Below are positions 1-64,000 of a stretch of 64,000 bases of DNA, one piece after another; position 1 is the first letter of the stretch, and each line of letters starts with the position of its first letter. The notes below the pieces were generated by a model. It did no database searches, was not told where the DNA came from, and was given only the letters and a program-made list of their open reading frames with translations. Location of the stretch: NCBI GenBank assembly GCA_031262295.1, contig JAISIA010000056.1, forward strand, positions 1 to 64,000, given 5' to 3'. The translations under genes were made by a program, and so were the position numbers. This stretch comes from Bacteroidales bacterium. Its GTDB lineage: Bacteria > Bacteroidota > Bacteroidia > Bacteroidales > P3.

Positions 1-50
1 AGAATATTCTTATAACATAAACCAAATAATTTTAAATAAAAATGAAGTAC

Positions 51-73
51 TATATATATATATATATATATAT
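51..73. repeat. (TA)n dinucleotide microsatellite
   Basis: Uninterrupted tatatata... run in noncoding DNA at the left edge. Confidence 0.9.
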
Positions 74-434
74 CAATAACTTACAATTTCATATTAATTA
101 ATAAAATTTAGGGAATTTTTAATTAATTTTAGCAAATGCTTATATTTTTATTTGGGAAAAAAGAATTTTATTTGGCTTAATTTATTTTTGACGCTTGTTA
201 TTTTGATATACGAAAAATGTAATTTCAAAAAATATTTAACATTTTTTGCTTCAAATGTTAAATGCCTAAACTCCCCAAATTGGAAAATGCCATTTGCATA
301 TATCAAATCTTTTTTGTACCTTTGCCAAAATCAAAGAGCTTTTAAGGCAAAAGCATAATAATTTCCCCATAACTTATTTTTATTTTTTATTGTAAGATAA
401 TCATCTTATTATTAATTTGTTATCTTTGAATAAA

Positions 435-665
435 TCTTCGTTTTAGAAAATTAAAACGAGGTTTTAGAAAATTATTTCTTCGTTTTAGGAAAATAAAACA
501 GCGTTTTATTTGAATTTTTCTTCGTTTTTTTTCTGAAAAAATAAGATTTTGAGTTTTTTAATTAAAAATCGGGGAAAATATATTAAAATCTGTTTGGATT
601 ATATTGATAATTAATAATTTGAAAAATTGAAATTCCGTTAGGAAAAACAAAGGTCGGTTGCCGAC
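435..665. repeat. Composite intergenic element copy G: TAAAAC-NNN-GTTTTA units followed by a CCGTTAGG...GGTCGGTTGCCGAC end
   Basis: TAAAACGAGGTTTTA (452-466), TAAAACAGCGTTTTA (494-508), then ttccgttaggaaaaacaaaggtcggttgccgac (633-665). Confidence 0.75.
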
Positions 666-821
666 AAAAATTGAGTGAAATGTTAAAAATTCGTCAAATT
701 ATGTGTTTTTTATGAGGAAGAAATGTTAAAATTTGGTAGTTTTTGATGAAAAAAATGTTAAAATCTTTTGAAAAAATAATATTTTAAGTTTTTAATTTAT
801 GGAAGAAGATTATTAATTATT

Positions 822-925
822 GACTTCCTTCTGCCAAGCGGCATTTATTTACCTATCGAATTAAGAATATATAATTATAAACCAGCCTTCCGTTAGGAAA
901 AATAAAAGCCACTTGGTGGTTCGTT
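822..925. repeat. Composite intergenic element fragment with two hairpins
   Basis: gacttccttctgccaagcggcatttattt ... ccagccttccgttaggaaaaataaaagccacttggtggttcg. Confidence 0.7.
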
Positions 926-1041
926 AGCAAACCTTAGTTATTATTGAGGTTTATTAGGTTTTTGCATATTGTAAATAAGGATTAATTTATAAGTTTTCGC
1001 CTTTTTTGGGACAAAAAAACTGCATTTATTGAAAAATAACG

Positions 1042-1049
1042 TATCTTTG
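1042..1049 (+). promoter_or_regulatory. Bacteroidota -7 promoter motif TATCTTTG upstream of 1087
   Basis: Match to TAnnTTTG 38 bp before the start codon. Confidence 0.5.
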
Positions 1050-1086
1050 CCTTTTTAAAAATATTATTTAATCTCTAAATAAGTTT

Positions 1087-2679
1087 ATGAGAAGATTAAT
1101 TTCGTTTATAGTAGCCTTATTATTTTTTAGTGCATCCTTTGCTCAAGTTGATGTTACTTGGGGTAATCGTTTCTATGACATATTGGAAGACTGCCAAGAT
1201 GCAAAGATAGTTATGGAAGACTATCAGGGCTATTATATGTGGTATTTATTAAATGAATACAAGGGTAATGGTGAGTATGAGCTAAAATACTATATGGCTA
1301 AGTTGGATAAGGAGAAAAACATTCAGAAAATATATAGAATGGATTTCGGACACCCTTCCTTTAAGATAGAATACTCTTGGCAGTCGGGAGAGTTGATAGG
1401 CTTTGTTCTTAGTAGGATTTCTCAAGATAAGGAGGATAATAAGAAAAAGAAGTCCTCACAAAAACAATCCCAAAACATAACAACAGGCAAAGCTAACCTA
1501 TATTATCAATTCTTCCATACTCAGGATATGCGTTTGGTTGGAGATAGACCAGAAAAGTTTAAGACATACAATTATTTCTCAATAGAAGGTCAAAAACCAT
1601 ACTTGTTTAAGTTTTCTGAAAATAATTCATTTCTTTCATTTGCTTTCCTAACTAATGATTCTTCATCAAGGGCAATATCTTTTGAAGTTTATGATAATAA
1701 GATGAGGCTTTTGTGGGAAAAGAAACATAAGTTAAACATACAAAATGATGGGTTCTTAGTTAGGGATATTGCTGTTAGTAATGACGGATTAAGAGGATTA
1801 ATTGGAATAAATTCTTTCTCCTTAGCAAAGAAAAAACTCAACACTGACGGGAAAATTCATCTTATTTGGTTAAATGAATATGAAGAAAGAACATATCAAG
1901 AGCAATTAGATAAGGCTTGGGCTACCGATTTAAAGTGTGCATTTTTTAATGAAGAGGACTACTTAATTGCAGGCTATTATTCAATATCGGATGACTATCC
2001 ATTATTAGCAGCAGGTAGCTTTTCTTTTTCTTATGATAATAGAAGAGGATATAAGAAAAATTCTTCAATAAAGGAATTTAAAGAGTATGAAAACGATGAT
2101 GATGTTTATTCTACAAATAAGGAATTACCAATTCCTTCCGATATGGTTGCAGAGATAGACTACATATATCCTATGGTGGGAGGTAATTGCATACTTATAG
2201 GAGAGCAAAGATATGCCTCAAAGATTATACCTCCAAAACGTAGGGGTGAAAAGCCAACAGGTGAGAATGCAGATTTTTATAGAGATATAATAATTACTAA
2301 TGTAGATAAGACAGGTTATATAACAGGTAGTACTTATATTCCTAAAAGACAAAAAACATATCAAGGAAGCAATCAATATAATTCATACGCCCTAACAAGG
2401 GATCGTTATGGTATATACCTAATGTTTAATGACCATCAAGATAATTATAAAGGCAATCGCTTTGTTGCAAAACGCAATTATAATTCTGATAAATTGAGAA
2501 CACAGGTAAATTTTGTTCAAATTTATGGAGATGGTTCTTGGCGTTGGCATGAAGTGTATAATTCAAAAATAAATAAGATGCCATTTTATAAAACCATATT
2601 TTTGACAAAGGATAAGGAAGTTCTTTTCCTTAGTCATTATAGGGATAATAATATAATAGGTAGTATAGGTACAAGATAA
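1087..2679 (+). CDS. Conserved exported protein of unknown function
   Basis: 530 aa ORF with N-terminal signal peptide MRRLISFIVALLFFSASFAQ. Confidence 0.85.
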   Translation: MRRLISFIVALLFFSASFAQVDVTWGNRFYDILEDCQDAKIVMEDYQGYYMWYLLNEYKGNGEYELKYYMAKLDKEKNIQKIYRMDFGHPSFKIEYSWQSGELIGFVLSRISQDKEDNKKKKSSQKQSQNITTGKANLYYQFFHTQDMRLVGDRPEKFKTYNYFSIEGQKPYLFKFSENNSFLSFAFLTNDSSSRAISFEVYDNKMRLLWEKKHKLNIQNDGFLVRDIAVSNDGLRGLIGINSFSLAKKKLNTDGKIHLIWLNEYEERTYQEQLDKAWATDLKCAFFNEEDYLIAGYYSISDDYPLLAAGSFSFSYDNRRGYKKNSSIKEFKEYENDDDVYSTNKELPIPSDMVAEIDYIYPMVGGNCILIGEQRYASKIIPPKRRGEKPTGENADFYRDIIITNVDKTGYITGSTYIPKRQKTYQGSNQYNSYALTRDRYGIYLMFNDHQDNYKGNRFVAKRNYNSDKLRTQVNFVQIYGDGSWRWHEVYNSKINKMPFYKTIFLTKDKEVLFLSHYRDNNIIGSIGTR

Positions 2680-2691
2680 AACAAATCTGAA

Positions 2692-3558
2692 ATGAAAAAA
2701 GAAAGAATTGTTGAAATTATAGATCATTTAATCTATGAAGTTGCAAAGGATGATAAGAATAATATCCTAATTTGCGGAGAAGAAGGAACAGGCAAAGAAC
2801 ACGTTGCAAAACGTATTGTGGCTTCTTATACAGAAGATGTCCCTTTTGCTATTTGTAATATTACTCCTTCAACCACTTTTGAGAAGATTAAACCTTTTAT
2901 ATTAAAGGCTAATGGTGGAACACTTTGTTTGGATGAGATAGGAGATTTAAAGATGGAAGAACAAAAATTGCTTCATCAAGCCTTGCAATCAAAAGAAATT
3001 GATACCCTACCCTATTCAAAGAAAAATAAATTTAGTCTTCGTTTGATTTGTACAACAAATAAAGAACTTCAAAAGGAGATAATAAGAGGTAGTTTCAATA
3101 AGAATCTTTATAATTTAATAAATGGCTTTACTATTGAATTACCTCCTTTAAGGGATTATGGTGAAGAGATATTGGAATTGGCAGAAGGATTAATATTTGA
3201 CTATTGTAAGAAGAACCACATGCAAATAAAATATCTTTCCTCTGGGGCAAGAGATACACTACTTAATTATAGCTATCCAAAGAATCATCGAGAATTAAGA
3301 GCAATAATAGAACTTACATTGAGTATGTCCAATTCTTCAATTATATATCCTGATGAAATATATCTTAGAAAGTCTGAACAAGAAAATCTTTTGGGAGAAG
3401 AACTTCCATTAAGAGAATATGAATCTCGCATAATAAAGCATTTCTTGGATAAATATGACAATAAGGTTTATTTTGTTGCAAAGAAGTTGGATGTAAGTAA
3501 GAATAAAATATACAATGTCATTCAACGCTCTTTAACAAAAAGCACAAAGAAGGGATAA
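2692..3558 (+). CDS. NtrC-like AAA+ protein lacking receiver domain and GAFTGA loop, with C-terminal helix-turn-helix
   Basis: Walker A GEEGTGKEHVAKRI, GGTLCLDEIGDL, PKNHRELRAII, C-terminal Fis-like VAKKLDVSKNKIYNVI. Confidence 0.8.
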   Translation: MKKERIVEIIDHLIYEVAKDDKNNILICGEEGTGKEHVAKRIVASYTEDVPFAICNITPSTTFEKIKPFILKANGGTLCLDEIGDLKMEEQKLLHQALQSKEIDTLPYSKKNKFSLRLICTTNKELQKEIIRGSFNKNLYNLINGFTIELPPLRDYGEEILELAEGLIFDYCKKNHMQIKYLSSGARDTLLNYSYPKNHRELRAIIELTLSMSNSSIIYPDEIYLRKSEQENLLGEELPLREYESRIIKHFLDKYDNKVYFVAKKLDVSKNKIYNVIQRSLTKSTKKG

Positions 3559-3598
3559 CATTCTTTATTTAATAAAACCTTTTTTTTATATAATATTT

Positions 3599-4672
3599 CT
3601 ATACAATAACCACAACTCCCGAAGAAGAATCCTTATTTGCTCCCGTTACAGAGGATAGGACATTTATTTGTTTTCTTATTCTTAAAACTCCTAAGAAAGC
3701 AAATATTAAAGCCTCTTTATAATTTATTGTTGTATTATCGGGAATGAGTATATTAAAAGGAAGTTTTTCTTTTAATTTACTTATCAAAAATTTATTAAAA
3801 GCTCCTCCTCCTGTTATTAAACAATCAGTTTTTATATTCCTACTTAATTCAATGGATATATGTTCTGTGAAGGTTGATAGTTTATCATTAATTGTTATAT
3901 CATATAAATCCATTATTGGATTTATATACTTTTCTACCCACTCTCTTGAAAGCGATTTTTTATCCTTTATTTTGTAGTATTCCAACTTGCTTAACTCTTC
4001 CAATAAACTATAATTTATATTACCCCTTTGAGCTAATTCTCCATCCTTATCATAAGCCATACCCAATTTTTGAGAAAGAGAATTTAGAACAATATTAACA
4101 GGACAAATATCATAAGCAATTCTTTTAAAGTTTTCCTCAAAAGAAATATTTGAAAAGCCACCAAGGTTTAAACAAGAGGGATACTTACTAAATAATAATC
4201 TATCTCCTATTGGTACAAGTGGAGCACCTTGACCATTTAATGCTACATCCATTGAACGAAAATCTCCAATAGTTGTAATATTTGTTATAGCACTTATCTC
4301 AAAAATACTACCTATTTGTTTTGTTATTTTGTTTTTAGGATTATGAAATATTGTATGACCATGAGAAGAAATAAAATCTACTTTTAGTTTATATTCATCT
4401 ATAAACTCTTTTACTTTATTTCCTATAAATTTTCCATAAAGGACATCTATTTCAACAAAGTTTAATGCCGATGTATTCTCTGCTTGAATTAGCATATTCC
4501 TTATTTGAAGAGAATATTCTATTGTTTTAGCTTTTTCAATTGAATAAGTCCAAACATTGTTTTCATATTTGAAATGACAATAAGCCAAGTCTAAACCATC
4601 CAAAGATGTTCCAGACATTATTCCAATAACCTTATATAACATAAATTTCTTATTATTTTTTTGGGAAAACAA
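3599..4672 (-). CDS. anmK: Anhydro-N-acetylmuramic acid kinase
   Basis: N-terminal IGIMSGTSLDGLDLA, INGQGAPLVP-like and LITGGGAFN motifs. Confidence 0.9.
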   Translation of the reverse strand: MFSQKNNKKFMLYKVIGIMSGTSLDGLDLAYCHFKYENNVWTYSIEKAKTIEYSLQIRNMLIQAENTSALNFVEIDVLYGKFIGNKVKEFIDEYKLKVDFISSHGHTIFHNPKNKITKQIGSIFEISAITNITTIGDFRSMDVALNGQGAPLVPIGDRLLFSKYPSCLNLGGFSNISFEENFKRIAYDICPVNIVLNSLSQKLGMAYDKDGELAQRGNINYSLLEELSKLEYYKIKDKKSLSREWVEKYINPIMDLYDITINDKLSTFTEHISIELSRNIKTDCLITGGGAFNKFLISKLKEKLPFNILIPDNTTINYKEALIFAFLGVLRIRKQINVLSSVTGANKDSSSGVVVIV

Positions 4673-4674
4673 AA

Positions 4675-5985
4675 CTATAATACATCTAAAAGAATATCCA
4701 TCTTTGTGGAATTTGAACCCTTTATTAGTATTGTTGAATTTATTATTGGATTTTCTTTCAAATACTCTTTTAAAAGCAAAGAATTAGGAAAAAGATATTC
4801 TTCATCTATTAGCCCTTTATATTCTTCCCCAACAAAGAATGCACCTTTTAGTTGCATATTTTTTACCTTCTCAACTATTTTTTTATGTTCTTCCCTACTT
4901 TCTTTACCCAATTCCTTCATTGCACCCAAAAGAACATACCTATTCTTTGACTTATTCTTTGCAAAATCATTTAATGCAACATCCATAGAAGAAGGATTGG
5001 CATTATAACAATCAACAATTAATGTATTGGTTTTTGTCTCTCTTTTCTCTGAACGATGAATAGTTGGAGTGTAGCTTTCTATTGCCTTTTTAGAAAGAGA
5101 TAGAGGAACATTAAATATATTTCCAACAATTATAGAGGCAAGAATATTTATTTGATTATACTCTCCTACTAATTTACTTTTTATTATTTCTCCTTCAAAA
5201 CTTATTTGTGCTCCCTCTTGTTTTGGATAAGATGATGAAAGAGAATATTGATAGAATTTATTTTTGTGTTTATTTGAATAATTCTTTAATGAAGAATCAT
5301 CCATATTAATTATTGGATACTTATCTTCTTTATCAAGATATACGAAAAGTTCTGTTTTTGTCTTTACAATATTTTCAAAAGAGCCAAAACCTTCTAAGTG
5401 TGCCCTACCTATATTTGTTATAAGTCCATAATTAGGCTCTGCAATATGACAAAGAAAATTTATCTCTCCAATATGATTTGCTCCCATTTCAATAATTGCA
5501 ATCTCTGTTTTGCTATTTATTCTCAAAAGAGTTAGAGGAACACCTATATGATTATTAAAATTGCCTTTTGTTGCAAGGGTATTATATTTTGTAGAAAGAA
5601 CACAATATAAAAGTTCCTTAGTTGTAGTCTTTCCATTTGTTCCTGTTATTGCTATAAGTTTTAATTGTGGAAATTGTCTTCTATGATATAGAGCAACATC
5701 TTGTAGGAAGGATAGAGCATCATCAACTAAAAAACATCTTTCATCCAATAGATATTCCTTTTCATCAATAACTGCAAAGGAGGCTCCACTATCAAGAGCT
5801 TTCTTTGCAAAAGTATTACCATTAAAACTATCTCCTTTTAGGGCAAAGAATATATCACCCTTATTTATATTTCTTGTATCTGTTGTTATATTGGGATTTA
5901 AAAGAAATATTTTATAAAATTCCTCTACCCTACGTTTATTGTCTTTTGAATTGCATTCCATAACATTTGAGCTGATTTTTCCCAA
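4675..5985 (-). CDS. murF: UDP-N-acetylmuramoyl-tripeptide--D-alanyl-D-alanine ligase
   Basis: ITGTNGKTTTKELL, GNFNNHIGVPLTLL, EMGANHIGEI, DCYNANPSSM. Confidence 0.93.
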   Translation of the reverse strand: MGKISSNVMECNSKDNKRRVEEFYKIFLLNPNITTDTRNINKGDIFFALKGDSFNGNTFAKKALDSGASFAVIDEKEYLLDERCFLVDDALSFLQDVALYHRRQFPQLKLIAITGTNGKTTTKELLYCVLSTKYNTLATKGNFNNHIGVPLTLLRINSKTEIAIIEMGANHIGEINFLCHIAEPNYGLITNIGRAHLEGFGSFENIVKTKTELFVYLDKEDKYPIINMDDSSLKNYSNKHKNKFYQYSLSSSYPKQEGAQISFEGEIIKSKLVGEYNQINILASIIVGNIFNVPLSLSKKAIESYTPTIHRSEKRETKTNTLIVDCYNANPSSMDVALNDFAKNKSKNRYVLLGAMKELGKESREEHKKIVEKVKNMQLKGAFFVGEEYKGLIDEEYLFPNSLLLKEYLKENPIINSTILIKGSNSTKMDILLDVL

Positions 5986-7058
5986 CTAAATTTCCTATTT
6001 TGTTCAAATCCTTTTTCAATTAGTTCTGCCCTTAAAGAAGGATTATTATATATATCTTCCATTTTCTCTGCTATGCTTTGAGCAAGATAAGGATCGCAAT
6101 ACAAGGCTGCATCTCCTCCAACCTCTGGCATAGAGGTTGTATTTGATGTAATAACTGGACAACCCGCTGCAAAAGCCTCTACAATTGGTATTCCAAAACC
6201 TTCAAAAAGGGAAACAAAGGTTAGGGCAATGGCACAATTGGCTATTAGATTTATTTTCTCTGCTTCCAACCTCCCAGTGAATATGACATCATCTTTATGT
6301 TTCATTGTTTTAAAACAATTCTCCATCTCTCCCTTCCACCATTTCTTTGTACCAACAACAACAAGTTTTACATCACTCTTTGTGTTTTCTTTAAATATAT
6401 CAAAAGCCTTAAAGAGATTAATTAGGTTTTTTCTCTTATGAATTGCTCCAACAAAATAGAAATAATCCTTGCCTTGTGTTAATTCTTGTTTTGCTTTTTC
6501 TTTTTCTTCAACAGACACTTGATAATATGCTTCATTGGCTGCATTGTAAATAACATCAATCTTACTTGGAGCAATATCGTAAAAGTCCATTATATCACCC
6601 TTTGAATACTTAGAAACACAAATAAGACGTGTTGATTTCTTTGCATATTGAGGAAAAAATTTTAGATAATATCTCCTATGCCAATAATTCCCTATATACT
6701 TTGGATTATATTCATAGTTTATATCGTGAAAAGTGTTTAATGTTGGTACCTTTGACTTACGAGGAATATAGGTATCAGGAGAAAAAAGTATGTCTGCCTT
6801 ATACTTTTTTATGTAATATGGTAAAAGATATTCAAAATATAAGTACCATAGTATTGGTAATCTTGTTGGACAAGGAATAACAACAGGAGTTATATTGGGT
6901 GCAAAGACAAATTCCTTACTATATTTCCTATCAAAAAAGAATATAAATTCCACCTCTGGATGATTCTTTACTAAATGTTCTAATGTCTTTAAGGTAAAGT
7001 ATCCTATACCTTCAAGCCTATTATGAATCAATAATCTTGTATTAACTGCTACTTTCAA
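5925..7058 (-). CDS. Glycosyltransferase family 1/GT4
   Basis: FVGAIHKRKNLINLFKAF and EGFGIPIVEAFAAGCPVITSNTTSMPEVGGDAAL. Confidence 0.9.
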   Translation of the reverse strand: MKVAVNTRLLIHNRLEGIGYFTLKTLEHLVKNHPEVEFIFFFDRKYSKEFVFAPNITPVVIPCPTRLPILWYLYFEYLLPYYIKKYKADILFSPDTYIPRKSKVPTLNTFHDINYEYNPKYIGNYWHRRYYLKFFPQYAKKSTRLICVSKYSKGDIMDFYDIAPSKIDVIYNAANEAYYQVSVEEKEKAKQELTQGKDYFYFVGAIHKRKNLINLFKAFDIFKENTKSDVKLVVVGTKKWWKGEMENCFKTMKHKDDVIFTGRLEAEKINLIANCAIALTFVSLFEGFGIPIVEAFAAGCPVITSNTTSMPEVGGDAALYCDPYLAQSIAEKMEDIYNNPSLRAELIEKGFEQNRKFSWEKSAQMLWNAIQKTINVG

Positions 7059-7109
7059 AATACTAAAATTAATTTTTTTAAGTTATTAAAGCAAAATTAC
7101 AAAGATTTA

Positions 7110-8573
7110 GTGAGAAAGAAGTTTATTATAAATTTATTTTTTCTTTTATTTTTAAACATCGGCATAAAATCCTTTTGGATTTTAGGAGTTGATCGTGGAG
7201 TACAAAATACTGTAAATGCAGCAGATTACGGCTTGTATTTTGCACTTTTAAACTTTTCTTTCATCTTTAATATTCTTTTAGATTTTGGATTAACTAACTA
7301 CAATAATAGATTAATTGCTCAACACCCTCAACTACTAAAAAAACATTTTGCTCAACTTCTGCCAATAAAATTTGTAATGGCAATTGTTTTTTCTTTGGTT
7401 GTTTTCCTTGTTGCTATAATCTTAGATTATGATGCTCATTCATTAAAACTTCTTTCTTTTTTATGTCTTTCTCAATTTCTTGCTTCCCTACTTTTATATC
7501 TTCGTTCAAATATATCGGGCTTACAATTATTCAAAACAGATAGTATATTGTCAGTTTTAGATAGGTTTATTGTTATAATCCTATGTTCAATACTGCTTTG
7601 GTCGGGTCTATTAAAGACAGAATTTAAGATAGAATACTTCATATTCACACAAGTCTTTGCTTATGCTTTCTCAGTTGTTGTTGCCTTTTTTATATGTATA
7701 AGAAAAACAGGATGGATAAAATTGAAATGGAATAAGGCTTTTGTGATAAAAATCATTAAAGAATCCTATCCTTATGCAATACTAATACTATTAATGTCAT
7801 TCTACAATAGAGCAGATGGAGTTATGATTGAAAGAATGCTTAATAATGGGAAACAAGAGGCGGGAATTTATGCCTCAGCCTTTCGTTTGGTTGATGCTGC
7901 TAATATGGTAGCTTATCTTTTTTCAATAATATTGCTTCCTCTTTTTTCAAGATTAATAAAGAATAAGGAAGATGTAAGACCAATAATAAAAATATCTTTT
8001 CATCTTTTATTAATGCTTACAATTTGTTTTATAGCAATAAGTCAATTTTATGGCACTGAGCTTATGGCACTAATGTATAATAAACATATAATGGAGAGTG
8101 AAGCCATTTTCAGAGTTCTTTCTTTTTGTTTTTTACCTATTTCAATGACATATATATTTGGAACATTACTAACGGCTAACGGCTCATTGAAACAACTTAA
8201 TATTGTAGCATCCTGTGGAATGGTTCTAAATATAGGGATTAACCTAATACTTATTCCTCATTTCAATGCTTTGGGTGCAGCATACTCTTCCCTAACTGCT
8301 CAAACAATAACCTCTCTTTTACAAGTTATTATTGCAATAAAAATCTTTAAAATAAAGACAAATTATGCCTACATACTAAGAATATTACTATTTGTTTTGT
8401 GCATATTCCTTACAACCTTCTTGATAAAAAATCTTAATTTCTATTGGATGTACAATATCATAATTACAGCCTTAGTAATGATAGTCCTAAGTTTTATTTT
8501 TAGAGTATTTAATATAAAAGATTTAATAACCCTAATAAAATCGTCACCAAACAAGTCAGCAACCAACTTTTAG
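7110..8573 (+). CDS. Oligosaccharide flippase / MATE-like polysaccharide biosynthesis membrane protein (GTG start)
   Basis: 487 aa multi-TM protein with Wzx-like character; C-terminus KSATNF encoded by a repeat element. Confidence 0.8.
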   Translation: MRKKFIINLFFLLFLNIGIKSFWILGVDRGVQNTVNAADYGLYFALLNFSFIFNILLDFGLTNYNNRLIAQHPQLLKKHFAQLLPIKFVMAIVFSLVVFLVAIILDYDAHSLKLLSFLCLSQFLASLLLYLRSNISGLQLFKTDSILSVLDRFIVIILCSILLWSGLLKTEFKIEYFIFTQVFAYAFSVVVAFFICIRKTGWIKLKWNKAFVIKIIKESYPYAILILLMSFYNRADGVMIERMLNNGKQEAGIYASAFRLVDAANMVAYLFSIILLPLFSRLIKNKEDVRPIIKISFHLLLMLTICFIAISQFYGTELMALMYNKHIMESEAIFRVLSFCFLPISMTYIFGTLLTANGSLKQLNIVASCGMVLNIGINLILIPHFNALGAAYSSLTAQTITSLLQVIIAIKIFKIKTNYAYILRILLFVLCIFLTTFLIKNLNFYWMYNIIITALVMIVLSFIFRVFNIKDLITLIKSSPNKSATNF

Positions 8574-8700
8574 TCGGCAACCGACCTTTAATTTTCCTAA
8601 CGGAACTTAGGGTAGTTGTTTTATAAATCATTAATCCGACAGGTTAATAAATACCGCTTGGCGGTCGGAAGTCTGGTTTTACATTTATATATTTTTCTTT
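8555..8700. repeat. Composite intergenic element copy H (left half)
   Basis: gtcagcaaccaacttttagtcggcaaccgacctttaattttcctaacggaac ... accgcttggcggtcggaagtctggttttacatttatatat. Confidence 0.8.
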
Positions 8701-8840
8701 CTAATGCAATAGCTTCTGCAAGAGTAAATCTTAGTACTACAAAGATATATAATATTCTACAAGAAATGGGATTTACCATGAAAAGGTTTGAAAATAAAAG
8801 ATGTTGGTTAGTTCATAGATTTAATGTAGCAGGAATTTAA
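8616..8840 (+). pseudogene. Remnant ORF resembling the C-terminus of a primase/VapE-like mobile-element protein
   Basis: SARVNLSTTKIYNILQEMGFTMKRFENKRCWLVHRFNV resembles a C-terminal winged-helix tail; the N-terminal part is translated repeat. Confidence 0.35.
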
Positions 8841-8845
8841 AATTT

Positions 8846-8982
8846 ACGGGCATAACGGGCACGTATTTTTTACAAAAAACTATTTTTATTACACTGCGAT
8901 TCCGATAAAGTTGAACATTTATCGGGATCGCATTTTTTATATATTTCTTTTTTCTTAAAAAAGTGTGTCCCGTTATGCCCGT
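8846..8982. repeat. Nested inverted repeat: outer ACGGGCATAACGGGCAC / GTGTCCCGTTATGCCCGT around an inner hairpin
   Basis: Outer arms 8846-8862 and 8965-8982 (14 bp perfect); inner TGCGATTCCGATAAA (8895-8909) pairs with TTTATCGGGATCGCA (8918-8932). Confidence 0.8.
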
Positions 8983-9204
8983 TGAAATGTTAAAAATATC
9001 CTTAAAAAGGAAAAAATTCCTTAAAAAGGATAGAAATAGCGGAAAAAAGCAAGAAATACTGATTTTTGCTAAAAATAGAAAATGCGATAAATCGGGAATT
9101 TTTTTGCAAAAATTTTTCCGATAAATCGGAAAATATTTAATGTAAAATTCCAAAAAGTAATTTTCAAATGCCCTTTTCATACTTCCAAAGAACAAAACAA
9201 AAGT

Positions 9205-9297
9205 CTCCTGCCGACAAAACGCTGTTTTAATTTACTAAAACGAAGAAATAATTTATTAAAACGAAGAAATAATTTATTAAAACTTCGTTTTAATCTT
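9205..9297. repeat. 21-bp repeat array (inverted orientation) with partial element end
   Basis: cctgccgacaaaacgctgttttaatttactaaaacgaagaaataatttattaaaacgaagaaataatttattaaaacttcgtttta. Confidence 0.8.
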
Positions 9298-9412
9298 GTT
9301 GAAATATAGAGATATAGGTGAGGGAAAATATAAAAAAATATCCTAAAACTACCCACAATTGGGCATTTATCTTTCCTATTGAATTTGTTATTTCATTCCT
9401 GCATTTATTTCA

Positions 9413-9455
9413 AAAAAAAAGAGACTATCCCTTTCATTGGGATAGTCTCTTTTAT
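9413..9455. terminator. Rho-independent terminator hairpin downstream of the R-M operon
   Basis: AAAAAAAGAGACTATCCC-tttcatt-GGGATAGTCTCTTTTAT; perfect stem with A/T tracts on both sides. Confidence 0.85.
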
Positions 9456-9482
9456 CAACTATTCTATCTATCTCAATATCTT

Positions 9483-10625
9483 TTATCTCATTTTCTCAAC
9501 CACTTCCTTTGTCTTCTCTATCCGCTTGTCCGCCCATTCCACCACATTTTTGATAACTATTTTTTGCATTGCTTTAATGTAAGTTGACATAAAGGCGTAG
9601 TCGGGAGTGTGATCGGATTTTACGGGGAGAATAATTATATCTTTTTGAATTTTCTTATTTGAAATACTATCGCCCCAACTATACAAAGGCGAAAGAGATT
9701 TAGTTATAGTAGTTACCAAAAATAGTTGAATAAGTTTTGTTCTTTTTTCGGATTCTTTTAAATATAGAGCCAAATTATGACTATCGTTTGAAAAATAATC
9801 TTTTTCTTGATAAGTTACTACAAAAGTCTTTCCACCTATAAAAATACTATTTCCCTCATCTATCAAATTTTCTTCAAATTCAATATAAGTCCCAACCGCA
9901 TTATTATTATTACTTGCAGTTAAATATGGAGTATTACCGCTATTTTCTACTATATAACGAGACAAAATATTATGAGTATTTTTTACTGTAAATATGTCGC
10001 CAACAATCTTAAATTCTCTCCACTCCACTTTGTCAATATCCGCCAACACCTGCACCTCTTCGCTTGTAAGTATATAATCTTTAAGATTAGTAATTGTTAA
10101 ATACGCTTCGAGCGTAGCGAGACGCTCCGCTTCGAGCGTAGCGATAAACTCCTCTATGTAGTCGAAGGCAATTTCTGATCCTTTGTACGGAATGTCAATT
10201 TCGTAGTTATTCATTTCATCAAGTTTGTACCCTGATTGTTGTCCATCATATTGAGAAACGAAATTTTGAATATATGTCATAAAGAATTTGGCGAGTTTTT
10301 CATTGATATTAAATTTTGGTGTTAGTTTGTTAATATTTTGTGAAACATAATAAGGTTCCTTTTGATATTTTACATACTTGTAATTTCCAATAACCGTTGC
10401 TGTTATGGTAAATGGAGCATTTGGTTCAAAATTTTGTTTTATAATTTTTCCTTGAATTCCATTAAACTCAAAAGTTCTCCCAATAAAATTTATACCAGAA
10501 TCAACAAAAGTTAATTTTCCCGCATCCAAGGATTTTGTTCCTGTAATATCAAATAATCTTTCTAATTTTACTTTACGCCAGTCAATACAGTGTTTTTTTT
10601 CGAGTGCCAATAACTCATTCTGCAT
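9483..10625 (-). CDS. Restriction-modification specificity subunit (BcgI B / HsdS-like, two target-recognition domains)
   Basis: Two half-repeats: WRKVKLERLFDI... and WREFKIVGDIFTV..., joined by IATLEAERLATLEAYL. Confidence 0.88.
   Translation of the reverse strand: MQNELLALEKKHCIDWRKVKLERLFDITGTKSLDAGKLTFVDSGINFIGRTFEFNGIQGKIIKQNFEPNAPFTITATVIGNYKYVKYQKEPYYVSQNINKLTPKFNINEKLAKFFMTYIQNFVSQYDGQQSGYKLDEMNNYEIDIPYKGSEIAFDYIEEFIATLEAERLATLEAYLTITNLKDYILTSEEVQVLADIDKVEWREFKIVGDIFTVKNTHNILSRYIVENSGNTPYLTASNNNNAVGTYIEFEENLIDEGNSIFIGGKTFVVTYQEKDYFSNDSHNLALYLKESEKRTKLIQLFLVTTITKSLSPLYSWGDSISNKKIQKDIIILPVKSDHTPDYAFMSTYIKAMQKIVIKNVVEWADKRIEKTKEVVEKMR
10104..10144. repeat. 24-bp-period direct repeat in the specificity-subunit linker
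   Basis: CGCTTCGAGCGTAGCGA at 10104-10120 and 10128-10144. Confidence 0.9.
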
Positions 10626-10636
10626 CGACTGGCGGT

Positions 10637-12700
10637 CTATTTTCCCAAGCAGTCCTCCTCCTTCTTTAAGAGTTGATTAACCTCCCACGCCAGATAGTCG
10701 GCCACCGTTTTTCTAAAATCGTTGAAAGTGGGTTTTGTGTCAATAGGCGATGTTTGATTCCAGTCAGCACCATTTTTAGAGTCTATAGTGTTTTCGTAGT
10801 ATTCTTTTTCAGTAAAGATATTTAGTTTTGATTTTCCAAAAAGCACCAAATTCACCAATTCTTCGTATCGTTCTTTGGCATGGTCAGTATCTTTCAGGTT
10901 ATTACTTGCTTTTTTGCGATTGGTGCGAGTGTAACCATCATTAGAAAAATCAATAAATTTTACAATATCATCTCTTTTGTGAGATTCATTTACTCTAAAT
11001 ACATAGATATTGGTTTGAACGCTTGATTTTCCTACAAATAAATCAGCAGGCATTTTTATACTTGCAAGTAATGTATGCTTTTTCAAAATTCGTATATTAA
11101 ATTCTTTGGCTCTCCCCGTGCCAGCTGAACTCTGAATAATAATTGCAGCATAACCTTTATTCATCATTCCCAATGCTTTTTCTACAAAGTTCATTCCGTT
11201 ACCTTCAGCAGAGTATGGGGGATTGAGTATAAAGGCGTCAGCAGGAAAATTAGTGTCGGTTTTACCAAATCCATATTTCCCGTCAAAATCTGTTATAGAA
11301 TTTTTATTTAATATATTGGAACTTCCGTCTCCCATCAAAATCATATTGAGAATTGCTAGCATATATACACTTGAAAGAATTTCCAAACCAAGTAGCTGTT
11401 CGGCTTTTATTTTCATCTCTTTTTTAGATAATTCGTTCGGCGAAGTAATAGTATTTCTGGCATCTATAAGCATTTCGTTCATAGCAGCAATCAAAAGTCC
11501 GGCTGAACCAGTTGCAAAATCCCAAACATAAGAATCTTTGTTTACTCTTGCCAATTTCACCAGCAAAGTTGCAACATACGATGGAGTAAGCACCACATCA
11601 TTCAGTTTATCCTGCGTAAAACCAAGCCAAGAGTACATCTCATTGAACAATTTACCCGTAAAATCGGTTGTTAGCCCGATTTTGTAGTAGATACCCAAAT
11701 CATCCACAATTTTGGTAAATAAACATTTTAATTGGCTTTCGCCATTTTCAACTTTATTTATGTTTTCCGTTAAAAGCGTATTTGATAATGTTCTTATAAT
11801 TAAATCTTTCTTTTCGTTAGGTAAATTCTTTTCGTTTAAAAAAGAAGTGATTTTACGCACTAAAATATCGCCGTCTTTATTGCCGTTTTCGTCAGAAGAT
11901 TTTAAATCATCCTTTGAGAGAGGCGAAACTTTCCCCGGTATTCCAAGCGTTGCAATAATTGAAGCGGCAACAAGATAAACGCGGTCGCCTTCACTCAATC
12001 CCTTTCCTTTGTCATCGTTGTAAATGTCATTGTTCAATTTTGTCAAACTGATGTCTATTGCTTTTTCTCGCTGTTCCTTTATTTTATCAAGTTCTTCTTG
12101 CGAAAGATTTAATGTTTTGACGTTTTCAATAAAAGCATCAAAATTTTTCTTTGCCAAAAAAGACAAATCAGAATAATTACCAACTTTCTGACCACTGCCA
12201 AAATTAGATTTTGAAACATAATACACTCCTATTTCAGGAATTATATTTTCGTTTTCATCTTTGTATCCCGTCATGCCAATTGCTATAATGTCGGCATAAC
12301 TCGTATGGTGAAGCAAAGCATTAGCATAATGCACACCTCCATTTACAGCATAAGAATTTATATTTTTGAATTTAGGTTCGTTTTTTTCATTTCGGTTATC
12401 CACTTTCCCATCGCTATCAAGTCTTACAAGTTTATCCTTATACCCTTTATACTCAATTAAAACAGGATAATAATTCAAATTTTTATCTTGTAGCAAAAGT
12501 TTGGCATCCGGACGATTTGCTCCCGTGCCCCCCGTTTTTGAAAAATAATCTAAAAGTGCCTTGTCTATTTCAGCATTTAACGATTCCTGTTCCAATTTGT
12601 AATCCAAATCATAAGATTTCAGCCAACCATTTGCTAAATCTGCGATATTAGGCTCAATTGATTGAACTTTTATTTTTTTAACCATAAATAAACTAAACAT
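10637..12700 (-). CDS. BcgI A-like restriction nuclease/N6-adenine methyltransferase fusion
   Basis: N-terminal RPDAKLLL...YYPVLIEYKGYKDKL (PD-(D/E)XK-like), C-terminal MTase with ADAFILNPPYS and FATGSAGLLIAAM. Confidence 0.8.
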   Translation of the reverse strand: MFSLFMVKKIKVQSIEPNIADLANGWLKSYDLDYKLEQESLNAEIDKALLDYFSKTGGTGANRPDAKLLLQDKNLNYYPVLIEYKGYKDKLVRLDSDGKVDNRNEKNEPKFKNINSYAVNGGVHYANALLHHTSYADIIAIGMTGYKDENENIIPEIGVYYVSKSNFGSGQKVGNYSDLSFLAKKNFDAFIENVKTLNLSQEELDKIKEQREKAIDISLTKLNNDIYNDDKGKGLSEGDRVYLVAASIIATLGIPGKVSPLSKDDLKSSDENGNKDGDILVRKITSFLNEKNLPNEKKDLIIRTLSNTLLTENINKVENGESQLKCLFTKIVDDLGIYYKIGLTTDFTGKLFNEMYSWLGFTQDKLNDVVLTPSYVATLLVKLARVNKDSYVWDFATGSAGLLIAAMNEMLIDARNTITSPNELSKKEMKIKAEQLLGLEILSSVYMLAILNMILMGDGSSNILNKNSITDFDGKYGFGKTDTNFPADAFILNPPYSAEGNGMNFVEKALGMMNKGYAAIIIQSSAGTGRAKEFNIRILKKHTLLASIKMPADLFVGKSSVQTNIYVFRVNESHKRDDIVKFIDFSNDGYTRTNRKKASNNLKDTDHAKERYEELVNLVLFGKSKLNIFTEKEYYENTIDSKNGADWNQTSPIDTKPTFNDFRKTVADYLAWEVNQLLKKEEDCLGK

Positions 12701-12735
12701 TAAAAATTGTTAAAAATACCTAAAAAAGATATTTG

Positions 12736-12743
12736 CAAATATA
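12736..12743 (-). promoter_or_regulatory. Bacteroidota -7 motif TATATTTG on the minus strand upstream of the R-M operon
   Basis: caaatata about 36 bp upstream of the ORF start at 12700. Confidence 0.5.
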
Positions 12744-12845
12744 GAAATAAAATTAGGAACAGAAATTTTGTTCGTCTTTTTAAGATGCTTTAAGCAATCT
12801 TTTTTATAAAAAAGATACAAGAATTATAACAATAAGAAGACTACC

Positions 12846-12930
12846 CGACTTCCGTTAGAAAAAATAAATGCCTGTTGCAGGTTAAATGCCGCTTGGCGGT
12901 CGGTTGCCGACTAAATGCCCGTTGGCGGTC
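12846..12930. repeat. Composite intergenic element copy I: a run of short hairpins
   Basis: gacttccgttagaaaaaataaatgcctgttgcaggttaaatgccgcttggcggtcggttgccgactaaatgcccgttggcggtc. Confidence 0.85.
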
Positions 12931-14086
12931 TTGGGATTTTTACAATGAATTGTTCTCCTTCAATATCATTTACCCATTCTATATTTGGTTGTTCTTTAAT
13001 TGCTCGTCTAATACCTGTTCCTAAACCGCTAAAAGGCATAGTATGTTGGGCAAAAGAGACCAATTGATTGTTTCTTATTATAGGATTTCCATACTTTATA
13101 TCTTCTACTGTTAAGCTATTGGGTAGTTTGCCCGGACTTATGATTTCAATCCTATTGTCAAAAATTAATATACGAATGGGAGAGTTTTTGAAATAATCTC
13201 TATGTATAAGGGCATTTTGAATTAGTTCTATTAGGGCTATTTCTGAAATTTCAAGTCTTCCTATTGAGTTAAAGCCTTGTTCATATTGTAAGTGTTTTAG
13301 GTTGGATTTAAAAAAACATATAGCCTCTTCAAATAGTTTAGGAATAGTCCCTCTAAAATCAGCAGGTTTATTTCTATATTGATTGTTAGAAATATCATTA
13401 CCAATAAAAGATATAGCTTTAATGGTAAAGGCGGGCTTTATGCTTTGAGGGTCATTGCCAAAAAATAAAAGACCAGCCAAAGAAATATGTCCATTATGTA
13501 AAATTCGCTTAGCTTTTAGTGCTTCTTCAAAGGTTAAACCTTTTTCTTGATAAGTAAAACCAAAGTCTTTTTTAAAATAATCTGCAAATACATCTTTGTT
13601 TATATCATCAATACTTGTTCCATAAACTTCCATTTCATCAGCCAATAGATTAGCACTGCTTTGAAATAGACGCATTATTTCAAAATTGTCAGTAAGCAAG
13701 CGTTTATTGGAACCCTGTTTTACATATATTTCTCCCTTTGCTGTTTTATATGGTTTATTAATCCCTTCTTTAACATGTATAACCAATACATTTTTTATTG
13801 AATTATCCACATCAATTTTAATCACTTCTGTATTTACATACACCACAGGTTTTATATTATCTGCAATTTGAGATATAATTCTGTCATATTCTTCAATTTG
13901 TTCAGATATAAGTCCTATTATTTCTCCCGTTACATCTCTAATGCCAATAAGAATAATACCACCCAAAGAATTGGACATTGCAACAATTTCTTGAGTTATG
14001 CTATCCTTATGAGGAAGTTCTTCTTTAAATTGTACCGTACTTGTTTCGCCAGTGGAGATAATATCTAAAAATTCGCTTGTGTTCAT
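12911..14086 (-). CDS. AlbA_2 (Schlafen-type) putative DNA-binding / ATP-binding protein
   Basis: TVQFKEELPHKDSITQEIVAMSNSLGGIILIGI and LIELIQNALIHRDYFKNSPIRILIFDNRIEIISPGKLP. Confidence 0.88.
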   Translation of the reverse strand: MNTSEFLDIISTGETSTVQFKEELPHKDSITQEIVAMSNSLGGIILIGIRDVTGEIIGLISEQIEEYDRIISQIADNIKPVVYVNTEVIKIDVDNSIKNVLVIHVKEGINKPYKTAKGEIYVKQGSNKRLLTDNFEIMRLFQSSANLLADEMEVYGTSIDDINKDVFADYFKKDFGFTYQEKGLTFEEALKAKRILHNGHISLAGLLFFGNDPQSIKPAFTIKAISFIGNDISNNQYRNKPADFRGTIPKLFEEAICFFKSNLKHLQYEQGFNSIGRLEISEIALIELIQNALIHRDYFKNSPIRILIFDNRIEIISPGKLPNSLTVEDIKYGNPIIRNNQLVSFAQHTMPFSGLGTGIRRAIKEQPNIEWVNDIEGEQFIVKIPRPPTGI

Positions 14087-14253
14087 ATTTAAAAGTCTTT
14101 TTCAAATACAAAAATACATTATTTTTATAACTTGCAATTCTTTTAAACTAATTTGATGAATAATCTTTAATTATTTCAGATAAGAAAAGGCTAAATAGTG
14201 TTAAGAAATTTGCCAAAGAAGCAAATATAAGTGTAGCCCTTGCGGAAGTATAG

Positions 14254-14320
14254 TATATAAATGTAAAATACCTGCCTTCCGTAGGACAAAGTAAAGGTCG
14301 GTTGCCGACCGGTTGCCGAC
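14254..14320. repeat. Composite intergenic element copy J (short)
   Basis: tataaatgtaaaatacctgccttccgtaggacaaagtaaaggtcggttgccgaccggttgccgac. Confidence 0.8.
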
Positions 14321-14467
14321 AAAATTTCATTAAATTAAGTCTCTCAAATACTTTTTTTCAAAAAATAACGTATATTTTTTAAGCGTGAAACATTAAAAAA
14401 AGTTTTTACTTATGCTAATAAATACTTTAAAATGTTAAATATTTTTTTAAAATTGAAACTATATTAG

Positions 14468-14475
14468 TATATTTG
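14468..14475 (+). promoter_or_regulatory. Bacteroidota -7 motif TATATTTG upstream of the glucan operon
   Basis: tatatttg 42 bp upstream of ATG at 14517. Confidence 0.55.
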
Positions 14476-14516
14476 CATACTTTATTGAAACAATATAACA
14501 GCTTAAAAAACAATTT

Positions 14517-16490
14517 ATGGAAAAGATAGTTTTTGATAGAGAAAAATTAATTAACCTAAGTTATTCTCTCAATCGGGAATTTTTACGTACAAACGGAAAG
14601 GGTGTATATGCTACAACAAGCCTCTGTCTTTGCAATACAAGAAAATATCATGGACTTTTTATAGCCCCTCAAAAGAATGTTGATGATGAATTTCACGTCC
14701 TCCTATCTTCTTTGGACGAAACTATAATACAACAAGATATTCCCTTTCATTTAGCTTTGCATCGCTACAAAAATGGTGTATATTACCCCAAAGGACACAA
14801 ATATTTAACAAATTATAAGGTTGGAAAAACTGCACAACACACCTACTCTTTGGCTGATATTCAAATTACAAAAGAGTTTATCTTTTCTCAAAAACAAGGA
14901 AATTTAATTATAAAATACTCAGTTGAAAAGTGTGATAAGCCCTTTAAGATTCAATTCAATCCTCTTTTGGCTTTTCGTTCTCGTCACACTTTGACCAAGA
15001 GCAATTCTAATGTAAATACCAACTATGATGTTGTTCCCAATGGTGTTGGCTTTTGTTTATATGAAAATTATGATAATCTCTTTATTCAATTTTCAAAAGA
15101 TGATGTAGAATATAATCATAACCCTATGTGGTACTATGATTTTGAATATATAAAAGAAGAAGAAAGGGGTTATGATTTTTATGAGGATTTAATATCTATG
15201 GGATATTTCCAAACCACTCTTAAAAAAGGAGACACACTTTATATAAGTGTTTCAACAAAGGTGGAGGAAACTGAAAATTTAAAGTCGCTCTACTCCTCAG
15301 AACTTAGAAAGTTGGAAGTTTTTGACAGCTTTCCTATTGCATTAAGTAGGGCTGCAAAGAAATTTTTCGTTGAAAAAGATAATGGAGATATTGATATTTT
15401 AGCAGGTTATCCTTGGTTTGGACGTTGGGGTAGAGATAGTTTTATTTCACTCTTTGGTCTTTGTCTTGGAATTAATGATTTCAATGTATTCATTAGAGTG
15501 ATTGACACCTTGATTAAGGATGTAAAAAATGGTCTTTTCCCAAATATAGGTTCCCAAGATAATAGTGCATATAATTCTGTTGATGCTCCGATGTGGTTTT
15601 TCTGGGCTATGCAACAATATTGTGATTATACCCATAAAGAAAAGCAGGTTTGGAAAAAATATAAGGATGTTTTTCAAGGAATATTACGTAGTTATAGGGA
15701 TGGAACTAATGAAAACATAAGGATGATGCCAAATAATCTTATATGGGCACAACAAGAGGGAAAGGCTCTAACGTGGATGGATGCAATTGTTAATGGGAAT
15801 CCAGTGACTCAACGCAAAGGGATGTGTGTTGAAATTAATGCTCTTTGGTATAATGCAATTATGTTTTGTCTTTCCTTAGCAAGGATTTCTAATGATAAAG
15901 CATTCATTAGTGAATGGGAAGATATTTCTATGAAAATCCCAGAAGAGTTTAAAAATGTCTTTTGGAATAAATCAATTGGTTGGCTTGCAGATTATGTTGA
16001 TGGATATTATAAGGATTTTTCCATAAGATGTAATATGATTGTTGCAACTTCATTAAAATATAGGTGTATTTCAAATAAGATATGTCAATTAGTTGTAGAT
16101 AGAGTAAAGAAAGAGCTATTAACACCTTTTGGATTAAGAACACTATCCCCTACTCACAGCAATTATCATCAAAGATATGAAGGAGGACAAGAAGAAAGAG
16201 ACGAGGCATATCATCAAGGTACGGTTTGGGTTTGGCTTTTAAGTCATTTTGTTGAAAGTTATTTGAGAATTTATGGAGTCCAAGTAATAGAGGAATGTGA
16301 AAAACTTTATCTTGGCTTTGAGAATGCTTTGACCAATTATGGAATAGGAGGAATTGCAGAAGTTTTTGATGGAAATCCACCTCATAAAGCAGGAGGAAGT
16401 ATATATCAGGCTTGGTCTGTTTCGGAGGTTATAAGGATAAAATATCTCATTGATTTAGAAAAATCAAATAATATGAAAAAAGGATTATGA
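14517..16490 (+). CDS. Glycogen debranching enzyme (amylo-alpha-1,6-glucosidase)
   Basis: LAGYPWFGRWGRDSFISLFGL, IWAQQEGKALTWMDAIVNGNPVTQRKGMCVEINALWYNA. Confidence 0.92.
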   Translation: MEKIVFDREKLINLSYSLNREFLRTNGKGVYATTSLCLCNTRKYHGLFIAPQKNVDDEFHVLLSSLDETIIQQDIPFHLALHRYKNGVYYPKGHKYLTNYKVGKTAQHTYSLADIQITKEFIFSQKQGNLIIKYSVEKCDKPFKIQFNPLLAFRSRHTLTKSNSNVNTNYDVVPNGVGFCLYENYDNLFIQFSKDDVEYNHNPMWYYDFEYIKEEERGYDFYEDLISMGYFQTTLKKGDTLYISVSTKVEETENLKSLYSSELRKLEVFDSFPIALSRAAKKFFVEKDNGDIDILAGYPWFGRWGRDSFISLFGLCLGINDFNVFIRVIDTLIKDVKNGLFPNIGSQDNSAYNSVDAPMWFFWAMQQYCDYTHKEKQVWKKYKDVFQGILRSYRDGTNENIRMMPNNLIWAQQEGKALTWMDAIVNGNPVTQRKGMCVEINALWYNAIMFCLSLARISNDKAFISEWEDISMKIPEEFKNVFWNKSIGWLADYVDGYYKDFSIRCNMIVATSLKYRCISNKICQLVVDRVKKELLTPFGLRTLSPTHSNYHQRYEGGQEERDEAYHQGTVWVWLLSHFVESYLRIYGVQVIEECEKLYLGFENALTNYGIGGIAEVFDGNPPHKAGGSIYQAWSVSEVIRIKYLIDLEKSNNMKKGL

Positions 16491-17767
16491 AGGTATTAAT
16501 GTTTGGATGGGAATATCCTCCACATATAACAGGAGGTTTAGGTACTGCCTGCTTTGGTTTAACAAAAGCTATGGTTAAACAAGGCGATGAAGTAATATTT
16601 ATTGTGCCTAAGATGTATGGAGATGAACTTTTCGGCGGAGCACGTTTAGTTAATGCCTCCGATATTGTTGTTAATCTATCGGAGGACTTCTATAAACAAT
16701 ATTGGCACAATCTTTCCTATGTTGAAATTAACTCTACCCTTATTCCATATATTGGATTGGAGGATTATTTTAATGTTATAAATCAAAGAAGTCTTAATGG
16801 AGAGGGTAGGATAACTAATTTCTCTGAGAAAAAATATGAATTTTCAGGAAAATATGGTAAAACCCTATTACAGGAAGTTGAAAGATATGCCTTAGTTGGT
16901 GCACAAATTGCAAAGAATTATCAATATGACATAATACATGCTCACGATTGGCTTACATATAAGGCAGGTGTTATGGCAAAAAAGGTGAGTGGAAAGAAAT
17001 TAGTCATTCATGTACATGCAACAGAATTTGATCGCTCGGGCGATAATATAAATCAACAGGTATATGATATTGAACGCTACGGAATGGATGAGGCAGATCA
17101 TATTGTTTGTGTTTCAAATTTTACTCGCAACATTGTTATTAATCGTTATAATCAAAACCCTGATAAGGTTTCTACAATATATAATGGAGCAAATTCTCTT
17201 TTAAGTTATGATTTACCAATAGAAAAAACGATAAAAGAAAAAGTTGTCACCTTCTTAGGAAGAATTACATTCCAAAAAGGACCAGACTATTTTGTGGAAG
17301 CTGCTCATAAGGTATTGAAATATGAAAACAATGTAAGGTTTGTAATGGCTGGAAGTGGTGATATGCTAAATCGTATGATTGCTCTTGTAGCAAAAAAACG
17401 TATATCAAAGAATTTCCACTTTACAGGCTTTTTAAATTCAGATGAGGTAAAGAAACTCTATGCTTTAAGCGACATTTATGTTATGCCATCGGTAAGCGAA
17501 CCTTTTGGAATTTCACCCTTGGAGGCTATTGGTTCAAATTTACCTGTTATTATTTCAAAACAATCTGGTGTTTCCGAAGTATTGAAATATGCAATAAAGG
17601 TAGATTTTTGGGATATTGATGCTATGGCAAATGCCATTTATTGTTTGATAAACTATGATGCACTTTCCAAAATGTTTATAAGTAATGGAAAGACCGAAGT
17701 TGAAAACATAAAATGGGAAACCTCGGCAAAGGAGTTAAGAAATTTATATTATACATTATTAAAATAA
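16487..17767 (+). CDS. Glycosyltransferase, glycogen synthase-like (GT4)
   Basis: MFGWEYPPHITGGLGTACFGL, AHDWLTYKAGV, SVSEPFGISPLEAIGSNLPVIIS; 4-nt overlap with upstream gene. Confidence 0.9.
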   Translation: MKVLMFGWEYPPHITGGLGTACFGLTKAMVKQGDEVIFIVPKMYGDELFGGARLVNASDIVVNLSEDFYKQYWHNLSYVEINSTLIPYIGLEDYFNVINQRSLNGEGRITNFSEKKYEFSGKYGKTLLQEVERYALVGAQIAKNYQYDIIHAHDWLTYKAGVMAKKVSGKKLVIHVHATEFDRSGDNINQQVYDIERYGMDEADHIVCVSNFTRNIVINRYNQNPDKVSTIYNGANSLLSYDLPIEKTIKEKVVTFLGRITFQKGPDYFVEAAHKVLKYENNVRFVMAGSGDMLNRMIALVAKKRISKNFHFTGFLNSDEVKKLYALSDIYVMPSVSEPFGISPLEAIGSNLPVIISKQSGVSEVLKYAIKVDFWDIDAMANAIYCLINYDALSKMFISNGKTEVENIKWETSAKELRNLYYTLLK

Positions 17768-17773
17768 GGATAA

Positions 17774-19138
17774 ATGAAAAGTATTTGTTTTTACTTTCAG
17801 GTACATCAACCATTTCGTTTAAAACAGTATCGTTTCTTTGATATTGGACGAAATCACAACTATTTTGATGACTTACAAAATGAGTGGATTTGTCGTAGGG
17901 TTGCTCAAAAATGTTATTTGCCTGCCAATAGACTAATATTGGATTTAATTAATGAAAATGGTGGAGCATTCAAGGTTGCATATTCCATTTCAGGAGTTGC
18001 ATTAGACCAATTTGAACGCTTTTGTCCAGAGGTTATAGATTCATTTAAGGAATTGGCAAAGACAAATTGTGTGGAGTTCTTAGCAGAAACATATACCCAT
18101 TCATTATCTTCATTAAAGTCAAAGCAGGAATTTGTGGAGCAGGTTAGGATTCATTCTGAAAAAATAGAGAAGCTATTTGGCAAAAAGCCTAAGGTGTTCC
18201 GTAATACTGAGCTTATATACTCTGATGAAATAGGGAATATGGTTGCAGATATGGGATTTATTGCCCAATTATCAGAAGGAGCAAAACATATAATGGGATG
18301 GCGTAGTCCAAATTATGCATATAAGCATGCTTGGAGAGAAGATTTAAAACTTCTTTTAAAGAATTTCCAGCTAAGTGATGATATTGCCTTTCGTTTTTCT
18401 CAACATTCATGGGATGGATTCCCACTTACAACAGAGAAATTTGTTGGCTGGTTAAATCAAATTGACAATCCACAATGTATAAACCTATTTATGGATTATG
18501 AAACATTTGGAGAACATCAATGGAAAGAAACAGGTATATTTGAATTTCTAAAATATCTTCCTTCTCAGGTCTTATCTTCCTCCAATTTTTCTTTTAATAC
18601 ACCAACAGAAATTGCAAATACACTCTCACCAGTTGATAAGGTATATGTACCATATCCTATTTCTTGGGCTGATGAAGAAAGAGATTTGACTGCATGGTTA
18701 GGAAATGATTTGCAGGATGACGCATTTGAACAAATATATAACTTTGAAGAAAAGGTAAGAAAGTTAGATGATATTAATTTTTGGATTGATTGGCGCTACT
18801 TGCAAACATCAGATCATTTCTATTATATGTGCACAAAATGGTTCTCAGACGGAGATGTACATAAGTATTTTAATCATTACGACTCCCCATACGAGGCTTT
18901 TATGAACTATGTTAATGTTCTATCGGATTTAAGAATGAGATTGGATGATGCACTTATTATATCCTATTTACCCGATGCAGAAAAAACAAGGGAAAGTCTT
19001 CAAAAGAAAGAAGACAAACAAATAGAAGAGAAAAAACAAAAAACAAAAAAAGACAATACTATTAAGAAGATAGCACCAAAAACTAAGACAAATAATGCAA
19101 AAAAAGCAACAACTACAACAAGAAAGAGAAAGGAATAA
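17774..19138 (+). CDS. GH57 family alpha-amylase-like protein
   Basis: MKSICFYFQVHQPFRLKQYRFFDIG, FMDYETFGEHQW, WADEERDLTAWLGN; Lys/Thr-rich tail. Confidence 0.92.
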   Translation: MKSICFYFQVHQPFRLKQYRFFDIGRNHNYFDDLQNEWICRRVAQKCYLPANRLILDLINENGGAFKVAYSISGVALDQFERFCPEVIDSFKELAKTNCVEFLAETYTHSLSSLKSKQEFVEQVRIHSEKIEKLFGKKPKVFRNTELIYSDEIGNMVADMGFIAQLSEGAKHIMGWRSPNYAYKHAWREDLKLLLKNFQLSDDIAFRFSQHSWDGFPLTTEKFVGWLNQIDNPQCINLFMDYETFGEHQWKETGIFEFLKYLPSQVLSSSNFSFNTPTEIANTLSPVDKVYVPYPISWADEERDLTAWLGNDLQDDAFEQIYNFEEKVRKLDDINFWIDWRYLQTSDHFYYMCTKWFSDGDVHKYFNHYDSPYEAFMNYVNVLSDLRMRLDDALIISYLPDAEKTRESLQKKEDKQIEEKKQKTKKDNTIKKIAPKTKTNNAKKATTTTRKRKE

Positions 19139-20081
19139 GGAAAAATATAGAATCCTTTGTTCAAAACAAGAAACTATTCCAATATTTCTTACTTCTTGGT
19201 GGATGGATAGTGCAACAAATTGTTCTTGGGATGTTATTTTAATGGAAGAAAACAATGAAATCATTGCTGCCCTTCCCTATTATATTATCAGAAAACTTGG
19301 ATTTAAAATAGTTGTTCCTCCTCATCTTAGTCCAATTAATGGTCCTTGGATAAGAAAGAAAGAAGGTATTTCATTAAGTCATTATTATCTCTATGAAATA
19401 GAAGTAATGGAATATTTTGCAAAAGAATTGGATAAATTGAAACTTGACTACTATTGTCATAAATTTGATCATAGTCTTATATCATGGCTTGGCTTTTATT
19501 GGAATAATTATAAGGAAACAACATTTTATAAATATAGGATAGAGGATACTTCAAACTTAGATATAGTTTATAAAAATATTTCTCCTAGAAAAAGAAGAAT
19601 GATTTCTAAGGCTGAAAAAATTCTTTCTATAGAAAAAGATATAGATAATAAATCATTCTATGATGTATTAAAATTATCTTTTCAAAGACAAAACAAGAAT
19701 ATCCCCTACTCTTTCTCCTTTTTTGATTCAATAGAAAAGGCATCAAAAGAGAAAAATCGTTCTCAAAAACTTGTTGCAAAGGATGGAAAAGGAAATATTT
19801 ATGCTGTTATGTTTTTGGTTTTTGATATTGATACTACATATATTTTGGCAACAGGTGCAGATCCCAAACATAGAGATAGCGGAGCTATGGACTTTATTCA
19901 TTGGTATGCTATAAAGGATGCACATAATCATAATAGAAAAGTAGATTTGACAGGTAGTATGATGAAAAACGTAGAGAACTATCTTCGTTGGTTTGGTGGA
20001 AAATTAACACCTTATTTAGTTATTGAAAAATCCTATTCAAAAATATACTCACTTATAAGACACATTCGTCTCAATCATTAA
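19095..20081 (+). CDS. FemAB/GNAT-fold acyltransferase-like protein
   Basis: FLTSWWMDSA, ISPRKRRMISKAEK, YILATGADPKHRDSGAMDFIHWYAI; start uncertain because the ORF overlaps the GH57 gene. Confidence 0.7.
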   Translation: MQKKQQLQQERERNKEKYRILCSKQETIPIFLTSWWMDSATNCSWDVILMEENNEIIAALPYYIIRKLGFKIVVPPHLSPINGPWIRKKEGISLSHYYLYEIEVMEYFAKELDKLKLDYYCHKFDHSLISWLGFYWNNYKETTFYKYRIEDTSNLDIVYKNISPRKRRMISKAEKILSIEKDIDNKSFYDVLKLSFQRQNKNIPYSFSFFDSIEKASKEKNRSQKLVAKDGKGNIYAVMFLVFDIDTTYILATGADPKHRDSGAMDFIHWYAIKDAHNHNRKVDLTGSMMKNVENYLRWFGGKLTPYLVIEKSYSKIYSLIRHIRLNH

Positions 20082-20820
20082 CAAGGGCATCTTTTAATCT
20101 ATCTTCATACATCTTAGGTAAAACCCTACAAGTATTAAATGTAAAGGTATATTGAAATATGTTGTCCATATTATACTTTCTCAATCTATGAATATGAGAT
20201 GCCTTTATTATTATTGAATCCATTAAATTACCACTTGATGCCTTCCAAAGATCAATTGCAGCAAAGGTAGAATCATTATGATTTATGTATTTTCCACTTT
20301 CCATTAACTTTAAAGCTAATAGCCCACAAAAAAGAGAATCTTCCATAGAAAAACTATTCTTCCACCCCGAACAAAGAAGCACTACATTTTTGTCTTGTTT
20401 TATGATATAGTCCTTTAAGTAATCAATATTGGAAAAAGCACCTATAAGAATTTCATCGCTATTTGCATTTCTTGCCATTTCAATAGCCTTTGTCCCATTA
20501 GTAGAGGAGTGAACAATTTCCTTTCCTTTTAGGTTATTATTCATAAATTCGTATGCTCCATTCCCCAAATCGGCAAAGGAAAACTTTTCTTCCAAACGCT
20601 CACCCGCTACAATATAGCCCTTGCTTTTAAATTCCATTACCTTTTCTATATCTTTTACAGGAATAATTGCCTTTACTCCCCACTTAAAAGCAGTACAAAT
20701 TGATGTGCTTGCTCTAAGAATATCAACAATAACGGTAATATAGTTTTCTTTTATTTCTCTATATTCAAACAAAGCTGGAGAAAAAATCACCTCTATCTTT
20801 CTTTTATTATATACACTCAT
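20071..20820 (-). CDS. comB: 2-phosphosulfolactate phosphatase family protein
   Basis: VIVDILRASTSICTAFKWG, AGERLEEKFSFADLGNGAYEF, IVHSSTNGTKAIEMA, LLCSGWKNSFSMEDSLFCG. Confidence 0.88.
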   Translation of the reverse strand: MSVYNKRKIEVIFSPALFEYREIKENYITVIVDILRASTSICTAFKWGVKAIIPVKDIEKVMEFKSKGYIVAGERLEEKFSFADLGNGAYEFMNNNLKGKEIVHSSTNGTKAIEMARNANSDEILIGAFSNIDYLKDYIIKQDKNVVLLCSGWKNSFSMEDSLFCGLLALKLMESGKYINHNDSTFAAIDLWKASSGNLMDSIIIKASHIHRLRKYNMDNIFQYTFTFNTCRVLPKMYEDRLKDALVND

Positions 20821-20849
20821 TAGTTTTTTGTTTTAATTTCTTAGTTTAT

Positions 20850-22844
20850 TTAGTTAATTAAATTAAAAGCTCCCGTCTTTTTCTGTTTCATTCCATTGGA
20901 ATCTACATATTCCACAACATATATGTAGGATGCAGGGGGAGATAGTCTTTCTTTAAAATATCCATCCCAACCCTTTTCAACATCATTTGTATAAAACAAT
21001 AATTCACCCCAACGATTATACACCCTAAAACTATATTTTTCAATATTAATATATGAACACGATGGTTTAAACACATTATTTGTCACCTCATTTGGAGTAA
21101 AAGCAGTTGGCACAAAGATTAAAGAAGGTTTCCTTACCTTAATTGTATATGAGCGTTCCCCTCTTGGAGTATCCATAAATGAGTTTTCTTTTTCATTAGC
21201 TAAAATATAGTATTGTAGATTGTCGGAAACGGAAAATAGAAGCTCTGTATTATCCTCATATATTGTATCTCCAAATGGAAGAGCACCTAAATAAAGACCA
21301 TCTAAGTTGTTTTCATCTATGCGAAAAACTTCATAACTCTCCACACCTTCCCATCCTGAAATATTATTCCATAAAAGACGATTTGTCCCATCCTCTTTTT
21401 GTGTTGCCTTTAAGAAAATAGTAGAGATTATATTTGAGGTATAGTAGTTCAAATTACACTCGTCTGGAACAAGAAGTTTATAGTAATATACTTGATTTAA
21501 CAAAGAATTTTCAAACTCATCCCTAAAAGAAAAACTATCATTATTTGTATTTTCTATATTTGCAACCAAGTTGTAGCTGACTCTATTTTGAGAACGATAT
21601 AATAAGTATTGTTTTGCCTCAAATGAAGAATTTAAGTAAAAGGATAATTCCACAGCCTTATTATCTTCTGTTATTGACGCTTCTCTTATATAAGCAAATG
21701 ATATATTATCTACCTTAAAGCCATCAAAACATCTTTTATTTGATTTTGCTCTTTCACCATTGTTTAGTACAGCCTCAATAAAGAAACAATATTTCTCTAT
21801 ATTCAAATTTGCCTCAAAGGTATAGGATGTTTCATTATTAGAAAATGTTTTATTTAAGAGGAAAGCTCCATCGTTTTCACTAATATATAGGTTGTAGGAA
21901 ATAGCCTCAATATTTCCTCCCTCATACCTATTCCACAAAAGGTCAATATATTTTGAACAATCCTTATGAGAAAGCTCTAATACAATGTTTGTATGTGCCA
22001 AAGGATTTAAGGAAGAATTATTACATGAATCAAAAGCAAAGACATTTAATGTATTTTCTTTGGTTATATCACACACATTACAAACATAACTTGTTTGTGT
22101 TTTACTATAAATTCTATCAATTTCCACACAAGGATTACCCGAACATATAATATAGCCCTTTGTGTCTATTGAAGAAGAAGGCATCCAAGAGAGAATAAGT
22201 TTTTGGCTTGTCTCATCACAAGAAAGAGAAAGAATATTTGGAGAAGAAGGAATAATATCATCCTTTACTATATTCTTACTTATATTTGAAGAAGAAAAAC
22301 ATCCATATTCATTTTCTAAAACAATCCTATATGAAAGTGTATCCAAACAAATAGGAGAAAATACATCCTTATAGTGTAGGGAATCGGTTAAATAAACCTC
22401 CTCCCAAATATTTGTACTTGATTTTTTCCTTTCTATCTTATATTTTTTTCCGCTTGTCCCCTGTAAAGGTGTATTTTCATCTAATGAAGGAGAATTCCAA
22501 GAAAGTTCAATTGAAGAATTATCTATAATAGAAGAGGAAAGAAATATCGTTCTTGCAAAGGATGATGCTCCAGAGGAAGATATTTTATATTCAATAGAAG
22601 ATAATTGGGCATTATTTACTAAGTCTGTATAGTTAGTATCATCTGTTGCGTTTTGCACTTTTAATACTTCATAAGAAGAAGTTGCAGTATTGTAGTAATA
22701 AATCGTTCTATTGGTAAAAGAGGAAGAAAAACACATTGTTGTTCTTCCTTGTTCATCAACACTTAAACAATAAAAATAAGGAGTTTGTCCAAAGGAAATT
22801 GTTTGGATAAAAACAAAAAACAAAACAAAAGACAAGCACCTCAT
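20850..22844 (-). CDS. T9SS type B sorting-domain protein (gliding motility-associated C-terminal domain)
   Basis: Signal peptide; C-terminal FVPTAFTPNEVTNNVFKPSC...YNRWGELLFYTNDVEKGWDGYF...ASYIYVVEY. Confidence 0.9.
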   Translation of the reverse strand: MRCLSFVLFFVFIQTISFGQTPYFYCLSVDEQGRTTMCFSSSFTNRTIYYYNTATSSYEVLKVQNATDDTNYTDLVNNAQLSSIEYKISSSGASSFARTIFLSSSIIDNSSIELSWNSPSLDENTPLQGTSGKKYKIERKKSSTNIWEEVYLTDSLHYKDVFSPICLDTLSYRIVLENEYGCFSSSNISKNIVKDDIIPSSPNILSLSCDETSQKLILSWMPSSSIDTKGYIICSGNPCVEIDRIYSKTQTSYVCNVCDITKENTLNVFAFDSCNNSSLNPLAHTNIVLELSHKDCSKYIDLLWNRYEGGNIEAISYNLYISENDGAFLLNKTFSNNETSYTFEANLNIEKYCFFIEAVLNNGERAKSNKRCFDGFKVDNISFAYIREASITEDNKAVELSFYLNSSFEAKQYLLYRSQNRVSYNLVANIENTNNDSFSFRDEFENSLLNQVYYYKLLVPDECNLNYYTSNIISTIFLKATQKEDGTNRLLWNNISGWEGVESYEVFRIDENNLDGLYLGALPFGDTIYEDNTELLFSVSDNLQYYILANEKENSFMDTPRGERSYTIKVRKPSLIFVPTAFTPNEVTNNVFKPSCSYINIEKYSFRVYNRWGELLFYTNDVEKGWDGYFKERLSPPASYIYVVEYVDSNGMKQKKTGAFNLIN

Positions 22845-22882
22845 AATTTATTATAACGCCTCTTACATAAATATTGTTGCTT

Positions 22883-24142
22883 CTACTTTGCAACAATTTC
22901 AATCATTTTCTCCTTATCAAGATACTTATTTGCCACAAAAAGTATATCTTTTTCTGTTATAAGATTTATTTTTTCTAAATACCTATCATAATAATCCAAA
23001 GGAAGATTATGCTTTAAAAGAAAACGAAATCTATCAGAAATATCAAAACTTCCATCAAGGCTTCTTAATAAATCGCCTTCCATATAACGCTTAACACGAA
23101 ATAGTTCCTCCTCTCTCACTGGCTCGGTTTTTAATATCTCTATCTCCTTATAAATTTCCTTTAAGGCATTAGATATAGATTTTTTCTTTAATGAAGAGGC
23201 AATAAGAAAAACTCCAACATCCTTATATGAATACAAAGAAGATGATATTCCATAAGTATAACCCTTATCCTCACGAACATTTTTCATTAGACGAGAACCA
23301 AAATATCCTCCAAGCAAACAATTTAAAACATCTAAGGAAATAAAATCTTCATTATGAATATTAGCAGTAAGACAACCCATTACAATGGATGCTTGAACCT
23401 TGTTATCTAATTCCAAAACACGTTCTTTTCTTTTGTTTTCTGGATAATCAATACCTTTAATTGAAGCCTCTATTTTACTTTCTTTCCAAGTTTTAAGTGA
23501 AAAACTTTTTTTAACCAAAGATATAATTTCTTCATCAATTCCTCCAGATAGGATTATTGAACAATTGCTTGGTAAGTAGAATTTATTATAAAAATTTATT
23601 ATATCATCTCTTTTAAGTGAAGAATAATCATTTGTAATTGCATATTTTCCGTATGGATTTCCATCACCAAATAATAGAGAATTAAAAACCACTCTTGCAA
23701 TATATTCAGTTTTTTCCATATTTATATAATGCTGTTTTTCCAATCTTTGCATATAAATTTCTTTTTCTCTTTCCTCAAAGGTGGGAGAAAGAATTATTTG
23801 TGAAAAATAGTCAAATAATTCATCTTTATACTTTTTTTGAAAGTAAAAACATATACTTGACACCTCTTTTTCTACACTTTTATCAACAAAAACCCCATAA
23901 TAGTCAATATGCTCTGCAATTTGTTTTGCTGAAAATTTATTAGTCCCTTCGGTTAAAAGGTAATTTGCTGCAACAGAAGATAATAATTTATCCTGATATA
24001 TGGTTCCAGCCTTAGAAAATAAGAATTCCATCTTAACTAATGGCATATCGTCATTAGGAAACCAGTAGAGTTTTACTCCATTATCTAATAATTCTTTATG
24101 TGGAGTTAAATTTGGAAGAATAACTTTTGATGAGTTTTTCAT
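22883..24142 (-). CDS. M16-family peptidase-like protein lacking the HxxEH motif
   Basis: M16 fold sequence (VNFYNKFYLPSNCSIILSGGI, YFGSRLMKNVREDKGYTYGISSSL) with AANYLLTEGT at the active-site position. Confidence 0.85.
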   Translation of the reverse strand: MKNSSKVILPNLTPHKELLDNGVKLYWFPNDDMPLVKMEFLFSKAGTIYQDKLLSSVAANYLLTEGTNKFSAKQIAEHIDYYGVFVDKSVEKEVSSICFYFQKKYKDELFDYFSQIILSPTFEEREKEIYMQRLEKQHYINMEKTEYIARVVFNSLLFGDGNPYGKYAITNDYSSLKRDDIINFYNKFYLPSNCSIILSGGIDEEIISLVKKSFSLKTWKESKIEASIKGIDYPENKRKERVLELDNKVQASIVMGCLTANIHNEDFISLDVLNCLLGGYFGSRLMKNVREDKGYTYGISSSLYSYKDVGVFLIASSLKKKSISNALKEIYKEIEILKTEPVREEELFRVKRYMEGDLLRSLDGSFDISDRFRFLLKHNLPLDYYDRYLEKINLITEKDILFVANKYLDKEKMIEIVAK

Positions 24143-24232
24143 AAAAAAAATGTTAAAATTAGTTAATAATAGTAGTTTATACGAACAAAATTACTAATAT
24201 TTTTATAAAAGAATAGTATTTTTCCTTATTTT

Positions 24233-24455
24233 GTCGGCAACCGACCTTTATTTTTCCTAACGGTCGGCAACCGACCTTTATTTTTCCTAACGGAAGTCTG
24301 GTTTTATATTTATATATTTATAATTCAAAAAAAATAAATCTTCGTTTCAGTAAATTATTTCTTCGTTTCAGTAAATTATTTCTTCGTTTTAATAAATTAT
24401 TTCTTCGTTTTAGTAAATTATTTCTTCGTTTTAGTAAATTGAAGATTTATATATA
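24233..24455. repeat. Composite intergenic element copy A: duplicated left end plus 21-bp array
   Basis: gtcggcaaccgacctttatttttcctaacg repeated twice, then TAAATTATTTCTTCGTTT(C/T)A(G/A) units (24335-24440). Confidence 0.9.
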
Positions 24456-24456
24456 T

Positions 24457-24499
24457 AAAAAAAATAGCGTTTTTCTAAGAAAAAAAACGCTATTTTTTT
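24457..24499. terminator. Bidirectional terminator-like hairpin
   Basis: AAAAAAAATAGCGTTTTT-ctaaga-AAAAAAACGCTATTTTTTTA. Confidence 0.8.
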
Positions 24500-24533
24500 A
24501 TGTGATTATTTATATTTCTTAATATGAAAAAGA

Positions 24534-25241
24534 TTATATCATTGCCTCCATACGAGAAATATATTTATCTATTTCTCTTGACTCTGATGAAAGAGGAAAA
24601 TCTGTCTTTATTTTCTTGTATTGTTCCAATGCTTTTTTATAATCTTTTTGCATTTCGTAGGCAAAACCAAGTTTTAAAAGAATAAAAGGAGTTGTCATAT
24701 CATTAGGATTTGCCAAAGCCTTTTGATAGTATTTTATTGCATCTTCCTTTTGGTTTAATTCCATATAGCAATCGCCAATTAAAGCCTTTGCCTCAGAGGA
24801 AACGAACATATCTTTTGAAGAAAACTTATCTAAGTGTTCTATTGCTTTTTTATATTCACCCTTTGCCATAAAAGCAACTCCTGCATAGTATTTTGCTAAA
24901 TTTCCACTTGGAGTTGAGCCATATTGATCAATAATTGCTAAGAATCCTATATGTTTTCCGTCTCCGTTTAAAGCCTTATCCATATCTTCCTTATTAAAAT
25001 AGTTCTCTGCTGCGAACATTTCTGCTGCTGCCTCTGCCTCGTGTGGCTCTGCAATAAACTTTTTGTAACCAAAATAGCCACCAACTATAAGCAAAATAGC
25101 TATGGTTATTATTAAAATAATTTTCTGATTCTTTTCAATGAAAGCCTCTGACTTAGAAATTACATCTCCAACTGCGAGATCTTTTGATTTGTGCTCTTTA
25201 TTCATAATAAAAAAACAATGGGTTATTAATTTAGGTTGCAA
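24534..25241 (-). CDS. Membrane-anchored tetratricopeptide repeat protein
   Basis: TM IILIITIAILLIVGGYFGY; TPR motifs ALIGDCYMELNQKEDAIKYYQKALANP, LLKLGFAYEMQKDYKKALEQYKKI. Confidence 0.85.
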   Translation of the reverse strand: MQPKLITHCFFIMNKEHKSKDLAVGDVISKSEAFIEKNQKIILIITIAILLIVGGYFGYKKFIAEPHEAEAAAEMFAAENYFNKEDMDKALNGDGKHIGFLAIIDQYGSTPSGNLAKYYAGVAFMAKGEYKKAIEHLDKFSSKDMFVSSEAKALIGDCYMELNQKEDAIKYYQKALANPNDMTTPFILLKLGFAYEMQKDYKKALEQYKKIKTDFPLSSESREIDKYISRMEAMI

Positions 25242-25377
25242 AAATACATTTTTCTTTTAATATGACAATAAAAAGAGAGTTTTTAGCCTTTTTTCAATAA
25301 AAAAACACATAAAAATCATAAAATAATACATAAACATTGCGATATATCAATATATTTTATATTTTTGTGCCATAATT

Positions 25378-26373
25378 GTGGGAATAATGGACATTAAAAC
25401 TAATTTCATGGGGCACGTTATAAACAGCCCTCTTATTGTTGGAAGTTGCGTATTAACGTCTAATATTAGCACTTTAATAGATATTGAAAAAGCAGGAGCG
25501 GGAGCTGTTATTCTAAAATCTTTATTTGAAGAGCAGATAACGCAGGAAATGAATGTCAATATCAAGGTTAATAGTGATAATTTTAGAGGTTACCCCGAGG
25601 CTTATAATTATATTCAAGAGCATATCAGAGATAGGGCTATTGATAACTATATTTCCCTTGTAAAAGAAGCAAAACAGGCACTAACAATACCTGTTATTGC
25701 AAGTATAAATTGTATAACCGTATCAGAATGGCTTCCTTTTATAAAGCAAATTGAAATGGCGGGAGCAGATGGAATAGAATTGAATGTATTTATTTTTCCT
25801 TCTGATATAAATTTATCTAATGACGATATTGAAAGACTATATAATGAAATAATACAAGTGGCAAAGCGTGCTACATCACTTCCAATTTCTCTAAAAATTA
25901 GCCCTTATTTTTCCAACCCTACTCGTTTTGCACAAAAGGTATCTTGGCTTGGTATTTCCAATCTAAGTATATTCAATAGGTTTTACCAATCCGATATAGA
26001 TATAGACAACTTTACAACAAAGCCAGTAAATATTACTTCATCACATGATGAGATATACAATACAATAAGATGGACTGCTGTCATCTCACCTCAAATAAGA
26101 TGCACACTAACTGCGGGAAATGGAGTACATAGAGAGGATGACGTTATAAAACTTCTTTTAGCGGGGGCTTCAACCGTTCAAGTTGTATCCGTCCTCTATA
26201 AAGAAGGTTTAGAATTTATAACAAAAGCCAACGAAAGATTAAAAAAATGGATGGAAGAAAAAGAATATTCTTCAATAAAAGATTTTAAAGGAAAGTTGGC
26301 AATAAAGAATAATAAGGAGGCTTCTGCCTTTTATAGAATAAATTTTATGAAATATTATTCAGGAATAAAGTAA
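25378..26373 (+). CDS. Dihydroorotate dehydrogenase-like protein
   Basis: FMGHVINSPLIVGSCVLTSN, EMAGADGIELNVFIFPSD, GNGVHREDDVIKLLLAGASTVQVVSVLY. Confidence 0.85.
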   Translation: MGIMDIKTNFMGHVINSPLIVGSCVLTSNISTLIDIEKAGAGAVILKSLFEEQITQEMNVNIKVNSDNFRGYPEAYNYIQEHIRDRAIDNYISLVKEAKQALTIPVIASINCITVSEWLPFIKQIEMAGADGIELNVFIFPSDINLSNDDIERLYNEIIQVAKRATSLPISLKISPYFSNPTRFAQKVSWLGISNLSIFNRFYQSDIDIDNFTTKPVNITSSHDEIYNTIRWTAVISPQIRCTLTAGNGVHREDDVIKLLLAGASTVQVVSVLYKEGLEFITKANERLKKWMEEKEYSSIKDFKGKLAIKNNKEASAFYRINFMKYYSGIK

Positions 26374-26475
26374 ATAAAACAATAAAATAATAAAAACGAA
26401 AAAACAAAGAAAAAACTTTTTTAAAATTAATTAATAACTCATGCTAAATTACTAACAAAAAAAACAACGTGAATT

Positions 26476-26949
26476 ATGGAAAATCAAAAATCAACAAGTT
26501 TTTTCCGTTTTGAAGATTTGAGAGTCTATCACAAAGCATTAGAATATGCTGATTGGGTAGTTGAACAGTCAAAATCTATTGACAATCCTGCAAAGAAAAT
26601 GCTTTTTAAGCCTTTGCTAAAGTCTGCTATGAACATTTCGTTCAATATTGTAGAGGGAGCATCTTGTAATAGGAATTCTTTTCCTGATTATTTAAAGTGT
26701 GCCAAAACTGCAGTGAGAGAATGTTATGTTATTTCTTCCCTAATAAGAAGAAGTGGTTACATAACAGAAGAGAATTTCGATTCAAGCAAGGAACATCTAT
26801 ACGAGATAACTCGTATGTTGGGAGCTATGATTTCTTCTTTGGTTAGACAAAACTCAGGACAAAATCCTGCAAATAGACCAATAAAGAAAGAAACTCCTTC
26901 AACAGAAGAAAGCACTCCTTCAATTGATATAGATTTTGAATCATTATAG
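26476..26949 (+). CDS. Four helix bundle protein (S23/23S rRNA IVS protein family)
   Basis: FRFEDLRVYHKALEYADWVVEQSK, SFNIVEGASCNRNSFPDYLKCAKTAVRE. Confidence 0.85.
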   Translation: MENQKSTSFFRFEDLRVYHKALEYADWVVEQSKSIDNPAKKMLFKPLLKSAMNISFNIVEGASCNRNSFPDYLKCAKTAVRECYVISSLIRRSGYITEENFDSSKEHLYEITRMLGAMISSLVRQNSGQNPANRPIKKETPSTEESTPSIDIDFESL

Positions 26950-27027
26950 GATTTAATTTTCTTATATTTATTCTCAATATTGAGAATTGTTGTATTTTTG
27001 TTCATTTAAAATGAGAGCAATATTTTT

Positions 27028-28089
27028 ATGCAATTTTCTCAAATTATTGAACAACATAAGTTAATTAACTCCTTAATTGACATTGCTGCGAGCAATAGAG
27101 TTAGCCATGGGCAAATGTTTTTTGGAGAAGAAGAATCAAAAACATTTGCTTTGGCTTTAGCTTTTGGGCAATACTTAAATTGTACCAATAGGAAGGTATT
27201 TGACAAAGATGAATCCCTAATTAAGGAAGATTCATGTGGAGAATGCCCTTCTTGTAGGAAGTTTTCTGTATTGTCTCATCCCGACTTGCACTTAGTTTTT
27301 CCAAATGCTCCAACAAAAAAGGTTGAAACGAAGAATAGTTCTGATTCTTTTATTGGAGAGTTTAGAGAATTTGTTTTGCAAAACAATGCAATTATCTCCT
27401 TAAATGATTGGTATAGTTTTTTGGATATAGGCAATAAGCAAGGGGCAATAAATATTAGGGATGCAAATAACATAATTAGGAATTTAAGCATTACAGCATA
27501 CGAGGCTAAATACAAGATTGTCATAATTTGGAATGCAGATAAACTAAACTATGATGCAGCACCAAAGCTATTAAAAACGCTTGAAGAGCCTTTTGATAAT
27601 ACAATATTTTTCCTCATAACAGATAATAGAGAGAATATTCTTCCAACCATACTATCCAGAACGCAGCTAATAAAAGTTCCTATAATTGAAAAGAAGAAGG
27701 AAAAAGAAAGTCATTATCTTCCTCTTTTTGTTCTATGGATAAGACATTGCTTTTTGTTCAAAACAAAGTTTGATTCAATTGTATCTTTCATTGAAAAGGA
27801 AATTATACCTTTGAAACGTGAAGAAGAAAAACAATTCCTATTATTGGCAACGAAGATATTTGAAAATACCTTTTATTATAATATAGGTATAAATAGGGAT
27901 TCCTATATGTTGGAAAATTGTGATGAGAAATTTAAAAACAACTTTCCTCAATTTGTAAATGAGAATAATTTAGAAAAAATATATAAAGAAATAGATAAAG
28001 CAATATTGCATATTGAAAGAAACGGCAATGAAAAGATGATATTCTTTGATTTGTCAGTTCAATTGGGCATTTTGCTTACAGGAAAATAA
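27028..28089 (+). CDS. holB: DNA polymerase III delta-prime subunit-like protein
   Basis: HGQMFFGEEESKTFALALAFGQYLNC, CGECPSCRKFSVLSHPDLHLVFP, KLLKTLEEPFDNTIFFLITDNRENILPTILSRTQ. Confidence 0.88.
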   Translation: MQFSQIIEQHKLINSLIDIAASNRVSHGQMFFGEEESKTFALALAFGQYLNCTNRKVFDKDESLIKEDSCGECPSCRKFSVLSHPDLHLVFPNAPTKKVETKNSSDSFIGEFREFVLQNNAIISLNDWYSFLDIGNKQGAINIRDANNIIRNLSITAYEAKYKIVIIWNADKLNYDAAPKLLKTLEEPFDNTIFFLITDNRENILPTILSRTQLIKVPIIEKKKEKESHYLPLFVLWIRHCFLFKTKFDSIVSFIEKEIIPLKREEEKQFLLLATKIFENTFYYNIGINRDSYMLENCDEKFKNNFPQFVNENNLEKIYKEIDKAILHIERNGNEKMIFFDLSVQLGILLTGK

Positions 28090-28094
28090 ATTTT

Positions 28095-29363
28095 ATGGAT
28101 ACAAAAGAAAATATAGAAGAAAATAATGAAGTAGTTAATCAGGATGATTTTCAAAAAGAAATTGTAGATGAACAAATAAATGTAGTAAATAATAGTGGGG
28201 TTTCTTCAAAAAAGATAATTCAAACAGAGGAAGATGAAGAAAAGGAAATTGTTTTAGCAGATCAATTCACTCACCCCTACTATGACGATGACCCAAATGT
28301 GGGAAAAAACAAATACAATCCTTCAATTATGCTTACAAGAGGATGTAAGAATATTCCAAAATCATACGTTCCTATTTCAAAAGGTGAGATGGAAAGCAAT
28401 GCAAAGCTATCTGTATATAATTGGATGAAGAATATAAAACCCCCATTTATTGAAAAAGATTTTGAATATGTAGAGGTGCGTTTTAAGAATTCAAGAAAAG
28501 ATTTTTTCAAAATACCAGAAGGGTTAGAGATAACCGAAGGAGATATTGTGGCTGTTGAAGGAACGACCGGTCATGATATAGGTATTGTTACTCTATGTGG
28601 GGAATTATGTAGGGTACAAATGAAAAAGAAAAAGCCTTCCTACAACTTAGATAATGCAAAAAAACTATATCGTCGAGCAAAAACATCAGATATTGAAAAA
28701 TGGATTCAATCCATAGAAAGAGAAGATAGAACCATATTCAAGACACGAGATATTGTAAGTAGTATAGAGTTGAATATGAAAATTAATGACGTGGAATATC
28801 AGGGCGATTGTTCAAAAGCCATATTCTACTATACGGCTGAGGAGAGGGTTGATTTTCGTCAGTTGATTCGTCTTTTAGCTGATGAGTTTAAGGTGAGAAT
28901 TGAGATGAAACAAATAGGAGCACGACAAGAGGCTTCACGTTTAGGAGGAATTGGAACTTGCGGAAGGGAACTTTGTTGCTCTTCTTGGTTAAACAATTTC
29001 AATTCTGTCACAACACAGGTTGCAAGAGTGCAACAACTATTTCCTAATCCTCAAAAATTAGCAGGACAATGCGGTAAATTAAAATGCTGTTTGAACTTTG
29101 AATATGATGTATATCTTGATGAGTTAAGAAGCTTTCCAGAAATTGGATTGCCATTATACACAAAAAAAGGTAAGGCAAACTATGTAAAAACTGATGTTTT
29201 TCGCCGCTTAATGTGGTATGTCTATGAAAATAGTTCCGATTTTGTTATGTTATCTGCTGATAAGGTTAAGGATTTATTGAAGATGAATAGAGATAGAACC
29301 CCTATTGATTCTTTGGAAACATATCAAGTCAAAGTTGAAACAAAATCTAAGCTGAATATATAA
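28095..29363 (+). CDS. ricT: PSP1-domain regulatory protein (RicT/YaaT family)
   Basis: GIGTCGRELCCSSWL, AGQCGKLKCCLNFEYDVY, MKQIGARQEASRLGG. Confidence 0.88.
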   Translation: MDTKENIEENNEVVNQDDFQKEIVDEQINVVNNSGVSSKKIIQTEEDEEKEIVLADQFTHPYYDDDPNVGKNKYNPSIMLTRGCKNIPKSYVPISKGEMESNAKLSVYNWMKNIKPPFIEKDFEYVEVRFKNSRKDFFKIPEGLEITEGDIVAVEGTTGHDIGIVTLCGELCRVQMKKKKPSYNLDNAKKLYRRAKTSDIEKWIQSIEREDRTIFKTRDIVSSIELNMKINDVEYQGDCSKAIFYYTAEERVDFRQLIRLLADEFKVRIEMKQIGARQEASRLGGIGTCGRELCCSSWLNNFNSVTTQVARVQQLFPNPQKLAGQCGKLKCCLNFEYDVYLDELRSFPEIGLPLYTKKGKANYVKTDVFRRLMWYVYENSSDFVMLSADKVKDLLKMNRDRTPIDSLETYQVKVETKSKLNI

Positions 29364-29390
29364 TAGTAAAGAAAAACTTATATTTGTTTT

Positions 29391-29885
29391 ATGAAAAATA
29401 AAAACGTCTTTTTCTCCCTCTTCTTATCAATAATTGCAATACTATTTTTTTGTTGCAATAATAATATTGTTTATGATGAAACTCAAAAAGTGAATGAAAA
29501 GGGGTGGAATATGAATGAAAAGAAAATTTTTAAAGTGGATATTCAAGATACAATACAAAGATATGACTTTGCTATTAATTTAAGAAATACAACTCAATAT
29601 AAGAATTCAAACATTTTCTTTTTCATTAAGACAATATATCCAGATAATTCAATTACTCTTTGTGATACTATTGAATGTTATCTTACCTATTTGGATGGCT
29701 CTTGGGTTGGAAAAGGAAGTGGAAGATTAAAAGATAATAGGTTTTGGTTTTCTCATAGCGTTACTTTTCCTCAAAAGGGAGAATACGTTTTTGAGATTCA
29801 ACAAGCAACAAGAGATACAAATCTAATAGGAATATCAGATATTGGAATACATATTGAATATCACAAGGAAGAAAAAGCAAAATAA
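29391..29885 (+). CDS. gldH: Gliding motility lipoprotein GldH
   Basis: Lipobox FFCC; YDFAINLRNTTQYKNSNIFFFIKTIYPD, GSWVGKGSGRLKDNRFWF. Confidence 0.85.
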   Translation: MKNKNVFFSLFLSIIAILFFCCNNNIVYDETQKVNEKGWNMNEKKIFKVDIQDTIQRYDFAINLRNTTQYKNSNIFFFIKTIYPDNSITLCDTIECYLTYLDGSWVGKGSGRLKDNRFWFSHSVTFPQKGEYVFEIQQATRDTNLIGISDIGIHIEYHKEEKAK

Positions 29886-29949
29886 GGAATATAAATTATA
29901 AATATTTTGTTCTATAAATTAGGATGTAGTATAAAAAAACAAGGAATCA

Positions 29950-32244
29950 ATGGCTCAAAACAAAACAAATAGTAGTAAGAAAACAAAGAAGAGAAATGAT
30001 TTTTCCAAATATGTAAAATATATGTGGAGAACCTTTATTGGCATATTAGTATTTCTATCCCTATTTTTCTTGTTCCTATCTTTGGGTTGGTTGGGTTTTA
30101 TGCCTTCTTTTGAAGAATTGGAAAATCCAAAATCAAACTTAGCTTCGGAGGTAATCTCGGAAGATGGAAATATTATTGGGTATATAGGCATTCAAAATCG
30201 TTCAAACATACAATTCAAAGACCTTCCTAAAAATTTAGTTGATGCACTTTTGGCAACAGAAGATGCAAGATTCTATTCCCATTCAGGAATTGATATTAAG
30301 AGTTTGTTTAGAGTTTTAGGTAAAACAATAATTTCCCAAGACAAAGGCTCAGGGGGAGGAAGTACAATTACACAACAGCTGGCAAAAAATCTATTTCCAC
30401 GAGAGGAAAAAAGCAAGTTAGGAATTATATATTCTAAATTGAAAGAGTGGGTTGTTGCAATAAAAATTGAAAGGAACTACACTAAGGAAGAAATTATAAC
30501 AATGTATCTAAACACTGTTGATTTTGGAAGTAATGCATTTGGGATAAAAACTGCCTCAAAGATATTTTTTGACAAGAATCCTTCTGAATTGCTTCCCGAA
30601 GAATCAGCAACCTTAGTTGGATTGTTAAGAGCGCCCTCTGCATATAATCCTGTTAGAAGAAATGAAAGGTCAAAAGAAAGAAGGAATGTAGTACTTCAAC
30701 AAATGGCAAAGTACAATTACCTTTCAGAAGACTCAGTAGAGGTTCTAATAAAAAAACCTTTGGATATTAGTAAATATAACCCGCAATCGCATGATGAAGG
30801 TATTGCAACATATTTTAGAGAATATGTTAGAAACTATATGAAACAATGGGGTAAGACTCACTTAAAACCAAATGGAGAACCCTACGATGTACATAAAGAT
30901 GGCTTGAGAATATATACAACCATTGACTCTCGGATGCAACGTTATGCAGAAGAGGCAGTGAAGGAACATTTCAAAAAATTACAAAAACAATTCTATGATC
31001 ACACAAAAGGATATGCCAACGCACCTTTTACTGGAGTTACAAAGGATGAAATAAATAATTTCTACATCCAATCAATGAAAAACTCCGATAGATACTATCG
31101 TTTAAAACAAGATGGCTTTAATGAAAAACAGATAAGAGAAGAGTTTAACAAAAAAGTTGAAATGCGAGTATTCTCATGGCAAGGAATTAAAGACACTATA
31201 ATGAGTCCTTGGGATTCTCTTGCCTACTATAAATTCTTTTTAAACACTGGTATGGTTTCAATAGAACCTCAAACTGGACATGTAAAAGTTTATATAGGAG
31301 GAATAAATTATAGATATTTCAAGTTTGATAATGCTGTTTTAGGTAAAAGACAAGTGGGTTCAACATTTAAACCTTTTATTTACGCCTCAGCTATGATAGA
31401 TAATCAGCTTTCACCTTGCTTTTCTCTACCAAATAATCCTGTAACTTTTGAGGATAACGACAATTGGACGCCTAAAAATTCAGATCAAAAAAGAGAAGGA
31501 GAAATGGTAACTCTAAAATGGGCTTTGGCTAATTCAGTAAATTTTATATCTGCTAATTTAATAAAAAACTATACCTCTGCATCTGCTGTTGTATCCCTTG
31601 CTAAAAGAATGGGTATAAAGTCGTATATTCCTGCTGTTCCTTCAATTTGTTTAGGAACATGTGACCTTTCAGTTATTGAAATGGCACAAGCTATGACAAC
31701 ATTCCCTAATAAAGGAGTTCATATTGAACCAATATTTATTACAAAGATTACAGACAATAAAGGAGTTGTTTTAGATATAACAAAAACTAAATCAAATAAT
31801 GTTTTAGATCCACAAACCTCCTACCTTATATTAGATCTTATGAAAGGTGTTGTTGAAAGTGGAACAGGGGGAAGACTAAGATATATATACAACTTAAAGA
31901 GTACAATTGCTGGAAAAACAGGAACGACAGATAATAATTCCGATGGATGGTTCATTGGTATAAATCCTCGTTTATCAACTGCAATATGGGTTGGTGGAGA
32001 ATTGCGTTCAATACATTTTCGTTCCACATCCTTAGGACAAGGAGCCTCTATGGCACTTCCTATATATGGACTCTTTATGCAAAAATGCGAGAAAGATAAA
32101 ACCCTTAAATTCTATCAAGGAGACTTTGAAAAGCCAAATAATATGACAATTCAAATGGATTGCTCCAAATACTTAGAAGAAATAAATGCAGATACCACTC
32201 AAACAAAAGAAACATATTCTTCAGAATATGACAAAGAGTGGTAA
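29950..32244 (+). CDS. Penicillin-binding protein 1A (transglycosylase/transpeptidase)
   Basis: LLATEDARFYSHSGID, GGSTITQQLAKNLF, GSTFKPFIYASAM, KTGTTDNNSDGWFIG. Confidence 0.94.
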   Translation: MAQNKTNSSKKTKKRNDFSKYVKYMWRTFIGILVFLSLFFLFLSLGWLGFMPSFEELENPKSNLASEVISEDGNIIGYIGIQNRSNIQFKDLPKNLVDALLATEDARFYSHSGIDIKSLFRVLGKTIISQDKGSGGGSTITQQLAKNLFPREEKSKLGIIYSKLKEWVVAIKIERNYTKEEIITMYLNTVDFGSNAFGIKTASKIFFDKNPSELLPEESATLVGLLRAPSAYNPVRRNERSKERRNVVLQQMAKYNYLSEDSVEVLIKKPLDISKYNPQSHDEGIATYFREYVRNYMKQWGKTHLKPNGEPYDVHKDGLRIYTTIDSRMQRYAEEAVKEHFKKLQKQFYDHTKGYANAPFTGVTKDEINNFYIQSMKNSDRYYRLKQDGFNEKQIREEFNKKVEMRVFSWQGIKDTIMSPWDSLAYYKFFLNTGMVSIEPQTGHVKVYIGGINYRYFKFDNAVLGKRQVGSTFKPFIYASAMIDNQLSPCFSLPNNPVTFEDNDNWTPKNSDQKREGEMVTLKWALANSVNFISANLIKNYTSASAVVSLAKRMGIKSYIPAVPSICLGTCDLSVIEMAQAMTTFPNKGVHIEPIFITKITDNKGVVLDITKTKSNNVLDPQTSYLILDLMKGVVESGTGGRLRYIYNLKSTIAGKTGTTDNNSDGWFIGINPRLSTAIWVGGELRSIHFRSTSLGQGASMALPIYGLFMQKCEKDKTLKFYQGDFEKPNNMTIQMDCSKYLEEINADTTQTKETYSSEYDKEW

Positions 32245-32250
32245 AGAGAA

Positions 32251-32292
32251 AAAAAATAGGACTTCTACCAATATAGCTCCGTCCTATTTTTA
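32251..32292. terminator. Bidirectional terminator between convergent genes
   Basis: AAAAAATAGGAC ... GTCCTATTTTT; overlaps the 3' end of the cobO-like gene. Confidence 0.75.
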
Positions 32293-32834
32293 TCCTTCAT
32301 CAATTTCCTTGAAAGCAAGAACAAATAGTCAGAAAGGCGATTTATGTATTGCAAAACTATGTCTTGCAATTTTGTTTCTTCATTTAATTTAAATAATAAC
32401 CTTTCTGCCCTCCTACAAACCGTCCTTGCTATGTTTGCCTCTGAGGAAATAACATAACCTGTGGGCAATATAAAACTTTTCATCCTTGGTAGTAGAGATT
32501 CCATATAATTTATACTCTCTTCCAAAAAATTAACATCATCTTTAATTAATGGACTTACATTAACCTTATCGTTTTCATTTGCAACTATTGCCTGAATATT
32601 AAAAAGTGTTTTGATAATTTGTAAAAGCTCCTTAGCCTCTCTAATGTTTGATACCTCTGCTTTTGAGCTTCCATCCTTTTTAGCCTTCCTTATAATTAGG
32701 TCTCTTACTAAACCTATATGAGAACTTAATTCATCTAAGGTTCCGTAACACTCAACTCTAAGGTCGTATTTCTTAACTCTTGTACCTCCAACTAAGGAGG
32801 TCATTCCTGTATCTCCTGTTTTGGTATATATCAT
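32265..32834 (-). CDS. Cob(I)alamin adenosyltransferase (PduO type)
   Basis: MIYTKTGDTGMTSLVGGTRVKK, YGTLDELSSHIGLVRD, ARTVCRRAERLL. Confidence 0.92.
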   Translation of the reverse strand: MIYTKTGDTGMTSLVGGTRVKKYDLRVECYGTLDELSSHIGLVRDLIIRKAKKDGSSKAEVSNIREAKELLQIIKTLFNIQAIVANENDKVNVSPLIKDDVNFLEESINYMESLLPRMKSFILPTGYVISSEANIARTVCRRAERLLFKLNEETKLQDIVLQYINRLSDYLFLLSRKLMKDKNRTELYW

Positions 32835-32848
32835 ACAACGTTTGTTTT

Positions 32849-33103
32849 TTATTCCATATACCTTTCCACAGCAACTATCTCAGGTATTGCTTCCTTAACT
32901 GCTTGTTCTACTCCTTGCTTTAAAGTCATCATTGCATGAGGACAGCTTCCGCAATGTCCTTGCAATTCAACATAAACAACCTTATCATCGGTTAATTCTA
33001 TAAAACGTAAATCTCCTCCATCATTTTGTAGGAATGGTCTTATTTGATTTAAAACTCCATTGACCTTAGTCTCTAAGTTTTGTTTTTCTTCTTGTGTCAT
33101 CAT
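32849..33103 (-). CDS. NifU-like C-terminal domain protein
   Basis: IRPFLQNDGGDLRFIEL, GHCGSCPHAMMTLKQGVE. Confidence 0.93.
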   Translation of the reverse strand: MMTQEEKQNLETKVNGVLNQIRPFLQNDGGDLRFIELTDDKVVYVELQGHCGSCPHAMMTLKQGVEQAVKEAIPEIVAVERYME

Positions 33104-33130
33104 AATCTTATATTTAATTTGTTTTAATAA

Positions 33131-33976
33131 CTATAAATTTTCTTTGGTTATTTTGTCTAATTTATCAACTACCTTATCAGCTAAGGACAAAAAACCTCTG
33201 CTTTCTAACGTAGAAATATCTAAACTTATTGGATTGCCATTGTCATTTGCAGGGGAAATATTTTCAGATATTGGTATTCTTTCTAATATTTCTAAGTCTA
33301 ATTCCTTAGAAAGAATATCCCCTCCACCCTTTCCAAATAGGTAATACTTTTTTTCAGGCATATCATAAGGAGAAAAATAGGACATATTTTCAACTAATCC
33401 CAATATTGGAATATTTATATCGGGATGACGAAACATATTTACTGCCCTTCTAACATCACTTACAGATAGAATTTGTGGAGTTGAAACAAATATTACACAA
33501 CTAAGATGAAATTCCTTTGCAAGAGTGAGCTGTAAATCGCCCGTTCCCGGAGGAAGATCATAGATAATATAGTCCAAATCTCCCCAAATGGTTTGACTAA
33601 TTATTTGAATTAGGGTGTTAGAAGCCATAGGTCCTCTCCATAATAAGGCTTTATCCCTATCAACAAAAAAACCTATTGACATAAGTTTTATTCCATATCT
33701 TTCAATAGGGTGAATAAAATAGTCTTCTCCTTTTTTCTCTCCCCTTACTTCATCATTTTCTATATTGAATAGCGTTGGTACAGAAGGACCATAAATATCT
33801 ACATCAGCCAAAGCAACCTTATAACCTTTTTGAGCAAGGCTTATAGCTAAGTTTGTCGCTATTGTAGATTTTCCAACTCCACCCTTACCACTTGCAATTG
33901 CAATAGAATGCTTAACTTTTGAAAGAGCCTGATTAATCTTTCTTTCTTTTTCTTTTTGCTGATCAAATATGTTCAT
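33131..33976 (-). CDS. Mrp/NBP35 family Fe-S carrier ATPase
   Basis: IASGKGGVGKSTIATNLAISLAQKG, DVDIYGPSVPTLF, IYDLPPGTGDLQLTL. Confidence 0.93.
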   Translation of the reverse strand: MNIFDQQKEKERKINQALSKVKHSIAIASGKGGVGKSTIATNLAISLAQKGYKVALADVDIYGPSVPTLFNIENDEVRGEKKGEDYFIHPIERYGIKLMSIGFFVDRDKALLWRGPMASNTLIQIISQTIWGDLDYIIYDLPPGTGDLQLTLAKEFHLSCVIFVSTPQILSVSDVRRAVNMFRHPDINIPILGLVENMSYFSPYDMPEKKYYLFGKGGGDILSKELDLEILERIPISENISPANDNGNPISLDISTLESRGFLSLADKVVDKLDKITKENL

Positions 33977-34003
33977 CTGGATGTCCTTTCTATAAGGTTT
34001 TGC

Positions 34004-34402
34004 CTATTGAATATTATCATCCAAAGAATCATCCTCTATATTTAGACTTTCATCTTCATAGTTGCCATGAACTAATGTAAATTTGTCTTTATCCTCTTTC
34101 TCATCTTCATCAGAAGAAGAATCTTCCTGTTCAAACTCTTCGTCCTTTGGAGCTTTGAAAATCTCTTTTTCAAACTCTTCTTCCGTTAATTTAGCATCAA
34201 CCTTTACATCCATTTTTACCATATATATAGCATCATCTGTTTCCAAAGGCACTACATAAATTACTTCCCCAGAAGGTTTATTTATTTTTTGTAAATAGGC
34301 TGCATATCCTTCTGCATACACTTGGCTAAATAACACTAATTGTTCTTGTGATAACTTAGCAAAACTAATTATTATTCTTTTCTTGTTTTCTTTTGGTTTC
34401 AT
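34004..34402 (-). CDS. Conserved hypothetical protein with acidic C-terminus
   Basis: 132 aa ORF in a co-oriented cluster; acidic EDSSSDEDEKEDKD. Confidence 0.7.
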   Translation of the reverse strand: MKPKENKKRIIISFAKLSQEQLVLFSQVYAEGYAAYLQKINKPSGEVIYVVPLETDDAIYMVKMDVKVDAKLTEEEFEKEIFKAPKDEEFEQEDSSSDEDEKEDKDKFTLVHGNYEDESLNIEDDSLDDNIQ

Positions 34403-34441
34403 CTTAGGGTTTAAAAAATAATTTGCAATATTAATAACTTT

Positions 34442-35272
34442 TCATAACATTATGGTAATGCTACCTGCAAATTTTATTTTATTTCCCTTTTTTATGTATT
34501 CAAACTTGTAAAAATATACTCCTAATGGCAGATTTTCAGCACCAAAATTATTTTTATAACCCTTGCTTTTATAAACCAATTTTCCGTTCTGATTATATAT
34601 TTGAAGAGCATTTTCTGGATAATATTCTATATTTTTTATAACAAAAACATCATTTATACCATCTCCATTTGGAGTTATAACATTAGGAAAGGATATATTT
34701 GGAAGAGTTTGTTCATTATTATCTAATTGTTTTTCTTCTATCCCCTTCTCCTCTACAACAATCCTATTGCTTTGTACAATAGTTTTTGGAACATTTTGTT
34801 CAAGAGGAACAATGTCATATTCATTATTATTATCAATACCCCTATACTCATCCTTTATTTCATATTCCAAACCCTCTTCACTAAGAGTTATATTCTTATT
34901 TTTAGTCTTTTCTATCTCAATTTTTGTAGAATTATCCATAGTTTTAACCGAATTAAACAAGGGTTTTTCCTCTTGTTTTTCTTGTTTTTTTATGGATACA
35001 ACCTCTTTTTTTGTTGTTTTTTCCTGCCCTTTGTCTTCTAAAACCAAGTAAAGAATGCCTCCTATTAGAACAATACTACCTAAAATAATGGATATATTTC
35101 TTAATTTTTTAGAAAAAATATTGTTTTTTGTGGTTTTATTCCCCTCTTGTTCATAATTTTTGGAATTTAAATAGGAATCCTCTTTCATTTTCTCTTCAAT
35201 TTTATTCCAAATATCAGGAGAAGAAACCTCTGTATCAGCCAAAGAACTAAATAATTTATCTATATCGTTCAT
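34442..35272 (-). CDS. Putative anti-sigma factor with TM segment and C-terminal gliding-motility-associated (CHU_C-like) domain
   Basis: N-terminal MNDIDKLFSSLADTEVSSPDIWNKIEEKM, TM ISIILGSIVLIGGILYLVL, C-terminal NVITPNGDGINDVFVIKNIEYYPENALQIYNQNGKLVYKSKGYKNNF. Confidence 0.8.
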   Translation of the reverse strand: MNDIDKLFSSLADTEVSSPDIWNKIEEKMKEDSYLNSKNYEQEGNKTTKNNIFSKKLRNISIILGSIVLIGGILYLVLEDKGQEKTTKKEVVSIKKQEKQEEKPLFNSVKTMDNSTKIEIEKTKNKNITLSEEGLEYEIKDEYRGIDNNNEYDIVPLEQNVPKTIVQSNRIVVEEKGIEEKQLDNNEQTLPNISFPNVITPNGDGINDVFVIKNIEYYPENALQIYNQNGKLVYKSKGYKNNFGAENLPLGVYFYKFEYIKKGNKIKFAGSITIML

Positions 35273-35832
35273 CTACTCTTTATTTTTATAAGCTCTTTTT
35301 GCAAAAATTTTCTTGCCTTATATAAACTTGTTTTAACACTATTTGTAGTTGTATTTAAAATTTCTGCAATTTCTTTATTAGAATATTGATCAATTGCATA
35401 AAGATTAAAGATTATCCTTATATATCTTGGAAGTTTTTCTATGCAAAACATCAATTCCTCCTGAGAAAAAGCATAATCCTTTTGAAAAATATCAACATCT
35501 TTCTCCATAATATCATCCATAACCACCTCCGTTGTGTTATATTTTTTGTTTTTATAATAATAATTTATCGCATTATTTATTGTTATCTTCTTTATCCAAG
35601 CAAAAAAGAGGTAGTCTTTATAGTTTTTATCTATAATAAATGAGTTAATATTTGAAAAAATCTTTAACCAAGACTCCATAAGCATATCCTCTGCCTCCTC
35701 TTTTGAAGAGGCATAACGCATAGATATTGCAAACAATTTATCCTTATATAGATTAAATATCTTCTCTTGTGCCAATAAATCGTTATCCTTACAAAGTTGT
35801 ATTAAGTCTTTTAAGCTTTTATCATCTTTCAT
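35269..35832 (-). CDS. ECF sigma-70 factor
   Basis: AEDMLMESWLKIFSNINSF; region 4 IEKLPRYIRIIFNLYAIDQYSNKEIAEILNTTTNSVKTSLYKARKFLQ. Confidence 0.9.
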   Translation of the reverse strand: MKDDKSLKDLIQLCKDNDLLAQEKIFNLYKDKLFAISMRYASSKEEAEDMLMESWLKIFSNINSFIIDKNYKDYLFFAWIKKITINNAINYYYKNKKYNTTEVVMDDIMEKDVDIFQKDYAFSQEELMFCIEKLPRYIRIIFNLYAIDQYSNKEIAEILNTTTNSVKTSLYKARKFLQKELIKIKSR

Positions 35833-35883
35833 AAATAATCTTCACATATATATACAATATTTGTTAAAAAAAAGTAAGTTCGT

Positions 35884-36097
35884 GTCGGCAACCAACCGCC
35901 AAGCGGCTTTTAGTTGTCCTTACGGAAGTATGATTGTTTTTTTAATTCCATAAAATAAATCTTCGTTTAAAAAAAATAAATCTTCGTTTTAGCAAATTAT
36001 TTCTTCGTTTTAGTAAATTATTTCTTCGTTTTAGTAAATTATTTCTTCGTTTTAGTAAAATAAAACCTTGTTTTATTTTACTAAAACAAGGTTTTAT
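35884..36097. repeat. Composite intergenic element copy B: left end, 21-bp array, terminal 16-bp hairpin
   Basis: gtcggcaaccaaccgccaagcggcttttagttgtccttacggaag ... (TAAATTATTTCTTCGTTTTAG)n ... ATAAAACCTTGTTTTA-ttttac-TAAAACAAGGTTTTAT. Confidence 0.9.
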
Positions 36098-36169
36098 CTA
36101 TAGCATTATTTAAGTATTTTTCTCCTATTTTAAAAGTTAAAAAAAATAATTAAAGCGTTCTTTTTTTTC

Positions 36170-38497
36170 TTACATAACAATAACCTTTTTGCGTAAGGCA
36201 TTTTCTCCATCCCTACTTATTAAGGAAAGAATATATATTCCTTTTGGAAGGTTTTTATTTATTGTTATGGAACAATCACCTTTTTTTACAATAGTATTAT
36301 AAACTATATTGCCACTTATTGTCATTAAATTCAAAACATAGTTTTTATCTATATTTTGTAAAACAACGTTAATTTTACCATTCTTTGCAGGATTTGGAAC
36401 TACATTTATATTAGCTGTGTTTGATAAGTTAATATCTTTTAGTTCCACAACTGACTTATCGCCTATTGCCATAATATAATCTCCCTGCCAAAGTGAAGTT
36501 AGAGTTAAATATCCTTGCATTGCACCACTATTTGTTGTCATAATAGGTATCCATTCTGCACTTGCATTGGGGCGATATAGCAAAATGAGAGAATCTAATG
36601 AAGTATATTGATCTATTAATTCATTATCAAAATTATTATTTCCCATTAATGTAGTGTAGTAAAAGTTACCTTCCACTTGTTTGTTCTCCAAATTCATCCC
36701 TTCAATTGTCCAATAGTGTTTCCTACTTATTCTTTCTATCCCATAAGGCAAAGCCTTATCTTCTTTTTCTCCAATAAATGATAGGGTTGTTCTAAGAAAT
36801 ATTGAGTCGGGATTATTAACTATCTTAGCAAAGAAATAAGTGTTTTTAAAATCTTCTTTTTGGCTATTGCCCTTAATTATTTTGTAATTATCCATCCTTG
36901 CATCTGAAAACTCTTCTTCTAAATCTAAGAAGCAATTTATTGGAGTGTAGTTAAGCGAAATTGTTTGCTGAGTTTCCTCTCCTTGAAAAGAAATTATTCT
37001 TTTTTCTTTATTCCAATTCTCATCCACAAATGTTACAGGCACCCTACTAAAAGCAAGGGAATTATTTTCGTTTTTTATTGTTCTTTGTTCAATTTTTATT
37101 GTGCAAGAATTTAATCCAAATGTTTTACTTGTTATAGAATAATGATTATAACCACTATCTAATACATAAAAATCAAAGAAAGGATTTAAATCAATTGAGG
37201 TTATATCCGATAATATGTCTCTTAACTGAAAGGTATTTACTGCATAGAAAGGATAATTTTCTAACATTGTTTTAACAGAGGGAAAAAATAGAGAATCGCC
37301 TAAATATCCTCTTAGACTGCTAACGACCATTGCTCCTTTCCTATATATAGTATTTGAATATACATCCTTTCCTTCTACTCCGTAAAGTGCCATATATCCT
37401 TCCTCTTTGGGCATTTTGTTTAACACATACTCCATTCTATTCCTAAAATAGTCTTTTGAATATTCCTTTCCATAATGTCCCTCAAAGGATATCTTCTCTG
37501 TATATGAGGTCCATCCTTCTTTTATCCACATATCTCTTTGATCGTATCCTCCAAAATAATTACCAAACCAGCTATGTCCTAATTCGTGAATTATGTTTGA
37601 ATTGTTTTCGTCTCCTTGATTTATTGCTGCACTTTGAGCAAGGGCAATATTATCTACGTGTTCCATACTTCCCAAAGGCGTAACGCTATATCCCACCCTA
37701 TTAAATTTGAATGCTCCAAAGCAATCTTCCAATGTGTGAAAGGCATCTTTTATTAGTGGAATCTTTCCCTTTAATGCCAAAGAGTCCTGTTGGAAACAAT
37801 ATATGTTTAAAGGGATTTCTCTTTCCAAAGCCTTTATTGTGTCTTCTATTAGTATGTAATTGCCAATAGTTAGTGAGACAAGATATGGAGGAATCTGCTG
37901 TGGAATATGCCAAAAGAAAGTATTTGATGAATCTGTTATTGCATTTACACTATCTAATATACCTCCACAAACAACCTTTCTATCATTTTGTGCCGTTATA
38001 TTAAGATTGTATGTAGCCTTATCAGCATAGTAGTCCTTGCAAGGAAACCATGAGCGAGCAAAAGAATGTTTGTCTTCCATTAAAGCAACATTTAGGGTGT
38101 AGATTAAGTCGTTGCTATGATAGTGAATGCCGCCCCAGCCATATAATTCTATAACCTGCCCTCCTGAATACCAAACTCTGATATCCACAGTATCGTTATC
38201 CTGTAAATAAGAAGGCAAGGCAATGGATATTATTGGAGAAATATAGTAGTAGGATATTGCATTTTCACCATTAACCCAAAGAGAATCCACATTATGATTT
38301 AATAAATCTAATTCAATAGTATGATATGAAGGATTAATTAAACGAACTTTCAGATCGCAATAGCCCTTATGCTGACTTTTTATTGAATTATTTACATCTA
38401 AATTGATGTTATAGTGAATAACATCAATAGAATCGCTTTGAGAATAAATGATATTTATGCTAAGAATAAAAAAAAGAAAAAATAGGATACGTTTCAT
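36170..38497 (-). CDS. M1 family aminopeptidase-like protein with T9SS type A sorting domain
   Basis: IIHELGHSWFGNYFGGYDQRDMWIKEGWTSYTE; C-terminal NVVPNPAKNGKINV...KGIYILSLISRDGENALRKKVIVM. Confidence 0.9.
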   Translation of the reverse strand: MKRILFFLFFILSINIIYSQSDSIDVIHYNINLDVNNSIKSQHKGYCDLKVRLINPSYHTIELDLLNHNVDSLWVNGENAISYYYISPIISIALPSYLQDNDTVDIRVWYSGGQVIELYGWGGIHYHSNDLIYTLNVALMEDKHSFARSWFPCKDYYADKATYNLNITAQNDRKVVCGGILDSVNAITDSSNTFFWHIPQQIPPYLVSLTIGNYILIEDTIKALEREIPLNIYCFQQDSLALKGKIPLIKDAFHTLEDCFGAFKFNRVGYSVTPLGSMEHVDNIALAQSAAINQGDENNSNIIHELGHSWFGNYFGGYDQRDMWIKEGWTSYTEKISFEGHYGKEYSKDYFRNRMEYVLNKMPKEEGYMALYGVEGKDVYSNTIYRKGAMVVSSLRGYLGDSLFFPSVKTMLENYPFYAVNTFQLRDILSDITSIDLNPFFDFYVLDSGYNHYSITSKTFGLNSCTIKIEQRTIKNENNSLAFSRVPVTFVDENWNKEKRIISFQGEETQQTISLNYTPINCFLDLEEEFSDARMDNYKIIKGNSQKEDFKNTYFFAKIVNNPDSIFLRTTLSFIGEKEDKALPYGIERISRKHYWTIEGMNLENKQVEGNFYYTTLMGNNNFDNELIDQYTSLDSLILLYRPNASAEWIPIMTTNSGAMQGYLTLTSLWQGDYIMAIGDKSVVELKDINLSNTANINVVPNPAKNGKINVVLQNIDKNYVLNLMTISGNIVYNTIVKKGDCSITINKNLPKGIYILSLISRDGENALRKKVIVM

Positions 38498-38506
38498 CTT
38501 TTCCCC

Positions 38507-48544: not shown

Positions 48545-49216
48545 TTAAAGTAAATTTGGTCTTCTTTGCTTTGTTCTTTTCAAAGATTCTTCTTCTTGCC
48601 ATTGTTTTATTAGTTTGTCATTTCCAGAAAGTAAGACCTTAGGAACTTCCCAACCATTGAACGATTGAGGACGTGAATATACAGGATGTGAAACTAAATT
48701 ATCTTGAAAAGAATCACTCAAAGCAGAGGTTTCATCCGATAAAACGCCAGGAATTAGTCTTACTATTGAGTCACAAATAACCATAGATGCTAATTCGCCC
48801 CCACTTAATACGTAATTACCTATTGAAATCTCTCTTGTAATAAGGTTTTGTCTTACTCTTTCATCAACACCTTTATAATGTCCGCACAAAATACATATAT
48901 TTTCCATTAATGAAAGGCTGTTTGAGAGCTTTTGATCCAATAATTCCCCATCGGGAGAGGTGTATATTATCTCATCATAACTTCTTTTTTGTTTCAAATC
49001 TTCTATACAATTATATATAGGTTCTATTTGCATAACCATACCTGCTTCTCCTCCATAAGGATAATCATCAACACTATGATAATTATTTGTAGAATAGTCT
49101 CTCAAATTGTGGAATTGAACTGAAAAAATGCCCTTTTGTTCTGCTCTTTTTAATATGGAATGATTGAATATTGGAGGAAAAATTTCGGGAAAAAGGGTTA
49201 TAATATCTATGTGCAT
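48545..49216 (-). CDS. trmD: tRNA (guanine-N1)-methyltransferase
   Basis: [62 protein letters not shown]. Confidence 0.95.
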
Positions 49217-49294
49217 AAATTAAAAATTTTGAAAAAGTATATACGTTTTATTAAAAAAAAAGTTTTCTTCAACTATTTGTTCAATTAAAGTTTG

Positions 49295-49302
49295 TATATT
49301 TG
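49295..49302 (+). promoter_or_regulatory. Bacteroidota -7 motif TATATTTG
   Basis: tatatttg upstream of ATG at 49344. Confidence 0.55.
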
Positions 49303-49343
49303 CTCTTTGAAAGGGTTACTCCTTTTATTTATATAAAAATAAT

Positions 49344-50759
49344 ATGAATATGAATTTCAAACGTTTTTTTAGACATATTTTTGCAGTAATTTTCTTTGTT
49401 CCAACATTGGTTTTGGCACAAGAAAACTTAGATAAGGCATCACCAGACTTTCAATATGAGGATTATTCTTCCTTTATTGGCTTTATGATGAAAGATGCTG
49501 ACTTGACCAATCAAACACTTTACCTTCCTAAGATGACAGATACAATTGCTAAACACTTCTTTTCGGGAGAGCTTTATAGGCAAGAGTATAATGGACCCAA
49601 TGGAAACAGACCTGCATTATACGATTTAAAAAGAATGTCTAAGAATAAACTTCCTCAAATGGAAGGAGAATGGTTTGTTGTTGCAGGTTATGCAATAGAC
49701 AAACAATCATACGAAAAGATATATTATAATTCTCCAATGGTAAAATATAGTTTTCTAAAACTTGTTGTTGCACAAACAGAGGATACAGTCTTTTATAAGT
49801 ATGATGATTTTTGGAATTTATATAATTTTCCTTTTATTCCTCTTTCCTATTATAATGCAAATAAGAATGAATATCCTAAAAACAAATATTCAGAAGATGA
49901 TCTTTCATTAGCAAAATATGATACTAATAGTAACTATTGCTTTATTCCTAAAAATCTTATAGGACAAAGACTATACCTTCCTAAGGTAAATGATGCTACC
50001 TACGAGAGATTGTTTAGTGCAACAAGACTATACAACTACGATGATGATAGCAGAAAATATTCTTTCGCTATTATGCCACAAGGAAAAGCAAAACTCCTTG
50101 AAGGTAAAACCTTCTATGTTGCATCCACTGTCTTTGATCCAGAGGGCTTAACTGACGTTTATCTAAAACTAATCATACCTAATTCCAAAGATACTATTTA
50201 TTATAAATATCCAAGAGTTGAACAAAGGGCTGAATTTCCTTTTGTGGTTAATTCGTTTTTAGAGAAAACCAAAGAGAAATACATAAATAAGGAATTTGTT
50301 TTCAGAGGTGATAAATACCCTTTGGTGGCTTTGGATACAAAAAGAAAAACTCCACTAACCTTTAAAAAGGGAGACGTTTTCAGATGTATTGATTTCGTTG
50401 TTAAGGATGGAAAATTCCAAATGCTAATGCGTAATGAAAAGGGAAGAAAGTTTTTTGTTGAGGCAAATTATGCTCTTTCTGACAAACTATCTTTTGATCA
50501 TAGTTTAATGGAATATAACGATATTTACATATATCACGATACCTATAACACGCATTATAATGCCATATTGCAAAAAGAACTAATCCCTTCCATGAGTATT
50601 GATATGACTAAGAAATCTTGGGGTTATCCACAAAAGGAAGTCTTTACTAATTTTGACGGAAGCAATCGTCATTGGTTCTACTTAGGCAATGTATATGTCA
50701 TTTTCAAAAACAACAAGCTCTATCGCGTTGCTATGATTCCTCGTGATTTGCGATTATAA
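49344..50759 (+). CDS. Exported hypothetical protein
   Basis: Signal peptide FFRHIFAVIFFVPTLVLAQ; internal duplication (LYLPKMTDTIAKHFFSGELY / LYLPKVNDATYERLFSATRLY). Confidence 0.8.
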   Translation: MNMNFKRFFRHIFAVIFFVPTLVLAQENLDKASPDFQYEDYSSFIGFMMKDADLTNQTLYLPKMTDTIAKHFFSGELYRQEYNGPNGNRPALYDLKRMSKNKLPQMEGEWFVVAGYAIDKQSYEKIYYNSPMVKYSFLKLVVAQTEDTVFYKYDDFWNLYNFPFIPLSYYNANKNEYPKNKYSEDDLSLAKYDTNSNYCFIPKNLIGQRLYLPKVNDATYERLFSATRLYNYDDDSRKYSFAIMPQGKAKLLEGKTFYVASTVFDPEGLTDVYLKLIIPNSKDTIYYKYPRVEQRAEFPFVVNSFLEKTKEKYINKEFVFRGDKYPLVALDTKRKTPLTFKKGDVFRCIDFVVKDGKFQMLMRNEKGRKFFVEANYALSDKLSFDHSLMEYNDIYIYHDTYNTHYNAILQKELIPSMSIDMTKKSWGYPQKEVFTNFDGSNRHWFYLGNVYVIFKNNKLYRVAMIPRDLRL

Positions 50760-50774
50760 CAAGAAAACTTTTTT

Positions 50775-52199
50775 ATGAGTTATAACTTTTTTGGAAACGA
50801 AGACTTAAAACCTATTATTGAAAAATTTGAAAGCTATCTCAATAATAACCAAACCCAAAGTGTATTCTTTGATTGCGAAGAACTAATTGAGCTAATTGAT
50901 TATTACTACGACAAAGGCGATATAAATAAAACAGGTAAAGCTCTTTCTATTGCTCTTAAACTTTATCCCGAAGATATGGATATAGCCATTTTAAATGCAA
51001 AATACATATCTTACAAAAACAATAAAAAGTATGCAATAAAGTATCTCAACGAATATCTAAAACGACATCCTGAAAATAACAATGAGTATGAAATGATTTT
51101 GACTATGGCTAACTTATATTCTTTTGACAACTCTTCAAAAGCTGTTGAGTTATACAATATCCTATTAAAAGAAAACCCACAAGACGAAGAGGTATTGGAT
51201 AATTTGGCAAATGAATATATGCTTATGGGGGATTTTGATAATGTTGATATAATTCTAAGAAAAGAATTGGAAATAGAATATGATGATTTAGACCTATTAG
51301 AAGACTTAGCCATTAACTCCAAAAACTTAAAAGATTATCAAAATACAAGAAAATTCTTAGAGGAATTGTGCGATAATCACCCCTATTCCATAAATAATTG
51401 GATAGGTTATGCTTTTTTGCTTTTCCACAATCAAGAATATTACGATTCAATAACAGCATTAGACTTTGCCCTTGCAATAGATGAAAACTCCTTAATTGCT
51501 AATTGCTATAAGGGACTCTCATTAGTTGCCCTTCAAAAAGAGAAAGAAGCAATAGAAATCTTTAAATCCCTTATAGAAAAATCTCCTGATGAAGCCTCCT
51601 ATTCTTTATTTTTGGGTGATATATACGAGTCTTTGGAGGAGTGGGACGAGGCTATTGAATATTTTTTGCAATATATAAAAAAAGGAGAAGAGGATATTAA
51701 TGTCTTAATTAGCCTTGCTCATGCCTACCAAGAGAAGGACGATGAAATAAATTCCTTAATATATATAACCGAAGCATTAGAAATAGACCCCAAAAACTTT
51801 GATGCAAGAATGGCATACGCTAAAATGTTCGCACATTTTCATTATACCCAAATAAGCGATTCAATATTTGAAGAACTATATAATGAACAAGAGCACATAG
51901 ATAATGTTGCTGCATCATGGGCTTTAAATATGGTGAAAAGCGGAAGGAACTTTGAGGCAATGCATCTTTTGGAAAAAACAATTGAAAACTTTGAAATGAC
52001 ATCCCCTATCCTATATTATGTTTTTATAGAAATAGCATCTAATGAAAATTATTTAAAAGATAATTTGGATAATTGGCTATATAAACTCTTTCTAAACTTT
52101 GATATAACATATCAAGAGTTTGTCTTAGCCTGCCCTAATATAGTTAATAACCCTATATACGAAAATTTATTAAACACATATTTTGATGAAAAAAAGTAA
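50775..52199 (+). CDS. Tetratricopeptide repeat protein
   Basis: Multiple TPR-like units, e.g. FLGDIYESLEEWDEAIEYFLQYI. Confidence 0.88.
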   Translation: MSYNFFGNEDLKPIIEKFESYLNNNQTQSVFFDCEELIELIDYYYDKGDINKTGKALSIALKLYPEDMDIAILNAKYISYKNNKKYAIKYLNEYLKRHPENNNEYEMILTMANLYSFDNSSKAVELYNILLKENPQDEEVLDNLANEYMLMGDFDNVDIILRKELEIEYDDLDLLEDLAINSKNLKDYQNTRKFLEELCDNHPYSINNWIGYAFLLFHNQEYYDSITALDFALAIDENSLIANCYKGLSLVALQKEKEAIEIFKSLIEKSPDEASYSLFLGDIYESLEEWDEAIEYFLQYIKKGEEDINVLISLAHAYQEKDDEINSLIYITEALEIDPKNFDARMAYAKMFAHFHYTQISDSIFEELYNEQEHIDNVAASWALNMVKSGRNFEAMHLLEKTIENFEMTSPILYYVFIEIASNENYLKDNLDNWLYKLFLNFDITYQEFVLACPNIVNNPIYENLLNTYFDEKK

Positions 52200-52947
52200 T
52201 TTTTTATTTTGTATTCCTTTTTTCTTTACCATATTAATTCAATTTAATGGTTATGCATCTTCTAATGGAGAAAACCAAAATATAACAAAAGAAAATAAAA
52301 CAAAAGAACTTTCTTCTGTTGAGAAGATAACCTCATGGTATATGGACAATATAAACTATGGAACAATTACTCTTTTGATGGCTGTTGAAAGTTCCTTTAT
52401 TCCCTTTCCTTCTGAGGTCGTTGTGCCACCCGCTGCCTATAAGGCGTCAAAGGAGAATAGCGATATGAATATTTTTCTTGTCGTTCTCTTTGCAACAATT
52501 GGAGCATTAATTGGTGCTATTATAAACTACTATCTCTCCCTTTTCTTAGGTCGTCCAATAATTCACGCCTTTGCCGACTCAAAAATTGGCAAGATGTGTC
52601 TTTTAAGTAGTGAAAAAGTTCAAAAAGCAGAAGATTACTTTGTAAAACATGGAAGAAGTTCAACCCTAATTGGACGATTGATTCCTGCAATACGTCAATT
52701 AATATCCATACCTGCGGGATTATCCAAAATGCCTTTACTACCTTTCATCCTCTTTACTTCATTAGGAGCTATGATATGGAACATTGTCCTTGCCATATTA
52801 GGATATATTGCACACGGACAAGCAAATTTAATTGAACAATACAGCTCAGAGATTTCCTACATACTAATTTCTTTGGGCGTTCTTTTTGTAATATACCTCC
52901 TTTATAGCGGTTTTATTAAGGGGAAAAAGAAAAAAAATGCCAAATAA
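52183..52947 (+). CDS. DedA family membrane protein
   Basis: ESSFIPFPSEVVVPPAAYKA, GRLIPAIRQLISIPAGLSKMPLLPF. Confidence 0.92.
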   Translation: MMKKSNFLFCIPFFFTILIQFNGYASSNGENQNITKENKTKELSSVEKITSWYMDNINYGTITLLMAVESSFIPFPSEVVVPPAAYKASKENSDMNIFLVVLFATIGALIGAIINYYLSLFLGRPIIHAFADSKIGKMCLLSSEKVQKAEDYFVKHGRSSTLIGRLIPAIRQLISIPAGLSKMPLLPFILFTSLGAMIWNIVLAILGYIAHGQANLIEQYSSEISYILISLGVLFVIYLLYSGFIKGKKKKNAK

Positions 52948-53716
52948 AACCTTTGGTTTAATCGGAAAAAACCTTCAACATTCCTTTTCTAAGGACTACT
53001 TTTCTAAATTCTTTATTAGAGAAAATATAAGCAATTGTTTGTACGAAAATATAAATATAACCAATTTAGAATCCTTTATTGAGGATATAAAAAACAAAAA
53101 GACAAAAAATCCCCTACTCAATAACCTTTGCGGCTTTAATGTAACAATGCCATATAAGGAAGAAATTATAAAATACTTAGATACTTTGGATGAAGCATCT
53201 CAAAAAATAAAGGCAGTAAATGTTGTTAGAGTTGAAAGAAATAAAGGATATATAGTATTGAAAGGATATAATAGCGATTGCTATGGTTTTGAAAAAAGTT
53301 TAAAAGAAAATCTTTCTTCCCTATCTTGTAATGCTATTATATTAGGAAGTGGAGGAGCACAAAAGGCTGTAAGTTTTGTTTTAGATAAACTTCATTTCCC
53401 CTACCTTATTGTTTCAAGAGAAAAAAGGGAAAAAGGAAAAATAATTTCATATAGTGAGTTAAGTTTAGATGTAATAAGGAATCATAACCTAATTATCAAT
53501 ACCACCCCCTTGGGAATGCAATCCTCAATTGATAGAATGCCAAATATAAATACAGACTTCTTAGACGAAAGACATATTGTTTTTGATTTGATATATAATC
53601 CTCAAAAAACCCTTTTGCTAAAAGAGGCAGAAAAAAGAAGAAGTAAAATAATTAATGGCTATGATATGCTAATATATCAGGCTCAAAAGTCATGGGAAAT
53701 ATTTAATGCCAAATAA
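52937..53716 (+). CDS. aroE: Shikimate dehydrogenase
   Basis: FGLIGKNLQHSFSKDYF, CGFNVTMPYKEEIIKYLD, ILGSGGAQKAVSFVL, NTTPLGM. Confidence 0.92.
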   Translation: MPNKTFGLIGKNLQHSFSKDYFSKFFIRENISNCLYENINITNLESFIEDIKNKKTKNPLLNNLCGFNVTMPYKEEIIKYLDTLDEASQKIKAVNVVRVERNKGYIVLKGYNSDCYGFEKSLKENLSSLSCNAIILGSGGAQKAVSFVLDKLHFPYLIVSREKREKGKIISYSELSLDVIRNHNLIINTTPLGMQSSIDRMPNINTDFLDERHIVFDLIYNPQKTLLLKEAEKRRSKIINGYDMLIYQAQKSWEIFNAK

Positions 53717-54365
53717 TATATATACAATAATAATAATTGCCTTAGTGATATTAATAATAAGGACAAGGAAATTAGGGATAGTTTTTCGTTCAATAAACAC
53801 CCTAATACATGAGTTCTCTCATGCCATTATTGCAATACTAACAGGAGGTAGCGTTTTAAATATTAAGTTAAATGAAAACGCATCGGGTGAATGCGTTAGC
53901 AAAAGTAAAACAAAGACAAAGCAGTTTTTTGTATCCCTTGCAGGCTATCCTCTTAGTGCATTATTTAGTTACTTCCTCTTCTATTCAATTGGAAAAGGCT
54001 GGCAAGAGTATATATTCTATTTTTTTATAGTTATATCCATAGTTACTCTTATATTTTGGATTCGTAATACTTATGGCACAATATGGATACTTTGTTTTTT
54101 GGTATTAAATCTTTGTATTGTTTTTATTCCATCATTTATAAATATTATAGGAAACTATGTCCTAATCCTATTTGGAGTTATTATTGCAATAGATAATCTT
54201 TTGGGTTGTTTTACTCTATTATATATTTCTATAACAAATCATAAAAAGGCAGGGGATGCAACAAATTTAAGAAAGCTAACACATATTCCTGCATTTTTTT
54301 GGGCACTTTTCTTTACTCTTTTCTCACTATACCTTATATACCTCTCCTATTTTATACTCTTTTAG
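53706..54365 (+). CDS. M50B-like membrane metallopeptidase family protein
   Basis: NTLIHEFSHAIIAILTGGSVLNIKL (HExxH), multi-TM. Confidence 0.82.
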   Translation: MPNNIYTIIIIALVILIIRTRKLGIVFRSINTLIHEFSHAIIAILTGGSVLNIKLNENASGECVSKSKTKTKQFFVSLAGYPLSALFSYFLFYSIGKGWQEYIFYFFIVISIVTLIFWIRNTYGTIWILCFLVLNLCIVFIPSFINIIGNYVLILFGVIIAIDNLLGCFTLLYISITNHKKAGDATNLRKLTHIPAFFWALFFTLFSLYLIYLSYFILF

Positions 54366-54453
54366 TTGAATATCCTCTTTTCAATTAAAGAAAAAAAGGA
54401 ATACTTTTTTAATAAATATTCCCCCCATTATTTTTTCTCTAAATGGATAATCT

Positions 54454-54693
54454 TTACCTATAAGTACAATTTAATGAAAGAGTTCCTACAATTCCACGAT
54501 CATAATCATAATAATCATAATCATCTTGATAAACAGGAATATCATCCCAAGATATTGCATTACAATCGCCCCTAAAATCCCTAATATAAACTCTTAAATC
54601 CTTACCCATGATACATTCACAATCAGATTCCAATTCACAAGAAGTGAAACATAAGGCAGTAAATACTCCTAAAAAAAGTAAAATTTTTCTCAT
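54454..54693 (-). CDS. Small lipoprotein
   Basis: Signal peptide and lipobox MRKILLFLGVFTALCFTSC; TATATTTG motif upstream (54795-54802, minus). Confidence 0.7.
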   Translation of the reverse strand: MRKILLFLGVFTALCFTSCELESDCECIMGKDLRVYIRDFRGDCNAISWDDIPVYQDDYDYYDYDRGIVGTLSLNCTYR

Positions 54694-54822
54694 AAATTTA
54701 TTTTTTTATTAAGTTTTACAACTTTTAATGGCTATTTTTTAACATATTTTTTAAATACAAAGCCACAAAAGTTATTTTATTTCCAATTAAAGTGCAAATA
54801 TACAAATTTAAAAACAATAAAT

Positions 54823-55212
54823 GTCGGCAACCGACCTTTATTTGACCACCTTCGTGGCTTTTATTCGTCCTTGCGGGTCGGCAACCGACTTTTAATAAGT
54901 TTGGTTTTATATTTATAAGTTTATAAATCAATAAAAATAAAACGAAGATTAAAAAAATTAAAACAGCGTTTTATAAAATTATTTCTTCGTTTTAGTAAAT
55001 TATTTCTTCGTTTTAATAAATTATTTCTTCGTTTTAATAAATTATTTCTTCGTTTTAATAAATTATTTCTTCGTTTTAATAAATTATTTCTTCGTTTTAG
55101 TAAATTAAAACAGCGTTTTAGTAAAATAAAATAGTGATTTATAAAATAAAATAGTGATTTATAAAATTGCTTATCCGACTTCCGTTAGGAAAAATAAAGG
55201 TCGGTTGCCGAC
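54823..55212. repeat. Composite intergenic element copy E (full-length, about 390 bp, both inverted ends)
   Basis: gtcggcaaccgacctttatttgaccaccttcgtggcttttattcgtccttgcgggtcggcaaccgac ... long 21-bp array ... gacttccgttaggaaaaataaaggtcggttgccgac. Confidence 0.93.
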
Positions 55213-55218
55213 AAAATC

Positions 55219-55758
55219 TTATAAAATTGCCTCTATATCCTTAATTAATTTTTCTGGTTTATAGGCTGGGGAATATCTTTCAATAACTTTACCATTTCTA
55301 TCTATTAAGAACTTACCGAAATTCCATTTTATATCGCCCTCTTTCTTATCTTTTACTAATTTACTTACGGTTTTCTCAAATATTTTTGCTTTAATTCCTC
55401 CCTTATCTAAGGGTTTTTCTTTCTTTAACCAAGCAAAAAGAGGGTGCGTATCCTCACCATTTACATCTATTTTTCCAAAGCGAGGAAATGTTGTATTGTA
55501 TTTTAGGGTACAAAACTCTGAAATCTCTTCAATAGTTCCTGGTGCTTGTTCCAAGAATTGATTACAAGGAAAATCTAAAACGAAGAAACCTCTATCCTTA
55601 TACTTTTCATACAATGCCTCTAATGCTTCATATTGGGGAGTTAATCCGCATTTTGTTGCAGTATTTACAATTAATAGTACCTTATCTTTATAAATAGATA
55701 GGTTTGTTATTTCATTTTTGTCGTTTTTTACCTCAAAATCATAAATTGTATTTTCCAT
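55219..55758 (-). CDS. Glutathione peroxidase family protein
   Basis: LLIVNTATKCGLTPQYEALEALYEKYKDRGFFVLDFPCNQFLEQAPGTIEEI, IKWNFGKFLIDRNGKV. Confidence 0.94.
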   Translation of the reverse strand: MENTIYDFEVKNDKNEITNLSIYKDKVLLIVNTATKCGLTPQYEALEALYEKYKDRGFFVLDFPCNQFLEQAPGTIEEISEFCTLKYNTTFPRFGKIDVNGEDTHPLFAWLKKEKPLDKGGIKAKIFEKTVSKLVKDKKEGDIKWNFGKFLIDRNGKVIERYSPAYKPEKLIKDIEAIL

Positions 55759-55789
55759 AATAATGTTATTTAATAGTAAGAATACAACG

Positions 55790-55797
55790 CAAAGATA
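55790..55797 (-). promoter_or_regulatory. Bacteroidota -7 motif (TATCTTTG on minus strand)
   Basis: caaagata upstream of the GPx gene. Confidence 0.5.
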
Positions 55798-55829
55798 GTA
55801 AAAATATTTGTATTTTTAGAAAAAATATT

Positions 55830-55837
55830 TATCTTTG
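55830..55837 (+). promoter_or_regulatory. Bacteroidota -7 motif TATCTTTG
   Basis: tatctttg upstream of ATG at 55866. Confidence 0.55.
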
Positions 55838-55865
55838 CCCCATTATTAACTTAAAAAATATTTTT

Positions 55866-56519
55866 ATGAACCTAAAAAGAATTTTATTTACAGCATTTAT
55901 TTGCTTATCTTTCGCTTTTGTTTCTTGCAGTAGCGATGATGAAAATGGCATGGAAATTTTAGGAGTAAATGATCCAAGCTCTTCCAATCCTTCAAATCCT
56001 TCACAAGCAATAAATATTTCTTTTGAAGATTTAATGAGTATGATGGATAACCCTATTGATTCAGCAGATGCATTCTTGCAAAGTAAGGGATTTACTGTTG
56101 TAGATACAACAGAAATTTTTGCTTCTTCAAAATTTTATGTTTCTACTTCTTTACCATTACATTCAGTTTGGATAGTAGGTTCTTCTGTTGTAGATAATGT
56201 AAATATGCAAGTAGTAGATTTTTCAGGCAATATACCATTCAATTTATTAAAGAACTATCTTAATGCCTCTTCTAATTATTCTATAATGTATTTTAATTCA
56301 AGCGTAAATACTGAAACTGAATTCTATTCTCATAGTGAGTTATACTCTTACTTAACAACTACTCCTGCCACTAATATTCATTCCGTAAATGTCAGTTATG
56401 ATATAAGTCCTCTCAATACATCAAGCGAAAATTTTGATACAAGAGACTTAACTTTTGGTTATGGAAATGCTGGATTTGGTGCAACATTTGTATGCTCTAT
56501 TGAAAATGAAAACAAATAA
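55866..56519 (+). CDS. Putative surface lipoprotein, paralogue 1
   Basis: Lipobox AFVSC followed by acidic SSDDE; NPSNPSQAINISFEDLMSMMDNPIDSADAFLQSKGF. Confidence 0.8.
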   Translation: MNLKRILFTAFICLSFAFVSCSSDDENGMEILGVNDPSSSNPSNPSQAINISFEDLMSMMDNPIDSADAFLQSKGFTVVDTTEIFASSKFYVSTSLPLHSVWIVGSSVVDNVNMQVVDFSGNIPFNLLKNYLNASSNYSIMYFNSSVNTETEFYSHSELYSYLTTTPATNIHSVNVSYDISPLNTSSENFDTRDLTFGYGNAGFGATFVCSIENENK

Positions 56520-56531
56520 AAACTATACAAA

Positions 56532-57149
56532 ATGAAAACAAAAAGATTATTGATTCTAACTTTTATTTTACCTTTACTATTTATTTATTCTTGTAAAGAT
56601 GATAGTAATGATAATATTATTAAACCAAATCCTTCAAATCCTTCAAAGGCAATTAGTCTTTCATTTGATGAAGTTATAAATTTGATGGATAAGAATATTG
56701 ATTCTGTGGATTTATTTTTAAAAGATAAGGGATTATTTTTTATTGATTCTATCACTAATATTGATTCTTCAAGAGTTTATGCCTCTTCTTCCCTACCTTT
56801 ATATACAATTACAATAGTTGGTTCTATGGTTAATACTATACATATCCAAATAAATGAAATTTCAGGCGATACACCCCTTAAACTATATAAGGAATATTTA
56901 AATGCCTCTACAAATTACACTATTGACAATTTTGTAGGCAGTATAAGCATTAATGATTTTACGGACTATGCCTCCTTCTATTCTTTCTTAAATAACCCAG
57001 AAAATATTATCAATAGTTCAATAGCCTCTTATGATATTACTCCTACCAATGAACAATATGGAGGAGAATATACCAAAAGTTTATATTTTACTTTTGAAAA
57101 AGCTCAAGCAGGTTCTTCAAAAGCAGAATTTGCTTTTAGCAATTTTTAA
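56532..57149 (+). CDS. Putative surface lipoprotein, paralogue 2
   Basis: Lipobox LFIYSC followed by KDDSND; NPSNPSKAISLSFDEVINLMDKNIDSVDLFLKDKGL. Confidence 0.8.
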   Translation: MKTKRLLILTFILPLLFIYSCKDDSNDNIIKPNPSNPSKAISLSFDEVINLMDKNIDSVDLFLKDKGLFFIDSITNIDSSRVYASSSLPLYTITIVGSMVNTIHIQINEISGDTPLKLYKEYLNASTNYTIDNFVGSISINDFTDYASFYSFLNNPENIINSSIASYDITPTNEQYGGEYTKSLYFTFEKAQAGSSKAEFAFSNF

Positions 57150-57201
57150 AACAAAAGAAAAAATAGCAACTATATGACTTAATAATTAAAATTTATATAC
57201 T

Positions 57202-57885
57202 ATGAAAACTACACAACGATTAGCTTTAATCTTAATTTTACCTTTATTATTTTTTGCTTGCAATAGCTATGATGAGTTAGAAGAATATAAAGATCCTGTT
57301 GATCATCCTCTACCAACAAACTTCTCCTTAGATAAAATGGTAAATATTATGGGTAAATCCTTAACAGAGGCAAATACTATTTTAATTAATGAAGGATTTA
57401 AATATAGTTATCAAAATACAGATGGAAGTAATACAACAATTCATTATGATTTTGCAGGCAATCCTATTTTATATATAGCATCTACTGATTCCATTGTTGT
57501 AAAGGTATCCCTAATTACTGAGCAACCAAGTAGCGATAAGCTTTTCCCTTTGTTTAAAATCTTTGCAGGACAAATGGGAAACTATCCTCCAACTGATTAT
57601 TTCTATGCTGGCTCTTGGGCTAATATAGGGTATGGACGAGGTCCTGCTGGTCTAAGATTATCATACGAAGAATATGTTGAATATTTAAATACATATAGAG
57701 AAGATATTGGTTGTATGTATGAAACACCTTCGCAAGTGGTATTAGATAATAAAGAAATGAATTTATTGTTTTATCAACTTCTACGAAAAGAATCAAACTA
57801 TTATTCTGTATTACCACATTACTATTATATGGCAATGCAGGTGTATTTTATTGAAAGAGGTAGCCAACATTTTCTTCACTATTAA
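57202..57885 (+). CDS. Putative lipoprotein, divergent paralogue 3
   Basis: Lipobox LLFFAC; LPTNFSLDKMVNIMGKSLTEANTILINEGFKY. Confidence 0.75.
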   Translation: MKTTQRLALILILPLLFFACNSYDELEEYKDPVDHPLPTNFSLDKMVNIMGKSLTEANTILINEGFKYSYQNTDGSNTTIHYDFAGNPILYIASTDSIVVKVSLITEQPSSDKLFPLFKIFAGQMGNYPPTDYFYAGSWANIGYGRGPAGLRLSYEEYVEYLNTYREDIGCMYETPSQVVLDNKEMNLLFYQLLRKESNYYSVLPHYYYMAMQVYFIERGSQHFLHY

Positions 57886-59348
57886 CTTCTTCTCCAAATT
57901 GTTTTTGAAAATATAGCTAATAGGGAATAGATTTCTAATCTTCCAACTATCATTAGAAGTATTATTGTTGTCTTAGCACCAAAAGACATAGAGGCATATT
58001 GTTCTTCTGGTTCTAAATAGGGAATAAAAGAACCTGTATTGCTAATATTGGCTGCTGAAATTGATATTGCATCAAAGAAATTACTTCCAAAAAGAGTTAG
58101 TAAAAAAGCTCCTACTACAAATATTATCAGATATAGAAAAAAGAATCCAAAGACTATACCTATTGCATCATCAACTAATACATTTTTATTATATCTTATA
58201 GGTATTACTGCACGAGGATGAAATATTCTTTTAAAGGAATTATTGAAATATTTGAATAATATAATCACACGAACTATCTTTAATCCTGTTGAAGAAGAGC
58301 CACTACATCCTCCAATAAACATAAGAACAATCATAATAAATATAATTATCTGACTTATATCCTTAATTTGTGGAAGAAAATATCCTGTTGTAGTAACAAT
58401 AGATGTAATATTAAATATTGCAATCCTCACACTTTCCATTATGGAATATTGTTTAGAAAAATGCAAGGCAACAAATAATCCAACAGATGCAAACAATATG
58501 ATAAGGAAATAGTATTTTGTTTGTTCGTCCTCAAAGAGTTTTCTCCACTTTCCCTTATAAGCCCAATATAATAGGGCGTAACTAAGCCCCGAAAGTATCA
58601 TTATAAGGGTAATGACATATTGACTATATGCAGAAAAAGAAGATAATCCTGCATTATTTGCAGTAAATCCTCCTGTGGAAACAGTAGAAAAACTATATAA
58701 TATAGAAGAAAAAACATTCATATCCCCAAAACTTAGGAGCAATATGCTTAAAAGAGTTATAAATATATATATGTATAGTATTCTATAAACAGTATCCTTA
58801 ATGTGAGGTTGAATTTTTTCCTTATCAATTGAAGTAAATTCTGCATTAAAAAGATAATTTGACCCATTATGAAAGTTTCTTATTAGAAGGATAACAAAAA
58901 GAATTATTCCCAATCCTCCTATCCATTGAGTAATTCCTCTCCATAATAGAAGGCTTTTATCCAAAGAATCTATGTCATTTATTATTGTTGAACCTGTTGT
59001 TGTAAATCCAGAAAAGGATTCAAAGAGGGCATCAATTATAAAAGGGAATACATTTTGAGAAAACATATAAGGAGTTGCTCCAAAAATTGGAATAATAATC
59101 CAAAGAAAGCCAACGAAAAGTTTCCCATCTTTTTTTGTTAGAACTCTTGGATAATTCCTATTAAAGAATATTAAAGGCAGAGATATAATTCCAATTATTA
59201 ATAAACTTATAAGAAAAGGTAGTTTTGCCTTTTCATCTTCAATTATTGCTAAGACAAAACAAGGTATCATTACAATACCAATAAAGAGTAGGGTTAATCC
59301 TAAGGTATATTTAAAAAATTTGAAGTTGAAATTATTTATCAAGTTCAT
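57882..59348 (-). CDS. trkH: TrkH family potassium uptake protein
   Basis: FESFSGFTTTGSTIINDIDSL, STVSTGGFTANNAG, IGGCSGSSSTGLKIVRV. Confidence 0.94.
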   Translation of the reverse strand: MNLINNFNFKFFKYTLGLTLLFIGIVMIPCFVLAIIEDEKAKLPFLISLLIIGIISLPLIFFNRNYPRVLTKKDGKLFVGFLWIIIPIFGATPYMFSQNVFPFIIDALFESFSGFTTTGSTIINDIDSLDKSLLLWRGITQWIGGLGIILFVILLIRNFHNGSNYLFNAEFTSIDKEKIQPHIKDTVYRILYIYIFITLLSILLLSFGDMNVFSSILYSFSTVSTGGFTANNAGLSSFSAYSQYVITLIMILSGLSYALLYWAYKGKWRKLFEDEQTKYYFLIILFASVGLFVALHFSKQYSIMESVRIAIFNITSIVTTTGYFLPQIKDISQIIIFIMIVLMFIGGCSGSSSTGLKIVRVIILFKYFNNSFKRIFHPRAVIPIRYNKNVLVDDAIGIVFGFFFLYLIIFVVGAFLLTLFGSNFFDAISISAANISNTGSFIPYLEPEEQYASMSFGAKTTIILLMIVGRLEIYSLLAIFSKTIWRRS

Positions 59349-59362
59349 CTTTATTTATAAAC

Positions 59363-60703
59363 TTAATTTAGTAGTTTCACCAACTTAGAAACGCTTTCTG
59401 GTTTAGTAAAAGCAACGACCTTATCATTAGCCTGCAAAAGTGTTGCACCATTTGCAATAATTGCAACATTATTTCTAATTACTCCACCAATATTTACTCC
59501 TTGTGGAAACTTAATATCCTTTAATTGTTTCTTTGTTATTGGAGAATTTTCCTTTACAATAAGCTCTAAGACTTCTGTATCTAAATTGGACAACCACTTA
59601 GAAGAGGTTATCTCATCTTCAAAAGTAAATTTTGTTATATAACTTGCAGTAATTAATTTCTTGTTTATGATAATATCTATTCCTATATCCTGAGAAATAT
59701 CTATGTAATTCACGTTTTCAACTAAGGCAATTGTCTTTCTTACTCCTTGACGATGGGCATAAAGACAAGACATAATGTTGGTTTCTGTTGAAGGTGTTAG
59801 GGCAATAAAAGCATCTGTCTTATCAATTGCCTCATCCTCTAAAAGGGAAATATCACTTCCATTCCCATTTATTATCATTACATCACTAAATTCATTGGCA
59901 AGACGATTACAACGCTCAATATCTTGTTCAATTATCTTTAATTCTATTTTGTCATGCAAACTCATAGCTGTTCTTCTTGCTATCCTGCCTCCTCCAACTA
60001 TCATTGCATTTTTTGTAACATAGTCTCCCTTGCCTCCAATTTCTTTTATCTTACCAACATCTTCTGGTTTTGCAATAAAATAAACAAGATCATTAAACAA
60101 GTATTTATCTTCTCCATTTGGTATTATCGTTGTTCCCTTACGAATAATACAAACAGTTCTTACACCAAAGTCTGGAAATTCTTTTGCAACTTCAATTAAG
60201 GTTTTATTAAGTATTAGAGCTTTTCTATCTATTCTTAACATATAAACACATAAAAGCCCATTTGAAAAATCAAATAGTTCAGTTGCGGTATTCTTAGTTA
60301 ATAATCGGGAAATTTCTTGTGCTGCTATCTTTTCTGGACAAACTAATTCATCAATACCCATTCCGCTAAACATCTTACGATTTGTATCATTTAGATACTC
60401 CTGAGTACTTACCCGAGCAATGGTTCTTTTTGCCCCAAGACGCTTACCTAACATGCAAGTGATAATGTTTATACTTTCTTCATGCAAAACAGAAATGAGT
60501 AAATCTGCTTTTTGTACGTTTGCCTGACGAAGAGTTTTCAGCGAGGTAGAATTGCCTGCTATTGTCAGTAGGTCACTTTCTGCTTCAAGCATTCTTAATA
60601 GTTCCGAATTAGGATCAACAACTGTTATATCGTGTTTAACCTTTGATAAAGCCCTTGCTAAATGAAAGCCAACTTCTCCGTCTCCAGCAATTACTATATT
60701 CAT
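59363..60703 (-). CDS. trkA: Trk system potassium transporter TrkA
   Basis: MNIVIAGDGEVGFHLARALSKVKHDITVVD, second RCK-like MIVGGGRIARRTA. Confidence 0.94.
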   Translation of the reverse strand: MNIVIAGDGEVGFHLARALSKVKHDITVVDPNSELLRMLEAESDLLTIAGNSTSLKTLRQANVQKADLLISVLHEESINIITCMLGKRLGAKRTIARVSTQEYLNDTNRKMFSGMGIDELVCPEKIAAQEISRLLTKNTATELFDFSNGLLCVYMLRIDRKALILNKTLIEVAKEFPDFGVRTVCIIRKGTTIIPNGEDKYLFNDLVYFIAKPEDVGKIKEIGGKGDYVTKNAMIVGGGRIARRTAMSLHDKIELKIIEQDIERCNRLANEFSDVMIINGNGSDISLLEDEAIDKTDAFIALTPSTETNIMSCLYAHRQGVRKTIALVENVNYIDISQDIGIDIIINKKLITASYITKFTFEDEITSSKWLSNLDTEVLELIVKENSPITKKQLKDIKFPQGVNIGGVIRNNVAIIANGATLLQANDKVVAFTKPESVSKLVKLLN

Positions 60704-60830
60704 ATCTTTTTATTTTAATAAAAAAAAATAACTTATTTTTTTCACCGACAAAAGTAATATATTTTTTAATTTTGCAGCTTGTAAATTAAGTTACAAAAGA
60801 ATTAAATAACCATTAAAACATAAAAATATT

Positions 60831-62024
60831 ATGTACGAAAAATTTCAAAGTTTTCTTCAAAATGAGCTTTCTTCTATTAGAGAGCAAGGACTTTATAAAG
60901 ATGAAAGAATTATCATAACTCCACAATCAGCCATCATAAAAACAGATGCAAATAAAGAAGTTTTGAATTTCTGTGCTAACAATTACCTTGGATTAGCTGA
61001 TAGTAAAATTCTAATTGATGCAGCAAAAAAAGCTATGGATGAAAGAGGCTATGGTATGTCATCAGTAAGATTTATATGCGGAACACAAGATCTACACAAG
61101 GAATTGGAAAAAAGAATTTCTCAATTCTTCAAAACAGAAGACACAATTTTGTATGCAGCTTGCTTTGACGCTAATGGAGGAGTTTTTGAACCACTTCTAA
61201 CCGAACAAGACGCCATTATCTCCGACTCATTAAATCATGCCTCAATCATAGATGGCGTTCGCCTTTGCAAAGCTCAAAGATTCCGTTATCAAAATGCAGA
61301 TATGAACGACTTAGAAAAACAATTGAATGATGCGAAAGATTGTCGCTTCAAACTAATTGTTACAGATGGAGTATTTTCTATGGATGGTAATGTTGCACCA
61401 TTAGATAAAATATACGCCCTTGCTCAAAAATATGACGCAATGGTTATGGTTGATGAATCACATTCTGCTGGTGTTGTTGGAAAAACAGGAAGAGGAACAA
61501 CAGAACAATACAATCTTCAAGGCAAAATAGAAATCCTTACAGGAACATTAGGAAAAGCCTTTGGTGGAGCAGTAGGTGGATTTACCACAGGAAAGAAAGA
61601 AATCATTGAACTTTTAAGACAAAGATCTCGTCCTTATCTTTTCTCAAACTCAATCCCTCCTATGATAGCCGCAGCTGGTATTGCAATGTTTGACCTTATT
61701 GATAAAACAAATACCCTTCAAGATACATTACACCAAAACACAGAATACTTTGTTCAAAAGATGAAAAGTGCAGGCTTTGATATTAAACCTACACAATCTG
61801 CTATATGTGCCGTTATGCTATATGATGCAAAACTATCTCAAGAATTTGCTTCTCTTTTGCAAGAAGAAGGAATTTATGTTACCGGTTTTTATTATCCTGT
61901 CGTTCCAAAAGGACAAGCAAGAATTAGAGTGCAAGTTTCTGCTGCTCATAAAAAGGAACATCTTGATAAATGCGTTGAAGCATTCACTAAGATAGGAAAA
62001 AAATTGGGCGTATTGAAAGGTTAA
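60831..62024 (+). CDS. kbl: Glycine C-acetyltransferase (2-amino-3-ketobutyrate CoA ligase)
   Basis: NFCANNYLGLADS, GMSSVRFICGTQDLHKELE, MVDESHSAGVVGKTGRGTTE, LGKAFGGAVGGF. Confidence 0.95.
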   Translation: MYEKFQSFLQNELSSIREQGLYKDERIIITPQSAIIKTDANKEVLNFCANNYLGLADSKILIDAAKKAMDERGYGMSSVRFICGTQDLHKELEKRISQFFKTEDTILYAACFDANGGVFEPLLTEQDAIISDSLNHASIIDGVRLCKAQRFRYQNADMNDLEKQLNDAKDCRFKLIVTDGVFSMDGNVAPLDKIYALAQKYDAMVMVDESHSAGVVGKTGRGTTEQYNLQGKIEILTGTLGKAFGGAVGGFTTGKKEIIELLRQRSRPYLFSNSIPPMIAAAGIAMFDLIDKTNTLQDTLHQNTEYFVQKMKSAGFDIKPTQSAICAVMLYDAKLSQEFASLLQEEGIYVTGFYYPVVPKGQARIRVQVSAAHKKEHLDKCVEAFTKIGKKLGVLKG

Positions 62025-62044
62025 TTATTAAAATTTAAGTTAAA

Positions 62045-62992
62045 ATGAAAAATATATTGGTTTTAGGTGCAGCAGGACAAATAGGTAGCGAACTAACTAT
62101 GAAGTTAAGAGAAATTTATGGTAATTCCTCTGTTGTAGCCTCTGATATTAAACTCCCACTTAGTGAGGCTCTATCTCAAAGTGGTCCTGTTGAAAAAATA
62201 GATGCAACAAAAGCAGAAGAGATTGCCTTAGTTGTTAAGAAGTATAATATAGATACAATTTTCAATTTGGTTGCCATACTTTCTGCAACAGCTGAAAAGA
62301 ATCCACTACTTGGCTGGAATATTGGTATGGGTGCTCTTTTAAATTGTTTAGAAATTGCAAAGGAAAATCATTGTGCTCTCTTTACTCCAAGTTCAATAGG
62401 AGCCTTTGGATTGAATACTCCAATGAATGGAACACCACAAGATACCATTCAAAGACCTAATACAATTTATGGAGTGACAAAAGTTTCGGGAGAATTACTT
62501 TCTGATTATTATTTTACACGTTTTGGTGTTGATACACGTTCTGTACGTTTTCCCGGACTAATTTCAAATGTTACTCTTCCCGGAGGAGGAACAACAGATT
62601 ATGCTGTTGAGATATACTATGCCGCAGTTAAAGGAGAAACTTTCTATTGCCCGTTAAATAAGAACACACAATTGGATATGATGTATATGCCCGATGCTTT
62701 GGATTGTGCAATTAAACTAATGGAGGCAGATAGTAGCAAGTTGGTTCATAGAAATTCTTTTAATGTAACGGCAATGCACTTTACACCAGAGGAAATTTAT
62801 AATGAAATTAAAAAACATATTCCATCCTTTAAGATGGAGTATCGTTTGGATGAAATGCGTCAAAAGATTGCAGATTCTTGGCCTAACTATATGGATGATT
62901 CATGTGCAAGAAAAGAATGGGGATTCTCTCCTAAATTTGATCTTTCATTAATGACAATAGATATGTTAGAAACTCTAAAATCCAAAATTTAA
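62045..62992 (+). CDS. NAD-dependent epimerase/dehydratase, L-threonine 3-dehydrogenase-like
   Basis: ILVLGAAGQIGSELTMKLRE, TPSSIGAFG, YGVTKVSGELL; directly downstream of kbl. Confidence 0.88.
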   Translation: MKNILVLGAAGQIGSELTMKLREIYGNSSVVASDIKLPLSEALSQSGPVEKIDATKAEEIALVVKKYNIDTIFNLVAILSATAEKNPLLGWNIGMGALLNCLEIAKENHCALFTPSSIGAFGLNTPMNGTPQDTIQRPNTIYGVTKVSGELLSDYYFTRFGVDTRSVRFPGLISNVTLPGGGTTDYAVEIYYAAVKGETFYCPLNKNTQLDMMYMPDALDCAIKLMEADSSKLVHRNSFNVTAMHFTPEEIYNEIKKHIPSFKMEYRLDEMRQKIADSWPNYMDDSCARKEWGFSPKFDLSLMTIDMLETLKSKI

Positions 62993-63067
62993 TAAATAGG
63001 ACAACCAATCCTTAATTCATCCTACCAAAAATTAAAGTTTTACAATAAAAATAAATAATTTAATCAT

Positions 63068-63236
63068 TAGAAAACAGCGTTTTTTCAAAAAAAATGCTGT
63101 TTTTTTTATTTCTAAAACAAAGAAATAATTTCCTAAATTCTTATTTTAATTTTCTAAAACGAAGAAATAATTTATTAAAACGAAGAAATAATTTGCTAAA
63201 ACGAAGAAATAATTTATTAAATCTTCGTTTTAGGCG
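63068..63236. repeat. Intergenic 21-bp repeat array (inverted orientation), copy F
   Basis: aaaacgaagaaataatttattaaaacgaagaaataatttgctaaaacgaagaaataatttattaaatcttcgtttta. Confidence 0.88.
63071..63105. terminator. Terminator-like hairpin downstream of the threonine dehydrogenase-like gene
   Basis: AAAACAGC...GCTGTTTTTTTT. Confidence 0.7.
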
Positions 63237-63402
63237 TATTGAATTACAGATATATATAATTTATAAAAATAAAAGTAAATTTCCATTAAAATAAAGTAAT
63301 TACTCTTTTTTCTCTTTCCAAAAAGGGAAATTAAATAATAGTTGGTGCTTTGATTTATATATTATTTATACTTTTGTAGAATAATTTCAAATACATATTT
63401 TT

Positions 63403-64000
63403 ATGACTCAGATGGAAGATAACAGCAAAAAGTTTTTAGAGCTAAGGGATGAATACCCTGTTTTTAAATATCTTAATTATGATTTTGAATTTGACCATGC
63501 AAATAAAAATCTTCAAATATCCTTTTCTTTTGAATGCGGAACTTATAAGTTTAATCCCAAAATGGAGATTCTATGTCCCAAAAATTTTATAAGAAATATC
63601 CAAAAAATGAAAAGTAAATTGAATTTACTTATCTTTAATATAGGAATGGTTGAACTTATAAGCTATTGGAAGCTATTTGCAAGCCCTAATGTGGAAATTT
63701 ATTGCGGGGCATTGAACGTTAAGCAGATAAAATTCTGGAAAAAACTATATTTTAATGGTCTTGGAGAATATTTTCATCTAAATAATATTTCCACTTCTTT
63801 GGATTCTTTTATGCAAATTACAACACACGGATATGGATATAAGAAATTTACATTCAAACACGATTCAAAAGATGTAATACTTCCTATTGGCGGAGGAAAG
63901 GATTCTATTGTTAGTTTGGAATTGTTAAAAAATAAAGGATTTAATATAACACCTCTTGTAATAAATCCTCGTAAGGCAACAGACAAATGTATAGAATTGT
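63403..64000 (+). CDS. Partial CDS (runs off window): GGGKDS PP-loop-like protein, possibly MurL-type epimerase family
   Basis: Open frame MTQMEDNSKKFLELRDEYPVFKYLNYDFEF...DVILPIGGGKDSIVSLELLKNKGF..., no stop before 64000; absent from the ORF track. Confidence 0.7.
   Translation, partial: MTQMEDNSKKFLELRDEYPVFKYLNYDFEFDHANKNLQISFSFECGTYKFNPKMEILCPKNFIRNIQKMKSKLNLLIFNIGMVELISYWKLFASPNVEIYCGALNVKQIKFWKKLYFNGLGEYFHLNNISTSLDSFMQITTHGYGYKKFTFKHDSKDVILPIGGGKDSIVSLELLKNKGFNITPLVINPRKATDKCIEL

Follow-up and report, generated by a model that had tools for sequence, protein, structure and literature searches.

TTG-loop hairpins in a Bacteroidales genome are probably the terminal part of a species-specific, untagged, REP-like palindrome

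Short hairpins with an invariant TTG loop recur throughout the window, i.e. the whole 64-kb stretch of DNA that was analyzed. We conclude that they are probably the terminal hairpin (hairpin A) of an untagged, REP-like, non-autonomous palindrome that is specific to this species and probably spread via a folded single strand. The species-specific high copy number, the sharp end, the inverted pairs, and the nested units argue for a non-autonomous mobile palindrome, and the conserved pairing indicates that the folded strand matters. That the element is mobile is inferred from its copy number and its context.

Results

The repeated module is ~40 nt long and consists of two hairpins, B and A, with an A-rich spacer between them. 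On the TTG strand it reads, 5' to 3', CCAGACTTCC-GNNA-GGA(C/A)AAnTAAA-[GYCNS-TTG-S'N'GRC]. The TTG hairpins quoted in the first-pass annotation were all present in the sequence at the coordinates given there and correspond to hairpin A, the outer (terminal) end of the module. When copies were aligned on hairpin A, the information content rose abruptly at its first base and extended for ~40 nt on one side only. The 3' end of the module is sharply fixed at hairpin A and the 5' extent is variable, the length of the consensus match upstream of hairpin A differing between copies. Of 76 modules keeping the 5' part, 65 also kept hairpin A, and several of the remaining 11 were nested inverted copies.

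The loop of hairpin B was G-N-A or G-NN-A in 156 of 160 copies (GTTA in 83, GCAA in 31, GTA in 24, besides others), i.e. the middle letters vary and the G and A at the ends are constant. Loops of the type G(1-2N)A closed by a C-G pair are unusually stable in DNA, and the RNA GNRA rule was obeyed by only 37 of the 160 loops (GCAA or GTAA). The G..A loops of hairpin B thus fit DNA mini-hairpin loops better than RNA GNRA loops. Hairpin A occurred with ~10 perfectly paired stems, all of them with the loop TTG and with an invariant G at the foot. GTCGG, GCCGC, GCCCG, GCCAC, and GCCTG were the commonest, GTCGG accounting for 119 of 188 copies. In predicted folding energy, single modules did not stand out from shuffled sequences.

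The cluster at 12846-12930 opens with a module whose hairpin B is degenerate (CTTCC-GTTA-GAA, 12849-12860, + strand). Three hairpins A with TTG loops follow on the same strand, with the stems CCTG/CAGG (12871-12881), CCGC/GCGG (12889-12899, a tandem 5'-truncated unit at a spacing of 18 bp), and GTCGG/CCGAC (12899-12911, 11 bp from the previous unit). They had been described as three consecutive units with covarying stems. The units are indeed there, but as tandem 5'-truncated copies of one module and not as independent hairpins, and the description left out a fourth unit (CCCG-TTG-GCGG, 12918-12928, +), which is mismatched, being a chimera of two stem classes that lies within the last codons of an SLFN_AlbA_2 ORF.

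Further modules on the + strand of the window lie at 634-665 (hairpins B and A, inside an interspersed repeat of ~0.9 kb), 883-920 (stem class GCCAC/GTGGT), 8633-8665 (hairpin B loop GACA, stem class CCGC/GCGG), and 14272-14320, where the end of the module is repeated in tandem at 11 bp. On the - strand they were found at 8573-8610 (stem class GTCGG, immediately 3' of the stop codon of the ORF 7110-8573), 24233-24300 (two tandem modules spaced by 30 bp), 35895-35932 (GCCGC/GCGGT), and 48311-48343 (CCGC).

Pairing of hairpin A was evaluated in several ways. In the window, 16 perfect hairpins had a loop of 3 nt and four or more G/C in the stem, and the loop of every one was TTG or CAA, compared with 0-5 such hairpins with any loop and 0-2 with TTG/CAA in first-order Markov controls of the same composition. 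For the covariation analysis, 86 distinct modules were picked by their upstream half plus TTG with pairing ignored. Pairing of hairpin A amounted to 99.1% in this set, both sides changed at four of the five pairs, and one position showed all four Watson-Crick pairs. Doubly changed cells numbered 84 versus 24 ± 6 in column shuffles, which bears out the earlier claim of compensating stem changes around a constant loop, and they dropped to 0-9 when the partners were slid by 1-3 columns. With the upstream half alone as the anchor, a perfect hairpin of at least 4 bp was found at 95 of 114 sites, 92 of them with the loop TTG; shuffled downstream sequence behind the same anchor yielded 1.3 perfect hairpins. 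The copies of hairpin A have pairing in common, not sequence, and the covariation is statistically real. Since the stem letters change in matched pairs, the fold is preserved.

Uncompensated stems were encountered at roughly a dozen of ~240 hairpin-bearing sites. So few cases give no sign of the uncompensated substitutions at the rate of flanking DNA that, according to the first-pass annotation, would make the covariation coincidental. Mismatched chimeric stems were seen at 12918-12928 of the window and at L150:9332. In a tenfold tandem array (L165, 1310-2020), the stem GTCGG/CCGAC leads via the wobble form GTTGG/CCGAC to the re-paired form GTTGG/CCAAC. One-sided changes favored G.T pairs on the TTG strand, with 9 G.T versus 4 A.C at the third pair from the loop and 62 G.T versus 0 A.C at the outer pair of hairpin A; the strand asymmetry of hairpin B was weak (6 versus 4). 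Because relatedness inflates covariation counts, the safe statement is that perfect pairing holds in each of about ten stem types; with one stem dominating, the evidence rests on these and not on hundreds of independent changes. The first-pass annotation had taken the covariation as a signature of selection on a folded strand. The covariation itself stands, but the step to selection does not follow from it, because compensating changes in palindromes can also arise by template switching during replication (PMC8794818).

The host genome is a draft assembly of an uncultured Bacteroidales bacterium (2.04 Mb, 89 contigs, 30% GC, 99.4% complete). Proteins related to one encoded in the window come mostly from Bacteroidales MAGs. 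Most statistics reported here cover 0.76-1.15 Mb of this genome, and whole-genome counts were obtained by genome search. The exact 13-mer GTCGGTTGCCGAC occurred 203 times in the host genome, 110 and 93 times on the two strands, and the reversed 13-mer serving as a control did not occur at all. The module covariance model retrieved at least 181 modules. Outside the host, the exact 13-mer was absent from ten congeners and reached at most two occurrences per genome across the 60 relatives searched. A covariance-model scan of 148 other genomes of the family, run with stricter filters than the host scan so that weak matches can be missed, gave no module match in ten sampled congeners and one borderline match each in four genomes (E 0.003-0.007). 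Two single matches with two mismatches were the yield of a 24-nt module-derived pattern in ~390 other Bacteroidales genomes, at a sensitivity at which only 79 copies were listed for the host genome itself. There was no match to the module in viral contigs and plasmids and none to Rfam 15 at gathering thresholds anywhere in the window, nor was a description of this repeat family found in the open-licence literature. Judged from these sequence searches, the module is amplified in this Bacteroidales species only, as far as sampled.

The modules are mainly intergenic, with densities, based on simple ORF predictions, of 2.45/kb between convergent, 1.25/kb between tandem, and 0.36/kb between divergent genes. 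They are scattered among ordinary genes and do not form cassette arrays, and integron attC sites were dropped as a candidate on account of this placement. Same-strand units were spaced by 11, 21-23, 30-33, 41-44, or 82-87 bp, each tandem unit ending in an intact hairpin A and starting at a differing point. Token analysis of composites yielded the grammar A- B- array B+ A+, i.e. inverted modules around a 21-bp AT-rich array, with hairpin A nearly always pointing outward. Terminal inverted repeats of the MITE type are thus present in that the modules form the inverted ends of the composites. One such composite spans 41353-41617, with the left module at 41353-41390 (-), the array at 41429-41510 (-), and the right module together with a 21-bp truncated unit at 41559-41617 (+). 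Another spans 54823-55212, with two left-facing hairpins A at 54823-54889 (-), the array at 54967-55107 (-), and the right module at 55175-55212 (+).

The proposal of the first-pass annotation that a dedicated Y1/TnpA_REP transposase might reside in the genome was not substantiated: neither Y1 transposase (PF01797) nor RAYT (NF047646) was found in the host draft genome, with positive controls for both. Reverse transcriptase (RVT_1), relaxase, and DDE_Tnp_1 transposase were likewise not detected there. The search for Y2_Tnp, the only other mobilizer family included, was uninformative because no control gave a signal. An all-against-all comparison of ORFs from 1.04 Mb revealed no multicopy transposase-like ORF family that could represent an autonomous parent. 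A mobilizer of the module would thus be unrecognized or lost.

Discussion

Hairpins close to stop codons invite the idea that they act as transcription terminators or stabilizers of mRNA 3' ends, given that the CAA strand carries a GC hairpin followed by CTTTATTTTT; a composite between convergent genes would then halt transcription from both sides. The enrichment between convergent genes agrees with such a role, as do the G.T pairs in the stem covariation and the CAA sense, by 30:1, of the first hairpin within 60 nt past a stop codon, often only 5-20 nt behind it. Within 150 nt of a start codon, however, TTG faces the start by 14:1, and this outward orientation at starts as well as stops implies that orientation follows the geometry of the element and not transcription. 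Tandem gene pairs likewise revealed no overall strand bias (33 versus 29), so that the orientation bias relative to transcription expected of intrinsic terminators was not observed. Moreover, the stem comprises only 5 bp, the hairpins are species-specific, and several modules are immediately preceded by a canonical terminator of full length. Such canonical terminators were no less frequent where a hairpin lay within 40 nt of the stop codon (9 of 19) than where there was none (37 of 91), and a replacement of terminators by the hairpins was rejected on the same figures. A terminator function therefore appears quite unlikely to us.

Mutation alone might also keep the pairing, if template switching during replication (quasipalindrome correction) turns mismatches into new perfect stems. 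This mechanism is documented (PMC8794818, PMC7202029), and it would suit the separation of the stems into perfectly paired classes with few mismatched forms between them as well as the chimeric arms and the wobble-to-paired series within one tandem array. It leaves unexplained why the TTG loop, the G at the stem foot, and the G..A ends of the hairpin B loop are constant, and it accounts neither for amplification nor for the fixed boundary at hairpin A; as the explanation of the hairpins we regard it as unlikely. That one exact 13-mer occurs in very high copy and in both orientations could, on the other hand, mean that it serves for recognition, for instance in DNA uptake or in the binding of a nucleoid-associated protein. 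Uptake and binding signals are conserved in sequence and are present in genes too. In the present repeat, the stems differ in sequence but still pair, and the majority of copies lie between genes as part of a 40-nt module, rendering a recognition signal highly improbable.

We thus prefer the non-autonomous mobile palindrome. One of the two strands (most likely that with TTG) would fold while single-stranded, and hairpin A would be the structural signal that is recognized or primed during copying. Any stem that pairs and presents the TTG loop would suffice. Such a copying signal would keep pairing without keeping sequence and would leave copies intact at hairpin A and shortened at the other end. 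The G..A loops, the G.T bias of hairpin A on the TTG strand, and the analogy to REPINs lead us to infer that the folded strand is DNA. The mover may be an unrecognized trans-acting protein or a lost enzyme; alternatively, the replication and repair machinery of the host may act on the palindromes. It is conceivable, if rather doubtful, that spread needs no dedicated transposase at all, host replication or repair copying the folded TTG strand from hairpin A and the copying itself keeping the pairing. Copying started at hairpin A would yield copies that all end in the 3' hairpin but are truncated to differing degrees at the 5' end.

Among known systems, the REPs of the GTAG and CGTC superfamilies are short high-copy palindromes that lie 3' of ORFs where neighboring genes are tandem or convergent. 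Their subfamilies differ in stem residues that remain complementary, and they contain G.T pairs; the loops are very short, many of those in GTAG families being CMA (CAA), and inverted dimers and mosaic clusters are frequent; CGTC families, reported from Bacteroidetes, lack a dedicated transposase (PMC3733652). The module shares much of this: it is a short, high-copy, mainly intergenic palindrome in tandem and convergent settings, with alternative complementary stems, G.T pairs, a CAA-type loop, and inverted dimers, and as for CGTC REPs, no dedicated transposase was detected. Unlike GTAG and CGTC REPs, it consists of two different hairpins with an A-rich spacer, its inverted pairs enclose 21-bp satellite arrays, and no RAYT or IS200-type gene was detected in its host genome. 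It also lacks the tag, an unpaired GTAG or CGTC tetranucleotide at one end of the hairpin, any of the four tag strings occurring within 6 nt in only 5 of 225 hairpins. Membership in either superfamily fails for want of the tag, and "untagged, REP-like" is the most fitting designation for the family.

REPINs are inverted doublets proposed to be a mobile unit that folds as single-stranded DNA, and their clusters arise from tandem and nested copies (PMC3116915). The modules similarly form inverted doublets and tandem and nested clusters. They differ from the REPIN/RAYT system in that their genome has no detected RAYT, and from REPINs in that 100-400 bp, including arrays, separate the two halves of a doublet and in that many modules are single or in tandem. 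The small dispersed repeats (SDRs) of cyanobacteria are very small, untagged intergenic hairpins that are apparently mobile, with no enzyme known to move them. The module, too, is very small, untagged, and intergenic, and no mobilizing enzyme was found for it, but its sequence and phylum are unrelated and it has two hairpins. SDRs are named in PMC3116915. Mitochondrial GC clusters, double-hairpin elements, and RHEs have invaded intergenic regions in a lineage-specific manner with no known mobilizing enzyme (PMC4478555, PMC2800124). As a lineage-specific intergenic (double) hairpin the module is like them in behavior only; those elements are organellar and unrelated in sequence.

How tiny enzyme-less bacterial palindromes multiply is an open question, left open for CGTC and untagged REPs in PMC3733652. 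The family described here is dense and species-specific, with clear boundaries, many stem classes, graded truncations, and no recognized Y1, reverse transcriptase, or DDE_Tnp_1 gene, and these properties allow spread by an enzyme and spread by replication to be tested as competing explanations in this genome. They also illustrate that covarying repeats are not necessarily functional RNAs.

Neighboring repeats and genes

The ~0.9-kb noncoding interspersed repeat, present in the window at 194-908 (+) with one module inside, was also found at L031 8811-9788, L033 4974-5997, and L042 8005-9022 and has at least 40 copies in the host genome; several draft contigs end within it. It contains a conserved promoter of the Bacteroidota type (TACCTTTGCC) and a palindrome TTTAACATTT...AAATGTTAAA, followed by three downstream AAATGTTAAA boxes. 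A 205-nt probe gave only short promoter-like matches in congeners. A role as a gene promoter was rejected, the orientation of downstream genes being unbiased. The repeat may represent a noncoding RNA in multiple copies; alternatively, it may be a mobile element.

The unit of the 21-bp AT-rich arrays is TCTTCGTTTTAGTAAATTATT, and variants of it hold AAAAC-NNN-GTTTT mini-hairpins. Besides the two arrays between inverted modules, arrays occur in the window at 435-528, 9228-9283, 24339-24440 (-, beside a module), 35951-36075 (-), 48387-48502 (-), and 63147-63221. Related short arrays are found at lower density in congeners, and the 21-bp arrays therefore probably predate the TTG modules. Other intergenic palindrome arrays in relatives (AAAGATGTGCATCTTT; TGACATACCCATGTCA), located upstream of a glycogen debranching enzyme gene (L066 and L070), suggest repeated lineage-specific turnover of such repeats.

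The SLFN_AlbA_2 gene (12911-14086, -) runs into the hairpin cluster, which supplies its stop codon, so that the element forms the C terminus of the protein. Adjoining it are type I restriction-modification genes (N6_Mtase and Methylase_S, 9483-12700, -), and together these genes possibly constitute a small defense cluster bounded by repeats.
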